From contig JAAETV010000156.1 in NCBI GenBank assembly GCA_024227975.1, positions 1 through 53,791 on the forward strand: 53,791 bases of DNA, given 5' to 3'. Of this stretch, positions 1 to 53,791 are shown piece by piece (the stretch's first letter is position 1; each line of letters begins with the position of its first letter). The notes below the pieces were generated by a model. The model was not told the DNA's origin, did no database searches, and worked only from the letters and a program-made list of their open reading frames with translations. Position numbers and translations under genes: made by a program. The DNA comes from Actinomycetes bacterium. Its GTDB lineage: Bacteria > Actinomycetota > Acidimicrobiia > Acidimicrobiales > SZUA-35.

Positions 1-2
1 GC

Positions 3-110
3 TCTGTGCAGTCCACCGAGTACGGCCAGGACGCCCTCGGTGAACCCATAGTCACAAGCAGGCCAACCGATATTCCACGAGGCTGGCAGAGTCACGGGCA
101 CAATTGCTAA
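3..110 (+). CDS. Possible 3' end of an upstream gene
   Basis: One frame is open from the left edge to a TAA at 108-110. Its first half uses mostly G or C in third codon positions, as real genes here do, but the stretch is only 35 codons and no family can be recognised. It could be the tail of a gene lying left of the window or simply leader sequence of the ABC operon that starts at 149. Confidence 0.22.
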   Translation, partial: SVQSTEYGQDALGEPIVTSRPTDIPRGWQSHGHNC

Positions 111-148
111 CTTGCGCACATACCGTTGCAATCAGGTCGGGGAATCAC

Positions 149-1159
149 ATGCGGGAGAGAGCACCGGGGGCGGTGTTGGAGGTCGATGATCTTCGAACCA
201 GGTTCGACACGCGTTTCGGCGCCGTAGAGGCGATCAGCGACGTCAGTTTCCGGATCGATGAAGGTGAGACGGTAGCCCTCGTCGGCGAATCGGGGTCGGG
301 CAAGAGCGTCACCGCCCTCTCAATAGTGCAGCTCCTCGAGGAGACGGGGGACATCGTCGGCGGTTCGATCATTTTTGGCGATCGGGACCTCACGAAGCTG
401 TCGGAACGAGAAATGCGCAATGTCCGAGGTCGCGACATCTCGATGATCTTCCAGGATCCCGCCACCTGCCTTGATCCGGTGTACACCGTCCAGAACCAGC
501 TCATCGAAGCCATAACCACCCACGGAACCATGGGCAGGGAGGCAGCCAAGAGTCGGGCCCTGGAACTCCTCCGAATGGTCAAGATGCCTGACCCGGAGAC
601 CCGTCTTCGCAGCCACCAACACCAGCTCTCCGGTGGCCAGCGGCAACGGGTAATGATTGCCATGGCCCTGGCCCTCAGCCCCCGGCTGGTCATCGCCGAC
701 GAGCCGACAACGGCCCTCGACGTGACCGTGCAGGCCCAGATCCTCGACCTGTTGCGTCTGCTTCAGGAGGAGACCGGCACCGCCATCTTGTTCGTCACCC
801 ATGATCTCGGCGTCGTGGCCGAGATCGCCGATCGAGTAGTAGTCATGTACGCCGGGAACGTGGTCGAGCAGGGTTCGGTACGCCAAGTCCTGAAGGACCC
901 ACAGCATCCCTACACCGAGGCCCTTCTGTCATCGATGCCGGGAAAGGTGGCGGGTACGGGTACGCGGCTGTCACCCATCGAGGGGGTCGTCCCCTCACTG
1001 TTCGAGATGCCGAGCGGTTGCCGCTTCGCCCCCCGCTGTGCCGCCGTGCACGATCGTTGTAACGCCGAGCAGCCGGAGCTTTTTGAGCTGTCGGAACGGC
1101 GCCGCAGTCGGTGCTGGCTCAAAGAGCCTGAACCGGCTTACGGAGCCCTTGACCGATGA
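149..1159 (+). CDS. Peptide ABC importer ATPase, DppD/OppD type (system 1)
   Basis: Cytoplasmic ATPase that powers uptake of di- or oligopeptides (or another nickel/peptide-class substrate). The 336-residue protein has Walker A GESGSGKS at about residues 46-53, a Q-loop in IFQDP, signature LSGGQ, Walker B followed by [12 protein letters not shown], an H-loop in FVTHDLGVV, and the C-terminal extension of this subfamily with HPYTEALL and a four-cysteine cluster that begins [10 protein letters not shown] 149 is preferred over a TTG at 104 because a purine-rich GGGGAA lies just upstream and homology starts immediately after it. Its stop overlaps the next ATG (ATGA), so it is the first gene of a five-gene importer operon. 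Substrate unknown. Confidence 0.93.
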
Positions 1160-2235
1160 CAGCCGCTTCCTCGACCCCGGCCGAAGCCGACGATGGCGGA
1201 ATCGACGACCCCACCATGACCACGGCCGAGTCGAACGCCACGCCGGTGATCGAGGTCAACGATCTGGTGATGCACTTTCCCATCAAGAAGGGCCTGTTCC
1301 AGCGCACCGTCGGCCAGGTCCGGGCTGTCGACGGGATCAGCTTCACGGTGGAGAAGGGGACTACCCTGGCCCTGGTCGGTGAATCGGGTTGCGGCAAGAC
1401 CACAACCGGGCGCTGTGTGTTGCGGCTGCTGGAACCCACCGCCGGGACGGTTCGTTTCCAGGGGCAGGATCTGGCCGCGGTGTCGGTTTCGGAGCTGCGC
1501 TCATTGCGCCGGCGGATGCAGGTGATCTTCCAGGATCCCTACAGCTCGCTCGACCCGCGAATGTCGACCGCCGACATCGTTGGCGAAGGGCTCGAGATCC
1601 ACGACATCGCTTCGGGGGAAGCGAAGCTCGAACGGGTGGCCGACCTCCTCGAACAGGTCGGGCTCTCTCGCGACGATTTGCGCAAGTACCCCCATCAGTT
1701 CTCGGGCGGGCAGCGCCAGCGCATCGGTATCGCTCGGGCTCTAGCCACTGAGCCGGAGCTCATCATCTGCGATGAGGCGGTCTCGGCCCTCGACGTGTCG
1801 ATCCAGGCCCAGATCCTCAACCTGTTGATGGACCTTCAGGAACGCCTGCACCTCACCTTCCTGTTCATCACCCATGACCTGAATGTGGTTCGTTACATCT
1901 CCGATCGGGTGGCCGTGATGTACCTGGGGGAGGTGGTCGAGATGGCGGAAACCGAAGAGCTCTTCACCAGCCCGGTCCACCCCTACACCAAGGCCCTGCT
2001 CTCGGCCGTACCCAACGTTGACCCCGACGAGGCCCGCTCGGGCGATCGGATCCACCTCGAGGGAGATGTCCCCTCGCCGTCCAACCCACCGTCGGGCTGT
2101 CGATTCCACACCCGTTGTCCCAATGCCATTGACGAGTGCTCGGTGGTCGAGCCCGTCATCGAGGAGTTCCAGTCTGGCCACCTGGTCCGGGCTTGTCCCG
2201 AATCCACCCGATCCGCTCCTGGGGGCGGACGATGA
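1156..2235 (+). CDS. Peptide ABC importer ATPase, DppF/OppF type (system 1)
   Basis: Second ATPase of importer 1, pairing with the DppD-type subunit. The 359 residues carry Walker [11 protein letters not shown]-loop [13 protein letters not shown], signature [15 protein letters not shown], Walker [14 protein letters not shown] and H-loop ITHDLNVV, then the oligopeptide-type C-terminus with [12 protein letters not shown] and a four-cysteine cluster beginning CRFHTRC. In the Walker B region the usual DEP is DEA. The spacing from Q-loop to signature is the ordinary one, about 80 residues, which makes it the natural comparison for the enlarged homologue at 26748. An N-terminal extension of about 30 residues precedes the ATPase core. 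It overlaps both neighbours by 4 bp, implying translational coupling. Confidence 0.93.
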
Positions 2236-3182
2236 TCGAATACATCATTCGCCGGGTCCTATCTGGCATCCTCGTACTGTTCCTGTTGAGCACGGTGCTC
2301 TTCTTCGTCATGCGGCTGGTGCCGGGCGACGTCGTCCGCCTCCAATTGGCCGACGCCGGGTCGGTGACCCCAGAGCGCATGGCCGAGATCGAGGCACAAC
2401 TCGGACTCGACAAACCGGCCCTGTCTCAATACGGCACCTGGTTGAGTGGTGTGGTGCGAGGCGACCTCGGCGAATCGCTGTGGGAGCAGCGTCCGGTAGG
2501 CGAGATGATCCGCCAACGATTCCCCGTCACATTCGAGCTGGCTCTGTTGTCGATCGTGATAGCGGTGACGTTGGGGATCCTGGCCGGGGTCGGCTCCGCT
2601 ATCAAGCGGGGGTCGTCCGCCGACAATCTCCTGCGGGTCGGATCGGTGGTTGGTCTGTCGATCCCGAACTTCTTCCTGGCCTTGCTGATGATCACGGCCA
2701 TGTCGTTGTGGTTCAACTGGGTGGCCCCGCTCGGCTACCAGCGCCCAAACGAGAACCTGTGGGTGAACCTCCAACAGATGGCGATGCCATCCCTCGCCCT
2801 CGGCCTGGGGGTAGCAGCCGCCATCGCCCGCATGACCCGCTCCTCGATGCTCGAAGTCCTCGGCGCCGACTACATCAGGACGGTGCGGTCGAAGGGGGTC
2901 GGCGAGCCGAAGGTCAACTTCAAGCACGCCTTGCGCAACTCGATGGTGCCGATCATCACCCTGATCGGACTCCAGTTCGGTGCCCTGCTCGGTGGCACCG
3001 TGATCCTGGAGAGCATCTTCGGCCTTCCTGGGATCGGGAGCCTGGTGTTTCGGGCCGTTGAGCAAAGGGACTATCCGGTCATCCAGGCGGCCGGTGTCCT
3101 CTATGGCGGCATCTTCGTGTCCGTCAACATCGCGGTCGACATCACCTATGGCTGGATCGACCCCAGAATCCGTCGGAGCTGA
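2232..3182 (+). CDS. Peptide ABC importer permease, DppB/OppB type (system 1)
   Basis: Inner-membrane permease subunit. It begins with the standard first helix ([12 protein letters not shown], then a hydrophobic stretch), followed by the periplasmic segment with [11 protein letters not shown] and RGDLGESLW, and near the C-terminal half the EAA-type cytoplasmic loop ([16 protein letters not shown]). The protein ends in [12 protein letters not shown], typical of DppB. At 316 residues it has normal family length. ATG 2232 overlaps the preceding stop (ATGA) and agrees with the expected N-terminus; an open frame further upstream is non-homologous. It forms the translocation pore with the DppC-type gene 20 bp downstream. 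Confidence 0.93.
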
Positions 3183-3202
3183 ACCATGAACCGAGCCAGG
3201 AC

Positions 3203-4129
3203 ATGACCGCTCTCCACGGACCGCCCGAGATCGACACCGCAGGTCAGCCGGACGCCGTTCGTCCCGAAGACATCAAGAAGACAGCCTGGGGTCGCTTCGT
3301 TGTCAGCCTCAAGCACTTCATGAAGACCCAGCCCCTCGGTGTCTTGTCGGCGGTCGTCATCCTGATCCTGCTGATCTCTGCCATCTTCGCCCCGATCCTG
3401 GCCAATCATGACCCGTCGGAGCTGGGACGTACGTCCCAGCTCGACTCACCGTCGACCGAGCACTACTTCGGCACGGACGAGATCGGTCGGGACATCTTCA
3501 GCCGGGTGTTGTACGGATCGCGGATCTCCTTGATTGTCGCCACCTTCACCGTTGTCGTCTCCACCGTCTTGGGCACGGCCCTAGGGGCGGTTTCGGGCTA
3601 CTTCGAAGGCCGGATCGATATGGTGCTCCAACGGCTGGTCGATGCAGTCATGTCGATCCCGGTCCTGATTCTGGCCTTGTTCATCGTTGCTCTCCTCGGC
3701 GCCAGCGTCCGCAATGTCGTGATCGCCTTGGCCGTGATCTACACCCCCCGTTTCAGCCGCATCGCCCGGGGTGAGATGCTGAGGGTGAAGAACGCCGACT
3801 ATGTGGCCGCGGCTGAAGCTCTGGGGTCCAAACCGTGGCGCGTCATCCGCAAGCACGGCATCCCGAACATCGTGGCACCGATCATCATCCTGGCCAGCCT
3901 CACTTTCGGGCAGGCCATCGTGGCTGAGGCGGCCCTGAGCTTCCTCGGTGTTGGGGCGCCCATCACCGAACCGTCATGGGGCCAGATGCTGTCACGAGGC
4001 CGCGAATACACCCGGGTCGCGTGGTGGGTCGTTGTGTTTCCTGGCACGGCGCTCAGCCTCGGGGTACTCGCCTTCAACTTGCTGGGCGACTCCCTGCGGG
4101 ACCACCTCGATCCGAAACTCGTTCGCTAG
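3203..4129 (+). CDS. Peptide ABC importer permease, DppC/OppC type (system 1)
   Basis: Second pore-forming permease of importer 1. The 308-residue protein starts with a charged cytoplasmic tail, then a first membrane helix (LGVLSAVVILILLISAIF), the DppC signature HYFGTDEIGRDIFSRVLYG, several further helices, and the EAA-like loop RVKNADYVAAAEALGS. It ends with NLLGDSLRDHLDPKLV, as family members do. The gene follows dppB by 20 bp and precedes the binding-protein gene by 65 bp, which include a small hairpin (4135-4150). Confidence 0.93.
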   Translation: MTALHGPPEIDTAGQPDAVRPEDIKKTAWGRFVVSLKHFMKTQPLGVLSAVVILILLISAIFAPILANHDPSELGRTSQLDSPSTEHYFGTDEIGRDIFSRVLYGSRISLIVATFTVVVSTVLGTALGAVSGYFEGRIDMVLQRLVDAVMSIPVLILALFIVALLGASVRNVVIALAVIYTPRFSRIARGEMLRVKNADYVAAAEALGSKPWRVIRKHGIPNIVAPIIILASLTFGQAIVAEAALSFLGVGAPITEPSWGQMLSRGREYTRVAWWVVVFPGTALSLGVLAFNLLGDSLRDHLDPKLVR

Positions 4130-4134
4130 TAACT

Positions 4135-4150
4135 CCGGTAGTGATACCGG
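4135..4150 (+). terminator. Small hairpin between permease and binding-protein genes
   Basis: CCGGTA (4135-4140) and TACCGG (4145-4150) form a perfect 6-bp stem with a 4-nt loop directly after the dppC stop. There is no T run, so full termination is doubtful. A partial terminator or an mRNA processing or stability element that sets the binding-protein level apart from the transporter genes is more likely. Confidence 0.4.
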
Positions 4151-4194
4151 GCGGGCCGGGAATACTCGCTCCGCAGACAACAAGGGGGAATCCC

Positions 4195-5931
4195 ATGAAA
4201 GATCCGACCAGACGAGCGATGAGGTGGTTAGCCCTCATCGCCGCAATGCTGCTGGTGGTGGCTGGCTGTGGGGACAGTGACAGTACCGACGAAACCAGCG
4301 ACGCCACGGTGGAGGCCGAGGAGGAGGAGTCCTCGTTCGACGAGCAGGCCGAGGCCCAGCAACAAGGGGAGGACGAGGCTACGGCCGAGCAGGAGGAGGT
4401 GGCTGGCGATGGCGACCCGGTCCGTGGCGGCCACCTCGTCATCTCCGGCCCGTCCGACATCGGCAGCCTCGATCCGATCGCCTCGTCTTCGTTCAACACC
4501 CAGTACCGGATCGCTCACGTCTACCAGCGGATGCTGTCATTCGAGACCGGCCCCGATATTGGCTACACGCAGAACGTGCTCAAGCCGGAGTTGGCCACCG
4601 AGTGGGAGATCTCAGAGGACAACCTGACCTACACCTTCAAGTTGAGAGAGGGGGTGAAGTGGCACAATGTGGAGCCGGTCAACGGGCGCGAGTTCACCTC
4701 GGCCGACGTGAAAGCCACCTTCGATGGCATCCAAGCCGAAGGCCATCAGGCCAACCTGCTGGAGCGGGTGACCTCGATCGACACTCCTGATGACTACACC
4801 GTGGTGCTCAACCTGTCGGAGCCGTTTGCTCCTCTGCTCAATAATATGGCCAGCCACTTCATGTGGATCCTGCCGGCCGAAGCATTCGAGGAGGGCTACG
4901 AGCGGGCCTCGACCGTGATCGGAACTGGGCCGTTCGTCCTCACCGAACGCGAAGTCGACGTCGCCACTGAGTACGAGGCCAACCCCGACTACTGGGATGT
5001 TGGTGCCGACGGGGAACCGTTGCCTTATCTCGACAGCTTCGAGCAAGTCGTCATCAATGACACCCAGCAGGTGATCGCGGCCTTCCAGGCCGGTGAGATC
5101 CAGCTATTGACCAACGGTCTTCCGGTACCCCTGCTCGAACAGCTCAAGACGGACTACCCCGAGGCTTTCTACGGGGAGTGGATCGATGCTGGCATGGGCC
5201 AGATTGGGGTCAACATGGCCCGCGAGCCCTTCGACGACATCAGGGTCCGTCAGGCCATCAGCCTTGCCATCGACCGCGAGGGCATGGGTGAGAGCATTCG
5301 GGGTGGAGGCACAATCCCGTCCAACGTTGCTCCTGCTCAGTCTGATTACGCCCTTCCCGAGGAGGAGAGGGAGGAGCTATTGCCCTACGATCCAGAGCGG
5401 GCCAAAGAGCTGCTGGCGGAGGCAGGCTTTGCCGATGGACTCGACGCCACCCTGATAGCAACCGATCGTTACGGTGCCCTCTATACCTCCCAGACCGAGT
5501 GGGTGGTCGAGGACCTGGAGGCGATTGGTATCAATGTGGAGCTGGAGTTGCTCGACTACGCCACCTACTTCGGTAGCCGCTGGCCTGACATCGAGTACGA
5601 CCTCCAGTTCGGGCCTCAGACCCCGTTCCTCGAACCAGACGAATGGCTCCGGGGGCAGATGGGCACTGGCGGCGGTCGGAACTGGTACAACATCAGCGAC
5701 CCGGAACTCGATGCCCTGCTCGATGAGCAGCTCGGCCTCGTCGACCCTGACGAACGGGCGGACAAGATTCGCGAGATCCAGCGCTACGCCCTGGAGAACG
5801 TGATGAACCCGATCCCGGTTTGGACCTACCAGACCCGGTGGGCCTACGCCCCGGAGCTCACGAACTTCTTCCGCCACGCCTCCTACGGGTTCAACGGGCT
5901 CGAAGCAGCCTGGCTGGTGCCAGAGTCATAG
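4195..5931 (+). CDS. Peptide-binding lipoprotein, SBP family 5 (system 1)
   Basis: Extracytoplasmic substrate receptor of importer 1. ATG 4195 is preceded by a strong AAGGGGGA Shine-Dalgarno. The 578-residue protein has a lipoprotein signal: basic start, hydrophobic core and lipobox VVAGC with the acylated cysteine at about residue 25. A linker of about 45 residues rich in Glu, Asp and Gln then leads to the binding domain. That domain shows family 5 hallmarks such as LRPELA-like KPELATEWE, LREGVKWHN, SADVKATFD and late VRQAISLAIDRE. Unusually, the gene is last in its operon, after the ATPase and permease genes. The ligand cannot be read from the sequence. Confidence 0.92.
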   Translation: MKDPTRRAMRWLALIAAMLLVVAGCGDSDSTDETSDATVEAEEEESSFDEQAEAQQQGEDEATAEQEEVAGDGDPVRGGHLVISGPSDIGSLDPIASSSFNTQYRIAHVYQRMLSFETGPDIGYTQNVLKPELATEWEISEDNLTYTFKLREGVKWHNVEPVNGREFTSADVKATFDGIQAEGHQANLLERVTSIDTPDDYTVVLNLSEPFAPLLNNMASHFMWILPAEAFEEGYERASTVIGTGPFVLTEREVDVATEYEANPDYWDVGADGEPLPYLDSFEQVVINDTQQVIAAFQAGEIQLLTNGLPVPLLEQLKTDYPEAFYGEWIDAGMGQIGVNMAREPFDDIRVRQAISLAIDREGMGESIRGGGTIPSNVAPAQSDYALPEEEREELLPYDPERAKELLAEAGFADGLDATLIATDRYGALYTSQTEWVVEDLEAIGINVELELLDYATYFGSRWPDIEYDLQFGPQTPFLEPDEWLRGQMGTGGGRNWYNISDPELDALLDEQLGLVDPDERADKIREIQRYALENVMNPIPVWTYQTRWAYAPELTNFFRHASYGFNGLEAAWLVPES

Positions 5932-5960
5932 CGCCAGAGTCATAGAGCCATAGCGTCGCC

Positions 5961-6002
5961 ACCGGGAACGGAGCGCAACGATGACCTCGTTTCGTTCCCG
6001 GT
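5961..6002. terminator. Hairpin between convergent genes
   Basis: ACCGGGAACG (5961-5970) and CGTTCCCGGT (5993-6002) are perfect 10-bp inverted arms. A second short stem, AACGA/TCGTT, lies inside the loop. It sits between the stop of the binding-protein gene and the stop of the convergent glycosyltransferase gene, so it probably serves as a two-way terminator without a long T run. Confidence 0.6.
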
Positions 6003-6046
6003 TCGGCGCAGCATCCAGCATTGGGCGGTATTGATCAACGCCGCCC

Positions 6047-8641
6047 TCAGCTGATGCGACTGGTCGTCTGGTCCGCTTTGGTCGAGCCCGCCTCGCCGGG
6101 TACCGGATCGGTTGAGCGTCGATCGTGGGGGGTGGACCGTTTGGCCCTTTCATCGGCTTCGGCTTCTGATCCGATTGCTCCAGCCGAAAACTTGGTCGCG
6201 AAACTCGCCAGTGAGTCGACGACTGTCAATGGCTCACCGCTCGTTGCACGGAGCTCAGCGACTTCGGGTGCCTCGTCGTCGACCGCAAGTGCGCCGGCTA
6301 CGGCCAGTGCTTCGGCGTCGGCTTCGGCATCGACGGAGGGGCCACTGGAACGTGGTGTCACCTTCCACTGCCGGTCGCGCATGACCTCCTTGATGTGGGC
6401 AGTTCGGGACACCACATTCTTGATCTCGGTATAGAACACGAGGGAACTGATGAGGAGGAGCCAGAACCATCGTCGGTGCTGGCCGATCGACTCATGCGAT
6501 AGGCGCCAGCCGTACCAGACCTGGACCGGCCCCGCCATGAAGGTCGCCAAGCTGGTGATGACGAAGATGGGGACGAACCAGTCAATGACGCCATCGTTGC
6601 GAATCCACCAGTACGCCAGCAGAGGGAGCATCTGTAGCGAGATCCATGGATAGAGCTCCCGCCACCCCAGTAGATAGGCCATCCCGAAGCGCTGTCGAGC
6701 ATTGGGCGCCGCTCCCATCGCCGCGGCGATATGACGCAACGACACCTGTGACCAGCCTTGAGCCCACCGCAGGCGCTGGTTCCACAAGGCGCTCGCCGAC
6801 TCCGGAGCGAGCTCGGTCGACACCAGATCACGATCGGAGACGATGGTCTCCCCCGACTGGAGGACCCGCATCGTCGAGTCGATGTCCTCAGTAAGCATGA
6901 ACCCACGCATCCGGGTCGATTGCAGCAACGACGTCCGCCAGTAGCCGTTCGATCCTCCGAAGACCCCGAAACCATGAAGTCGGGCTCGGCCCGGATGGCT
7001 CACGGCATAGATCACCTCGAACTCAGCGGCTACGAGCCGGGTGACGAAGTTGGTCTCGCCGTTGCGGATCACACAGTGCCCTTGGACTACGCCGACCCCG
7101 GAATTGATCCATCTCCACGCCCTTTCGAACGAGCCTGGAGCTGGATGATGGTCAGCGTCGAATACTCCGACGAATTCGCCTCTCACCCGGCTGACGGCGG
7201 CGTTCACGTTCTGTGCCTTCGATACCGAGCCCTCCACCCGGATCGGTTCGAAGCGTGGGTCCCGAATCGCAATCGCTTCGATCTCCTGCTCGACGTCGAG
7301 GGGCTGTGGGGTGTTGTAGGCCAGGATGATCTGGAGGTTCGGATAGTCCTGGGTCAGGAATGCCTCGATCGTTTCGATGATCGTGTCGGCCTCGTTCGGG
7401 AGGTAGGCCGCGATCACGGCCGAAGCCAGGGGTGGTTCGACGTCAGGCGCAAGGGGTGGTTCGGGGCTCTCCTTGGCGGCGTTGCTCTCGGCGGCCACTG
7501 CGGCCGACGTCACCAACAAGGCGAACAGAACCACGAGATACATGACCTGAGTGACGTCGACTCCGGCCGCTCCGAGGGCCAGGTAGACCATGAACGGGGC
7601 CCCCAGGAGCAAGGTCTGCTGCAATGTGACCTGGATTGGGGTCCGGATCCGATCGAGTGATCGCATGAATCGTGACCGGGTCGGGGACGGCTCCGACATC
7701 GCCACCTTCCATCGGGTGGGATGAAGGTCACGCTGTTCGGCCTGGACCGACAAGGCAGCCCACGCTCGGCTGGCGAGGTCGTCGGCAGTGACATCGGGGA
7801 TCGATTCGGTGTAGCCGATGATGGGTGTGATCTGGACTTCGTCACCGCCGAGGGTGAACGGGTGCCGGTAGATCAGCTTGGAGAGACGGTCGAGGCGGAT
7901 CTGTGCCCCTTGTCGTCCCGTGCCCGGCATGAGCAGGCCAACTACTCCCATGGAGAAGCCGACGAAATCAAGGGTCCGGCTGTCCTCCTTTATGAGATGC
8001 ACGACCTGGCTCACGATCTCGTCCCGGGCTCGTGAGCCGTACTCGGTTTCGAGCTCGGGAAGCTCTTCCAGCGCCAGGAATCCAAGGGCGCCCTGACGCC
8101 CTCCCCGGTGAACCCGCTCCAGCTCCCGATCGACCTGTTCGGAGAAGGCCGCCTGGGTCAAGGCCCCGGTTATGGGATCCTCCAGAAGCTCCTGGCGTGG
8201 GAGTGGGCGCCGCTCCATACGGACCCGGAGCCGGGCAGTGAGCTCAGCGGGATGGGGCCTTCCGGCGATGACGTCATCGGCACGGCGGCCGAACGCTTCG
8301 ACCACAAACTGGTGCCGCCGTCGTGGCGGATTGCACACGATAGGGACGCGGTCCCCGTCGGGCTCCTTCCGGAGGCGATCCAGAAGGCCGAGCTCAGCCA
8401 TTGCTGTCCCCTGGAAGGCCAGCAGCACGAGGTCGGGTGGGGCCTCGCGAAAGAGGCTGACGGCATGGTCGTCGTCATTGGCCATCAGAGCCAGCCAGCC
8501 GGCGGCTTCTACTATCGCTGCCAGTTCTGAGCCCCGGTCGGGATCAGTCGAGGCAATCAGGATCGTGGTCTGACGGGCGCCAATCGAAGCCGCCAACCTG
8601 TCGTCATCACCGACGACGGCATCGATAGGTGAAGAGGCCAT
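6047..8641 (-). CDS. Pseudo-receiver / pseudo-GGDEF / family 2 glycosyltransferase fusion
   Basis: A membrane glycosyltransferase, probably a processive polysaccharide synthase, with two dead signalling domains at its N-terminus. Residues about 25-145 read as a response-regulator receiver, but the phosphoacceptor Asp is replaced (PDLVLLAFQG, Ala at about 75). Residues about 150-315 align to a GGDEF domain from DPITGALTQAAF to ITPIIGYTES; the active-site GGDEF position reads SMGVV, so cyclase activity is not expected. Two helices (about 342-380) precede a GT2 domain with FDADHHP (about 494-500), TEDID (584-588) and QRLRW (622-626), then further helices to about 740 and a low-complexity Ala/Asp/Glu tail. 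ATG 8641 is chosen; a longer frame would overlap the divergent gene at 8728. Product unknown. Confidence 0.85.
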   Translation of the reverse strand: MASSPIDAVVGDDDRLAASIGARQTTILIASTDPDRGSELAAIVEAAGWLALMANDDDHAVSLFREAPPDLVLLAFQGTAMAELGLLDRLRKEPDGDRVPIVCNPPRRRHQFVVEAFGRRADDVIAGRPHPAELTARLRVRMERRPLPRQELLEDPITGALTQAAFSEQVDRELERVHRGGRQGALGFLALEELPELETEYGSRARDEIVSQVVHLIKEDSRTLDFVGFSMGVVGLLMPGTGRQGAQIRLDRLSKLIYRHPFTLGGDEVQITPIIGYTESIPDVTADDLASRAWAALSVQAEQRDLHPTRWKVAMSEPSPTRSRFMRSLDRIRTPIQVTLQQTLLLGAPFMVYLALGAAGVDVTQVMYLVVLFALLVTSAAVAAESNAAKESPEPPLAPDVEPPLASAVIAAYLPNEADTIIETIEAFLTQDYPNLQIILAYNTPQPLDVEQEIEAIAIRDPRFEPIRVEGSVSKAQNVNAAVSRVRGEFVGVFDADHHPAPGSFERAWRWINSGVGVVQGHCVIRNGETNFVTRLVAAEFEVIYAVSHPGRARLHGFGVFGGSNGYWRTSLLQSTRMRGFMLTEDIDSTMRVLQSGETIVSDRDLVSTELAPESASALWNQRLRWAQGWSQVSLRHIAAAMGAAPNARQRFGMAYLLGWRELYPWISLQMLPLLAYWWIRNDGVIDWFVPIFVITSLATFMAGPVQVWYGWRLSHESIGQHRRWFWLLLISSLVFYTEIKNVVSRTAHIKEVMRDRQWKVTPRSSGPSVDAEADAEALAVAGALAVDDEAPEVAELRATSGEPLTVVDSLASFATKFSAGAIGSEAEADERAKRSTPHDRRSTDPVPGEAGSTKADQTTSRIS

Positions 8642-8727
8642 GCAGGGTTCCGTCGGCCGGCACACGTTTGGTGTGAGGAGCTGCCATTGATGCCGGCTGG
8701 AGGGCCGGGGCGAGCAAGACTTGGTCC

Positions 8728-9918
8728 ATGACCGATCTGCTGCCACCTCTCGACGGCATCCGCGTGCTCGACTTCTCCCGAATCATCGCCGGCCCCCTCT
8801 GTACCCAGCAGCTGGCTGACCTCGGGGCTGATGTCGTCAAGGTCGAACACCCGCTCACCGGTGACGACACTCGATCCCGCTCGGCCCGAGGCGACCGTCG
8901 AGGGGCAGCCTTCTTGGCCTTCAACCGATCCAAGCGCAGCATCACTATCGACCTCGGTGCCGACCAAGGCCAGGATCTTGCCCGCCGCCTGGCCGGTATG
9001 TGCGACATCGTCATCGAGAACTTCCGGCCGGGAGTCATGGCCCGACTCGGCCTCGGCCCCGAAACTCTTCGAGCGGCCGATCCCGCACTGATCTATGTCT
9101 CTATCTCCGCCTACGGTTCCACCGGCTCGTTCGCCGACCGACCCGGCCTCGACCCCGTACTCCAGGCCGAGTCCGGCATGATGTCCATCACGGGTCCGAT
9201 CGATGGTGGCCCCACCCGCCATCCCCTGTCAGTGATCGACACCCTCACCGCAGCCCACGCCACCTCGGCCATCTGCGCCGCCCTCATCGGCCGCGGCCGC
9301 CATGGTGGCGGCGACTACATCGATCTCTGCCTGCTCGATACCGCCATCGGCGCCCTCGGCAATGCCGGCCTCCAGTACCTCGCCACCGGCAGAGCTCCTG
9401 AACGCTCTGGCAATCGCCATATCGTGGCCGCCCCGATCGACTTGTTCGAGACGGCCACCGTCCCCATCTACGTGGCCGTGGCCACCGATCGGCTGTTCGC
9501 CGACCTCTGCACCGTGATCGGGTGCCCCGACCTCTCGACCGACGAGCGCTTCGACAGTCCAGCCACCCGGTCTCGCAACCGCGACCAGCTCAAGGTCGAG
9601 ATCGAAGCGGCCCTCGCCGCCCGCTCGGCCGAGGAGTGGCTAGTCGAGATGGCTCACCTGCCGGCCGGTGGGGTCAGAACCATCGACGAGGCCCTCCACG
9701 CTCCGGAGGTCCTCGAACGGGACATGGTCCGCCAGATTCCCGAGGGCGACGACACGATCTCGGTCCTCGGGACCTCCTTCAAGTTCACGGACAATGTTCT
9801 CGCTCCCTTCCGGCCCCCACCCCGCCTGGGCGAACACACCGACGACGTCCTGGCTACGGTTCTGGGGCTGACCGAAGCCGAGATCGCCGAACTGCGAGCG
9901 GCCGAGATCGTTCGCTGA
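8728..9918 (+). CDS. CoA-transferase, family III (CaiB/BaiF)
   Basis: Cytoplasmic enzyme of 396 residues that moves CoA between carboxylic acids. It opens with the family signature IRVLDFSRIIAGPLCTQQLADLGADVVKVE, split here as LDFSRIIAGPLCTQ and LADLGADVVKVE, followed by FLAFNRSKRSITIDL, the motif ENFRPGVMARLG, and the IDLCLLDTA segment with Asp at about residue 204 in the position usually taken as the catalytic nucleophile. The C-terminal half contains LPAGGVRTIDEALHAPEV. Substrate cannot be assigned. It is divergent from the glycosyltransferase gene, with about 86 bp between start codons, and stands alone on its strand. Confidence 0.93.
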   Translation: MTDLLPPLDGIRVLDFSRIIAGPLCTQQLADLGADVVKVEHPLTGDDTRSRSARGDRRGAAFLAFNRSKRSITIDLGADQGQDLARRLAGMCDIVIENFRPGVMARLGLGPETLRAADPALIYVSISAYGSTGSFADRPGLDPVLQAESGMMSITGPIDGGPTRHPLSVIDTLTAAHATSAICAALIGRGRHGGGDYIDLCLLDTAIGALGNAGLQYLATGRAPERSGNRHIVAAPIDLFETATVPIYVAVATDRLFADLCTVIGCPDLSTDERFDSPATRSRNRDQLKVEIEAALAARSAEEWLVEMAHLPAGGVRTIDEALHAPEVLERDMVRQIPEGDDTISVLGTSFKFTDNVLAPFRPPPRLGEHTDDVLATVLGLTEAEIAELRAAEIVR

Positions 9919-10242
9919 ACCTGGCCCGACAGGACAACCAGCGGCGGACCGGGCAGTCGATTGGTGGACCACGGCGCTCCGAGCGGAATGGTCTTTCGGT
10001 TTCCCGTTGAGCATCACGGACCTCGACCCCGCCGTTGGGCCTGCCAGCAACGGCGACGCTGGCGGTGGGCTCTCATCGTCATCGACATGATCGAGACCGA
10101 CGGAGGTTGGACAGTCGAAGGGTGGTCGGCCGCTGTCTGCTGATCTGGGAAGCAGGATCCAGCGCCAGTCTCCCCGTCTCCCCGTCTCCGAGATGTGGGA
10201 TCGGCTCGCGGTCGGAGTCGGCCGCTCGTGTAGGTTCGGTCC
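9919..10242. other. Intergenic region without a recognisable gene
   Basis: About 324 bp between the CoA-transferase and the MFS gene. Short open frames occur on both strands but lack plausible starts and family resemblance. Three near-perfect 8-bp direct repeats of GTCTCCCC/GTCTCCGA lie at 10168-10191, within about 75 bp of the MFS start, and could be part of its control region. No convincing promoter was identified. Confidence 0.5.
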
Positions 10243-11508
10243 GTGGACGGTTCCAGCAGTTCCGGAGTCGATGGGCGGAGGGCATGGTTGGTCGCGTCGG
10301 CCGGGTCGGCCATCAACACCTGGACCTTCGGGGTGTTCTACAGCTTCGGGGCCGCCTTCGAACAGATGGCCGACGAGTTCGACGCCGGGTCAGGGGCCAC
10401 GGCTGCCATCTTCGCCATCACCACCTTCCTGTTCTTCGGTGGCGGGGCCATTGCCGGCCCGCTCGGCGATCGCTATGGAGCCAAGCCCCTGGTGGCCTTC
10501 GGAGGCATCGCCATGGGCGCCGGTCTGTTGCTGACCGCTCAGGTCACCTCGTTGGAGCTCGGGTATCTGACCTATGGGGTCGGTGTCGGTGTCGGGATTT
10601 CGGCCTACCTGGTACCGATGACGGCTTGCGTTGGCGGCTGGTTCGAACGTCACCGCTCGATTGCTCTGGGGCTCTACACCGGCGGGATCGGGCTCGGAAC
10701 CCTGCTACTGGTTCCCCTCAGCGAGCGTCTCATACGAACTGAAGGGTGGCGTTTTGCTTTCCGAGTGCTCGGAGTTGGAAGTGTCGTCGTCTACGGCCTA
10801 GCCGCTCTGGTCATCACCCGCCCACCGGGAAAGGCCAGCTTGGCCCCGCGCAAGCCCGTGGGTGAGATCATCAGGTTCTACGGTTTCTGGCGCATGTACC
10901 TGGCCAGCTTCTTCATGTCGACCGCCCTCTTCGTACCCTTCGTCTTCATCGTGAAGTACTCGACCGACCGGGGTGTGTCGAGCCCGGCCGCGGCGGCCCT
11001 GATCAGTGTGATCGGGGTCGGGAGCGTTGCCGGACGGTTTGGTCTCGGCGCAATCGGGGTCAGGGTGAACATCTTTGGCCTCGCCCTGCTCGCCTATGCC
11101 GTCCAACCGTTCGGCTATATCATCTGGCTCTTGTCGGATGGCAGCTATGTTGCTCTGGTCATCTTTGCCGCCATCTTGGGCGCCGCCTATGGCGGCTATG
11201 TCGCTCTTGGGCCAGTATTGGCAGCCGAGCTCTATGGCATCGAGGGGCTGGGCGCGATATTGGGGGTGCTGTTCACCTCGGCCGGTCTTGGTGGTCTGAT
11301 CGGCCCCATCGCAGCAGGGTTCATTCTCGACTGGACTGACAGCTTCACCATCGTCATTTGTCTGGCCATCGTCTTGAGCCTTCTAGCCACCATTGCCTTC
11401 TGGCCGTTGCGCCACGGTGTCCCGGTTGACGAATCAGGACTGGTCACCGACGGGGCTTCCCACTCGGAGACAACCCATACCTCATCACCAAGGTCATCTC
11501 CGGCATGA
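10243..11508 (+). CDS. MFS transporter, oxalate/formate or monocarboxylate type
   Basis: Inner-membrane secondary carrier of 421 residues with about 12 hydrophobic segments. The first helix pair contains INTWTFGVFYSFGAAFEQM, and the loop after helix 2 carries the MFS signature as GDRYGAKPLVAFGG. The pattern resembles monocarboxylate/oxalate-formate antiporters (family MCT/OFA), so a small organic acid is a reasonable but unproved substrate. A GTG at 10243 is the only start that keeps the complete first helix. The gene at 21334 is a clear paralogue with the same N-terminal pattern. It is followed 30 bp later by a phosphatase gene. Confidence 0.88.
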   Translation: MDGSSSSGVDGRRAWLVASAGSAINTWTFGVFYSFGAAFEQMADEFDAGSGATAAIFAITTFLFFGGGAIAGPLGDRYGAKPLVAFGGIAMGAGLLLTAQVTSLELGYLTYGVGVGVGISAYLVPMTACVGGWFERHRSIALGLYTGGIGLGTLLLVPLSERLIRTEGWRFAFRVLGVGSVVVYGLAALVITRPPGKASLAPRKPVGEIIRFYGFWRMYLASFFMSTALFVPFVFIVKYSTDRGVSSPAAAALISVIGVGSVAGRFGLGAIGVRVNIFGLALLAYAVQPFGYIIWLLSDGSYVALVIFAAILGAAYGGYVALGPVLAAELYGIEGLGAILGVLFTSAGLGGLIGPIAAGFILDWTDSFTIVICLAIVLSLLATIAFWPLRHGVPVDESGLVTDGASHSETTHTSSPRSSPA

Positions 11509-11538
11509 TCAGCTCTTGGGTCATCACTGGTAACGTTC

Positions 11539-12066
11539 GTGCCCGTGGATAGCTGGCCTCGTGGTCGTTCAGCTGATGGAGGGATCGACGAGATCCCTCT
11601 CAATGGCATCCCAGGTCGGCTGTGGTTGTGCGGGAAGCATGTCGTCGGCCCTGATCCGGTGGCTGCCCTGGCTCGGGTCGATGCCACCGAGCTCCTCTGC
11701 TTCAACGAGCGGCATGAGCTCGAAGAACGCTACCCCGACTATGTGACCTGGCTCACCAGAAGCGACCACGACCAAGCCACCTGGTTCCCAACCCCCGACC
11801 TTGGAGTCCGCCCTGTCGATGACTTCGTGCCCCTGGTCGAAGCCACCATCGAGCGGCTGTCATCGGGGAGTAGGCTCATCGCCCACTGCGGGGCCGGGAT
11901 CGGGCGGACCGGCACCTTTGCCATCTGTACCTTGCTCCACCTCGGCCACGACATTGACGGGGCCTCCGATCTGGTGGCGGCCAACCGACCCATGGCCGGC
12001 CCCGAGAACGGAGCCCAGGCCGAGCTGGTCCAAGCCGTGGCCCGACACCTCAGGAGCCGATCATGA
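11539..12066 (+). CDS. Protein tyrosine / dual-specificity phosphatase
   Basis: Cysteine-based phosphatase of about 175 residues. The P-loop HCGAGIGRTGTF fits the HC(x5)R signature, with Cys at about residue 117 and Arg at about 123. An acidic region upstream (TPDLGVRPVDDF) could supply the general acid. The fold resembles compact dual-specificity phosphatases; substrates could be phosphoproteins or phosphoinositide-like molecules. The start is uncertain: GTG 11539 or GTG 11545. Its TGA overlaps the ATG of the following thioesterase gene, so the two are probably co-translated, although no functional link between them is evident. Confidence 0.85.
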   Translation: MPVDSWPRGRSADGGIDEIPLNGIPGRLWLCGKHVVGPDPVAALARVDATELLCFNERHELEERYPDYVTWLTRSDHDQATWFPTPDLGVRPVDDFVPLVEATIERLSSGSRLIAHCGAGIGRTGTFAICTLLHLGHDIDGASDLVAANRPMAGPENGAQAELVQAVARHLRSRS

Positions 12067-12524
12067 GTGAATCCCTGCCCCCAGGTCTGCACGACCGGCT
12101 CGATGCCTCCTTCCGCCGTGACCCCCACGCTGCCCACCTCGGTATCGAGATCATCAGCTGGGCCCAGGGTTCGGCCACCGTCGGCTGCACCATCACCGAG
12201 GGTCACACCAACTTCCTGGGTGGGGGCCACGGGGGCGTCATGTTCTCCCTGGCCGACGTGGCCATGTCGATCGCTTCCAACACCGTCGGCCGGATCACGG
12301 TGGCGGTACAGGTCGACATCAGCTACCTGCGCCGGGTCGTTCCCGGTGATCGGTTGACGGCGACGGCTACTGTCACCAACACCTCCCGCCGCCTCACCCA
12401 CATCGACATCGAGGTGATGGCAGGGGAGAGGAAGGTATCGGCCGCCACCGCCATCGGCTACCGCACCGATGACTGGCTCTTCGGGGCCGAAGCGTGGCCC
12501 GACAGCTGGCGCTCCACCCACTGA
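12063..12524 (+). CDS. PaaI-type acyl-CoA thioesterase (hotdog fold)
   Basis: Small hotdog-fold thioesterase of 153 residues that hydrolyses acyl- or hydroxyphenylacetyl-type CoA esters. The diagnostic stretch is NFLGGGHGGVMFSLADVAM, with the HGG and the acidic residue of the PaaI active site, followed by a central strand region (VAVQVDISYLRRV) and LTATATVTNTSRR. It overlaps the phosphatase by 4 bp. Together with the CoA-transferases and the acyl-CoA carboxylase of this window it fits a CoA-ester-centred metabolism. Specific substrate unknown. Confidence 0.88.
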   Translation: MSESLPPGLHDRLDASFRRDPHAAHLGIEIISWAQGSATVGCTITEGHTNFLGGGHGGVMFSLADVAMSIASNTVGRITVAVQVDISYLRRVVPGDRLTATATVTNTSRRLTHIDIEVMAGERKVSAATAIGYRTDDWLFGAEAWPDSWRSTH

Positions 12525-12627
12525 TCATGCCTACGGCGCCGTCGGACCCAAAGTCCGGCCCTCTGCCCGCTTGCCGCTGGGCTGGCGGTGAGCTATCCCG
12601 AGGGGAACACGACTGAACGATGGAGCA

Positions 12628-13761
12628 ATGGACATGAGCGATGCAGGTGGATTCTCGGGCCGGGGATTGATGTCGACGGTGACCAGCGACGGTGAGGTGA
12701 CGTTGACCGTTGAGCCGATCGAGGTCGGTGAACCTCGTTCTGATGAGGTGGTGATCCGGGTCGAGGCTTCCCCCATCAACCCCTCCGATCTAGGCCTGCT
12801 ATTGGCCGGGGCCGACGTGGCCACTGCCACCGAGGTCGATGGAGGGGCGAAGCTCTCCCTCTCACCGGGCGCTCTGGCCGCTTCGGTCGCCCGAGTGGGC
12901 AAGGCCATGCCCGTCGGCAACGAGGGGGCGGGAACGGTGGTGGCGGCCGGAGACTCTGACCTGGCCCAGTCGTTGGAGGGGAGGACGGTGGCCTACCTGG
13001 GCGGGGCCATGTATGCCACCCACCGCACGGCCAAGGCCGACCAGTGCTTGGTCCTGCCCGAAGGGGCGACGGCGACCGAGGGGGCGTCGTGCTTCGTCAA
13101 CCCGTTGACGGCGTTGGGGATGACCGAGACCATGCGACGGGAGAACCATCCGGCCCTGGTCCACACGGCGGCCGGCTCCAACCTGGGGCAGATGCTGAAC
13201 CGGATCTGCCTGGCCGATGGGATCGGTCTGGTCAACATCGTGCGGCGCCAGGAACATGTCGACCTCCTGCGCAGCCAGGGGGCAACTCATGTGGTCGACT
13301 CCTCGACCTCGACCTTCAGAGAAGATCTGATCGCAGCCCTGATCGACACCGGGGCCACCATTGCCTTCGACGCCATCGGCGGCGGCGAGCTTGCTTCTGA
13401 CATCCTGGCCGCCATGGAAGCGGCGGCCAGTGCCGGCGACGGTGAGTTCAACCGCTATGGGTCGACCACCCACAAACAGGTATACATCTATGGCGGCCTC
13501 GACCGCTCCCCATCCCTCCTGCGCCGGACCTACGGGATGGCATGGTCGGTCGGGGGTTGGTTGTTGCCCCCCTTCCTGGCCGAGGTTGGCCCGGAGCGGG
13601 CGGCCGAGCTGCGCCAGCGAGTGGCCGACGAGCTGACCACCACCTTTGCCAGCCACTACAGCACCACCATCTCCCTCGACGAGATCCTCGACCTCGACCA
13701 GATGAGGGCCTACACCGCTATGGCCACCGGCGAGAAGGCCCTCGTCATGCCCCAGACCTGA
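12628..13761 (+). CDS. Zinc-independent MDR oxidoreductase (quinone reductase-like)
   Basis: Medium-chain dehydrogenase/reductase of 377 residues. The N-terminal GroES-like domain contains DEVVIRVEASPINPSDLG and NEGAGTVVAAG, and the Rossmann domain begins ALVHTAAGSNLGQML with an AxxGxxG nucleotide-binding turn. Cysteine ligands of zinc alcohol dehydrogenases are absent, so an NAD(P)H-dependent enone or quinone reductase is expected. A segment DGEFNRYGSTTHKQVYIYGG is typical of a subgroup annotated simply as zinc-binding dehydrogenase. ATG 12628 is followed by a second ATG two codons later; either could be used. It converges on the aminotransferase gene with a 24-bp gap. Confidence 0.85.
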   Translation: MDMSDAGGFSGRGLMSTVTSDGEVTLTVEPIEVGEPRSDEVVIRVEASPINPSDLGLLLAGADVATATEVDGGAKLSLSPGALAASVARVGKAMPVGNEGAGTVVAAGDSDLAQSLEGRTVAYLGGAMYATHRTAKADQCLVLPEGATATEGASCFVNPLTALGMTETMRRENHPALVHTAAGSNLGQMLNRICLADGIGLVNIVRRQEHVDLLRSQGATHVVDSSTSTFREDLIAALIDTGATIAFDAIGGGELASDILAAMEAAASAGDGEFNRYGSTTHKQVYIYGGLDRSPSLLRRTYGMAWSVGGWLLPPFLAEVGPERAAELRQRVADELTTTFASHYSTTISLDEILDLDQMRAYTAMATGEKALVMPQT

Positions 13762-13785
13762 ACTGCCAACCAGGAAGCGGTGGTC

Positions 13786-15060
13786 TCAGGTGCCAGCGAT
13801 GCGATTGACCGAGGCCAGGAACTGCTCGACCTCCTCCAGGGTGTTGTAGTGGCTGGCCGAGACGCGGGTACAGGTCTCCAACCCGAGGGGTCCGAGCACA
13901 CCGGCTGAGTAGTAGTCAGCTTTGCGAGCGTGGGTCCGGACCCCGTCGGTGTCGAGCTCGGCCACGACTTGTGGCCCGTCCATCCCGTCGACGGTGAACG
14001 ACACCATCCCCGATCGGTGCTCGCTGGTGTCGGGCCCGACGACGTGCACATTGTCCAGCTGGGCCAGCCCGGGGAGGCCGGCGATACCCCACAACATGGC
14101 GTTGACCAATCCATGTTCATGACCGCGGATAGCGACCGACGCCGCCTCGATCAGTTCCCGCCCCGACAGGCCGCCGGACCCTTCCCCGGTCTCGCCTTCT
14201 GTCACCTGCGAGCCGACCCATTCGAGGTAGCGGACGACCTCGGAGAAGGCGGCATAGGCTGAGGTGTCTCTGGTGCCGACCTCCCACACTTCGGCCGGAG
14301 CTCCGACCAGCTGATCGTGGGGGATGGTGGCCAGCCGATCCGACACCCAAGCCACCCCGAAGTTGTGGCGGGAGAAGAGCTTGTAGCCACTGACCACGTA
14401 CCCGTCGACCCCATAATCGTCGACATCGATACGTCCGTGGGCCGCATGCTGGATCCCGTCGACGATGATGAAGCACTCGGGGGCCACCTGGCGGATCCGC
14501 TTGGCGATAGTGGCGACGTCGACGTGCATCCCGGTCACCGGGCTGGCGTGGATGATGGTCGCCACCCCCGTCCCCTCGTTGACGGCGGTGGCGTACTGTT
14601 CGACGCTGACCACCGACGTAGAGGGGTCGAACGGGACCTGCTCATAGTCGAGGCCCGCGATCGGAGCCCAGCGCGAGGCGGCGCTGTAGGTGGCCGGATG
14701 CTCTAGATGGCTGCCGACGGCGTTGGTGCCCGCGGTGGCGAAGAGAGCGTTGCGGATCAGCCGGCCCAGCAGTTCGGTCCCCGTCTCCCCGATGAAGACC
14801 TCACCCGAACTGGTGCCGAACATCGTCTTCATATCCTGGCGGCCCTGGGCGATGATCTTCATCAGCTCGATCGAGGCCACATTGGCCCTCCCCTGATTGT
14901 CGGGGATGGTCATCAGCTCCGCGGTGCGGGCCACCGCCGCTTTCAGGGTCAGCGATCCACCGGCATTCTCGAAGTAGACGCGGGGCCCCTGAAAGGGGCA
15001 AACGGCGACATGATGGAAGCGATCGCGGATCTCGGCCAGGAGGGAGGCATCGAACGTCAT
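13786..15060 (-). CDS. PLP enzyme, class V aminotransferase / cysteine desulfurase-like
   Basis: Fold-type I PLP enzyme of 424 residues. Visible landmarks are YFENAGGS near the substrate-binding start, a TGTELLGRL turn, SHLEHPATYSAA, VDGIQHAAHG with Asp 201 and His 205 positioned over the cofactor, and the Schiff-base lysine in VSGYKLFSRHN (Lys 227). This matches the cysteine desulfurase/isopenicillin epimerase-like group in which function varies widely; no active-site desulfurase cysteine loop is obvious. ATG 15060 is selected over an in-frame GTG at 15096. It is divergent from the tandem CoA-transferase gene with about 68 bp between starts, so the two may share a control region. Confidence 0.85.
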   Translation of the reverse strand: MTFDASLLAEIRDRFHHVAVCPFQGPRVYFENAGGSLTLKAAVARTAELMTIPDNQGRANVASIELMKIIAQGRQDMKTMFGTSSGEVFIGETGTELLGRLIRNALFATAGTNAVGSHLEHPATYSAASRWAPIAGLDYEQVPFDPSTSVVSVEQYATAVNEGTGVATIIHASPVTGMHVDVATIAKRIRQVAPECFIIVDGIQHAAHGRIDVDDYGVDGYVVSGYKLFSRHNFGVAWVSDRLATIPHDQLVGAPAEVWEVGTRDTSAYAAFSEVVRYLEWVGSQVTEGETGEGSGGLSGRELIEAASVAIRGHEHGLVNAMLWGIAGLPGLAQLDNVHVVGPDTSEHRSGMVSFTVDGMDGPQVVAELDTDGVRTHARKADYYSAGVLGPLGLETCTRVSASHYNTLEEVEQFLASVNRIAGT

Positions 15061-15128
15061 GGGTCGAGCATGGCCCGTCGGCGTTGCCAACTCCACCTCC
15101 GGTGGGGACCTGGATGTATGGTGCCGCC

Positions 15129-17645
15129 ATGTTGGCCAACTACCGAATCCTCGACCTATGCGACGAGCGAGGTGTGTTCGCCGGTGCCCTCCTGGCCCAG
15201 TTGGGGGCCGAGGTGGTGCTGGTCGAACCGCCAGAAGGGTCGCCGACCCGCCACTGCCAGCCCTTCGTTGGCGACGAAGCCGGTGTCGAGCGGTCCCTCC
15301 ACCATCTCGGGTTCAATCGGGGTAAGCGCTCGGTCGTGATCGACTGGTCGACGCCCGAGGGTTGGGCCGAATTCGATGAGTTGTTGGCGTCGGCCGATGC
15401 CGTGCTGATGTCCGGTCGTGCCCTGGATCATCGGCGACGGGGCCTGCCCGGTCCGAGCGAGCTGGTGGCCCGGTATCCCCAGTTGGTTGTGGCCAATGTG
15501 TCTGGGTTCGGGCTGATAGGGCCCAAGGCCGGCTGGGCCGACAGCGACCTGGTGTGCGGGGCAGCCGGTTTCCAACAATCGGTCACCGGCAACTTCGATC
15601 GTGCCCCACTGCGAACCGCCGTCCCCCAAGTGTTCCTGAGCGCGGCCGCCGATGCTGTGGTCGGCGTGCTCATTGCCCTGGCCGAGCGCGAGTCGGGATC
15701 GGGCCACCCCGCGGGCCAAGGCCACCCCTCGGGCCACGGCCCCGGATCGGGGCAGGGGCAGCTCATCGACATCTCAGCTCAGGAATCGTGGATCTGGGCC
15801 GGCTTCTACCTGGCCTACTCCGGACCGTGGGAATCCCCGGTCTCTCATCGGTGTGGGGCCGCCCCCAAGACTGGTCCCCTCACCACCCGTTTCGACTTCC
15901 CAGCGGCCGATGGTCATGTGACCATCACCTTGATGACGGGAGCTGCCGTCGGCCCCTTCACCAACCGACTGGTGGAGTGGATGGTGGAAGAGAACCAGTG
16001 CCCGGCCGAGCTGGCCGACACCGATTGGGCAAACTTCGATCCCTTCAGCGACCCGACCCGACTCGACCGCCTCAACGAAGCTGTCGGTCTCTTCACTGCG
16101 ACCAAGACCAGGTCCGACCTGATGGTGGGAGCCCGGGAGCGTCGCCTCCTGCTGGCCCCTGTCCTCACCATCGACGATGTGCTGGCCGCTCCCCAGTTCG
16201 TCGAGCGAGGCCTGTGGCGGGCGGTCGAGCTCGACGACGGGCGAACGTTGTCAACCCCGGGACCCTTTGCTCTGTGCACTCCGGACCCACTCCCAGAAGT
16301 TGGGCCCGCCCCTCACCTCGGCGCCGACACCGACCGTATTGGGTCTCGGCCTGCCACCAACCTGGGTCCAGCGCCCACCGCCGAGTCCGACCCGGTAGCT
16401 CTCGACCCCGCCGATCCCACTCACGCTTCGTTCCCGGCCGCAGAACTGATGAGGGAGGGACCGCTTGGAGGTCTGCGGGTCCTGGACCTGACCACCTCCT
16501 ACGCCGGGCCCCTCATCGGGCGGACGTTGGCTGGGTTCGGAGCGACCGTGGTCAAGGTGGAGTCGGCCCGCCGTCCCGACCTGGCTCGTACCTCGCCTCC
16601 TTTCCTCGGTGATGGGTTCGAGTGCTCAGCCGCCTACGCCCACACCAACGCAGCCAAGCTCAGTATCGCCCTCGATCTCTCCCGACCTGAGGCTCGTCCC
16701 GTCCTGTTCGACCTTGCCGCCTGGGCCGATGTCATCATCGATGCCTATGCCCCCGGGGCCTTGGCCCGCATGGGCCTCGACCGGGACACCTTGGCTCGTC
16801 TCAACCCATCGGCCGTCGTCTGTCAGACGACCATGCTCGGCCAAAGCGGACCCCTGGCCGACGTCCCCGGCTACGGCAACATGGCAACCGCCCTGACCGG
16901 ATTCTTCGCTGCCACCGGGTGGCCCGATCGGGGCCCCGTCGGCCCCGTTGGTGCCTACACCGACATGATCTCCCCTCGGTTTGCCGGTGCCGTGGTGCTG
17001 GCTGCTCTCGATCAGCGGCGACGAACCGGCAAGGGGTCCTGGATCGACCTCGGCCAGGGTGAGGCCTGCCTCCAGCTCCTCACCCTCGGCTTCCTCGACG
17101 TCCAAGCCAACGGACGCTCCTATGAAGGTCAAGGCAACGCCGATCACACCATGGCTCCCCACGGGGTCTATCCCGCCGCCGGTGACGACCGCTGGATCGC
17201 CATCTCTTGTGTCGACGATGACCAGTGGCAGGCCCTGGCCGCTGAGCTCGATCGCTCCGACCTGGCCCCCCTCACCGGGACCCAGCGCCGCGCCCGACGA
17301 GATGAGCTCGATGAGATCATCATCCGCTGGAGCTCGGGTCTCGACGAGGAGGAGGCCCAAGCTCGTCTCCAGGCTGTCGGGGTCGCCGCTCACCGGGTCC
17401 AGAACAGCCCCGACTGCTTGAGCGACCCCCACCTCCAGGCCCGAGGCTGGGTGGTCGACGTCCCCCACCCCGTGATGGACATGATCCCCGTCGGGACATC
17501 ACCCGTTCGCTTGGCCCGTACCCCGGCTTCGATCCCGACCGCAGGCCCGACCCTGGGTCAGCACACCTTCGAGGTCCTGACCGAACTGCTCGGCTACGAC
17601 CCCGATCGCATCGCCGATCTGGCCGTAGCCGAGATCCTGGAGTAG
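15129..17645 (+). CDS. Tandem two-domain family III CoA-transferase
   Basis: An 838-residue protein made of two successive CaiB/BaiF modules, about twice the family length. Module 1 (about 1-420) starts YRILDLCDERGVFAGALLAQ with LGAEVVLVE and contains QLIDISAQESWIWA. Module 2 (about 445-838) starts LRVLDLTTSYAGPLIGRTL with GFGATVVKVE and contains SWIDLGQGEACLQ. At the usual nucleophile position both modules have Glu instead of Asp, which also occurs elsewhere in the family. Module 1 carries a Gly/His/Ser/Pro/Gln-rich insert (about 15694-15762) just before that site. Family members act as intertwined dimers, so the fusion may make a single-chain equivalent. ATG 15129 is preferred; ATG 15117 and GTG 15084 are alternatives. 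Confidence 0.88.
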   Translation: MLANYRILDLCDERGVFAGALLAQLGAEVVLVEPPEGSPTRHCQPFVGDEAGVERSLHHLGFNRGKRSVVIDWSTPEGWAEFDELLASADAVLMSGRALDHRRRGLPGPSELVARYPQLVVANVSGFGLIGPKAGWADSDLVCGAAGFQQSVTGNFDRAPLRTAVPQVFLSAAADAVVGVLIALAERESGSGHPAGQGHPSGHGPGSGQGQLIDISAQESWIWAGFYLAYSGPWESPVSHRCGAAPKTGPLTTRFDFPAADGHVTITLMTGAAVGPFTNRLVEWMVEENQCPAELADTDWANFDPFSDPTRLDRLNEAVGLFTATKTRSDLMVGARERRLLLAPVLTIDDVLAAPQFVERGLWRAVELDDGRTLSTPGPFALCTPDPLPEVGPAPHLGADTDRIGSRPATNLGPAPTAESDPVALDPADPTHASFPAAELMREGPLGGLRVLDLTTSYAGPLIGRTLAGFGATVVKVESARRPDLARTSPPFLGDGFECSAAYAHTNAAKLSIALDLSRPEARPVLFDLAAWADVIIDAYAPGALARMGLDRDTLARLNPSAVVCQTTMLGQSGPLADVPGYGNMATALTGFFAATGWPDRGPVGPVGAYTDMISPRFAGAVVLAALDQRRRTGKGSWIDLGQGEACLQLLTLGFLDVQANGRSYEGQGNADHTMAPHGVYPAAGDDRWIAISCVDDDQWQALAAELDRSDLAPLTGTQRRARRDELDEIIIRWSSGLDEEEAQARLQAVGVAAHRVQNSPDCLSDPHLQARGWVVDVPHPVMDMIPVGTSPVRLARTPASIPTAGPTLGQHTFEVLTELLGYDPDRIADLAVAEILE

Positions 17646-17662
17646 CCGTTCCTCTGGTGAGC

Positions 17663-18640
17663 TCAGGTTTCGAGGTGGAGTAGTTCGCTCAGCGATCCCC
17701 CATTGTGGATCCGGGCCACTGCTTCACCGACGAGGGGCCCGATGCCGAGCACGACCAGCTGATCGCCGACGATGTCGGGGCTGAGCCGGTCGGGCTCAAC
17801 CGTGTCGGTCACAATCACCTTGGCCACTGAGGGGTGGGAGAACAAGGCGGCGGCGTCGGGGGTCAGCACCCCATGAGTGGCGGCCAGATAGACCATGTTC
17901 GCCCCTTGCGCGACCAGCATGTCGGCCACCCGTCGCATCGTGCCACCAGAGGCGATCATGTCGTCGAAGACGATGGCGACGCGACCCTCCACGTCGCCCA
18001 GGATCCGCTCCGGGCCCGAGATCACACCCCGGTTCCGCAGCTTGGCGGCGAAGGCCAGATCGATGGGTCGGCCCATCTCGGCCTCCAGCCGCATACGGAA
18101 CCGTTCTGCCCTCTTCACCCCACCGATGTCGGGCGACACGACCACCACGTCGGCCCCCGCCATCGTCTGACAGACATAGTCGACGAAGAGCTGGGTGGCT
18201 TGGAGGTGGTCGGTGTGGCAACGACTGGCGTTCTGGAATGCAGCCAGGTTGTGCACATCGAGGGTCACCAGTCGGTCGGTTCCGACGGCCTCGAACATCT
18301 GAGCCACATAGCGGGTGGCGATCGGGTCTCGGGCCTTGGTCTGTTGATCCTTGCGGGAGTAGCACAGGTAGGGGGCGACGACGGTCACCGAGCGGGCCGA
18401 TGCCTCCTTGAGAGCACCGACGAAGAACAGGACCCGGCACAGCTTGTCGTTGGCGGATCCCGTCTGGTTGCCAGCCAGGGAGGCGACAACGTAGGTGTCG
18501 CGGCCCCGGACATTGACGGCAGGTCGGGTCTTGCTCTCCCCGCTTTCGAAATGGCGCTCATCATGGTCGGCGACGGCGACACCGAGATGGGCAGCCACGG
18601 TCTGACCCAGCTTCCGCTCCGTGTCGAGGGCGAACAACAT
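17663..18640 (-). CDS. Ribose-phosphate pyrophosphokinase (PRPP synthetase), divergent type
   Basis: Makes phosphoribosyl pyrophosphate from ribose 5-phosphate and ATP. The 325 residues show the catalytic-loop region YLCYSRKDQQTKARDP, a metal- and ribose-binding segment VTLDVHNLAAFQNASRC, the substrate-binding VVVSPDIGGVKRAERF, and the PRPP loop IVFDDMIASGGTM. The DVHN...AFQN segment differs from the DLH...GFFD pattern of the housekeeping Prs, placing this in a distinct clade; an accessory role besides a core prs elsewhere is plausible. ATG 18640 gives the expected N-terminus (MLFALDTERKLG); a TTG at 18676 is less likely. Lone gene, convergent with the CoA-transferase. Confidence 0.85.
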   Translation of the reverse strand: MLFALDTERKLGQTVAAHLGVAVADHDERHFESGESKTRPAVNVRGRDTYVVASLAGNQTGSANDKLCRVLFFVGALKEASARSVTVVAPYLCYSRKDQQTKARDPIATRYVAQMFEAVGTDRLVTLDVHNLAAFQNASRCHTDHLQATQLFVDYVCQTMAGADVVVVSPDIGGVKRAERFRMRLEAEMGRPIDLAFAAKLRNRGVISGPERILGDVEGRVAIVFDDMIASGGTMRRVADMLVAQGANMVYLAATHGVLTPDAAALFSHPSVAKVIVTDTVEPDRLSPDIVGDQLVVLGIGPLVGEAVARIHNGGSLSELLHLET

Positions 18641-18832
18641 CCCATCGAAGCGGCTCAACGCTTGGCCTCGTCCCAAATCGAACTGGGTCTGTTGGCATGC
18701 GTCACGTTGGCGTCATCCAGTCGACCCGGTCCGCTTCGTCTCGGGCTCAAGACGGAGCGTAGTGCCCGAGACGCCGTCAGGCCACGCCACCGCTGAAGCC
18801 AAGGGGTTGGAACTCGGCGTAGCCCATGCCAT

Positions 18833-18847
18833 GGTGTGAACCACACC
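18833..18847. promoter_or_regulatory. Inverted repeat in a divergent intergenic region
   Basis: GGTGTG (18833-18838) and CACACC (18842-18847) are separated by three bases. The element lies in the roughly 283-bp gap between the divergent prs-like and WXG-like genes, which holds no gene of its own. It could be an operator for either gene. No confident -10/-35 pair was found around it. Confidence 0.3.
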
Positions 18848-18923
18848 CCGCCGGCCTCCACCGGACTGGGATTCGGCGCTTCTCCCAATGTTGTCAAAGG
18901 TTGGTTCATCGAGGCGGATGCTG

Positions 18924-19178
18924 ATGAGTGGGGTTGATATGAGTGATGCGGCGATGGCGTTGGCCAGCCGCTACCGGGCGGTGGCCCACTTGGTTGAGTC
19001 ATTGACCGAGGTGCTCGACAGTCGGGTCGATCGGATGCAGTGGCGGGCGCCCACAGCCACCGACATGCGGCTTCGGGCCGCAGACCACCGGTCGAAGGGG
19101 GTCGGGGTGGGGGTCGAGCTGATCGCTATGGCTCTGGCCCTCGAGATCAGTGCCGACATCTCAGGGGAGGAGCCATGA
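18924..19178 (+). CDS. Small helical protein, WXG100-like
   Basis: An 84-residue protein, too short for firm family assignment. It reads as two helices around a turn, MQWRAPTATDMRLRAADH, which resembles the W-x-G/W-x-x-P bend of ESX-type WXG100 proteins. ATG 18924 has a GAGGCGG Shine-Dalgarno six bases upstream; ATG 18939 with GTGGGG is an alternative. Its stop overlaps the start of the next gene (ATGA), so they form a two-gene unit. The inference is a partner, chaperone or antitoxin-like role for the following alpha/beta hydrolase; no type VII secretion gene lies in this window. Confidence 0.6.
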   Translation: MSGVDMSDAAMALASRYRAVAHLVESLTEVLDSRVDRMQWRAPTATDMRLRAADHRSKGVGVGVELIAMALALEISADISGEEP

Positions 19179-20488
19179 GCGACTCCTACATCAATCCTGG
19201 TGATGTTGACCTGGTTGGTCGAGCGATGCTGGGGGCGGTCGAGACCTTGAGTCGGGCCCGAGCTGCGCTGACCGATGACCTCGATGCCTTCTTGGTCCGG
19301 GTCGGGAACCAGCCTGAGCTGGTCTCCATCGACTTGGTCGCTCGCACCGACCATGTGTTGAACGTGCTCGATGATCTGGCTCGGGGTTGTGGGGCCGACG
19401 GCCGCCACATGATGGCCACGGTGGCCCGGGTCCGAGCGGCGGACGAACCGTTGGCCATGCCTCCCGGCGACGAGTTGACGACCGCCCAACGGTGGTGGAA
19501 CCGCTCGGTCGATGTGGCCGCTCCCATCGTCGCCAATGACATCTATGAGGTGGCCGCAGACGGAAGGAAGCTGATCGATCTCGCAACCAGCCCCCAGCGC
19601 GCCCTCGATCGATTCCTATTCGGTCGAGCTGAGCGCGATCCCGCGGGCGGTGACCTAGGCGGTGCCTATCAGACCAGGCCGACGCTCGGCTTCGACGGCT
19701 CGATGGCTCGGAACCCGACCGATCGTGGTCGACAAGCCCTGAGCTACTTCCTGGCTGAGACCGATCCCGGCATCCAGCACCATGACGGCGAGGAGCCCCA
19801 GATCCGCAGCGACGAATTCGAGCTCATCGACCATGGAGGCAACGCCTACACCGTGGTCCTGCCCGGGGTCACCGACTTGAAGCGCCCGTCGGTTGGGATG
19901 GACCCCGACACCAATACGGTGCGGGATCTGGACGGGTTCTCCATCCGCTCATGGCTCGATACGTCCAAGGAGGCCAACTACTACGCCTTGATGGTCGAAC
20001 AAGGCCTGGTGTCAGCTGGGGTTCCTCTAGGGGCTGAGCTCATCATCGTCGGCCACAGTTTCGGGGCCGACACCGCTCTCGACCTTGCCGCCGATCGCGC
20101 CTTCAACGGTGGAACCTACGACGTCACCCACGTGATCGCTGCCGGCTACCACTCCCAGCCCCAACTCGAGTATGTCCCCGATGGCACCAGAGTCCTGGTC
20201 CTCCAGAATCGAAACGACATGGCGGTCAAGGCCGAGTCAGTTCTCGACCGGATCACATTCGACAGCCCGACCAAGCACGACCACGACGCTATCGTCGACG
20301 TCTTCGACGGGGGGTTCTCCGGGGCCGGTCACCATCAGCGTCACTATGTCGATCACATCGAGGCCAGCGATGATGCCTCCGTCGGGCGCTTCCTCGCCTC
20401 CCTCGACGCCCGCGGTCACACCCGACCGGGCTCGAGCCTGGCTGTAGATGTGTCAGTCCCAATGTCGAGCCCGAAACCCGATCTCTGA
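19175..20488 (+). CDS. Alpha/beta hydrolase with helical N-terminal region
   Basis: A 437-residue protein. Residues about 1-100 are predicted by eye to be long helices (PGDVDLVGRAMLGAVETLSR onward), as in ESX-linked actinobacterial proteins. The C-terminal half is an alpha/beta hydrolase with the nucleophile elbow LIIVGHSFGADTALDLA, a VIAAGYHS strand and a candidate catalytic aspartate in LQNRNDMAVKAE, with histidines near GAGHHQRHYVDH. No classical signal peptide is visible. ATG 19175 overlaps the previous stop. The architecture recalls DUF1023-like hydrolases paired with WXG100 proteins. The substrate is unknown; a lipid, peptide or cell-wall ester is possible. It converges with the methyltransferase gene, only 7 bp away. 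Confidence 0.75.
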   Translation: MSDSYINPGDVDLVGRAMLGAVETLSRARAALTDDLDAFLVRVGNQPELVSIDLVARTDHVLNVLDDLARGCGADGRHMMATVARVRAADEPLAMPPGDELTTAQRWWNRSVDVAAPIVANDIYEVAADGRKLIDLATSPQRALDRFLFGRAERDPAGGDLGGAYQTRPTLGFDGSMARNPTDRGRQALSYFLAETDPGIQHHDGEEPQIRSDEFELIDHGGNAYTVVLPGVTDLKRPSVGMDPDTNTVRDLDGFSIRSWLDTSKEANYYALMVEQGLVSAGVPLGAELIIVGHSFGADTALDLAADRAFNGGTYDVTHVIAAGYHSQPQLEYVPDGTRVLVLQNRNDMAVKAESVLDRITFDSPTKHDHDAIVDVFDGGFSGAGHHQRHYVDHIEASDDASVGRFLASLDARGHTRPGSSLAVDVSVPMSSPKPDL

Positions 20489-20495
20489 GCTGCTA

Positions 20496-21260
<765 letters not shown>

Positions 21261-21333
21261 CCGTTTCTGTCGGCAACGGCTTGATGGCCCTACCAGAACA
21301 GTATGTCTCTCTGGCACTAGGTGGCGACCCGTC

Positions 21334-22587
21334 ATGCGTGGGACCCTGGCCTCGATGGGATCAGGAATCGATTCAGCGCGGGCATGGAAGGTTGCGGTGG
21401 CGGCCGCCGTCACCAATGGGGTGGCCTTCGGCACCGTTTACACCTTCGGTACCTTTTTCGAGGCCATGGCTTCGGAATTCGGGACGGGGCTGGGGCCGAC
21501 GTCGGTGGTGTTCAGCATCACCCTGTTCCTGTTCCTGGGCACTGGGGCTGCTTCGGGATTCCTGGCCGACCGCTATGGGCCCCGTCCCCTCGTCTGGGTG
21601 GGGGGGCTCCTGTTCAGCGGAGGATTGTTCCTCACCAGTCAGGTCGACCAGTTGTGGCACGGCTACCTGACCTATGGGGTCGGGGCCGGTCTCGGTGGGG
21701 GGCTGTTCGTTTCGCCCTTGTTCGCCGCGGTCGCCGGTTGGTTTGATCGGTACCGGGCCATAGGGCAGGGGGTAGCGGCCACCGGCAATGGGCTAGGAAC
21801 GCTGATCCTGCTACCCCTGGCCAACCGGCTCATCGAAACCGACGGCTGGCGCCACGCCTACGTCACCCTGGCCGTGATCTCTGCCGTCACCTTCGCCATC
21901 GGTGGCCTCCTTCTTGATCGCCCGCCCATCGAGCGACCGCCTCGAGCGGGCCGCCACCTGAGGGCCGTTTTGGCAACGACCAGCTTTCGACGTCTGGCCA
22001 TCGGTGGCGCCCTGGCCACAGCCGGCCAGAGCTCAGCGTTTGCCTTCACCGTGTTGTTCGCCACTGACGCCGGGGTGTCGTCGGCCCGGGCCGCACTCCT
22101 GATTGGGATCGTTGGCGCTTCCAGCATCATTGGCCGGCTCCTCCTGACGGGGCTGTCGGATCGGGTCGGTTCGGTCCGGATGCTGCAAGCGTGCCTGTTG
22201 GTCCAACCCCTGGCCTTTGTCTTGCTAGCCATCGCCGGGGCCAACTACACGGTGTTGGTGGCCTATGCCGTCCTCCTGGGCCTGGGCTATGGGGGCTTCG
22301 TGGCCCTCATTGGTCAGGTGTCGGCCCACCTTTTCGGTGTTCGAGGCCTGGGAGTGGTGTTGGGCTGGGTCTACCTGTCGGCTGCTGTTGGGAGCTTGCT
22401 CTACCCGCCTGTGGTCGGATTCCTAGCCGACGCCACCTCGACAGGAGACGTCTCGACCAGCATCGTCCCCAAACTCGCTATTGCTGGGGTCTCCTTTGTC
22501 GGGTCGCTCTACCTGCTCCGCCTCAGTCCTGATCCGGTGCCGACCGAGACCTTGGAAGCCACCCTCGAGCCGGCAGCCGTGGACTGA
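21334..22587 (+). CDS. MFS transporter, paralogue of the 10243 carrier
   Basis: A 417-residue membrane carrier with about 12 helices. The N-terminus VTNGVAFGTVYTFGTFFEAM and the loop ADRYGPRPLVWVGG line up with the first MFS gene of the window (INTWTFGVFYSFGAAFEQM and GDRYGAKPLVAFGG), as do GWRHAYVTLAV and GYGGFVALIGQVSAHLFGVRG. Both are therefore members of one monocarboxylate/oxalate-formate-like subfamily. ATG 21334 is preferred, with ATG 21355 possible. It is divergent from pcm and stands upstream of importer operon 2 without overlapping it. Confidence 0.88.
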   Translation: MRGTLASMGSGIDSARAWKVAVAAAVTNGVAFGTVYTFGTFFEAMASEFGTGLGPTSVVFSITLFLFLGTGAASGFLADRYGPRPLVWVGGLLFSGGLFLTSQVDQLWHGYLTYGVGAGLGGGLFVSPLFAAVAGWFDRYRAIGQGVAATGNGLGTLILLPLANRLIETDGWRHAYVTLAVISAVTFAIGGLLLDRPPIERPPRAGRHLRAVLATTSFRRLAIGGALATAGQSSAFAFTVLFATDAGVSSARAALLIGIVGASSIIGRLLLTGLSDRVGSVRMLQACLLVQPLAFVLLAIAGANYTVLVAYAVLLGLGYGGFVALIGQVSAHLFGVRGLGVVLGWVYLSAAVGSLLYPPVVGFLADATSTGDVSTSIVPKLAIAGVSFVGSLYLLRLSPDPVPTETLEATLEPAAVD

Positions 22588-22713
22588 ACGTCACCCCTTC
22601 CGCCCCCGCCACCGTGCCAATGCCACAACGATTGTGACGGATGTCGCATCAAAACTTGCGCTGCCGGGTACTGACTGCAACCGTAGGCCCAGATCAACAT
22701 GGGGGAGGTTCTC

Positions 22714-24594
22714 TTGACTGCGCGACTGAGCAAGTTAATGGCGATTCTATTCGCCTTGGCCCTAGTAGCCGCTGCCTGCGGTAGTGGCTCCGACGAGGAA
22801 GAATCCGAGGGCGCGACGGCGGCCGAAGATGACGAGCAACAGCAGGTCGAAACGGACAGGGCCGAAGGCGACGCCAGTGGTGAGGACACCGCGGAGGACA
22901 CCGGCGAGGCGGTCCATGGCGGCAAGCTCATCTACGGGATCGAGGCTGATTCGGCCAATCCCTGGACCCACTATGCGACCTCCTGTGCCATCAGCTGTCG
23001 CATGATCTTCAGGGCTGTCACCGACAGCCTGTTCACCACCGACGAAACTACCGAGTTCGTTCCATACCTGGTGTCGTCGGTCGAGACCAACGAGGACTCG
23101 ACAGAGTGGACCATGACCATCCGTGACGGGATCATATTCCACGACGGGACTCCGCTCGACGGAGCGGCGGTCAAATACAACCTCGACACCTGCCGGTTCA
23201 GTCCGCTGACCGGTCCCGCCTTCCTCGGCTTGAACGATGTGACAGCCGATGGGCAAACGGTCACCATGACCTATGCCGACCCCTCCGCCTTGGGCCCCAT
23301 GGTTCTGCGGACCGAGGTCTGTGGGATGATGTTCTCACCGACCTGGATGCAGACCCTTCCCAACAATCCGCTCCTCAGCGAGGAAGAGGCCGCGGCCGCC
23401 ACTGGCAACCCGGCGGAGCCCGTCGGGCTGGGGGCGTTCAAGTTCGTGTCGTACACCCCCGGCAACGGCAACAGCTTCATCGCCGAGCGCAATGAGGACT
23501 ACTGGCGAGGTGACGGCCCCAACTCTGTTACCAACGAAGGGCTTCCCTACCTCGACGAGGTGGAGTTCGTGGTTGCGGTCGACATCCAGGGCCGGTCGAA
23601 CGGTCTCAAGTCTGGGCAGTTCGACATCATCCATACGGCGAACGCCGACGAGATAGCCAAGTTCGAGGGCAACGACGAGTTCAAGCTGCTCCAGGCCAAT
23701 GACTTCGGTGCCACCAGCCATTACTTGGTCAACAGCGCTCAGGGTGAGAACCCGACGCTGGCCTTCGTGCGTGGTGTCGACAATGTGGTCATGGATCCCG
23801 GCGGCCTCAATGCCGCCAACCCGATGATCCACCTGAGCTGTCGCCGGGCTTTCGCTCATGCCATCGACCGTCAAAGAGTGGCCGATGAGCGGGGTGCCGG
23901 CATCGTTACCCCCGCCAACGGTCCCTTCCCACCGGGATCGATTGGCTACCTGGAAGACTCGGGCTATCCCGACTTCGACCTCGAGGCAGCGGCGGCCGAG
24001 TTCGAGACCTGCAAGACCGAGCACGGAGCGGTCCCGGTCGAATTCACCTTCAATACCACCAACGATGCGTTCAACGTCGAGACCAACGAACTAGTGGCCT
24101 CCATGTGGGCCGATGCCTTCGGTGATGAGGTCAACGTCACCATCGCCCCGATCGAGCAGGGCCAATACATCGGCCTTGCCCTCGCTGGTGTCTTCCAGGT
24201 GCAGAGCTGGCGCAACCATGCCGGCGTCGATCCAACAGAACAGTGGTACTGGTGGAATTCGGCAACGGCCAGCCCGATCGATCCCGAGGTACCAGAGTTG
24301 GCCCTGAACTTCGGCCGGTTCCAGGATGCGGCCATGGATGCGGAGTTCACCACCATCCGTCAGAGCACTGATCCCGCGGCCCGCAAGGCGGCGGCGGAAG
24401 AGGTCAACCGGCTCTTCGGTGAGAATGTGTGGAACTTCTGGACGACCTGGACCTTGTGGGGCATCGTGGCCAATCCTCGGGTCCAGAACATCACCAATAT
24501 GGAGATCCCCGATCAGACGACGTCGTTCCCCGTGATCGCCGGAAAGCACCACCTGACCCAGGTCTGGTGTACGGAGGGCGACTGCCAGGGCTGA
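22714..24594 (+). CDS. Peptide-binding lipoprotein, SBP family 5 (system 2)
   Basis: Substrate receptor of the second importer, 626 residues. TTG 22714 is chosen because GGGGGAGG (22701-22708) stands five bases before it; ATG 22699 overlaps that ribosome site. The protein starts MTARLSKLMAILFALALVAA with the lipobox cysteine at residue 22, then an acidic Glu/Asp linker, then the binding domain with AVKYNLDTCRF, GAFKFVSYTPGN and CRRAFAHAIDRQRVAD. It contains several extra cysteines (for example SCAISCRM), more than its counterpart at 4195. It is the first gene of operon 2, separated from the permeases by a strong hairpin. Confidence 0.92.
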   Translation: MTARLSKLMAILFALALVAAACGSGSDEEESEGATAAEDDEQQQVETDRAEGDASGEDTAEDTGEAVHGGKLIYGIEADSANPWTHYATSCAISCRMIFRAVTDSLFTTDETTEFVPYLVSSVETNEDSTEWTMTIRDGIIFHDGTPLDGAAVKYNLDTCRFSPLTGPAFLGLNDVTADGQTVTMTYADPSALGPMVLRTEVCGMMFSPTWMQTLPNNPLLSEEEAAAATGNPAEPVGLGAFKFVSYTPGNGNSFIAERNEDYWRGDGPNSVTNEGLPYLDEVEFVVAVDIQGRSNGLKSGQFDIIHTANADEIAKFEGNDEFKLLQANDFGATSHYLVNSAQGENPTLAFVRGVDNVVMDPGGLNAANPMIHLSCRRAFAHAIDRQRVADERGAGIVTPANGPFPPGSIGYLEDSGYPDFDLEAAAAEFETCKTEHGAVPVEFTFNTTNDAFNVETNELVASMWADAFGDEVNVTIAPIEQGQYIGLALAGVFQVQSWRNHAGVDPTEQWYWWNSATASPIDPEVPELALNFGRFQDAAMDAEFTTIRQSTDPAARKAAAEEVNRLFGENVWNFWTTWTLWGIVANPRVQNITNMEIPDQTTSFPVIAGKHHLTQVWCTEGDCQG

Positions 24595-24611
24595 TCACTC
24601 GTACTGCATCC

Positions 24612-24655
24612 GTCGGGGTGCCTTGCTTTGCTCATGAGCGGCAAGGCACCCCGAC
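24612..24655 (+). terminator. Strong intercistronic hairpin after the binding-protein gene
   Basis: GTCGGGGTGCCTTGC (24612-24626) and GCAAGGCACCCCGAC (24641-24655) are perfect 15-bp inverted arms, and the loop contains its own palindrome GCTCATGAGC. There is no T tract. It lies 17 bp after the stop of the binding-protein gene and 33 bp before the permease start. The likely role is partial termination or 3'-end protection that yields more receptor than transporter. Confidence 0.7.
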
Positions 24656-24688
24656 AGGTACCACATCTAGGAAAGGAACCAGCCACCT

Positions 24689-25834
24689 GTGCGTACGCTG
24701 AGACAACGGCCTGGTCCGTTCGCAGTGCTCGCCATCCTCGTCGTCATCATCTGGGCCTGGTTTGCCCGGCCGCCCGTGAGCTGGACCTTCGGTTTGGTCA
24801 TAGCGATCGGCACGACAGCCGCTTTCCTCACCAACGGACGCTACGCACTACGACGGATTCTGGGAATCATCCCCATCCTGATCGTCGTCTCGTTCATCGT
24901 GTTCACGCTGATGGCCACCCTGCCCGGTGACCCAGCCATCAACATCCTCGGCCCTTCGGCCACTCCCGATGCGGTAGCCAGAATCAACGCCGAGCTGGGC
25001 CTCGACCAGCCCTTCTTCAACCGATACGGCGACTGGGTCGGCGATGCTGTGGTGGGGGACCTCGGCGACTCGATCGTGCGGCGCCAGGCAGTGGCTGATG
25101 GGATCTCACAGGCCATCACCCCGTCGCTGCAGCTGATGTTCTACTCGCTGGTCTTGGCCACCGCCATCTCGTTCCCCCTCGGGGTGTACACCGCCTATCG
25201 CAACGGCCAGCGTCAGGACCGGATCATCAACACCGTGATGCTCGGTTTCTTCGCCATCCCGCCCTTCGTGCTGGCCATCTTCTTCGTGCTGTTCTTCTCC
25301 ATTGGGGGCCTCAGCGTCTTCGGCACCAATATCGGGTTCAAGATCCTGCCCGCGGCCCGCTATGTACCCTTGGGGGAGAGCATCCCGGATCACTTCAAGC
25401 ACATGGTCTTGCCCGCCTTTTCGTTGGCCCTGGGTGTATCAGCGGTGTTCATGCGGCTTCTGCGGGCCGACATGATCGGCACCCTGCGCCTCCCCTTCAT
25501 CGACCTGGCCCGCTCCAAAGGGCTCTCGACGAGCCGGATTCTGTGGCGTCACGCCCTACGCCCATCGACGTTCACCCTGTTGACGGTCATGGGCTTCACC
25601 ACCGGGGCCCTCATCGGGGGAGCACTGATCACCGAGGTGATCTTCACCCTTCCCGGTATCGGGGGCTACATGTTCGGTGCCATCGGTCAGCGGGATTTCA
25701 TCGCCGTTCAAGGCGGGACCCTGGTCATCGCCACCCTCTACATCGTGATCCTGGTGATGGTCGACTTCTTGTACCTCGCAATCGATCCACGGCTGAGATC
25801 GGGTGGAAGTGGACTCGGAGGTGATGGGGGCTGA
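24689..25834 (+). CDS. Peptide ABC importer permease, DppB type with N-terminal extension (system 2)
   Basis: Pore subunit of importer 2, 381 residues against 316 for the system 1 protein. The usual N-terminus (RRILGIIPILIVVSFIVFTL) begins only at about residue 53. Before it are two additional hydrophobic segments (about 12-26 and 31-47), which would form an extra membrane hairpin. The remainder is regular: LGLDQPFFNRYGDWV, VGDLGDSIV, the EAA-like loop FIDLARSKGLSTSRI, and a C-terminus MVDFLYLAIDPRLR. The GTG at 24689 has GAAAGGA 11 bases upstream. The stop overlaps the following ATG. Confidence 0.9.
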   Translation: MRTLRQRPGPFAVLAILVVIIWAWFARPPVSWTFGLVIAIGTTAAFLTNGRYALRRILGIIPILIVVSFIVFTLMATLPGDPAINILGPSATPDAVARINAELGLDQPFFNRYGDWVGDAVVGDLGDSIVRRQAVADGISQAITPSLQLMFYSLVLATAISFPLGVYTAYRNGQRQDRIINTVMLGFFAIPPFVLAIFFVLFFSIGGLSVFGTNIGFKILPAARYVPLGESIPDHFKHMVLPAFSLALGVSAVFMRLLRADMIGTLRLPFIDLARSKGLSTSRILWRHALRPSTFTLLTVMGFTTGALIGGALITEVIFTLPGIGGYMFGAIGQRDFIAVQGGTLVIATLYIVILVMVDFLYLAIDPRLRSGGSGLGGDGG

Positions 25835-26748
25835 TGTCTGATATCGGAAGTACCGCTCTCCACCACGATTCTGGTGGGTCACTTGCCCCCACCCCCGAGC
25901 CCGGTGAGGGGGTTCGTAGTCGAGGTCCTCTTGGCTTCATGTTCTGGATCGCCGTGATCTTCCTCGTGGTCTTGACCCTGTCGGCCATCTTCGCCGAGGT
26001 GCTGCCGCTCAAAGGACCGGCTGAGACCTTCAAGGGTCGCAACCGAGAAGGGCCGAGCCTCGACCATTGGTTCGGTGTCGACGGTGGCGGTCGAGACATC
26101 TTCAGTCGGGTCATCTATGGCGGCCAGGTCAGCCTGATCATTGCCTCGGTTGGGGCCACCCTGGCCCTGCTCATCGGGGGCATGGTCGGTATGGCCGCTG
26201 GCTACTACCGGCGTCGGGTTGACACCGTCATCACTTCCTTCACCGACGGGACCCTCGTCATCCCGCCCCTCATCCTGGCCTTGTCCCTGATCCTGTTCCT
26301 CGACCCCACCGCCGAACGCCGAGTGTCCATCCTGATCTTCGTGTTCGTGCTGTTGTCGATCGCTCCCATTGCTCGGGTAGTCAGGGCCTCGACCCTTGTC
26401 TGGTCTGAGCGTGAGTTCGTGCTGGCGGCAAGGACCATTGGAGCCCGCAATGGGAGGGTGATGTTTCGAGAAGTGCTGCCAAACGTGGCCCCTGCCCTGG
26501 TCAGCTACTCATTGATCATCATGGCCAACCTGATCGTGGTTGAGGGGGCGGTCGCATTCCTCGGCCTCTCGGTTCCACCACCGACACCAACCTGGGGAGA
26601 CATGATCAACAAAGGCCGAGGTGATCTCGATGTCGCAGCTCACATCAGCCTTATTCCGGCCATGACCATGTTCCTCACCGTGCTCGCCCTCAACTTTGTT
26701 GGTGACAAGCTCCAAGAACGTTACGAGCCGAGAGAGTCGGTGCTCTGA
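25834..26748 (+). CDS. Peptide ABC importer permease, DppC/OppC type (system 2)
   Basis: Second pore subunit of importer 2, 304 residues. A cytoplasmic tail rich in Pro/Gly precedes the first helix (FMFWIAVIFLVVLTLSAIF). The DppC signature is present as HWFGVDGGGRDIFSRVIYGG, and the EAA-like loop as REFVLAARTIGARNGRVM. The end, ALNFVGDKLQERYEP, is standard. Unlike its partner permease it shows no additional segment. It overlaps both the upstream permease and the downstream ATPase by one to four bases. Confidence 0.92.
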   Translation: MSDIGSTALHHDSGGSLAPTPEPGEGVRSRGPLGFMFWIAVIFLVVLTLSAIFAEVLPLKGPAETFKGRNREGPSLDHWFGVDGGGRDIFSRVIYGGQVSLIIASVGATLALLIGGMVGMAAGYYRRRVDTVITSFTDGTLVIPPLILALSLILFLDPTAERRVSILIFVFVLLSIAPIARVVRASTLVWSEREFVLAARTIGARNGRVMFREVLPNVAPALVSYSLIIMANLIVVEGAVAFLGLSVPPPTPTWGDMINKGRGDLDVAAHISLIPAMTMFLTVLALNFVGDKLQERYEPRESVL

Positions 26749-28430
26749 TGGCGGGTACCGGGAAGGCTCACCTCCGACAGGCTGAGGACACCCTGCTACG
26801 GGCCGAAGATCTGACCGTTGAGTTTCCGGTGGGGACGACGGGCGACGTCGTTCACGCTGTCAGTGGGATATCCATCGACCTGGTCGAGGGGGAGACCCTT
26901 GGTCTGGTGGGAGAGTCGGGGTGTGGGAAGTCGACGACGGGCAAGGCCATCATGCAGGTCCCCCAGCCGACCTCGGGCTCGGTCGTCTTGGACCAGACAG
27001 AGCTGACCAGCCTCGACGATGAGTCGATGCGACGGACTCGGCCTGTGCTCCAGATGATCTTCCAGGATCCGATCTCGGCCTTGAACCCCCGTCGGACTGT
27101 GCGCGACATCATCGGTGAGCCACTGATGGTGTGGTGGGAAGAGGAAGACGGTCGTCCCCCGACCTCGATCTGGTTCGAACAGTTCGGCCAGCTCTTCCAG
27201 AAGGTGGCCGGGTTCATCACCAAGCCTCTGCGCTACCTGGTGCCCCTCGGCGGGCTAGCCATGGTGTTGTGGATCGTCAGCGAGGCGGCCGAGGAGCGTC
27301 GTTTCGAGGACCAGTTGGGCTGGACCCAGGTACCGGCCCAGATCATCGGCTTCCCCGTTCTGGCTATTGCCATCGTCATTGTGACCATCCTGTTGATGAT
27401 GGGAGTGGTATGGCTGACACTGGCCGTGATCGTGCCCTTCGGGGTTGTATCGAAGGTCCTAGGACAGGTCTCGACGGCGGCCGGATTGGCGGCCGCCGCC
27501 TTCGCCTTCGCCGTCTCGGTCTTCATGGTGTGGCGGACCTGGAATAGTTTCGTTGGAACACCGGTGATGATCCTGCGAGCGGTGATGATCCTGGTGGCCG
27601 CCGTCGTTGGAGCCTGGTTCGTTGCCTCCTTGGTGCAGCCGAGCCGGGCCGGTGCGTCTGGTATTGCCGCCGCCCTGGTAGCCATCTTCGGACTCGAGTT
27701 GTTCTATATCTCCGGCCTCGACGGGGTTCCGAAGCTTCTGGTGCTGATTGCCTCGGCGGCCGTGGACTTCGGCCTCTTCTGGTTGGTGCGACGCCAGCTG
27801 GCTGTTCGTCATGAGGAGTTGCAGGAGCGGGCCGAGCCCAGGGTGCGCGAGATGCTGGAGACGGTCGGCATCAACCCCGACAACGCCCTCGACCGAAAGC
27901 CCTTCGAGTTCTCTGGCGGTCAGGCTCAACGCTTGTCGATTGCCCGAGCCCTCATCATGAATCCCAAGGTGATCATCTGCGACGAGCCCGTCTCCGCCCT
28001 CGACGTGTCGGTTCAGGCTCAGATCCTCAACCTGTTGGAGGACATGAAGGAACGGTACGGCCTGACCCTTGTCTTCATCGCTCACGACCTGGCCGTGGTC
28101 AAGAATGTCAGCGATCGGGTGGCCGTCATGTACCTGGGGAAGATCTGCGAGGTAGCCGACCCCGACGTGCTCTACGCCTCGCCCGCTCACCCCTACTCCC
28201 AGCTCCTGCTGGCGGCCATCCCCCACCCAGATCCTCTCATCAAGGCTCGCGCCATGGAGGGGGCAGCCGATCTGCCATCGCCCATCAACCCGCCGAGCGG
28301 GTGCCGCTTCCGTACCCGGTGCGCCCTGGCCCAGGACCGTTGTGCTGAGGAGGAACCGAGCATACGACAGGTGGCCGAGGACCAGTATGTGGCCTGCCAC
28401 TTCCCCCTTGTCGGAGAGGTTGCCCCGTGA
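26748..28430 (+). CDS. DppF/OppF-type ATPase with an inserted multi-helix membrane domain (system 2)
   Basis: ATPase of importer 2, 560 residues instead of the usual 330-360. Residues 1-126 are an ordinary N-terminal half: Walker A GESGCGKST (55-63), Q-loop MIFQDPISALNP (Gln 106) and TVRDIIGEPLMVWW. Residues about 127-358 are an insertion with hydrophobic segments near 161-178, 197-219, 221-237, 243-262, 273-296, 303-320 and 328-347. Homology resumes at REMLETVGINPDN, with signature FSGGQAQRLSIARAL (388-402), Walker B VIICDEPVSALDVS (Glu 413), His 446 and the four-cysteine C-terminus. Both ATPase halves must be cytoplasmic, so an even number of crossings is needed; segments 2-7 as six helices, with the first interfacial, fits best. 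The frame is unbroken. Confidence 0.9.
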   Translation: MAGTGKAHLRQAEDTLLRAEDLTVEFPVGTTGDVVHAVSGISIDLVEGETLGLVGESGCGKSTTGKAIMQVPQPTSGSVVLDQTELTSLDDESMRRTRPVLQMIFQDPISALNPRRTVRDIIGEPLMVWWEEEDGRPPTSIWFEQFGQLFQKVAGFITKPLRYLVPLGGLAMVLWIVSEAAEERRFEDQLGWTQVPAQIIGFPVLAIAIVIVTILLMMGVVWLTLAVIVPFGVVSKVLGQVSTAAGLAAAAFAFAVSVFMVWRTWNSFVGTPVMILRAVMILVAAVVGAWFVASLVQPSRAGASGIAAALVAIFGLELFYISGLDGVPKLLVLIASAAVDFGLFWLVRRQLAVRHEELQERAEPRVREMLETVGINPDNALDRKPFEFSGGQAQRLSIARALIMNPKVIICDEPVSALDVSVQAQILNLLEDMKERYGLTLVFIAHDLAVVKNVSDRVAVMYLGKICEVADPDVLYASPAHPYSQLLLAAIPHPDPLIKARAMEGAADLPSPINPPSGCRFRTRCALAQDRCAEEEPSIRQVAEDQYVACHFPLVGEVAP

Positions 28431-29542
28431 GCGACGACTCGGCCTCGCCCCCCTCGGCGAGCCCTCTCATGGGCCAACCCGAGCCATCCGATGAGACGAT
28501 CCTCGAGGTGAGGAACCTCACCACCGAATTCGCAACGCCGGCGGGTCCTCTGACTGCGGTCGACGACGTCTCGTTTTCACTGCGACGGGGCAAAGCCCTC
28601 GGCCTGGTCGGTGAATCTGGTTCGGGGAAGAGTGTGACGGCCCGATCGGTCATGCGCCTCCTGCCCAAGACCAATGTGTTGACCAGCGGCGAGGTGACGA
28701 TCAACGGGATCGACATGATGGGCTTGTCGGCCCGGGAGCTGCGTGACATCTGGGGTCCTGAGGTGGCCATGGTGTTCCAGGATCCGCTTGGTTCGCTCAA
28801 CCCGGTCATGAAGATCGGCCAGCAGGTGGCCGAAGGGTTGCGGGTTCACCACAATGCTTCGAAGCGGGAGGCCAGGGCCAGTGCCTTGAGCCTGCTTCAT
28901 AGTGTTGGGATCCCCTCGCCCGAGACCAGGATCGATGAGTACCCTCATCAGCTGTCGGGTGGTATGCGACAACGGGTCGTGATCGCCATTGCCCTGGCCT
29001 GCGGGCCCAAGCTCCTGATCGCCGACGAACCGACGACGGCACTGGATGTGACCGTCCAGGCCCAGATCCTCGATCTGTTGCAGGACCAGCAGCGGGAGCG
29101 GTTCATGCCCCTGGTTCTCATCACCCACGATCTTGGCGTTGTCGCCGGTCGGACCGACGAGGTGATCGTGATGTACGCGGGGCGGATCATGGAACGGGCC
29201 TCGACCTCGATCCTGTTCCGCGACATGAAGATGCCCTATACCGAGGCCCTGTTCCGCTCGATCCCCAAGGTCGAGTATCCGAGCCACACCCGGCTGGCCA
29301 TCATCCCCGGGCGGCCCCCGAACATGGTCGATCCGCCGGTTGGCTGCAAATTCGCGGCCCGTTGCCGCTACGCCCAGGTTCGCTGTTTCGAGGAGGAGCC
29401 GGAGCTGACGCCGGCTGTCGACCAGGATCACGTCTACCGCTGCTTCTACCCGGTGGGCAGTCCCGAAGGCACCGAGGCACTGGAGTCGAATATCGCCAGC
29501 GGCCGTCTCAACCCCGAAGGTGAGCTCGTCGGTCTGTCCTAG
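28427..29542 (+). CDS. Peptide ABC importer ATPase, DppD/OppD type (system 2)
   Basis: Partner ATPase of importer 2, 371 residues, of ordinary architecture. A disordered N-terminal tail of about 20 residues precedes the core, which has Walker [11 protein letters not shown]-loop [13 protein letters not shown], signature [15 protein letters not shown], Walker [17 protein letters not shown] and H-loop [15 protein letters not shown]. The C-terminal extension has [12 protein letters not shown] and a four-cysteine cluster beginning CKFAARC. GTG 28427 overlaps the preceding stop by 4 bp. It lacks any membrane insertion, so only one of the two ATPases in this transporter is altered. Confidence 0.93.
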
Positions 29543-29607
29543 CTTCGGAGGTGCGCCGATGAGCAACCCGAAGGGGTGCCGGACACCGACCCGGTAGAAC
29601 GATGCCG

Positions 29608-29626
29608 GGCAACCCTCTGGGTTGCC
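29608..29626. terminator. Hairpin between convergent ABC operon and tlyA
   Basis: GGCAACCC (29608-29615) and GGGTTGCC (29619-29626) form a perfect 8-bp GC-rich stem with a three-base loop. It lies 65 bp after the last gene of operon 2 and 16 bp before the stop of the convergent tlyA gene. No T run follows on either strand. Confidence 0.55.
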
Positions 29627-29642
29627 GCAAACCGAGCGGTCC

Positions 29643-30416
29643 CTATTCGCTGGACCCCCTAGGGGGTGGCAACACTGGGGGTGCGGTTTGCTGGGGGAGC
29701 TGGAGCCAGCGGGCGTGGATGAAGAACTCGACCGCGCCACGGTGGCCGGTTACGACTGAATCCATCCAGCCGATGATGTCCCAGCCGACCTCACTCAGGC
29801 CCTGGGCCGCCAATTCGACCGCCTGCCGCAGCTCATCGGGGTCAATGGGGAGGCTGGCCGTTGCCAACTCGAACATGGGCTTGACCAGACCGACAAAGTC
29901 GGTGCCCGGTTTCGGGACCTGATTGTCGGCCAGTTGGCGGCCGACCTCTCGCAGAGCGAGCTTGGTCACGTCGCACACGATGATTGCGGGGTGAATCCCG
30001 CCGAGCAGATCGGGGGTGACGGTGGCGAGGTTGGTCCGCTCCAGCGACACCACTCGATCGTCCTGACGGAGCGAGCCCAGCAGCTGCCCGTGCCCCACAT
30101 CGATGGCGAACACATGGGCTGCACCCCGATCGAGCAGGGCCTGGGTGAACCCTCCCGTGCAGGCACCGAGATCCACGGCTACCGCATCGGTGGGGTCGAT
30201 CCCGAAGTGGTCGAGGGCGGGGGTGAGCTTGCGGACCCCCTGGAGGGTGGTCGGCGCCTTCACCACGATCCGAGCGTCGGGCAGGACCTGCGACGCCGGA
30301 TTGGTCACGATGACCCCATCGACCAGAACCCGCTGCTCTTCCAGAGCCAGCTCCGGATCAATCACCGGGGGATCCATCTTGGTCAGGCGCCGAAGCAACG
30401 GGACTCGTCTGGCCAC
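29643..30416 (-). CDS. tlyA: TlyA-family rRNA 2'-O-methyltransferase
   Basis: Ribosomal RNA ribose methyltransferase of 257 residues, the type whose mycobacterial member modifies 16S and 23S rRNA and confers capreomycin sensitivity. The N-terminal 65 residues form an S4-like RNA-binding domain, somewhat degenerate (EEQRVLVDGVIVTNPASQV). The FtsJ-like domain has SAM motif I VDLGACTGGFTQALL, then AIDVGHGQLLGSLRQD and VVSLERTNLATV, which are characteristic of TlyA. A proline-rich tail contains a DNA palindrome, ACCCCCTAGGGGGT, at 29654-29667. The gene is preceded on its own strand by a 25-bp tandem repeat array. Confidence 0.9.
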   Translation of the reverse strand: MARRVPLLRRLTKMDPPVIDPELALEEQRVLVDGVIVTNPASQVLPDARIVVKAPTTLQGVRKLTPALDHFGIDPTDAVAVDLGACTGGFTQALLDRGAAHVFAIDVGHGQLLGSLRQDDRVVSLERTNLATVTPDLLGGIHPAIIVCDVTKLALREVGRQLADNQVPKPGTDFVGLVKPMFELATASLPIDPDELRQAVELAAQGLSEVGWDIIGWMDSVVTGHRGAVEFFIHARWLQLPQQTAPPVLPPPRGSSE

Positions 30417-30426
30417 GCAGACACCT

Positions 30427-30576
30427 TGACCCAGCGGCCTTCAGCCGTCAATGACCCAGCGGCCTTCAGCCGTCAATGACCCACCGGCCTTCAGCCGTCG
30501 AGGACCCGCTGGCCTTCAGCCGTCAACGACCCGCCGGTCTTCAGCCGTCAATGACCCACCGGTCCTTGGTCGTCGA
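30427..30576. repeat. Six-copy 25-bp tandem repeat upstream of tlyA
   Basis: Six adjacent 25-bp units begin at 30427, 30452, 30477, 30502, 30527 and 30552. The first two are identical, the next three vary at one to four positions, and the last is the most diverged. Each unit starts TGACCC and contains GGCCTTCAGCCGTC; unit junctions read GTCAATGACCC. Read on the minus strand, most units begin TTGACGG and contain the small stem CGGC/GCCG. The array ends 11 bp upstream of the tlyA start codon on its coding strand, so it must form its leader or promoter region. Confidence 0.9.
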
Positions 30577-30616
30577 ATCCTGATCAGGAGGATACGGCGA
30601 GTAGCGGCTCCGCTGG

Positions 30617-31709
30617 TCATCCAGTTCGGCTGCGCTTGTTGTGGGCGTTGTGGATGATGGCAGTCGTGATCCACGACAGATCAGTGAGGCGGCCACCGTC
30701 GATTGGTTCGAGTGTCGTGAACTCGCTGACCTTCTGACGGGTGTGCCAGTAGAGACGGTTGACACTCCCGCTGGAGTGCTCGACGGTGGCTGGTTCCGCG
30801 GCCGGTGTCCTGAACAGGAAGCCACCCTCGTGGGGTTCGACGCTCCAACGACTGGGGGAGTGGCCGCCGTCGTGGATCACCTGGTGGTGGAAGGAACAGA
30901 GAAGGATCAGGTTGCCCAGCTCCGTCGGCCCCCCGTGGAGCCAGTGGACGACATGATGGGCGTGAAGCCCTCGGGTTGTCGCACAGCCCGGGAACTGGCA
31001 CATGCCGTTTTCTCTCAGTTCGAGTGCTGTGCGTATCCGCTTGGGTACCACCCTTGACTCCCGCCCGATGGAGAGCGGCTTTCCACTGTCGTCGGTGAGG
31101 GCCAGGTTCACTCGGCAGTCACAGGCCAACCGCTCCACAACCGACCTACGCTTGTCGCCGACCGGGCTCGCCGGCACCGCGGCCACCACCACCACCACCA
31201 CCACCACCACCACCACCGCTGCTGCCATCGCCACCGTTGTCATCTCGGTTGCGATTCACAGACCCGATTGAGTTGGGCCGCGGTCGACGCACGGGCAATA
31301 TCCAACAGGTCTGACTCGGAGCCGATCGTTGCCGCCCGGGTGATAGCCCGTGCCTTCGAGTACGACAGTGCTCCATCGGCAACTCAGCCCGGATCAGTGG
31401 CAGGTGCTCCAGAGCCCGGGCCACTCGGACTTGCTCCCTGGCCGCCGGGAAGGACATGCCGTACTTCCAGTTCAGCCAGTGGGCGGCTGACCGGCACTCC
31501 CACACTCGCCACCCCTTCCGGCGATCGTAGGCGGCCAACCACTCGAGCCAACGGGCTTCGCCCGCAGCCAGATGGGGCGCCATCGAAACCAGCTCCATCT
31601 CGAGCCGCTCCAGTGGAACCTCGTCCACGGGAATCTCCCCTACCACTGCGATCTCTACCCCGAGAACATTGGCGTCGGCATTGGGGGCGCCGCTGCCTGC
31701 ATCGGCCAA
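30617..31709 (-). pseudogene. Broken DUF222/HNH endonuclease-family gene
   Basis: Three pieces of one gene lie in three reading frames. The start (ATG 31709) gives the DUF222 N-terminus, with ARWLEWLAAYDRRKGW and SAAHWLNWKYGMSFPAARE. Near 31390 one base appears lost: shifting frame there restores the expected ADGALSYSKARAITRAAT and AAQLNRV, which then meets a TGA near 31240. The C-terminal piece (30617-31243) has a normal HNH domain with CQFPGCATTRGLHAHHVVHW and LCSFHHQVIHDGG. A (CCA)n run covers the join, and the middle of the family is missing. The HNH fragment could still be translated alone, but a decayed gene of the mycobacterial 13E12-like family is more likely. Confidence 0.8.
31183..31217. 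repeat. CCA/TGG trinucleotide repeat
   Basis: About eleven uninterrupted CCA units (TGG on the other strand) lie in the middle of the broken DUF222/HNH gene. In one minus-strand frame it reads as poly-valine and in another as poly-glycine. It is the longest pure triplet run noticed in the window and sits exactly at the frame change. Confidence 0.85.
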
Positions 31710-31937
31710 GGCGGCATCGGCGCCATCCCCGTGGCCAGTTCCTGTTGATGTGGATCGTGCTTCCTTACCGTGTCCACCAATCTCCTCGTCGGCTCGGAGG
31801 CCAGTCTTCCCTCCCCCTGTGACAGTGAGCGCTCGATGATCCTGAGGGCCCGGGCGGAAGTCGAGCCGGTCAGCCCGCAGCCAGATCCGCTAGCGTCGGC
31901 GGTGGTGAACGATCTGAAGATCCAGACCTGAGTACCG

Positions 31938-33125
31938 GTGCGAACGTTCTCCGTCCACGAACGACGAGCACGGCTCGGGCTCCGTCATGGCTTGATCGAT
32001 GGCTTCTCGTCAGTAGACGAGGCCGTGAGGGCCGTAGTTGTCCTGCATGCCACTGATCCGGCGTCGGTCTTCTTGTCGGCCATGGCTCGGCTGGCGGAGC
32101 CCTCGATCGAGATTGTCGGGCGTGCCCTCTACGGTGAGCGGTCGGTGGTCCGTGTTCTGGCCATGAGGCGGACCTTGTTCGTTTGCCCCGTCTCATTCCT
32201 GGAAGTTGTCGAACGGTCGTCGTCGGACGATGTCGCCGCCCGGGAGCGGCCCCGCCTGGAGAAGGCCATGGTCGACTCCGGTTTCGACGACCCTGCCGGA
32301 TGGATGGCCACGGCTGCCGACGAGATCGTGGGAGTGTTGGCGGGCCGGGGTGTCGGGGCCAGGACATTGACCGCCGAGGTGCCGATGTTGGCAACCAAGA
32401 TCCGGTTGGGCGCAGGAACGAAGTGGGAGACCGAGGTCGGGGCCACGTCGAGGATGCTCGGCCAGCTGGCTATGGAGGGGATCCTGATCCGGGGCCGTCC
32501 ATCCGGTGATTGGACCGGTCGCCAATACGCCTGGCACCTCCGTTCCGACTGGCTTGGCCAGTCCTCTTCTGGCTCGGAGGGGGAGGGACGGGACTCGATG
32601 ACGAAGGAGGAAGCGTCGGTCGAGCTGGTGCGGTGCTGGCTGGCGAGGTTCGGACCGGGCACCTTCGACGATCTCAAGTGGTGGACGGGATGGCGGGTCT
32701 CCCAGCTCCGTCCGGCCCTGGCCGAGCTCGATGTCGTCGAGGTCGATCTCGATGGCGAGGTCGGGCTGGTCCTGGCCGATGACCTGGACCCGACAACACC
32801 GGTGGAACCCTGGGCCGCTCTTCTGCCCTCGCTCGATCCGACCCCCATGGGCTGGAAGGACCGACGTTGGTACCTCGGTCCGCACCAGCCTGAGTTGTTC
32901 GATCGCAACGGCAATATTGGACCAACGGTCTGGGTCGATGGGCGGATCGTAGGGGGCTGGGCTCAACGCCCAGACGGTGAGGTTGTGACCAAGCTGCTCG
33001 AAGACGTAGACGCCGATCGGGCCGCCCTCATCGGGGCCAAGGTGGAGCGGCTCCAGCATCTCTTGGCCGACACGGTGGTCAAGCCGAGCTTCCGCACCCC
33101 ACTCCTACGCACCCTGTCCGAGTAG
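31938..33125 (+). CDS. AlkZ/YcaQ-like winged-helix DNA-binding protein
   Basis: A 395-residue protein of the winged-helix HTH_42 (DUF1006) superfamily, which includes the DNA glycosylases AlkZ and YcaQ. Supporting stretches are ATDPASVFLSAMARL, ERSVVRVLAMRRTLFVCP, MLGQLAMEGILIRGRP and AWLLPSLDPTPMGWKDR-like LLPSLDPTPMGWKDRRWY. AlkZ catalysis uses a QxQ motif; the equivalent place here reads LHATD (His-Ala-Thr), so glycosylase activity is uncertain. A GTG at 31938 is the start. It is not in an obvious operon; the broken HNH gene lies upstream on the other strand. Confidence 0.75.
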   Translation: MRTFSVHERRARLGLRHGLIDGFSSVDEAVRAVVVLHATDPASVFLSAMARLAEPSIEIVGRALYGERSVVRVLAMRRTLFVCPVSFLEVVERSSSDDVAARERPRLEKAMVDSGFDDPAGWMATAADEIVGVLAGRGVGARTLTAEVPMLATKIRLGAGTKWETEVGATSRMLGQLAMEGILIRGRPSGDWTGRQYAWHLRSDWLGQSSSGSEGEGRDSMTKEEASVELVRCWLARFGPGTFDDLKWWTGWRVSQLRPALAELDVVEVDLDGEVGLVLADDLDPTTPVEPWAALLPSLDPTPMGWKDRRWYLGPHQPELFDRNGNIGPTVWVDGRIVGGWAQRPDGEVVTKLLEDVDADRAALIGAKVERLQHLLADTVVKPSFRTPLLRTLSE

Positions 33126-33201
33126 ACCGATCGGCCCGGGAGCTGGGGTCGAGAGGGACGCAGTGGTCCACCCCAAACGTCCAATTCGGTGCAGAGCCCG
33201 C

Positions 33202-34965
33202 CTACCAGTACTCCTCATAGTGAATGTTGCCGGGGCGGCGGCGCCGGTCGAGAGTGAAGCCCCGCTCGGTCAACAACTCGACCACCCCCTTCGGCTCGGG
33301 GAACGTGAGGCTCTCGTCGTCGGCCTCTTCGGTCGGGAGACCGATCATGGCGGGGTTGCCGCAGAGGAACACATGGGTCCGGTCGGCATCGATGCTCACG
33401 CCGAACTGGCTAGCGAACTCCTCGGCCGTGATCAGATCCTGGATATAGCGCTTTGGAACATCGGCTTCTCGGGTGGGAACCGGAAGGTAGTGGTAGTTGG
33501 CCCAGCGCTTCTCCAGTAGGCGGTGTTTCTCCTCATAGCCGAGGTCAGTCCACTGACGGACTGAGACCGCAGACACAATGGGACCGACGTGGCCTTTCCG
33601 GAGTAGGTCGACGATCATGGCATTGTGTGGGGCCTCTCCCGTACCCGTCGAGAGGAACACGACAGTGGCCTCGGGGTCGGTGACTGAGCCCAGCGTGTAG
33701 TGGCCAGCGACTTTCGGCCCAAGGTAGATCCGGTCCCCGGGGCGCTTGAGAGCGAGCCGAGGGGTGAGAGCGGGAGTGTTGTCTTCGGTCGGAGGGACCA
33801 AGACGATGTAGAACTCCAGCTCACGGCCAGAGGTATCGTCGGCCAGATAGCCGTGCTGGTCGAAGATTCGGCTGGAGATGGAGTAGGAGCGGCGGATCAG
33901 GCGCTCCCATCGTTCGTCGAGGTTCTTGTCCTCGGCGTCGTCGATCCGCTCCTCCCAAAACCCGAGGCCGAGCGAGGCGTACTGGCCCGGGATATGGGAG
34001 GTATCCCCCTGCTCGGGGCGGACCCGCAGGACCCAGAGGTCGGAGTGGGTTGGCTCGAACTTGGTGATGGTTGCGTTGTAGTGCTCGTCGCGCAGTTCGT
34101 CGATGGCCGAAGTGTGGCGGCGGCGGCGCTCAACGGGGGGAGCGGGTTCGGCCAGGTCGAGCTCGGGGAAGCTGTTCTGGCCGATGTCGAGCCCGATCCT
34201 CCATGGTGGCGATACTTGGCGGCCCTCCACCTCCTCGGTCCCCTCGAACCAGATCCGGTTGGTGGCCAGGGCAGCATCGGTCACGCCAACCTGGTGAGAC
34301 TTGATTGGACCGGTCGGTGGGGCGAAGACGACGTCGTCGAACTGGAGATCGGGGATGCGCCGGTCATTGAAGTAGGCCATGGGGTGGCCACCGACCTCGG
34401 CGATGGCATCGGGCCGGGAGCGGTACAAGATGGTGGCCTTGCGCTCCCGCTCCAGACGGTGGAGCATGCTCTCGGCCGCCGGTGAGAGTTTCGACGGATC
34501 AATGCCGCCGCCGGCCAAGACGACACGGCCCCCGCTGGCGCAGAGCTTGGTTGTGAGCTCAACGGCTCGATCGTTGGTCCCGACGACGAGGATGTCCTGA
34601 TCCTCGACCCGGCCTGGGATCTCGTTGACGTGGATCTGCTCGGTGCTCTCAGGCAGGGTGACGGGGGGTGTCCAACCCGCAGAGGGGGTTTGAGCCGCGA
34701 TCATCACAGCGCGGGTGGTGTAGGTCTGCTTGGATGTGACAACGATGAGCCCGCCATCATCGGCGTCGATACTGGATACGGATTCCCCGTAGCCGACGTC
34801 CAGCTGTTCGTCGCCGACCAGTTGAGGAAAGGCCACTTCGGAGCCGGACTCGACGATGCGGACGAGGCCCAGCCCGCTCCGTTGGGATGATATGGCGACC
34901 GACACCGCGGCTGAGGTGCCACCAACGATGACCAGGTTGTACGCAGCAGATGTCGCAGAGCTCAT
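33202..34965 (-). CDS. Two-part flavoprotein: disulfide-oxidoreductase-like domain fused to ferredoxin-NADP reductase
   Basis: A 587-residue protein with two dinucleotide-binding halves. Residues 1 to about 300 start YNLVIVGGTSAAVSVAISS and contain a second nucleotide turn ILVVGTNDRAVEL, like thioredoxin-reductase-type domains, but with no CxxC redox pair. Residues about 320-587 are a ferredoxin/flavodoxin-NADP reductase: FAD motif RRSYSISSRIF, NADP loop LSTGTGEAPHNAM, VFLCGNPAMIG, and an aromatic C-terminus EEYW that would stack on the flavin. The likely role is electron transfer between NAD(P)H and a ferredoxin or flavodoxin. ATG 34965 has AGGAA seven bases upstream; the longer open frame to 35250 overlaps the upstream gene. 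It follows the 35963 gene by 50 bp. Confidence 0.8.
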   Translation of the reverse strand: MSSATSAAYNLVIVGGTSAAVSVAISSQRSGLGLVRIVESGSEVAFPQLVGDEQLDVGYGESVSSIDADDGGLIVVTSKQTYTTRAVMIAAQTPSAGWTPPVTLPESTEQIHVNEIPGRVEDQDILVVGTNDRAVELTTKLCASGGRVVLAGGGIDPSKLSPAAESMLHRLERERKATILYRSRPDAIAEVGGHPMAYFNDRRIPDLQFDDVVFAPPTGPIKSHQVGVTDAALATNRIWFEGTEEVEGRQVSPPWRIGLDIGQNSFPELDLAEPAPPVERRRRHTSAIDELRDEHYNATITKFEPTHSDLWVLRVRPEQGDTSHIPGQYASLGLGFWEERIDDAEDKNLDERWERLIRRSYSISSRIFDQHGYLADDTSGRELEFYIVLVPPTEDNTPALTPRLALKRPGDRIYLGPKVAGHYTLGSVTDPEATVVFLSTGTGEAPHNAMIVDLLRKGHVGPIVSAVSVRQWTDLGYEEKHRLLEKRWANYHYLPVPTREADVPKRYIQDLITAEEFASQFGVSIDADRTHVFLCGNPAMIGLPTEEADDESLTFPEPKGVVELLTERGFTLDRRRRPGNIHYEEYW

Positions 34966-35015
34966 GTGTTGGTTCCTGTTGCTGACGAGAACGGGTGGAT
35001 TCCAGGTGTTGCTGA

Positions 35016-35963
35016 TCATGGCGCGAAGCGGTCGGCACTCCGCAGCTGTGCACGTTGGACCTCGTTGAAGACCTCCGCGATCTCCTCGTCCTGGTAGAGA
35101 GACCAGGGATAGGAGGTCGGACGGTTGTCGATGCGGCGGAGGCAGCCACGCACCAGGAGTGCGGTTTCGCGGTCGCTGACCGTCATGGCCAGCGCGAAGG
35201 CATTCAGGGTTGGCAGCTCGGCCGGGCCAGCCTGACTGGGATTGGCCCACATGTAGTCGGCCAGAGCTGGGGTCAGCTCTGCCACCGTGGCTGGATGGGT
35301 GAGATGCTCGGTGAGGGAGACGGGACTCTCATGACCGAAGCAGTATTCGAGGTGAGCGGTGGGGAGGGTGCCCATCGCCGGCGACCCCGAAGGGGCTTCG
35401 GCCCGAATCCAGCGGGCGAAGTCGAACATGGCGTCATCCGAACCCCCACTACGGCTACTGAGTCCGAGCAGGTACTGGCGGCAAGCATCGGGACGAAAGG
35501 GGGCCAATTCGTGGGCGCTCTCGAACCGGTGGCGCAGGTCTCGTAGGTCGATGTTCAAGCCCCGGCCGCTGTGGAGGAGGTGGACCCAGGGGTCGGCCAG
35601 TTGGGGGTCGAAGTGCATGGCGTCATGGAGGAGCTTCTCGGCTCGCTGGAGTTGGGTGGTGAACGTCGTGGCGTCCTCGACTGAGTGGGCTTCGAACGCA
35701 TCCCGAACTTTGAGCCCGGCCAGGAGGGAGAGAGACCGACATGATGGTCTGGCCTTGACGTAGCGGACGAGGACGACCGACTCGATAGCGGCGTCTTCAC
35801 TGGTGAGGATGGGCGGGAGGAGCCAGCTGCCCGGGGCCCGGGAGAGCACTTTGTCGAGCTCGTCCCAATTGCCGGCATGGAGCAGTTGGTAGGCGTGGCG
35901 AAGCTTGCTGTCGCTGAGGAACGGGTCGAACCGCGTTGGGGGCGGTCGTGATGCTTCGCTCAA
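35016..35963 (-). CDS. Hypothetical helical-repeat (TPR-like) protein
   Basis: Not recognised as a named family. The 315 residues are soluble, without signal or membrane segments, and read as successive helix pairs (YQLLHAGNWDELDKVLSRAPG, shown in part: GNWDELDKVLSRA; LQRAEKLLHDAMHFDPQLADP), which resembles tetratricopeptide-type repeats. It is transcribed with, and upstream of, the two-part flavoprotein, with a 50-bp gap. It could be an interaction partner or a co-expressed housekeeping protein. It is divergent from the DUF427 gene. Confidence 0.65.
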   Translation of the reverse strand: MSEASRPPPTRFDPFLSDSKLRHAYQLLHAGNWDELDKVLSRAPGSWLLPPILTSEDAAIESVVLVRYVKARPSCRSLSLLAGLKVRDAFEAHSVEDATTFTTQLQRAEKLLHDAMHFDPQLADPWVHLLHSGRGLNIDLRDLRHRFESAHELAPFRPDACRQYLLGLSSRSGGSDDAMFDFARWIRAEAPSGSPAMGTLPTAHLEYCFGHESPVSLTEHLTHPATVAELTPALADYMWANPSQAGPAELPTLNAFALAMTVSDRETALLVRGCLRRIDNRPTSYPWSLYQDEEIAEVFNEVQRAQLRSADRFAP

Positions 35964-36019
35964 TGGTCCGCTTCGTCGCCTAGATGGTCCAGATCGGTCT
36001 GCTCGATTACGGTACCCTC

Positions 36020-36343
36020 ATGACGGCTCCGCACCCCTCGCCACCGTCGTCGACCGCGGTTGGTTCGGTCCATGGTGAGCCGACAGCCAAACGGATTCGA
36101 GTGGTCTTGGCCGGTCATATCCTCGTCGATTCGATTTCGGCTCGCCTGGTCTGGGAACACCAGTACTACCCCCACTACTACATCCCTGCGGCCGATGTGG
36201 CCAACGGAGTGTTGATCCCCACCAATACCACGTCCGAGCACGATGGCTTGGGTCGGGCCCATTACTTCAACGTTCGAGTTGGGGGCACGGAGGTAACTGA
36301 TGGGGCATGGCAGTATCCCGAGGCCCAGGGCTGGGTGCGTTGA
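36020..36343 (+). CDS. DUF427-domain protein, short C-terminus
   Basis: A 107-residue protein with the DUF427 pattern: RIRVVLAGHILVDSISARLV, then YYPHYYIPAADV, LIPTNTTSEHDGLGRAHYF and WQYPEA. Function of the family is unknown. Members usually continue after the WxYP motif with another short strand and helix; here the frame stops after EAQGWVR, so the end may be truncated. ATG 36020 is chosen; a GTG/ATG at 35984 would overlap the leader of the divergent gene. A 109-bp gap separates it from the ABC exporter. Confidence 0.65.
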   Translation: MTAPHPSPPSSTAVGSVHGEPTAKRIRVVLAGHILVDSISARLVWEHQYYPHYYIPAADVANGVLIPTNTTSEHDGLGRAHYFNVRVGGTEVTDGAWQYPEAQGWVR

Positions 36344-36452
36344 TCCGCTCTGGGTGGGACCCGACCGCTGAGGCCCCGGCCATGAGCTGATCCTGGGATC
36401 ACGGCTCAGTCCGATCCGATTGGGGCCACCACCGACCTCTACGCTGGTCGTG

Positions 36453-38312
36453 ATGATGCCGATGCACATGATGCGGCCGAGGGATCCGAGCTCGGTGAAA
36501 GATGCCAAGGTCGACCGTGAGTCGGCCCAGCGGATCTGGCGATTCGCCAGCCCGTACCGGGGCCTGGTTGGTGGCTTCCTGGCCACCGTCGTGGTCTCGG
36601 CCGTGCTGGGTCTCGTACCACCCCTCTTGTTCGGTCGCATCATCGACCAGGCCATCCCCGATGACGACCGTGGCCTCCTCGCTGTGTTCGCCGCCCTCAT
36701 CGTCGGCGCATCTCTGCTGTCGGGGATCGTTGGTCTGTTCGAGCGCTACTGGTCGGCCCGCGTCGGTGAGGGCGTGATCTATGACCTCCGGGTCGCCCTG
36801 TTCGACCATGTCCAGAAACTCCCCCTCACCTTCTTCACCCGCACCCAGACCGGCGCCCTGACCAACCGCCTCAATAATGACGTCATCGGCGCCCAACGAG
36901 CCCTAACGGCCACCCTCGGCACCGTCGTCTCCAACGTCATCATCCTCCTCACCACCCTCATCGCCATGTTCGTGATCGAGTGGCGTCTCACCCTGCTGGC
37001 CCTCCTCCTCGCCCCCCTGTTCGTCCTCCCCTACCGCCGCATTGGGGCCATCCAGCAGTCCATCACCCGCGAGTCGATGGACCTCAACGCCAAGATGAAC
37101 ACCACCATGACCGAACGGTTCAATGTGTCTGGCGCTCTCCTGGTCAAGCTGTTCGGCCGGGGCACCGATGAGCTGGAGCTGTTCTCCAGCCGAGCTGAAC
37201 GGGTTCGTGATATCGGAATCCGCTCCGCCATCTTCACCCGCGGCTTCATGACCATGTTGGGCTTGCTCGGCTCGATCGGTACTGCCCTCGTATACGGCCT
37301 CGGTGGCCTGTTCGCCATCAATGGTTCGTTCACGGTCGGTGAGCTAGCGGCCATGGGCCTCCTCGTCGGCCGCATCTACATGCCTCTCACCGGGCTCACC
37401 AATGCTCGCATCGATGTGTTGACGGCCCTCGTGTCATTCGATCGGGTCTTCGAGGTGCTCGACGCCCCCAGCCCACTGGTCGATGCACCCGATGCCGTCT
37501 CCGTTTCAGAACCGGTTGGTCGCATCGAGTTCCGAGACGTGTCGTTCCGCTACCCCCGGTCGGATGAGATGATCGTGCCTGGCTTGGAGACGCCGACCTC
37601 CAATGAGGTCGAACTCCACCTGCCCCCGGTCCTCGACAAGCTCAGCTTCGTGATCGAACCGGGTCAGCTGGTGGCCGTCGTCGGTCCGTCGGGAGCGGGC
37701 AAGACCACGTTGACCTCACTCGTGCCCCGCCTCTACGACGTGACCGACGGGGCCGTGTTCTTCGACGACGCCGATGTCCGCACCCTGACCCAGGAGTCGC
37801 TCCGGGCCGCCATCGGGGTAGTGGTCCAGGACCCCCATCTCTTCCATGAGTCGATTGGTGACAACCTCCGCTACGCCAAGTCGTCAGCCACCGACGTCGA
37901 ATTGGTCGAGGCCTGTCGGGCGGCTCAGATCTATGAACTGATCGACTCGCTGCCCAGCGGTTTCGACACCATGGCCGGTGAACGGGGCTATCGCATGTCC
38001 GGCGGGGAGAAGCAGCGACTGTCGATAGCCCGAATGCTGCTCAAGGACCCGGCCGTCGTCATCCTCGATGAGGCCACCAGCCACCTCGATTCTGAGAACG
38101 AAGCCCTGGTTCAAGAGGCTCTGGCCAAGGCTCTGGCGGGGCGGACGGCGATCGTGATCGCCCATCGGTTGTCGACCATCACCCAAGCCGACAAGATCCT
38201 GGTTCTCGACGAAGGCCATCTCATACAGCAAGGCACCCACCGGGACCTGCTCGATTCCGGTGGGCTCTACGCTGATCTGTACCGGCGGCTCGTTCGAGAT
38301 GAGGTCATCTGA
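36453..38312 (+). CDS. ABC exporter half-transporter (fused membrane and ATPase domains)
   Basis: MsbA/LmrA-type exporter, about 619 residues, working as a dimer. Six membrane helices span about residues 40-330, with TFFTRTQTGALTNRLNNDV in the coupling region. The ATPase has Walker A VGPSGAGKTTL, Q-loop VVVQDPHLFHESI, signature MSGGEKQRLSIARMLL, Walker B VVILDEATSHLDSENE and H-loop VIAHRLSTI. An insertion of about 20 residues (EMIVPGLETPTSNEVE) falls between the A-loop tyrosine region (FRYPRSD) and VLDKLSF, which is uncommon. The substrate may be a lipid, drug or peptide. ATG 36453 is the best of several clustered starts. Confidence 0.9.
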   Translation: MMPMHMMRPRDPSSVKDAKVDRESAQRIWRFASPYRGLVGGFLATVVVSAVLGLVPPLLFGRIIDQAIPDDDRGLLAVFAALIVGASLLSGIVGLFERYWSARVGEGVIYDLRVALFDHVQKLPLTFFTRTQTGALTNRLNNDVIGAQRALTATLGTVVSNVIILLTTLIAMFVIEWRLTLLALLLAPLFVLPYRRIGAIQQSITRESMDLNAKMNTTMTERFNVSGALLVKLFGRGTDELELFSSRAERVRDIGIRSAIFTRGFMTMLGLLGSIGTALVYGLGGLFAINGSFTVGELAAMGLLVGRIYMPLTGLTNARIDVLTALVSFDRVFEVLDAPSPLVDAPDAVSVSEPVGRIEFRDVSFRYPRSDEMIVPGLETPTSNEVELHLPPVLDKLSFVIEPGQLVAVVGPSGAGKTTLTSLVPRLYDVTDGAVFFDDADVRTLTQESLRAAIGVVVQDPHLFHESIGDNLRYAKSSATDVELVEACRAAQIYELIDSLPSGFDTMAGERGYRMSGGEKQRLSIARMLLKDPAVVILDEATSHLDSENEALVQEALAKALAGRTAIVIAHRLSTITQADKILVLDEGHLIQQGTHRDLLDSGGLYADLYRRLVRDEVI

Positions 38313-38390
38313 GGCCGAGGGTGAACTGGGCCCCACCGATTGTTCGTTCGTGGAGTTGGCTGATCGGGGCCGGTCAGCCACCATGACACG

Positions 38391-39797
38391 ATGACTGAAG
38401 CCGTCTGTGATGCCCCTGCGACCGAGCAACGGACACTGATCGAGGCCAGGTCGATTTCGGCCCGCGAGCTGCTCGACGCTCACCTCGAGCGCATCGAAGC
38501 CACCAATGGCACCGTCAACGCCGTGGTCGCCATGGACGCCGATGTGGCCTACAAGCGTGCGGCCCATATCGATGACGAGTTGGCCGCCGGTCGCGACCCC
38601 GGCCCCCTGGCCGGCCTCGTCACCGCTCACAAGGACCTGGTTGAAACCGCCGATTTCGTCACCAGCCACGGCTCACCCATCTTCGCCGGACACCGCCCGG
38701 CCGTCGATGCCCTCCAAGTGGCCCGCATGAAGGCGGCGGGAGCGGTCGCATTGGGCAAGACCAACACTCCTGAGTTCGGAGCTGGATCCCACTCCTTCAA
38801 CCCGGTCTACGGGGTCACCTCCAACCCCTACGATCTCGATCTTTCGGCCGGTGGGTCATCGGGGGGAGCGGCCGCCGCCCTGCGCTGCGCCATGGTGGCC
38901 ATAGCCGACGGCAGCGACGCCGGAGGTTCCCTGCGCAACCCGGCAGCCTGGAACAATGTTGTCGGCTTCCGAACCTCACCCCGGGTCGTTCCCCGTGTCG
39001 CTCCCGGTGATACCTGGTCCCGGATCCCCATCGAAGGGCCGATGGCCCGTACTGTCGATGATCTGGTCCTCCTCCTTCGGGTCATGGCTCAACCAGACGT
39101 CCGGGATCCCCTCTGCCGGGAGCTGAGTCTGCCCGAGGAGATCACCCCGGCCCAGAACCTGCGGGTGGCGTGGAGTCCGACCCTCGGAGGACTTCCCGTC
39201 GAGTCCGATATCGCCGAGGTACTGGAGAGGTTCATCGGCGATGTTGCTGACCTCGGCTGGTCGATCGAAGAGGCCGAGCCCGACTTCAGCGGAGCCGACG
39301 ACTGCTTCGTCACCCTCCGGGCTTTCCTCTTCGCCAACAATCTCGGGTCGGCCTTGGGTGAGCGGCTGAGTGAGGTCAAGGCGACGGTCCAAGACGAGAT
39401 CCGGCGGGGCCGGGCCCTCTCCGCCAGCGAGGTGTCACGAGCCTTGGCTCAAGCCAACACCCTATGGCAACGCAATGTCGCCTTCTTCGGTGACTACGAC
39501 CTGCTCATAGGTCCCGTTACCCAGATCTCCCCCTTCCCCATCGAATTGGAGTACCCGACCGAGGTCGCAGGCCAGCCGGTGAAGACATACCTCGACTGGA
39601 TGCTGTCCAACTGCCGGATCTCGGCCTGCGGGCTACCGGCGCTGTCACTCCCGGCCGGGTTCACCGAAGCCGGCCTTCCCGTTGGCGCCCAGCTCATCGG
39701 CCGCCCCTGGGGCGACCTGGACGTACTCCGAGCAGCCAAAGCGATCGAAGCTGCTACCGGCCATACCAACCGTTGGCCCGATCTCACCCGCTTGTAG
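38391..39797 (+). CDS. Amidase, GatA/AmiE signature family
   Basis: A 468-residue amidase-signature enzyme hydrolysing a carboxylic amide. The Ser-cisSer-Lys triad is visible: Lys 81 in VTAHKDLVE, Ser 156 in AGGSSGGAAAAL, and the nucleophile Ser 180 in DGSDAGGSLRNPA. The N-terminus SARELLDAHLERIEATN is typical. The C-terminus ASGLPALSLPAGF-like stretch reads ACGLPALSLPAGFTEAGLPVG. GatB and GatC are not adjacent, so a free-standing amidase rather than the tRNA amidotransferase is expected. It lies 78 bp after the ABC exporter on the same strand. Confidence 0.9.
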   Translation: MTEAVCDAPATEQRTLIEARSISARELLDAHLERIEATNGTVNAVVAMDADVAYKRAAHIDDELAAGRDPGPLAGLVTAHKDLVETADFVTSHGSPIFAGHRPAVDALQVARMKAAGAVALGKTNTPEFGAGSHSFNPVYGVTSNPYDLDLSAGGSSGGAAAALRCAMVAIADGSDAGGSLRNPAAWNNVVGFRTSPRVVPRVAPGDTWSRIPIEGPMARTVDDLVLLLRVMAQPDVRDPLCRELSLPEEITPAQNLRVAWSPTLGGLPVESDIAEVLERFIGDVADLGWSIEEAEPDFSGADDCFVTLRAFLFANNLGSALGERLSEVKATVQDEIRRGRALSASEVSRALAQANTLWQRNVAFFGDYDLLIGPVTQISPFPIELEYPTEVAGQPVKTYLDWMLSNCRISACGLPALSLPAGFTEAGLPVGAQLIGRPWGDLDVLRAAKAIEAATGHTNRWPDLTRL

Positions 39798-39855
39798 CTT
39801 CCGCCGGTTCGGTCCCAAGCCCCTTGGTCCGACGCTGTTCGGGGTGAAGGCTGGA

Positions 39856-40329
39856 CTACAAATCCAGTGAGGCCAGGCTCGGGGGGAAGCCACCGGTGGC
39901 GATTGGACCCCAGCGCTCGACCTCGACCGAGATCAGGCACTTGCCTTGGCGGACCATGGCCTGACGGTACTCATCCCAATCGGGATGCTCGCCCGACACC
40001 GCCCGGTAGTACTGAACCATCCCCTCGACGGCCTCCGGTACGGCTGTGACCGATGCCGTGCCGTCGACCTGAACCCAGGCCCCGCCGAAGTGGTCGCTCA
40101 TCACGCAGATCGTGGTTCGAGGGTCACGGGCCAGGTTGTGGACCTTGTCCCGCTGGGGGTACGTCGATACCACAAGCCGTCCATCGTCGGTCACCCCACC
40201 GGTCACCGGTGAGGTCTGGGGCCGACCATCGGCCCGTAGCGTGACCAGGAGCCACTGGTGGCGAGGGCGGACGAAGTCGAGCAGTGTTTCCAGATCGACC
40301 GTGTCCTCAGTTGCCAGTTTCCGTGCCAT
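39856..40329 (-). CDS. PPOX-class (F420- or FMN-dependent) oxidoreductase
   Basis: A 157-residue split-barrel flavoprotein of the pyridoxamine phosphate oxidase superfamily. Signature parts are QWLLVTLRADGRPQTSPVTGG, shown in part as LLVTLRADGRPQTSP, then DDGRLVVSTYPQRDKVHNL, and DPRTTICVMSD followed by WVQVDGTASV. In actinobacteria most such proteins use coenzyme F420 or bind FMN or biliverdin; the cofactor cannot be settled here. The gene is divergent from tldD with 110 bp between start codons. Confidence 0.85.
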   Translation of the reverse strand: MARKLATEDTVDLETLLDFVRPRHQWLLVTLRADGRPQTSPVTGGVTDDGRLVVSTYPQRDKVHNLARDPRTTICVMSDHFGGAWVQVDGTASVTAVPEAVEGMVQYYRAVSGEHPDWDEYRQAMVRQGKCLISVEVERWGPIATGGFPPSLASLDL

Positions 40330-40439
40330 CAGAGGGAGGCTAGTTGTCTCCGGCTCTCTCGAGCGCTGCGGGCCGAACTTCCCAGAACTTGAGGCGATGT
40401 CGCGAGTCTCAACCGCAAGCGGTATCTAGGCTCGGTGGA

Positions 40440-41894
40440 ATGGCAGATCAGGTGGCGAACACGATTTCCCAGCTCGAAGGTCGGTTGGGTGCAGCCCTAC
40501 CGCTCGATGTCGACTACGCCTCGGTCCGGTTCAGCGAGGAACGGGGTGAGTACTTGAGTGTCAGGCGAGGGGTGGTCGAACCGGTGACGACCAACCTCGA
40601 CGCTGGCGTGATGGTCACGGTTTGGGCCGGTGGCGGCCACGGCTACGCCGCAACCTCTGACCTCACGGTCGAGGGATTGGCGGCCGCTGTGACCAGGGCC
40701 AAGGATTGGGCCACTCGTACCGCAGGCCGGTCGATGGTCGAGAACCCACCGTTCGAACATCCCGTCGGGTTCTACCAGTCCCCAGTCGAGCAATCGTGGG
40801 ATGACACCACACTCGTTGACCGGATCGACCTTCTCCGTCACGCCGACTCCAAGCTCAACACCAACGACCGGATCGTCGACTGGTCTGCGGCGATGGGCCG
40901 CATCGATACCGACTCCCTGATCCTGACTTCGGGGGGCGGCCGGATCGAGCAGCGCACCCGTAACACGTACCCCCTCATGCACGTCACCGCCAACGAAGGG
41001 TCGAACACCCAGACCCGATCCTACGGCCGCGGCTCGTTTGTCGGTCAAGGTGGCCGTGAGGTGCTGAGCCGCCACCACTTCGACCAGGCGGCCGATCGGC
41101 TCCCGATCGAGGTCCTCCAATTACTCGATGCCGACAACTGCCCCACTGCGACGATGGACGTCGTCCTCGCCCCCGATCAGATGATCCTCCAGATCCACGA
41201 GTCGATCGGCCACCCTTTGGAGCTCGACCGCATCCTCGGCGATGAGCGCAACTATGCCGGTACCAGTTTCGTCACCCCTGAAATGTTCGGTACCTACCAG
41301 TACGGGTCGAATCTGTTGAACGTGACCTACGATCCAACTGTCGAAGGCCAACTGGCCAGCTACGGTTTCGATGACGAGGGTTCGAAAGCCGAGCGCCAGT
41401 ACCTGATCCGCAACGGGCTCTTGGAGCGACCTCTCGGCGGTGCCCTGTCCCAGGCCAGGGCCGGGATGGAAGGGGTCGCCAACTCTCGGTCGTGTAGCTG
41501 GAACCGGGCTCCCATCGACCGGATGGCCAACCTGAATGTGGAGCCGGGGGAGTCGAGCTTCGAGGATCTCATCGCCGGGGTCGAGCGTGGCCTCTACCTC
41601 CAGACCAACAACTCGTGGTCGATCGATGACAGTCGAAACAAGTTCCAGTTCTCTTGTGAGTACGGCCAGCTCATCGAAGACGGTGAGCTGACCGCAGTGG
41701 TCCGTAACCCCAGCTACCGGGGCATCTCGGCCACATTCTGGCGAAGTCTCAGCGGAGTGGCCGACGAAGAGAGCTTCACTGTCATGGGAACCCCGAACTG
41801 CGGCAAAGGTGAGCCGAATCAGCAGGTAGGAACCGGTCACGCCTCGCCCGCTTGCCGATTCTCGGCCATCGAAGTCTTCGGAGGTGAGTCATGA
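40440..41894 (+). CDS. tldD: TldD metalloprotease subunit
   Basis: Catalytic half of the TldD/TldE protease, which degrades unfolded peptides inside a closed heterodimer and in other bacteria trims microcin B17 and the CcdA antitoxin. The 484 residues include the zinc motif HESIGH (253-258), with downstream ESF-type region LNVEPGESSFEDLI and the C-terminal NCGKGEPNQQVGTGHASPAC that supplies a cysteine ligand in the E. coli protein. ATG 40440 follows GGTGGA closely. The stop overlaps the start of tldE, so the pair is co-translated. No modified-peptide biosynthesis gene was recognised beside it. Confidence 0.93.
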   Translation: MADQVANTISQLEGRLGAALPLDVDYASVRFSEERGEYLSVRRGVVEPVTTNLDAGVMVTVWAGGGHGYAATSDLTVEGLAAAVTRAKDWATRTAGRSMVENPPFEHPVGFYQSPVEQSWDDTTLVDRIDLLRHADSKLNTNDRIVDWSAAMGRIDTDSLILTSGGGRIEQRTRNTYPLMHVTANEGSNTQTRSYGRGSFVGQGGREVLSRHHFDQAADRLPIEVLQLLDADNCPTATMDVVLAPDQMILQIHESIGHPLELDRILGDERNYAGTSFVTPEMFGTYQYGSNLLNVTYDPTVEGQLASYGFDDEGSKAERQYLIRNGLLERPLGGALSQARAGMEGVANSRSCSWNRAPIDRMANLNVEPGESSFEDLIAGVERGLYLQTNNSWSIDDSRNKFQFSCEYGQLIEDGELTAVVRNPSYRGISATFWRSLSGVADEESFTVMGTPNCGKGEPNQQVGTGHASPACRFSAIEVFGGES

Positions 41895-43249
41895 CCGACC
41901 AGATCCAGCCCGGTTCGCTGGTGCGCCAGTATTTCGACGAGTTGATCTCGTGGGCCAGCTCCCAACTCCAGGGTGATGAGGTACTCACTGCCTCGCTCTC
42001 AGCCGAGGGATCTGATTTCGTTCGCTTCAATCGGGGGGAGGTACGTCAAGCTGGTTCGGTCCAGCAATGCCGTCTCTCGATCGATCTGATCGAGGGGGCG
42101 GTCCATGCCGAGGCCGCCGTTCAGCTCGCCCAAGATCTGACTCTGGACCAGGCCCGATTGTCGACCCTCATCGGTCAGCTCCGGGAGCAGAGGGCCTTAG
42201 CCCCTCCCGACCCCTATCTGACCTACGCCACCGACGCCGAGGCTGGCTCGACCGAGCTGATCCATGATGGCACCGTCCCCGAACCAGGCTGGGCCATCGA
42301 CCGGATCCAGTCGGCGGCGGCCGGCAATGATCTCGTCGGGATCTATGCCGCCGGCAGTATCTACAACGGCTTCGCCAACTCGCTCGGCCAACGCAACTGG
42401 TTCGAGTGCTCCACCTTCAACTTCGATTGGAGCTTCTATCTCCAGGCCGACAAGGCGGTGAAGAACCTCTACGCCGGCCGACACTGGGACGAGGCGGCCC
42501 TGGAGTCCAAGCTGAGCTCTTCAGCAGATCAGCTCTCGGCCCTGGCCCGGCCACCTGTCACCCTCGATCCGGGGAAGTACCGGACCTATCTCGCTCCTGC
42601 CGCCATGGTCTCGCTGGTCGACATGATCTGCTGGGGTGGGTTCAGCCTGGAATCCCACCGAACCAAGCAGACTCCCCTGCTGCGTATGGCGACCGAGGGC
42701 GCGACGCTGAACCCGTCGGTTCGGATCATCGAGGATACGGCAAAGGGGGTGGCTCCGAACTTCCAACAGAACGGGTTCGCTCGGCCCGATGAGGTCGTCC
42801 TGATCGACAGTGGAACCTACAACGATTGGCTCGTGTCCCCCCGGTCCGGAATCGAGTACGACGTTCCCAACAACGGAGCGGCTCCGTGGGAGCAGCCCGA
42901 GGCATTCGCCATGGGCGGTGGGAGTCTTCCTGGTGACGAGATTCTGGGAGTGCTCGACACCGGTCTCTATGTTGGCAACCTCTGGTATCTCAACTTCTCC
43001 GACCGTGCCGCCTGTCGGACAACGGGCATGACCCGATTCGCCACCTTCTGGGTCGAAAACGGTGAGATCGTGGCCCCGGCCAACGTCATGCGTTTCGACG
43101 ACACGGCATACCACATGCTCGGATCCAACCTGGTCGGCCTGACCGAGGATGTCGAGATCATCCTTGACCCGAGCACATACGTCAGCCGCTCAACCAGCAG
43201 CTTCCGGCTGCCGGGAGCCGTCGTCGACGAGATGGCATTCACCCTTTGA
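41891..43249 (+). CDS. tldE: TldE/PmbA subunit
   Basis: Non-catalytic partner of TldD, 452 residues, lacking an HExxxH motif as expected. Recognisable pieces are VRFNRGEVRQAG, NGFANSLGQRNWF, DPGKYRTYLAPAAMVSLVDM and the C-terminal SNLVGLTEDVEIILDP. It pairs with TldD to form the closed proteolytic chamber. ATG 41891 overlaps the tldD stop by 4 bp (ATGA), fixing the start. It is followed after 77 bp by the exonuclease gene on the same strand. Confidence 0.9.
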   Translation: MTDQIQPGSLVRQYFDELISWASSQLQGDEVLTASLSAEGSDFVRFNRGEVRQAGSVQQCRLSIDLIEGAVHAEAAVQLAQDLTLDQARLSTLIGQLREQRALAPPDPYLTYATDAEAGSTELIHDGTVPEPGWAIDRIQSAAAGNDLVGIYAAGSIYNGFANSLGQRNWFECSTFNFDWSFYLQADKAVKNLYAGRHWDEAALESKLSSSADQLSALARPPVTLDPGKYRTYLAPAAMVSLVDMICWGGFSLESHRTKQTPLLRMATEGATLNPSVRIIEDTAKGVAPNFQQNGFARPDEVVLIDSGTYNDWLVSPRSGIEYDVPNNGAAPWEQPEAFAMGGGSLPGDEILGVLDTGLYVGNLWYLNFSDRAACRTTGMTRFATFWVENGEIVAPANVMRFDDTAYHMLGSNLVGLTEDVEIILDPSTYVSRSTSSFRLPGAVVDEMAFTL

Positions 43250-43326
43250 CCGTGGTTGGAAGCCCAGATGGGTCGGCTTGATCCCCCTGCCGAGCAATGT
43301 TGGTGGGGGGCAGGCAAGATGGGCGG

Positions 43327-44205
43327 GTGCTAGTCCATGTGGTTGACGGTACCTACGAGCTCTTTCGTCAGTACTATGCCCGGCCATCGCATCAGAACGC
43401 TGATGGACTGGAGGTCGCTGGTGCTCGGGCCGTGGTGCGGGGCATGGTCTCGATGTTGGAAGAAGGGGTAACCCATATCGGGGTCGCCACCGACCACGTC
43501 ATCCGGTCATTCCGCAATGACCTCTACCACGGATACAAGGACGGGTCCGATCTCGACCCCGAGATCCTGAATCAGTTCGGGCCCCTCGAACGTGGCCTCC
43601 AAGCCATCGGGATTGCCACCTTCCCCATGGTCGAATTCGAAGCTGATGACGGGATGGCGTCGATGGCAGCGGTGGCTGTCGCCGACGACCGCGTTGACAA
43701 GGTCCTGCTTTGTACCCCTGACAAGGACCTGGCTCAATGCGTTCGCCAGAGCCGGGTCATCCAGTTTGATCGTCGTAACAACAAGATGCTGGATGTGGCC
43801 GACGTGATCGAGAAGTATGGGGTACGGCCGGAGTCGATTCCCGACTACCTTGGCCTGGTCGGTGATTCGGCTGACGGTTTCCCCGGGTTGTCCGGTTGGG
43901 GGGCCAAGTCGACGGCTGCTGTCCTCACCCGCTACGGCCACATCGAGAAGATCCCGCTTGCTGCCGGCCAGTGGGATATCACAGTTCGGGGTGGGGCCAA
44001 GTTGGCCAAGACCTTGGCCGCCCATTTGGAGGAGGCCCTGCTCTACCGCCACCTGGCCGTGCTCGACCACAACGCCCCAACCATCACCTCGGTCGATGAG
44101 CTGCGATGGACCGGCCCGTCGGATGACCTCGAGGCGGTTGTTAGCCTGCTTGATGTGGCCGACCTGCGGAGTCGGACCGCAGCGTTGGCGGAGGTTCGAG
44201 GATGA
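43327..44205 (+). CDS. 5'-3' exonuclease (PolI N-terminal domain family)
   Basis: Structure-specific nuclease of 292 residues, corresponding to the free-standing 5' nuclease domain. Acidic metal-binding positions are seen in HVVDGTYELFR, FEADDGMASMA and CTPDKDLAQCV, followed by the helix-hairpin-helix PDYLGLVGDSADGFPGLSGWG with AKSTAAVLTRYG. The usual YKxxR helical arch reads LYHGYKDGSD. It probably removes flaps or primers in repair. GTG 43327 gives the normal N-terminus; an upstream TTG is unlikely. The stop overlaps the GNAT start (ATGA). Confidence 0.85.
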   Translation: MLVHVVDGTYELFRQYYARPSHQNADGLEVAGARAVVRGMVSMLEEGVTHIGVATDHVIRSFRNDLYHGYKDGSDLDPEILNQFGPLERGLQAIGIATFPMVEFEADDGMASMAAVAVADDRVDKVLLCTPDKDLAQCVRQSRVIQFDRRNNKMLDVADVIEKYGVRPESIPDYLGLVGDSADGFPGLSGWGAKSTAAVLTRYGHIEKIPLAAGQWDITVRGGAKLAKTLAAHLEEALLYRHLAVLDHNAPTITSVDELRWTGPSDDLEAVVSLLDVADLRSRTAALAEVRG

Positions 44206-44687
44206 TCAGGCAGTACGAGCCGGGCGATGAGAGTCAGGTGCTGGCTCTGAACGAGGCCTGCATTCCCGAAGTCGGTCCCATGGATGAGGAGAAGTTGCAC
44301 CGCTTCGCCCAATGGGCCCCCTATTTCAGGGTGGTCGAGGTAGACAGCAGGATCGTCGGATTCTTGGTTGGTCTGACCGAGGACGCCCCATACGACAGCC
44401 CGAACTTCTGCTGGTTCTTCGAACGCCACAAGTCGTTCGCCTATGTCGACCGTGTCGCCATCGATGAAGCCTTGCGGGGGGCCGGCTGGGGTCCCGCCCT
44501 CTACCGTGATTTCGAATCGTGGGCCCGCCAGGCCGGCCGGCCCATGCTGTGCGCTGAGGTCAACACCGTGCCCCCGAACCCACGGTCGCTTCGCTTCCAC
44601 GATCTCTTCGGTTTCGACATGGTGGCCCAGTTCGAACCGACCGGCTCATCCGACTACCGGGTCGGCATGATGGTCAAGACCTTCTGA
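44202..44687 (+). CDS. GNAT-family N-acetyltransferase
   Basis: A 161-residue acetyl-CoA-dependent acyltransferase. The fold starts IRQYEPGDESQVLALNEACI; acetyl-CoA binding is suggested by AYVDRVAIDEALRGAGWGPALY, here with GAGWG as the R/QxxGxG/A equivalent, and the last strands contain CAEVNTVPPNPRSLRFHDLFGF, which fits GNAT motif B. The acceptor is unknown. It is translationally coupled to the exonuclease gene. It converges with the polymerase gene 59 bp away. Confidence 0.85.
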   Translation: MIRQYEPGDESQVLALNEACIPEVGPMDEEKLHRFAQWAPYFRVVEVDSRIVGFLVGLTEDAPYDSPNFCWFFERHKSFAYVDRVAIDEALRGAGWGPALYRDFESWARQAGRPMLCAEVNTVPPNPRSLRFHDLFGFDMVAQFEPTGSSDYRVGMMVKTF

Positions 44688-44746
44688 ATACTGCTAGTCC
44701 AACCGGCCCCGGTGGCGACGTAGCCCTGGCCGCTGCGCCTCAGCGG

Positions 44747-45763
44747 TCAGGTCGCCTTGGCTCGACTGGGGGCGACCCGTGGGGGCTCATGCGGCATCTT
44801 GGGGTAGACGGGGGGCCAGGGGGCATCGCCAAGCCCGTTGGCCTGATCTGTTTCGTGCATGGCCAACAGGGGTTCGAGCCCGTTGGCGGCGGAGGGGTCA
44901 GCTTTGGCCGCCCAGGGGTCCCCGTCGGCCTCTACTCGGGCTACTACTGCATCCATGGTGAGAACGTCGGGTTTGATGTCTGCTAGCTCCTCCCACCAGA
45001 ACGGGGTACTGACCTGCGCCCCGACCCGCGACCGCACGCTCCAGGCCCCGAACACCGTCTTGTGGGGGGCGTTCTGGTTGAAGTCGACAAAGACCCGCTG
45101 ACCCCGCTCCTCCTTCCACCAGGCCGCGGTCAGGGTCTTGGGGTAGCGGCGCTCCAGCTCCCGAGCCAGGGCCACTGCGGCCAATCTGACGTCGTAGGAA
45201 TCCCACTGGGGTCGGAGGGGAGCGAAGACATGCAGCCCCCGGGAACCCGTCGTCTTGGGGAACGAGCTGATGCCCAGCTCATCAAGCAGCTCCTTGACGG
45301 CCAGCGCCGCGGCGCGGATGTCATCGAAGTCGATACCGGGTGAGGGGTCGAGGTCGATTCGCAACTCGTCGGTGAAGCCGGGGTTCTGGCTGTGAAAGGG
45401 CCAGAGGTGGAAGCCGAGGCATCCCATATTGACGGCCCATGCGACATGGGCGATATCGGTGACCACCATGGCGTTTGACGTCGTCCCGTTCGGGGTGCTG
45501 ATGGTGGTGGTTGCCAACCAGTCGGGGGCCCCTTTCGGCACCCGTTTCTGGAAGAATGACTTCCCAGACGCCCCGTCGGGGAACCGCTGCATCAGGGTCG
45601 GTCGATCGCTCATGGCCCGCATCAGGGGCTCCTCGATGGCGACGTAGAAATCGATCAGGTCGAGCTTGGTCTCACTGTGCTTGGTAAAGAAGACCTTGTC
45701 CGGGCTGGAGACCCGGACTTCGCGGCCAGCCAGCTCGATAGTGAGGTAGTCGCTAGCCATCAT
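44747..45763 (-). CDS. LigD-type polymerase/primase domain protein (PolD-like)
   Basis: Stand-alone homologue of the polymerase domain of LigD, the archaeo-eukaryotic primase-like enzyme of bacterial end joining and gap repair. The 338 residues show VSSPDKVFF and KLDLIDFYV at the N-terminus, FQKRVPKGAPDWL, the metal-binding RIDLDPSPGIDFDDI, SRGLHVFAPLRP and RVFVDFNQNAPHKTVFGAWS. ATG 45763 or 45760 matches the family N-terminus; the frame extends upstream to 45937 but through AT-rich sequence with a hairpin. It lies downstream of the ligase gene, as in the mycobacterial LigC/PolD arrangement. Confidence 0.9.
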   Translation of the reverse strand: MMASDYLTIELAGREVRVSSPDKVFFTKHSETKLDLIDFYVAIEEPLMRAMSDRPTLMQRFPDGASGKSFFQKRVPKGAPDWLATTTISTPNGTTSNAMVVTDIAHVAWAVNMGCLGFHLWPFHSQNPGFTDELRIDLDPSPGIDFDDIRAAALAVKELLDELGISSFPKTTGSRGLHVFAPLRPQWDSYDVRLAAVALARELERRYPKTLTAAWWKEERGQRVFVDFNQNAPHKTVFGAWSVRSRVGAQVSTPFWWEELADIKPDVLTMDAVVARVEADGDPWAAKADPSAANGLEPLLAMHETDQANGLGDAPWPPVYPKMPHEPPRVAPSRAKAT

Positions 45764-45878
45764 GGTCAACGCTAGCGCCCTGCGCTCCCCAGCAAGCCTT
45801 GATACAAATTGGTGCTCCTGTCGCAAAATATCTAGGATGTTGGGAACTTTTACAACGTCCGACGCGACCCATGTAGTG

Positions 45879-45914
45879 ATATCGCAGGGTGTTACAGCGG
45901 ACACCTCGCGATAT
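45879..45914 (-). terminator. Imperfect hairpin between ligase and polymerase genes
   Basis: ATATCGCAGGGTG (45879-45891) and CACCTCGCGATAT (45902-45914) pair at 11 of 13 positions, with a ten-base loop. The element stands in the 195-bp gap between the ligase stop and the polymerase start, an unusually AT-rich stretch for this window. It may be a terminator or attenuator that gives the polymerase gene its own control. Confidence 0.45.
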
Positions 45915-45958
45915 TGGGGCGCTACGGCGCCGTCCAACGGGACGACCCGGCGGATTAG

Positions 45959-47041
45959 CTAGGAATCATGGGGTTGGGCAGTGAGCACGCTGTCCAACCC
46001 CATCGGTTTAGGTTCATCGAGCTGATCGAAGTCGCAGTCCGACGGCATCTTGTCGTTTCGCCAGCGGAGCACCTTGGTCACTTCCCGGAAACGGCCGTTG
46101 AGCGTGCTGCCGTACTTCACCTCGACGACGGCTTCGATCCGCAGCGGGACCCAGGACTGATCCTTCTTGGCGCTCCAACGGTTGGGGGCACCCGGCATCC
46201 GCCCGTCGGCGTGAGCTTGGGCGTCGGCCCATGCCTTCCACGGGTGCGCCTCGATTGCCCCCTCGGTCAGGGGTGATAGCTCCTCGACAAGACGGGCCCG
46301 TTCCTTGGCCGGGAAGCTGGCGGCTACACCGACATGTTGGAGGTCACCGGCCGAGTCGTAGAGGCCGAGTACGAGCGACCCGACCCCGTTGCCGTCCTTG
46401 TGCCAGCGGTAGCCGGCAACGACCGCGTCGGCTGATCGGATGTGTTTCACCTTCAGCTGGGTTCGCTTGTTCTCGACATAGGGATCGTCGACAGGTTTGG
46501 CGATCAGGCCATCGAGGCCAGCTCCTTCGAATTCCCGAAACCATTCGGCCGCTTCCTTGTGGTCGGTGGTGGTCGGGGTCAGGTAGAGGGGTGGTTTGAC
46601 GTTGATCATGGCCCGAGCCAGCAGTCGCCGTCGCTCAGCGAATGGATTCGATCGCAAATCGCGATCGTCAACGGCCAGGAGATCGAAACCAACGAACGAT
46701 GCCGGCGTAGTCTCGGCCAACATGTTGACCCTGCTCTCGGCCGGATGGATCCGTTGCTGGAGGCTGTTGAAGTCGAGATGGTTGTCGGTAGCAACGATCA
46801 GCTCGCCGTCGATCACGCATCGTTCGGGTAGCTGGGCCCGGATCGGGTCGAGAAGTTCAGGGAAGTAGCGAGTCAGGGGTCTCTCATTGCGGGATCCGAG
46901 CTCGACCTGGTCGCCGTTGCGGAACACAATGCAGCGGAATCCGTCCCACTTCGGCTCGAAGACCAGGTCGGTGCGATCGGGAATGCCGACCACGGCCTTG
47001 GCCAACATCGGCTTGACCGGGGGGTTGACGGGAAGATCCAC
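45959..47041 (-). CDS. ATP-dependent DNA ligase, LigC type
   Basis: Seals nicks using ATP. The 360 residues contain the adenylation motif EPKWDGFR with Lys 31 as the AMP-accepting residue, then VIDGELIV (motif III region), DLLAVDDRDLR, GLIAKPVDDPY and the motif V-like LKVKHIRSADAVVAG, followed by an OB-fold domain with VVEVKYGST. The size and the neighbouring polymerase gene match actinobacterial LigC rather than full LigD. A Ku gene was not found in the window. ATG 47041 is followed by MDLPVNPPVKPMLAK, the expected start. Confidence 0.92.
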   Translation of the reverse strand: MDLPVNPPVKPMLAKAVVGIPDRTDLVFEPKWDGFRCIVFRNGDQVELGSRNERPLTRYFPELLDPIRAQLPERCVIDGELIVATDNHLDFNSLQQRIHPAESRVNMLAETTPASFVGFDLLAVDDRDLRSNPFAERRRLLARAMINVKPPLYLTPTTTDHKEAAEWFREFEGAGLDGLIAKPVDDPYVENKRTQLKVKHIRSADAVVAGYRWHKDGNGVGSLVLGLYDSAGDLQHVGVAASFPAKERARLVEELSPLTEGAIEAHPWKAWADAQAHADGRMPGAPNRWSAKKDQSWVPLRIEAVVEVKYGSTLNGRFREVTKVLRWRNDKMPSDCDFDQLDEPKPMGLDSVLTAQPHDS

Positions 47042-47071
47042 ATCACCACCCTAGATGGGGCACTTGGGCGC

Positions 47072-47377
47072 TCAGCTGCTGACGAAGGTGACCGACTCTC
47101 GGACCAGCTTCTGCCACTCCTCCTCATCGAAGGCCTCGATCAGCACCCACTCTCGAAATACCTTGCCGGCGGGAGAGAACGGTTGGCCCGACCCGCCAGA
47201 GATCAGCTCGTCGACCCGCTCCCGAGCCAGTTTCACCACCAGACCGTCGCCCTTGTGGTGGGGCATGGCAACGAACTCGCCCCCGGCCCGTACACAAGGT
47301 CCACCCATGATGGTCCCCTCCTCGACCAGCCCCTCGCCAACCATCGGAGCCACGACATCCCAGAAATCCTCGCTCAT
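47072..47377 (-). CDS. TfoX N-terminal-domain family protein
   Basis: A 101-residue protein resembling the TfoX/Sxy N-terminal domain: TIMGGPCVRAGGEFVAMP corresponds to the MFGG...F strand pair, followed by LVVKLARERVDELIS and the C-terminal WVLIEAFDEEEWQKLVRES. In gamma-proteobacteria Sxy regulates competence, but these short actinobacterial proteins have no known role. It lies 30 bp upstream of the ligase gene on the same strand and may be co-transcribed with it. Confidence 0.7.
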   Translation of the reverse strand: MSEDFWDVVAPMVGEGLVEEGTIMGGPCVRAGGEFVAMPHHKGDGLVVKLARERVDELISGGSGQPFSPAGKVFREWVLIEAFDEEEWQKLVRESVTFVSS

Positions 47378-47559
47378 AGGTCCACCCTAGATCCTAGGTC
47401 TGACACAAATGGCTGGGGTGTCGACGGGGCCGGTTTGAGACAGTCGGTGAATGTTGTCACTCCGATCCGAACTGCCCGTCCCGAGCCAAGTCAACCCTCC
47501 GCCGCCCGCACCAGTTCGAAACCAGCCAGCCCCGGCTGTCTGCCAAACCCGCCCAAGTA

Positions 47560-47595
47560 TTGCCAACGGCAAAACTTGGGGTCCCCGAAGGGGAC
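47560..47595. promoter_or_regulatory. Two inverted repeats upstream of the acyl-CoA carboxylase gene
   Basis: TTGCC-AAC-GGCAA occupies 47560-47572, and GTCCCC-GAA-GGGGAC occupies 47581-47595. Both are perfect repeats with three-base loops, placed just upstream of the likely translation start. They may be an operator and a leader hairpin. The remaining leader from 47378 shows no gene. Confidence 0.4.
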
Positions 47596-47613
47596 ACGAG
47601 TACCCTGCCCAAG

Positions 47614-49164
47614 GTGGTAGATCATCCATTGAGCGAACGGATCGCCGATCTCGAGAAGAGGAAGGAGCAGGCTCTGCACGCAGGGCCTGAGCGCGCCGTA
47701 CAGCGCCAGCATGAGAAGGGCAAGATGCTTGCCCGCGAGCGGATCGACTATCTGCTCGACGAGGGCTCGTTTCACGAGCTCGACATGCTGGCCCGTAGCC
47801 GACACCCCGAAGCCTCCGACCGCCCATACACCGACGGTGTTGTCACCGGCTGGGGCACGATCGACGGCCGCAAGGTCTTCCTCTTCAGCCAGGACTTCAC
47901 CATCAGCGGCGGCTCCCTGGGCGAGGTCTTTGCCGAGAAGATCCACAAGCTGATGGATCTCGCCCTCTCGGTCGGTGCCCCTTGTATCGGCCTCAACGAT
48001 GGGGCGGGGGCCCGGATCCCCGAAGGCGTCGTCAGCCTCGATGGCTATGGCGGCATCTTCTACCGCAACGTTCAGGCCTCGGGTGTGGTGCCCCAGATCA
48101 GTGTGATCATGGGCCCCTGCGCTGGTGGGGCCGTCTACAGCCCGGCCATGACCGATTTCGTGTTCATGGTCCGCGAGACCTCCCACATGTTCATCACAGG
48201 CCCCGATGTCGTCAAGACTGTCACCGGTGAGGAGGTGACGCTCGAGGAGCTTGGAGGGGCCGGCAGTCACTCGTCACGCTCGGGGGTGGCCTGCTTCGTC
48301 GGTGCCGATGAGAAGGCTGTGCTCGACGACGTCCGCTTCCTGCTGTCGTTCCTCCCGTCCAATAACATCGAAGAACCACCCCTGTTCGAGACCGATGATG
48401 ACCCGGAGCGTCTCTGCCCTGCCCTCTCGGAGCTGATGCCACCCAGCCCCAACATGCCCTATGACATGAAGACGGTCGTGGCCGAAGTGGCCGACGATGG
48501 CGACGTTCTCGAATACCACGCCAATTGGGCCCGCTCGATTCTCTGTGGCTTCATCCGCATGGGGGGCCGCACGGTCGGCATCGTTGCCAATCAACCGATG
48601 GTACTGGCCGGAGTGCTCGACATCGAGAGCTCGTCCAAGGCGGCCCGGTTCGTGCGGACCTGTGACGCATTCAATATCCCCATCGTGACCTTCGTCGACG
48701 TCCCCGGTTTCCTGCCTGGTGTCGATCAGGAATATGGGGGCATCATCCGTCATGGGGCCAAGCTCCTATACGCCTACTGCGAGGCCACCGTCCCCCGCAT
48801 CCAAGTCATCACCCGCAAGGCCTATGGCGGCGCCTATGTCGTTATGGACTCCAAGGGAATCGGGTCTGACCTGTCGTTTGCTTGGCCATCGGCTGAGCTG
48901 GCGGTGATGGGGCCCGAAGGTGCGACCGACATCGTCTATCGGCGGGAGATCCAGGCCGCGGCTGACCCTGAGGCTCGACGAGCTGAATTGATCGAGGAGT
49001 ACAAGGAGCAGTTCGCCAATCCTTGGATCGCGGCAGAGCGAGGCTATGTCGATGACGTCATCGATCCGGCCGATACCAGGCGCAAGATCATCGCTGGGTT
49101 GGACATGCTTCGCTCGAAGCGGGAAGAGTTGCCGAAGCGCAAGCACGGCAATGTGCCCCTCTAG
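47614..49164 (+). CDS. Acyl-CoA carboxylase carboxyltransferase (beta) subunit
   Basis: Transfers carboxyl groups from carboxybiotin to acetyl- or propionyl-CoA. The 516 residues begin with the family pattern LSERIADLEKRKEQALHAG and AVQRQHEKGKMLARERID. Two crotonase-like domains follow, with LNDGAGARIPEGV and MGPCAGGAVYSPAM in the first and FVDVPGFLPGVDQEYGGIIRHG in the second, typical of propionyl-CoA carboxylase type. GTG 47614 is chosen; TTG 47629, preceded by AAGGTGG, is a good alternative. No biotin carboxylase alpha subunit is in the window. A small epsilon-like gene follows 19 bp later. Confidence 0.93.
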   Translation: MVDHPLSERIADLEKRKEQALHAGPERAVQRQHEKGKMLARERIDYLLDEGSFHELDMLARSRHPEASDRPYTDGVVTGWGTIDGRKVFLFSQDFTISGGSLGEVFAEKIHKLMDLALSVGAPCIGLNDGAGARIPEGVVSLDGYGGIFYRNVQASGVVPQISVIMGPCAGGAVYSPAMTDFVFMVRETSHMFITGPDVVKTVTGEEVTLEELGGAGSHSSRSGVACFVGADEKAVLDDVRFLLSFLPSNNIEEPPLFETDDDPERLCPALSELMPPSPNMPYDMKTVVAEVADDGDVLEYHANWARSILCGFIRMGGRTVGIVANQPMVLAGVLDIESSSKAARFVRTCDAFNIPIVTFVDVPGFLPGVDQEYGGIIRHGAKLLYAYCEATVPRIQVITRKAYGGAYVVMDSKGIGSDLSFAWPSAELAVMGPEGATDIVYRREIQAAADPEARRAELIEEYKEQFANPWIAAERGYVDDVIDPADTRRKIIAGLDMLRSKREELPKRKHGNVPL

Positions 49165-49183
49165 CCGGCCCCGATACGTGACC

Positions 49184-49378
49184 ATGAGCGACCCAACCAT
49201 CACTCCAACCCCGACCGACGAGGAAGTAGCCGCTATCGCCGCTGCTCTCGTCGTGGCCTGGCCGCGTCGGGCCGCCGACGACGACCAATCGGAGGTAGAT
49301 CCCAGATGGCGTTTCAGCGGCCGCTGGTGGAACGGTCGGCCGAGTAGGCTTTCCCGCCAACGTCCCTGGCGCCGCTAG
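49184..49378 (+). CDS. Acyl-CoA carboxylase epsilon-like small subunit
   Basis: A 64-residue protein directly after the carboxyltransferase gene. It has a short acidic start, a helix TDEEVAAIAAALVVAWPRR, a disordered Asp-rich middle, and a basic, Trp/Arg-rich end (FSGRWWNGRPSRLSRQRPW). This layout matches the small epsilon subunits (AccE) that actinobacteria use to stabilise the alpha-beta complex. The position and length support the call more than detailed identity does. It is easily overlooked because the same frame is open far upstream inside the previous gene. Confidence 0.68.
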   Translation: MSDPTITPTPTDEEVAAIAAALVVAWPRRAADDDQSEVDPRWRFSGRWWNGRPSRLSRQRPWRR

Positions 49379-49403
49379 GGCGGACCATGGGCTGATTGGG
49401 GGA

Positions 49404-50192
49404 TCAGGTGTTGTCGCGGATGAAGACGGGTTGGTGGGGTGTTGAGCGTTCGGGGGCGCGGAGGTAGCCGAGCCCTTCGAAGCTCTGGAGACCCCTGATC
49501 GACTTCACCCGGTTGCGGATGATCCACCCCGCCATGGCTCCCCGGGCCCGCTTGGCGAAGAAGGCCACCAACCGGTAGTCGCCGGTACCTCCCTTGCGGT
49601 CGAGGAAGGTGGGCGTGATGACCGGGACTGTCAGCTCATCCAGCCGGACGGCGTTGAAGTACTCGTTCGAGGCCAAGTTGATCAGTAACTTGGGCCCCGG
49701 GCTGTCATCGATCGCCTCTTGCAGCACCTCGGTGATCTCCGACCCCCAGAAATCGTATAGGTCGCGTCCGGCCGATGTCTTCAGCTTGGTCCCCATCTCT
49801 AGGCGGTAGGGCTGCATCAGATCGAGGGGGCGGAGCACCCCATGGAGCGCGGAGAGGATGCGCAGGGTCTTCTGAGCGTGGCTGTAGTCACGTTCGGAAA
49901 AGGTCCCGGAAGCGTCCATCCCGACATAGACATCGCCGCTGAAGGCGAGGAGAGCGGGTCGCGCATTGTCGGGGGTGAAGGGAAGCTCCCAATCTTGGAA
50001 GCGCTCGAAGCTGGTCTCGGCCAAGGCCTGGGAGACGCCCAACATCTTGGACAGCTCGGCCGGTGACTTGGTGGCCATGATGTCGACCAGTTCTGCTGAG
50101 CGCTCGAGTAGGGCCGGCTCCGAGTACTTCCCGGTCGCTAGCGGGCTCTCATAGTCAAGCGACCTGGCAGGAGAGACGACGATCAGCACCAC
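49404..50192 (-). CDS. yaaA: YaaA-family peroxide stress protein
   Basis: A 262-residue member of the YaaA/DUF328 family, which lowers free iron and DNA damage under peroxide stress in E. coli and binds DNA through its own fold. Characteristic stretches are MVLIVVSPARSLDYE, PALLAFSGDVYVGMDA, ILSALHGVLRPLDLMQPYRLEM, given in part as LHGVLRPLDLMQPYRLEMG, and NLASNEYF. Full length. It converges with the carboxylase pair, 25 bp away. No regulatory site was seen. Confidence 0.92.
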   Translation of the reverse strand: MVLIVVSPARSLDYESPLATGKYSEPALLERSAELVDIMATKSPAELSKMLGVSQALAETSFERFQDWELPFTPDNARPALLAFSGDVYVGMDASGTFSERDYSHAQKTLRILSALHGVLRPLDLMQPYRLEMGTKLKTSAGRDLYDFWGSEITEVLQEAIDDSPGPKLLINLASNEYFNAVRLDELTVPVITPTFLDRKGGTGDYRLVAFFAKRARGAMAGWIIRNRVKSIRGLQSFEGLGYLRAPERSTPHQPVFIRDNT

Positions 50193-50259
50193 TCCGGTCT
50201 ACCCTAGGTGGCCCGGGATCTGGCTGGCCGTGCCATGTGGCGGCCTGAGTTGGGCTGGC

Positions 50260-51207
50260 TCAGACTGGGTCCTCGGCCGCCGGCCTGGCCGCATCGCGCA
50301 GCAGATCGGGCTCGATGTAGATGGGCGTTGCATAGGGCACCTTGGCCCGGATGGCGGCCTCGACGCGGTCGATGGCGGAGGCCAGATCGGCAACCGTCAG
50401 CGATGGATCAAAGGCCACTTTCGCTCCGACCAGCAGCTCCTCGGGCCCAAGGTGCTGGGTCTTGATGTGGATCAGATGGTCGACATACTGGGTCTCGGTG
50501 ATGGCGGCAACGATCTTCGTCATATCCCCACGTCGGGCCCCCTCACCGATCAGCAGGCTCCGCATCTCGATGACGAGGATGATGGCGATCACGCCCAACA
50601 GGAGCCCAATGATCAGAGTGCCGATCCCATCCCAAACGGGATCACCGGTGACCTTCGAGATCAGGATGGCAGAGAAAGCGATGGTGAGGCCGGCCATGGC
50701 CCCAAAATCCTCGAGCAAGACCACAGGCAGCTCAGGAGTTCGGGATCGGCGGATGAATTGCCACCACGACAGGTCACCCTTGAGCGGGATCGACTCCATG
50801 ACCGCGGTGCGGAAGCTCCACCCTTCGAGGCAGATAGCGAACCCGAGGATGGCGAGGGCGACCATCACATTATCGAGCTCATGGGGATGGCGGATCTTCT
50901 CGATCCCCTCGAACACAGCAAAAGCTGAGCCGAGGGCGAACAGGATCAGGGCGACGACGAAGCTCCAGAAGTACCGCTCCCGGCCGTAGCCGAACTGGTG
51001 CTCCTCGGTGGCCTCCTTCCTCGACCTGCGCCCGCCCAGCAGGAGCAAGGCTTGGTTGCCGGAGTCGGCTGAGGAGTGGATGGCCTCGGCCAGCATGGCC
51101 GACGACTGGGTGACGGCGAAGCCGATGAACTTGGCTATGGCGATACCCAGGTTGCCAATAAGGGCGGCCATGACGGCCTTGCTTCCATGTTCCCCACCAG
51201 CTGCCAT
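50260..51207 (-). CDS. Cation diffusion facilitator (metal efflux), ZnT9-like
   Basis: Inner-membrane proton-coupled divalent-metal exporter of 315 residues. Helix 2 has EAIHSSADSGNQALLLLG, a metal-site HxxxD motif in the GNQ subgroup. The later metal-site helix reads LLEDFGAMAGLTIAF, with Glu-Asp in place of the usual His-Asp, as in ZnT9-like proteins, so specificity may differ from zinc efflux pumps. A cytoplasmic C-terminal domain follows the last helix. ATG 51207 is preceded by a strong GGAGGA seven bases upstream, which settles the start over a longer frame to 51252. Confidence 0.88.
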   Translation of the reverse strand: MAAGGEHGSKAVMAALIGNLGIAIAKFIGFAVTQSSAMLAEAIHSSADSGNQALLLLGGRRSRKEATEEHQFGYGRERYFWSFVVALILFALGSAFAVFEGIEKIRHPHELDNVMVALAILGFAICLEGWSFRTAVMESIPLKGDLSWWQFIRRSRTPELPVVLLEDFGAMAGLTIAFSAILISKVTGDPVWDGIGTLIIGLLLGVIAIILVIEMRSLLIGEGARRGDMTKIVAAITETQYVDHLIHIKTQHLGPEELLVGAKVAFDPSLTVADLASAIDRVEAAIRAKVPYATPIYIEPDLLRDAARPAAEDPV

Positions 51208-51390
51208 TTGTCGTTCCTCCGTTGCCCGAGCACCGCTCCGAGCCTGGACCAAACCCGAAGGACCGGGTCAGCCCGGAAGACAATCAGGCTAGAGGCTAGA
51301 CGTTCTCCTGGTGATCGTGAGCCAATCCACCCTCACCCCAGATGAGTCGGTCCCCCTCACCCGCTGGTTGGATCCCCAGGATCGTCTTGG

Positions 51391-52083
51391 TCAGGCGCTG
51401 AAGCCGCGGTCATGGGTGGTGGTTGAGAGTACTTCGGTCAGATGTCGGGTGTGCTCAGTCAGGTCATCGATGGGTGACGACTCCAGGTGTTGACGCTGAG
51501 CGTGACGGAGCTCATCGGCGGCGTCGGCCAACTCGGTCAGTTGGGCTACCAGTCGGCTGATGTCATGACCGAGCTCGTCGTCGACCAGCCAGTTTCGCAG
51601 GTCAGGGCCGCCTGGCACCGGGGCCCAGCTGCCACCCCCTGACTGGAAGGCCCGGCCACTGGCATGGTGTTGGCTGACGATGGTGTGGAGAGCGACGACG
51701 TAGCGGTCGGCGGTGCTGGCCAGATGGGTGAAATGCTCGGCCAGGGGACCGTCGGGCGACGCTGCGGCCATGGTGGCCAGCCGCCTGGCCTGGGTCGAGG
51801 CCTCGACAACGAGAACCGCAGCCGAGACCGGCAGGTCACCGACGGGCAGCCGGGTCTGGCGCCGGCCGCGTCCGAAGTGGGCCACTGCCGGGGCTGTTCC
51901 GACAACGGCCGCCACGCTCACCAGTACCCACCCGAGGGGGGTCTGGGCCATGCCAACAAGGGCTAGGGCCACGGCAGCTACAAAGACTGCGCCCAGCACG
52001 CTTGCGCTGGTTCTCACCAGCACTTCGCTGCGTTCGACCGCCGGATCCCACGCAACCAGCTCGACTCGGCGCCGGGTGCTCAT
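51391..52083 (-). CDS. Hypothetical membrane protein with two N-terminal helices
   Basis: No family recognised. The 230-residue protein has a basic start, two hydrophobic segments (SVLGAVFVAAVALALVGM and GWVLVSVAAVVGTAPAVA) and then about 150 residues of soluble, helix-rich sequence with LRHAQRQHLE and LTEHTRHLTEVL. The soluble part would be cytoplasmic. It lies upstream of the metal transporter on the same strand, 183 bp away, and is divergent from the CoA-transferase gene with only 58 bp between starts. Confidence 0.65.
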   Translation of the reverse strand: MSTRRRVELVAWDPAVERSEVLVRTSASVLGAVFVAAVALALVGMAQTPLGWVLVSVAAVVGTAPAVAHFGRGRRQTRLPVGDLPVSAAVLVVEASTQARRLATMAAASPDGPLAEHFTHLASTADRYVVALHTIVSQHHASGRAFQSGGGSWAPVPGGPDLRNWLVDDELGHDISRLVAQLTELADAADELRHAQRQHLESSPIDDLTEHTRHLTEVLSTTTHDRGFSA

Positions 52084-52141
52084 GACGACGATGCTAGTTC
52101 AGGTACCACTGGCCAGTACATCGCCCGTATGGTCTCACCCC

Positions 52142-53287
52142 ATGAGCGAACGTCCTGTACCCACCTCTGGGGCCTTGGCCGACGTCCGGGTCCTCGATAT
52201 CTCGGCCGTCTTGGCCGGTCCCGGCATCGCCCGTCACCTGGCCGATTTCGGGGCCGACGTCATCAAGGTGGAACGGGCCGGGGTCGGCGACACCGCTCGC
52301 AATCTCGGCTGGCGTGACCCCGAAGACGGTGAGACGTACTTCTTCAAGCTGACCAATCGCAACAAGCGCTTCATCGAGCTCGATCTGAGCGACGCCGACG
52401 GCCGGGACCAGCTGCTCATCCTGGTGGCCGAAGCCCATGTTCTGGTCGAGAACATGCGGCCGGGCAAGTTGGAAGCCCTCGGCCTCGGACCCGACGTCTT
52501 GCTAGAGCACAATCCCAAGCTGGTCATCGTGCGGGTCACTGCCTTCGGCCAATCCGGGCCATATCGGGACCGGCCTGGGTTCGCCACCCTGGCCGAGGCA
52601 ATGTCCGGCTTTGCCGCTCTCAATGGCTCAAAACATGGCCCCCCGACCCTCCCTCCGGTAGCCCTGACCGACGAGGTCACGGCCCTGGCCGGTGCCTTCG
52701 CCACCATGGTCGCCCTTCACTCCGGGGTCGGCCAGGTGGTCGACGTCAATCTGATCGAGAGCCTCATGCAGATAATGGGGCCTCTCCCATCGTTGTGGCT
52801 GAGGGGTGGTGAGCAGCAGCCCCGGCTCGGATCGGGTTTGCCGTACTCGGTCCCTCGTGGCACCTATCAGGCCAGCGATGGCGGCTGGATCGCAGTGTCG
52901 ACATCGGCTGATTCGGTGGCGGCCCGGGTCATGGAGCTGATCGGCTTGGGGGGCGACCCACGGGTCACGACGACGGCCGATCGGATGGAACACCGTGACC
53001 TGGTTGAGGAACGGATGGCTGCCTGGGTGGGGGAGAGGACGGCGGCGGAAGCTCTGGCCCAGTTCGAGGGGGCTGACGCCGCGGCCGCTCCTGTCTACGA
53101 TCTGGCCGCTTTGGCCGGTGATCCTCACGCCAAAGAGCGAGGGATCTTCGTCGAAGCGGAGGGATTCCCCATGCAGGGCGTCGTGGCTCGATTGTCGGCG
53201 ACCCCCGGTGAGATCCGCTGGCCGGGCCGCCAACGGGGCCACGACAGTAACACGATCTTGCCTGCCACCAGCTGGCCTCATCGCTAG
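52142..53287 (+). CDS. CoA-transferase, family III (CaiB/BaiF)
   Basis: A 381-residue enzyme, third CoA-transferase locus of the window. It starts VRVLDISAVLAGPGIARHLA with FGADVIKVERAG, then FKLTNRNKRFIELDLS and ENMRPGKLEALGLG. The active-site stretch reads VVDVNLIESLMQ, with Glu at the usual nucleophile position, whereas the gene at 8728 has Asp there. ATG 52142 fits the expected N-terminus; a long open frame upstream overlaps a minus-strand gene and is rejected. Substrate not assignable. Confidence 0.9.
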   Translation: MSERPVPTSGALADVRVLDISAVLAGPGIARHLADFGADVIKVERAGVGDTARNLGWRDPEDGETYFFKLTNRNKRFIELDLSDADGRDQLLILVAEAHVLVENMRPGKLEALGLGPDVLLEHNPKLVIVRVTAFGQSGPYRDRPGFATLAEAMSGFAALNGSKHGPPTLPPVALTDEVTALAGAFATMVALHSGVGQVVDVNLIESLMQIMGPLPSLWLRGGEQQPRLGSGLPYSVPRGTYQASDGGWIAVSTSADSVAARVMELIGLGGDPRVTTTADRMEHRDLVEERMAAWVGERTAAEALAQFEGADAAAAPVYDLAALAGDPHAKERGIFVEAEGFPMQGVVARLSATPGEIRWPGRQRGHDSNTILPATSWPHR

Positions 53288-53314
53288 GCCGGGAGTGAGC
53301 GGGGGCTGGCTGGT

Positions 53315-53791
53315 CTACTCGGTGGCGGCTGCGATCTCGATGCGGTCCTGACGCCAATCTCGCGCCGCGACGAGGGCGTGCTCGGCTGCTTCCAGCAGCT
53401 TGTCTGGGCTGAAAGCGTGAGCTGGATAGCATGCGACCCCGGCCCAGACCGTCAACCCGGTCTGGTTCTCGGCGAGCTGGCGGCGGATCCGTTCAACGGT
53501 CCAGATGGCTCCGTTTTCAGGGGTGTCCTCCAACAGGAGGGCGAAGTAGCCGCTCTCGAGCCGGCAGGCGGTGTCGGCCTCTCGCAATGTGGTCTTGATG
53601 GTGTCGGCGATCAGAGTGGCGTTGACGGGGCGTGGCTCGTCGGCCGGAAGACCACTGACCACGTCGATCAGGGCCATGGCCACCGGTCGGAGATGACGGC
53701 GAGCAGCGGCAATCCGTGAATCGAGGGCGACCTGGAAGAACTCCTGGCTGAACAGGCCAGTTTGGGGATCGATAAGAGCACTACTGGCCCA
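53315..53791 (-). CDS. Degenerate GGDEF-domain protein, C-terminal part
   Basis: The gene enters from the right edge; the last 158 residues are in the window. It begins near WASSALIDPQTGLFSQEFF, the start of a GGDEF domain, continues through an RLESGYFALLLED segment where active enzymes have RxGGDEF, and ends with WAGVACYPAHAFSPDKLL, the usual GGDEF C-terminal half. With ESGYF in the catalytic position it is unlikely to make cyclic di-GMP. Upstream domains are outside the window. A GTG at 53683 is not the true start, because homology continues beyond it. Confidence 0.82.
   Translation of the reverse strand, partial: WASSALIDPQTGLFSQEFFQVALDSRIAAARRHLRPVAMALIDVVSGLPADEPRPVNATLIADTIKTTLREADTACRLESGYFALLLEDTPENGAIWTVERIRRQLAENQTGLTVWAGVACYPAHAFSPDKLLEAAEHALVAARDWRQDRIEIAAATE

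Follow-up and report, generated by a model that had tools for sequence, protein, structure and literature searches.

A predicted six-helix membrane domain nested within the ATPase of a peptide/nickel-family ABC importer in uncultured Acidimicrobiia

In ABC importers, separate motor subunits dock on the membrane subunits via coupling helices. An importer operon in the stretch of DNA analyzed here (the window, 53,791 nucleotides in full) raises the question of whether such a motor can itself be a membrane protein, because the cassette of one of its two ATPases, F, is split by a hydrophobic domain at residues 127–358. The operon and the parts of F considered below are as follows.

22699..24594 (+): substrate-binding protein (SBP_bac_5), 631 amino acids, first gene of the operon (PF00496, E 5.9e-53)
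24689..25834 (+): permease B, 381 amino acids (PF00528; PF19300 from residue 51)
25834..26748 (+): permease C, 304 amino acids (PF00528, E 1.5e-21)
26748..28430 (+): ATPase F, OppF/DppF type, 560 amino acids, an open frame with Pfam and NCBIfam matches and a predicted nested membrane domain
27126..27821 (+): nested domain of F, residues 127–358, with a soluble lead and an amphipathic helix (about 138–158), then six proposed crossings
27129..27461 (+): residues 128–238 of F, the stretch assigned by profile alignment as homologous to the two-segment insert of shorter relatives (hhalign E 1.6e-10, score 67.3)
27462..27821 (+): residues 239–358 of F, the remaining four segments, missing from the short class
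28302..28397 (+): four-cysteine site of F, C519-C525-C532-C550, with a spacing of 6/7/18; the four cysteines are nearly invariant in the family
28427..29542 (+): ATPase D, 371 amino acids, ordinary and without an insert (PF00005 over residues 46–204; PF08352)

Elsewhere in the window, two overlapping frames around simple repeats (poly-Val/poly-Gly) at 30617–31709 (−) together look like one broken protein, which we take to be HNH-type, and a frame at 20496–21434 (−), presumably methyltransferase-like, has an Asp-Ala repeat at its end.

In terms of family, F belongs to the wider OppF/DppF kind. The Pfam model ABC_tran (PF00005) matched it in two stretches, with oligo_HPY (PF08352) at the C-terminus (E 1.1e-13), and the OppF/DppF models of NCBIfam also matched in two stretches, the better of which was residues 359/360–551. 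The scores lay below the curated values (OppF, 350.6 of 540 bits; PRK11308, 329.6 of 408; DppF, 273.8 of 660), and F stands outside those named models. Residues G55–S62, Q106, S389–Q392, D412–E413, and H446, which we take to be Walker A, the Q-loop, the signature, Walker B, and the H-loop, respectively, were invariant or nearly so in the family alignment. F has the cassette fold of the solved OppF/DppF proteins, and its operon contains the binding protein, two permeases, and second ATPase of OppF/DppF systems; the AF2 model of F had low confidence in the N-terminal half of the cassette. Its size is out of the ordinary: 560 amino acids with seven hydrophobicity peaks, against about 330–360 amino acids and no membrane segments. 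The two halves of an ABC ATPase separated by about 230 residues with hydrophobic segments, which the preliminary description had read from the DNA, were confirmed, and its example of an ordinary homologue also held, the system 1 F protein of the same window (1156–2235) having 359 amino acids and no insert. Two other identities were considered and rejected. F is not an ABC-F protein, as it has only one cassette and permease genes adjoin it, and the insert is not an intein, as the residues at its borders, read from the sequence, do not include the N-terminal Cys/Ser and C-terminal His-Asn of intein splicing. The four-cysteine site of F resembles the [4Fe-4S] site of Escherichia coli DppF, which is given in the excerpts of PMC12136057 as residues 293/299/306/323, with a spacing of 6/7/17.

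The distance from Walker A to SGGQ was 334 residues in F and its six-segment relatives versus 109 in 47 insertless loci, which gives a net insertion of 225 amino acids. From the positions of the Q-loop and the SGGQ motif, the insert falls in the helical subdomain, after the Q-loop region and before the helix that runs into FSGGQ, as originally proposed, where it stands in place of a short loop between the cassette halves. Of the interval first given for it (27126..27822), the start stands, whereas the end was one base too late (27821). Inside the insert, seven peaks above 1.2 (Kyte–Doolittle, 19-residue window) were common to the window protein and the family mean, at residues 163–181, 199–217, 220–238, 243–261 (244–262 in the family), 278–296, 306–324, and 329–347. 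Residues 189–235, read from the sequence, contain no charged residue, and comparison with the two-segment relatives indicates that this run counts as one crossing, because both cassette halves must share one side of the membrane. We therefore read the insert as probably making six crossings, not seven, with both ends inside; the two-segment form described below and the charge bias of the loops fit this topology, in agreement with the even number, preferably six, favored at the outset. The charge count, based on 57 of 63 rows (P0030, P0044, P0046, P0055, P0062, and P0063 were left out), also yielded one loop that speaks against it, residues 262–277, which are predicted to be outside but are net positive. 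Several loop residues (E179, E182, R184, E187, W192, D325, and K329) were strictly conserved, and the outer loop 178–198 contains a cluster of conserved charged and aromatic residues. The insert might instead be a hydrophobic but soluble helical bundle packed on the cytoplasmic side, and a fold comparison of the insert did list mostly soluble helical bundles, with weak scores; the absence of charge over 189–235, the seven hydrophobicity peaks, and the charge bias of the loops make such a bundle highly improbable.

A database search with the insert alone (query residues 126–372), as the preliminary description had suggested, matched 62 proteins among 7997 scored candidates, the weakest with an E value of 7.4e-32. 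These proteins had identities of 40–75% and were mostly 533–582 amino acids long, and the organisms in their source names, where given, were Acidimicrobiales or Actinomycetota. The insert had exactly 232 residues in 51 of the 63 aligned rows (window included), and 218–249 residues with the same borders in the other 12. Among 11 locus pairs, dN/dS was computable in 10 and ranged from 0.04 to 0.43 in the two insert halves, and from 0.03 to 0.30, once 0, in the cassette; in one pair the insert had no differences at all, and in most pairs it evolved faster than the cassette. Because dN/dS was below 1 in the insert wherever it could be computed, the insert is a constrained part of the protein. An assembly chimera, a frameshift fusion, or a pseudogene could be argued from single odd members only, namely P0062 and P0063, which look partly garbled within the insert (both were excluded from the insert profiles and, together with P0055, dropped from the insert alignment A3). 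These readings are refuted by the 62 matches, the near-constant length, and the purifying selection, as well as by a gene order of C-F-D in 14 of 14 loci, with the binding protein and B ahead of it in 13. Furthermore, a six-segment and a two-segment protein presumably come from one nearly complete genome (longest contig 5,414,946 bp for both). Homologues without the insertion, which had been named in advance as evidence against its reality, did turn up, although only as paralogues and deeper relatives and never as the same gene without it.

A scan of species genomes based on two peptide patterns gave 54 stretches with 14 confirmed loci, all in actinobacterial metagenome-assembled genomes. Thirteen of these loci are titled within Acidimicrobiia (as Acidimicrobiia, Acidimicrobiales, Acidimicrobiaceae, or Microthrixaceae), and one, L003, is titled actinobacterium; its genome belongs to the same family as genome G002. 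In two families, each with 39 genomes searched, 4 and 12 genomes, respectively, matched the six-segment insert (one of the 12 through a fragment, E 3.6e-9). Among 395 genomes drawn evenly from the class, with at most 7 candidates scored per genome, only G002 matched it, and G002 was likewise the only match to a profile of the short insert among 396 genomes drawn evenly from the phylum (at most 11 candidates per genome). No stand-alone relative of the insert was found among 8 matches. The six-segment F is a clear marker by which a distinct type of importer can be recognized in uncultured Acidimicrobiia.

Genomes with an insert-bearing F also hold close insertless relatives, and a third class has a Walker A–SGGQ distance of 216–227 residues. 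This two-segment class was first found in G002 (L015, P0069, 455 amino acids), which holds all three classes, and then in 28 database proteins, three of which were fragments and were dropped from the alignment A4 (P0078, P0088, and P0090). Its insert was 120–131 residues long in all 21 rows measured and contains a single clear hydrophobic segment together with a long stretch free of charged residues. The pooled two-segment profile aligned to window residues 128–238 with the score of 67.3 given above, whereas the controls reached at most 30.1 (50 column shuffles of the pooled profile), 20.4 (reversed profile), and 22.6 (permeases and an MFS protein). On these profile scores, we regard the short insert and the first hairpin of the large insert as homologous. 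Short inserts of the P0093 type alone matched the six-segment profile weakly (score 34.8, probability 64, the shuffle maximum of 30.1 being that of the pooled profile). An internal repeat of the first hairpin was sought in residues 239–358, and none was detected.

The computed order of steps comes from a maximum-likelihood tree of the cassette core with the insert cut out, built from 99 of 103 chosen rows (in the other four the cut point was not found). Insertless proteins lay at the base, followed by two-segment and then six-segment proteins; the six-segment proteins formed one clade (98/90), as did the two- and six-segment proteins together (98/95), and the class labels changed three times, which is the minimum possible. 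The two-segment group was not itself a clade, and its P0093-type members joined the six-segment clade at 95/74. Because the core tree orders zero, two, and six segments in this way, the domain seems to have grown stepwise, a two-helix hairpin having preceded the other four segments, with a single gain of each; a history of loss in place of gain is less simple. If F is indeed a polytopic membrane protein, its living relatives with no, two, or six segments would illustrate the stepwise threading of a membrane domain into a conserved enzyme fold. One member stands apart: at L104 (8916–11342, genome G011), a single 808-amino-acid frame encodes both D and an F whose short insert has diverged. The insert of this fusion protein (L067) scored 45.9 against the short class and did not match the six-segment profile (16.6), and the core tree placed the protein in the region of the 95/74 join, on a very long branch. 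At L016 (2778–16007), an insertless operon of the order D-F-SBP-B-C directly adjoins a six-segment operon on one contig, and L102 is similar, with an insertless F and D plus a two-segment operon.

The operons themselves differ with the class of F. Complete six-segment operons have the gene order SBP-B-C-F-D, and fully read insertless operons D-F-SBP-B-C or SBP-B-C-D-F. The binding protein was in the same place in 13 of the 14 confirmed loci (it is split over two frames in L003), L005 being cut off ahead of it. Two tandem binding-protein genes occur in the six-segment operons of L006–L014 (at about 1579–7580), and three in L013. In the window, residues 1–50 of permease B extend its N-terminus and contain two additional hydrophobic segments (8–26 and 30–48). 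When 34 permeases were compared, with the longest frames taken as starts (L005 is truncated short of B, and L115 yielded no B), at least two such segments were present in 18 of 19 insert-bearing operons versus none of 15 insertless ones. All 15 six-segment operons and 3 of the 4 two-segment operons had an extension of at least 50 residues, and the B proteins of all 15 insertless operons lacked such segments and had no more than nine extra residues. The F–D fusion operon of L104 is the exception, in that it has a two-segment insert and no extension, and the extension is therefore not required for an insert as such. The extended B proteins grouped as a single clade (99/97), and those of L006–L014, nine of the 15 from six-segment operons, were near-identical, so that this computed co-occurrence represents few events, possibly one. 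In the B tree, the branching order among the three two-segment operons was not resolved. Provided that the longest start is the right one, B of L002 (7361–8710) and B of L004 (7394–8683) each have four additional hydrophobic segments at the N-terminus.

These results lead us to favor, with a probability of roughly 0.6, an accessory membrane domain that links F, through its helical subdomain, with the permease pair of this SBP-B-C-F-D peptide/nickel-family importer. One of the two motor subunits, F, would itself be a membrane protein, with a six-helix domain built into the helical-subdomain loop between the Q-loop side and the helix to SGGQ. The cassette would fold normally around the domain and keep its usual docking to the coupling helix of permease C; the excerpts of PMC12136057 describe such a pairing of DppF with DppC in E. 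coli DppBCDF, where the helical subdomain turns by about 20 degrees between states. The domain would adjoin the permease pair, probably packed against the extra N-terminal hairpin of B. It would probably keep F attached to the permease at all times and connect the moving helical subdomain with the permease a second time, within the membrane. Of the interpretation in the preliminary description, the conserved, hydrophobic, predicted membrane domain was borne out, and the contact with the permeases is indicated only indirectly, by the B extension. Membrane insertion, contact with B and C, and any effect on assembly or coupling are what we infer from these patterns. A more specific version is possible, although we hold it only tentatively: the long helix 330–372, which would join the six-helix domain to the helical subdomain, might transmit the rotation of the subdomain on ATP binding directly to the membrane and to the enlarged B, as a second transmission path besides the classical coupling helix, in which case the two motor half-sites would be mechanically different, the domain being in one motor only.

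Two other functions for a membrane domain were weighed. Like the TMD0 domains of some exporters, the insert could be a sensor or recruitment domain, with outer loops that gate the ATPase in response to a lipid, to the binding protein once docked, or to some other membrane protein. The conserved residues clustered in the outer loop 178–198 and the two or three binding-protein genes of the L006–L014 operons would suit this role, whereas no ligand site was recognised and fold searches gave nothing, and we consider it improbable. A pure anchor, which would only stop F from dissociating from the permease and have no role in the cycle or its regulation, is also unlikely, if somewhat less so. It would answer to a known weakness, since E. 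coli DppBCDF dissociates on cysteine changes or on oxidation of the [4Fe-4S] clusters, according to the excerpts of PMC12136057, and the existing two-segment form could anchor as well. Nevertheless, the growth from two to six segments and the strictly conserved loop residues listed above exceed the needs of an anchor, and the four-cysteine site has been retained too. A motor that is itself a polytopic membrane protein would also allow a natural test of the need for a freely turning helical subdomain.

Peptide-family ABC importers and cassettes with inserted domains are already known, but the present architecture appears new; a literature search covering titles and the openings of abstracts found no description of an ATPase with such a nested membrane domain. 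The cassettes of UvrA and Rad50/SMC contain large inserted domains, but these proteins are not transporters and the inserted domains are not membrane domains. The TMD0 of SUR1 or TAP is an accessory membrane domain that precedes the core membrane domain at the N-terminal side and lies outside the nucleotide-binding domain. The E. coli DppF/OppF chains (PDB 8z1v–8z1y_D and 8z21_D) are 333–334 amino acids long, with a short loop where F has 225 extra residues. E. coli DppB has six helices in the excerpts of PMC12136057, and the 15 insertless operons compared here are without the B extension. The actinobacterial OppABCD and DppABCD systems in the same excerpts have two cassettes in one D chain, like the F–D fusion of L104; the excerpts mention no membrane helices in the ATPase. 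EttA, an ABC-F protein, shares with F an extra domain between the cassette halves, the NBD1 of MtbEttA comprising residues 2–93 and 137–240 with an arm at 94–136 (excerpts of PMC8782954). However, the EttA arm, which contacts the L1 stalk of the ribosome, is only some 43 residues long, and the protein consists of two tandem cassettes and acts on the ribosome, whereas the insert of F is placed in the single cassette of an importer motor.
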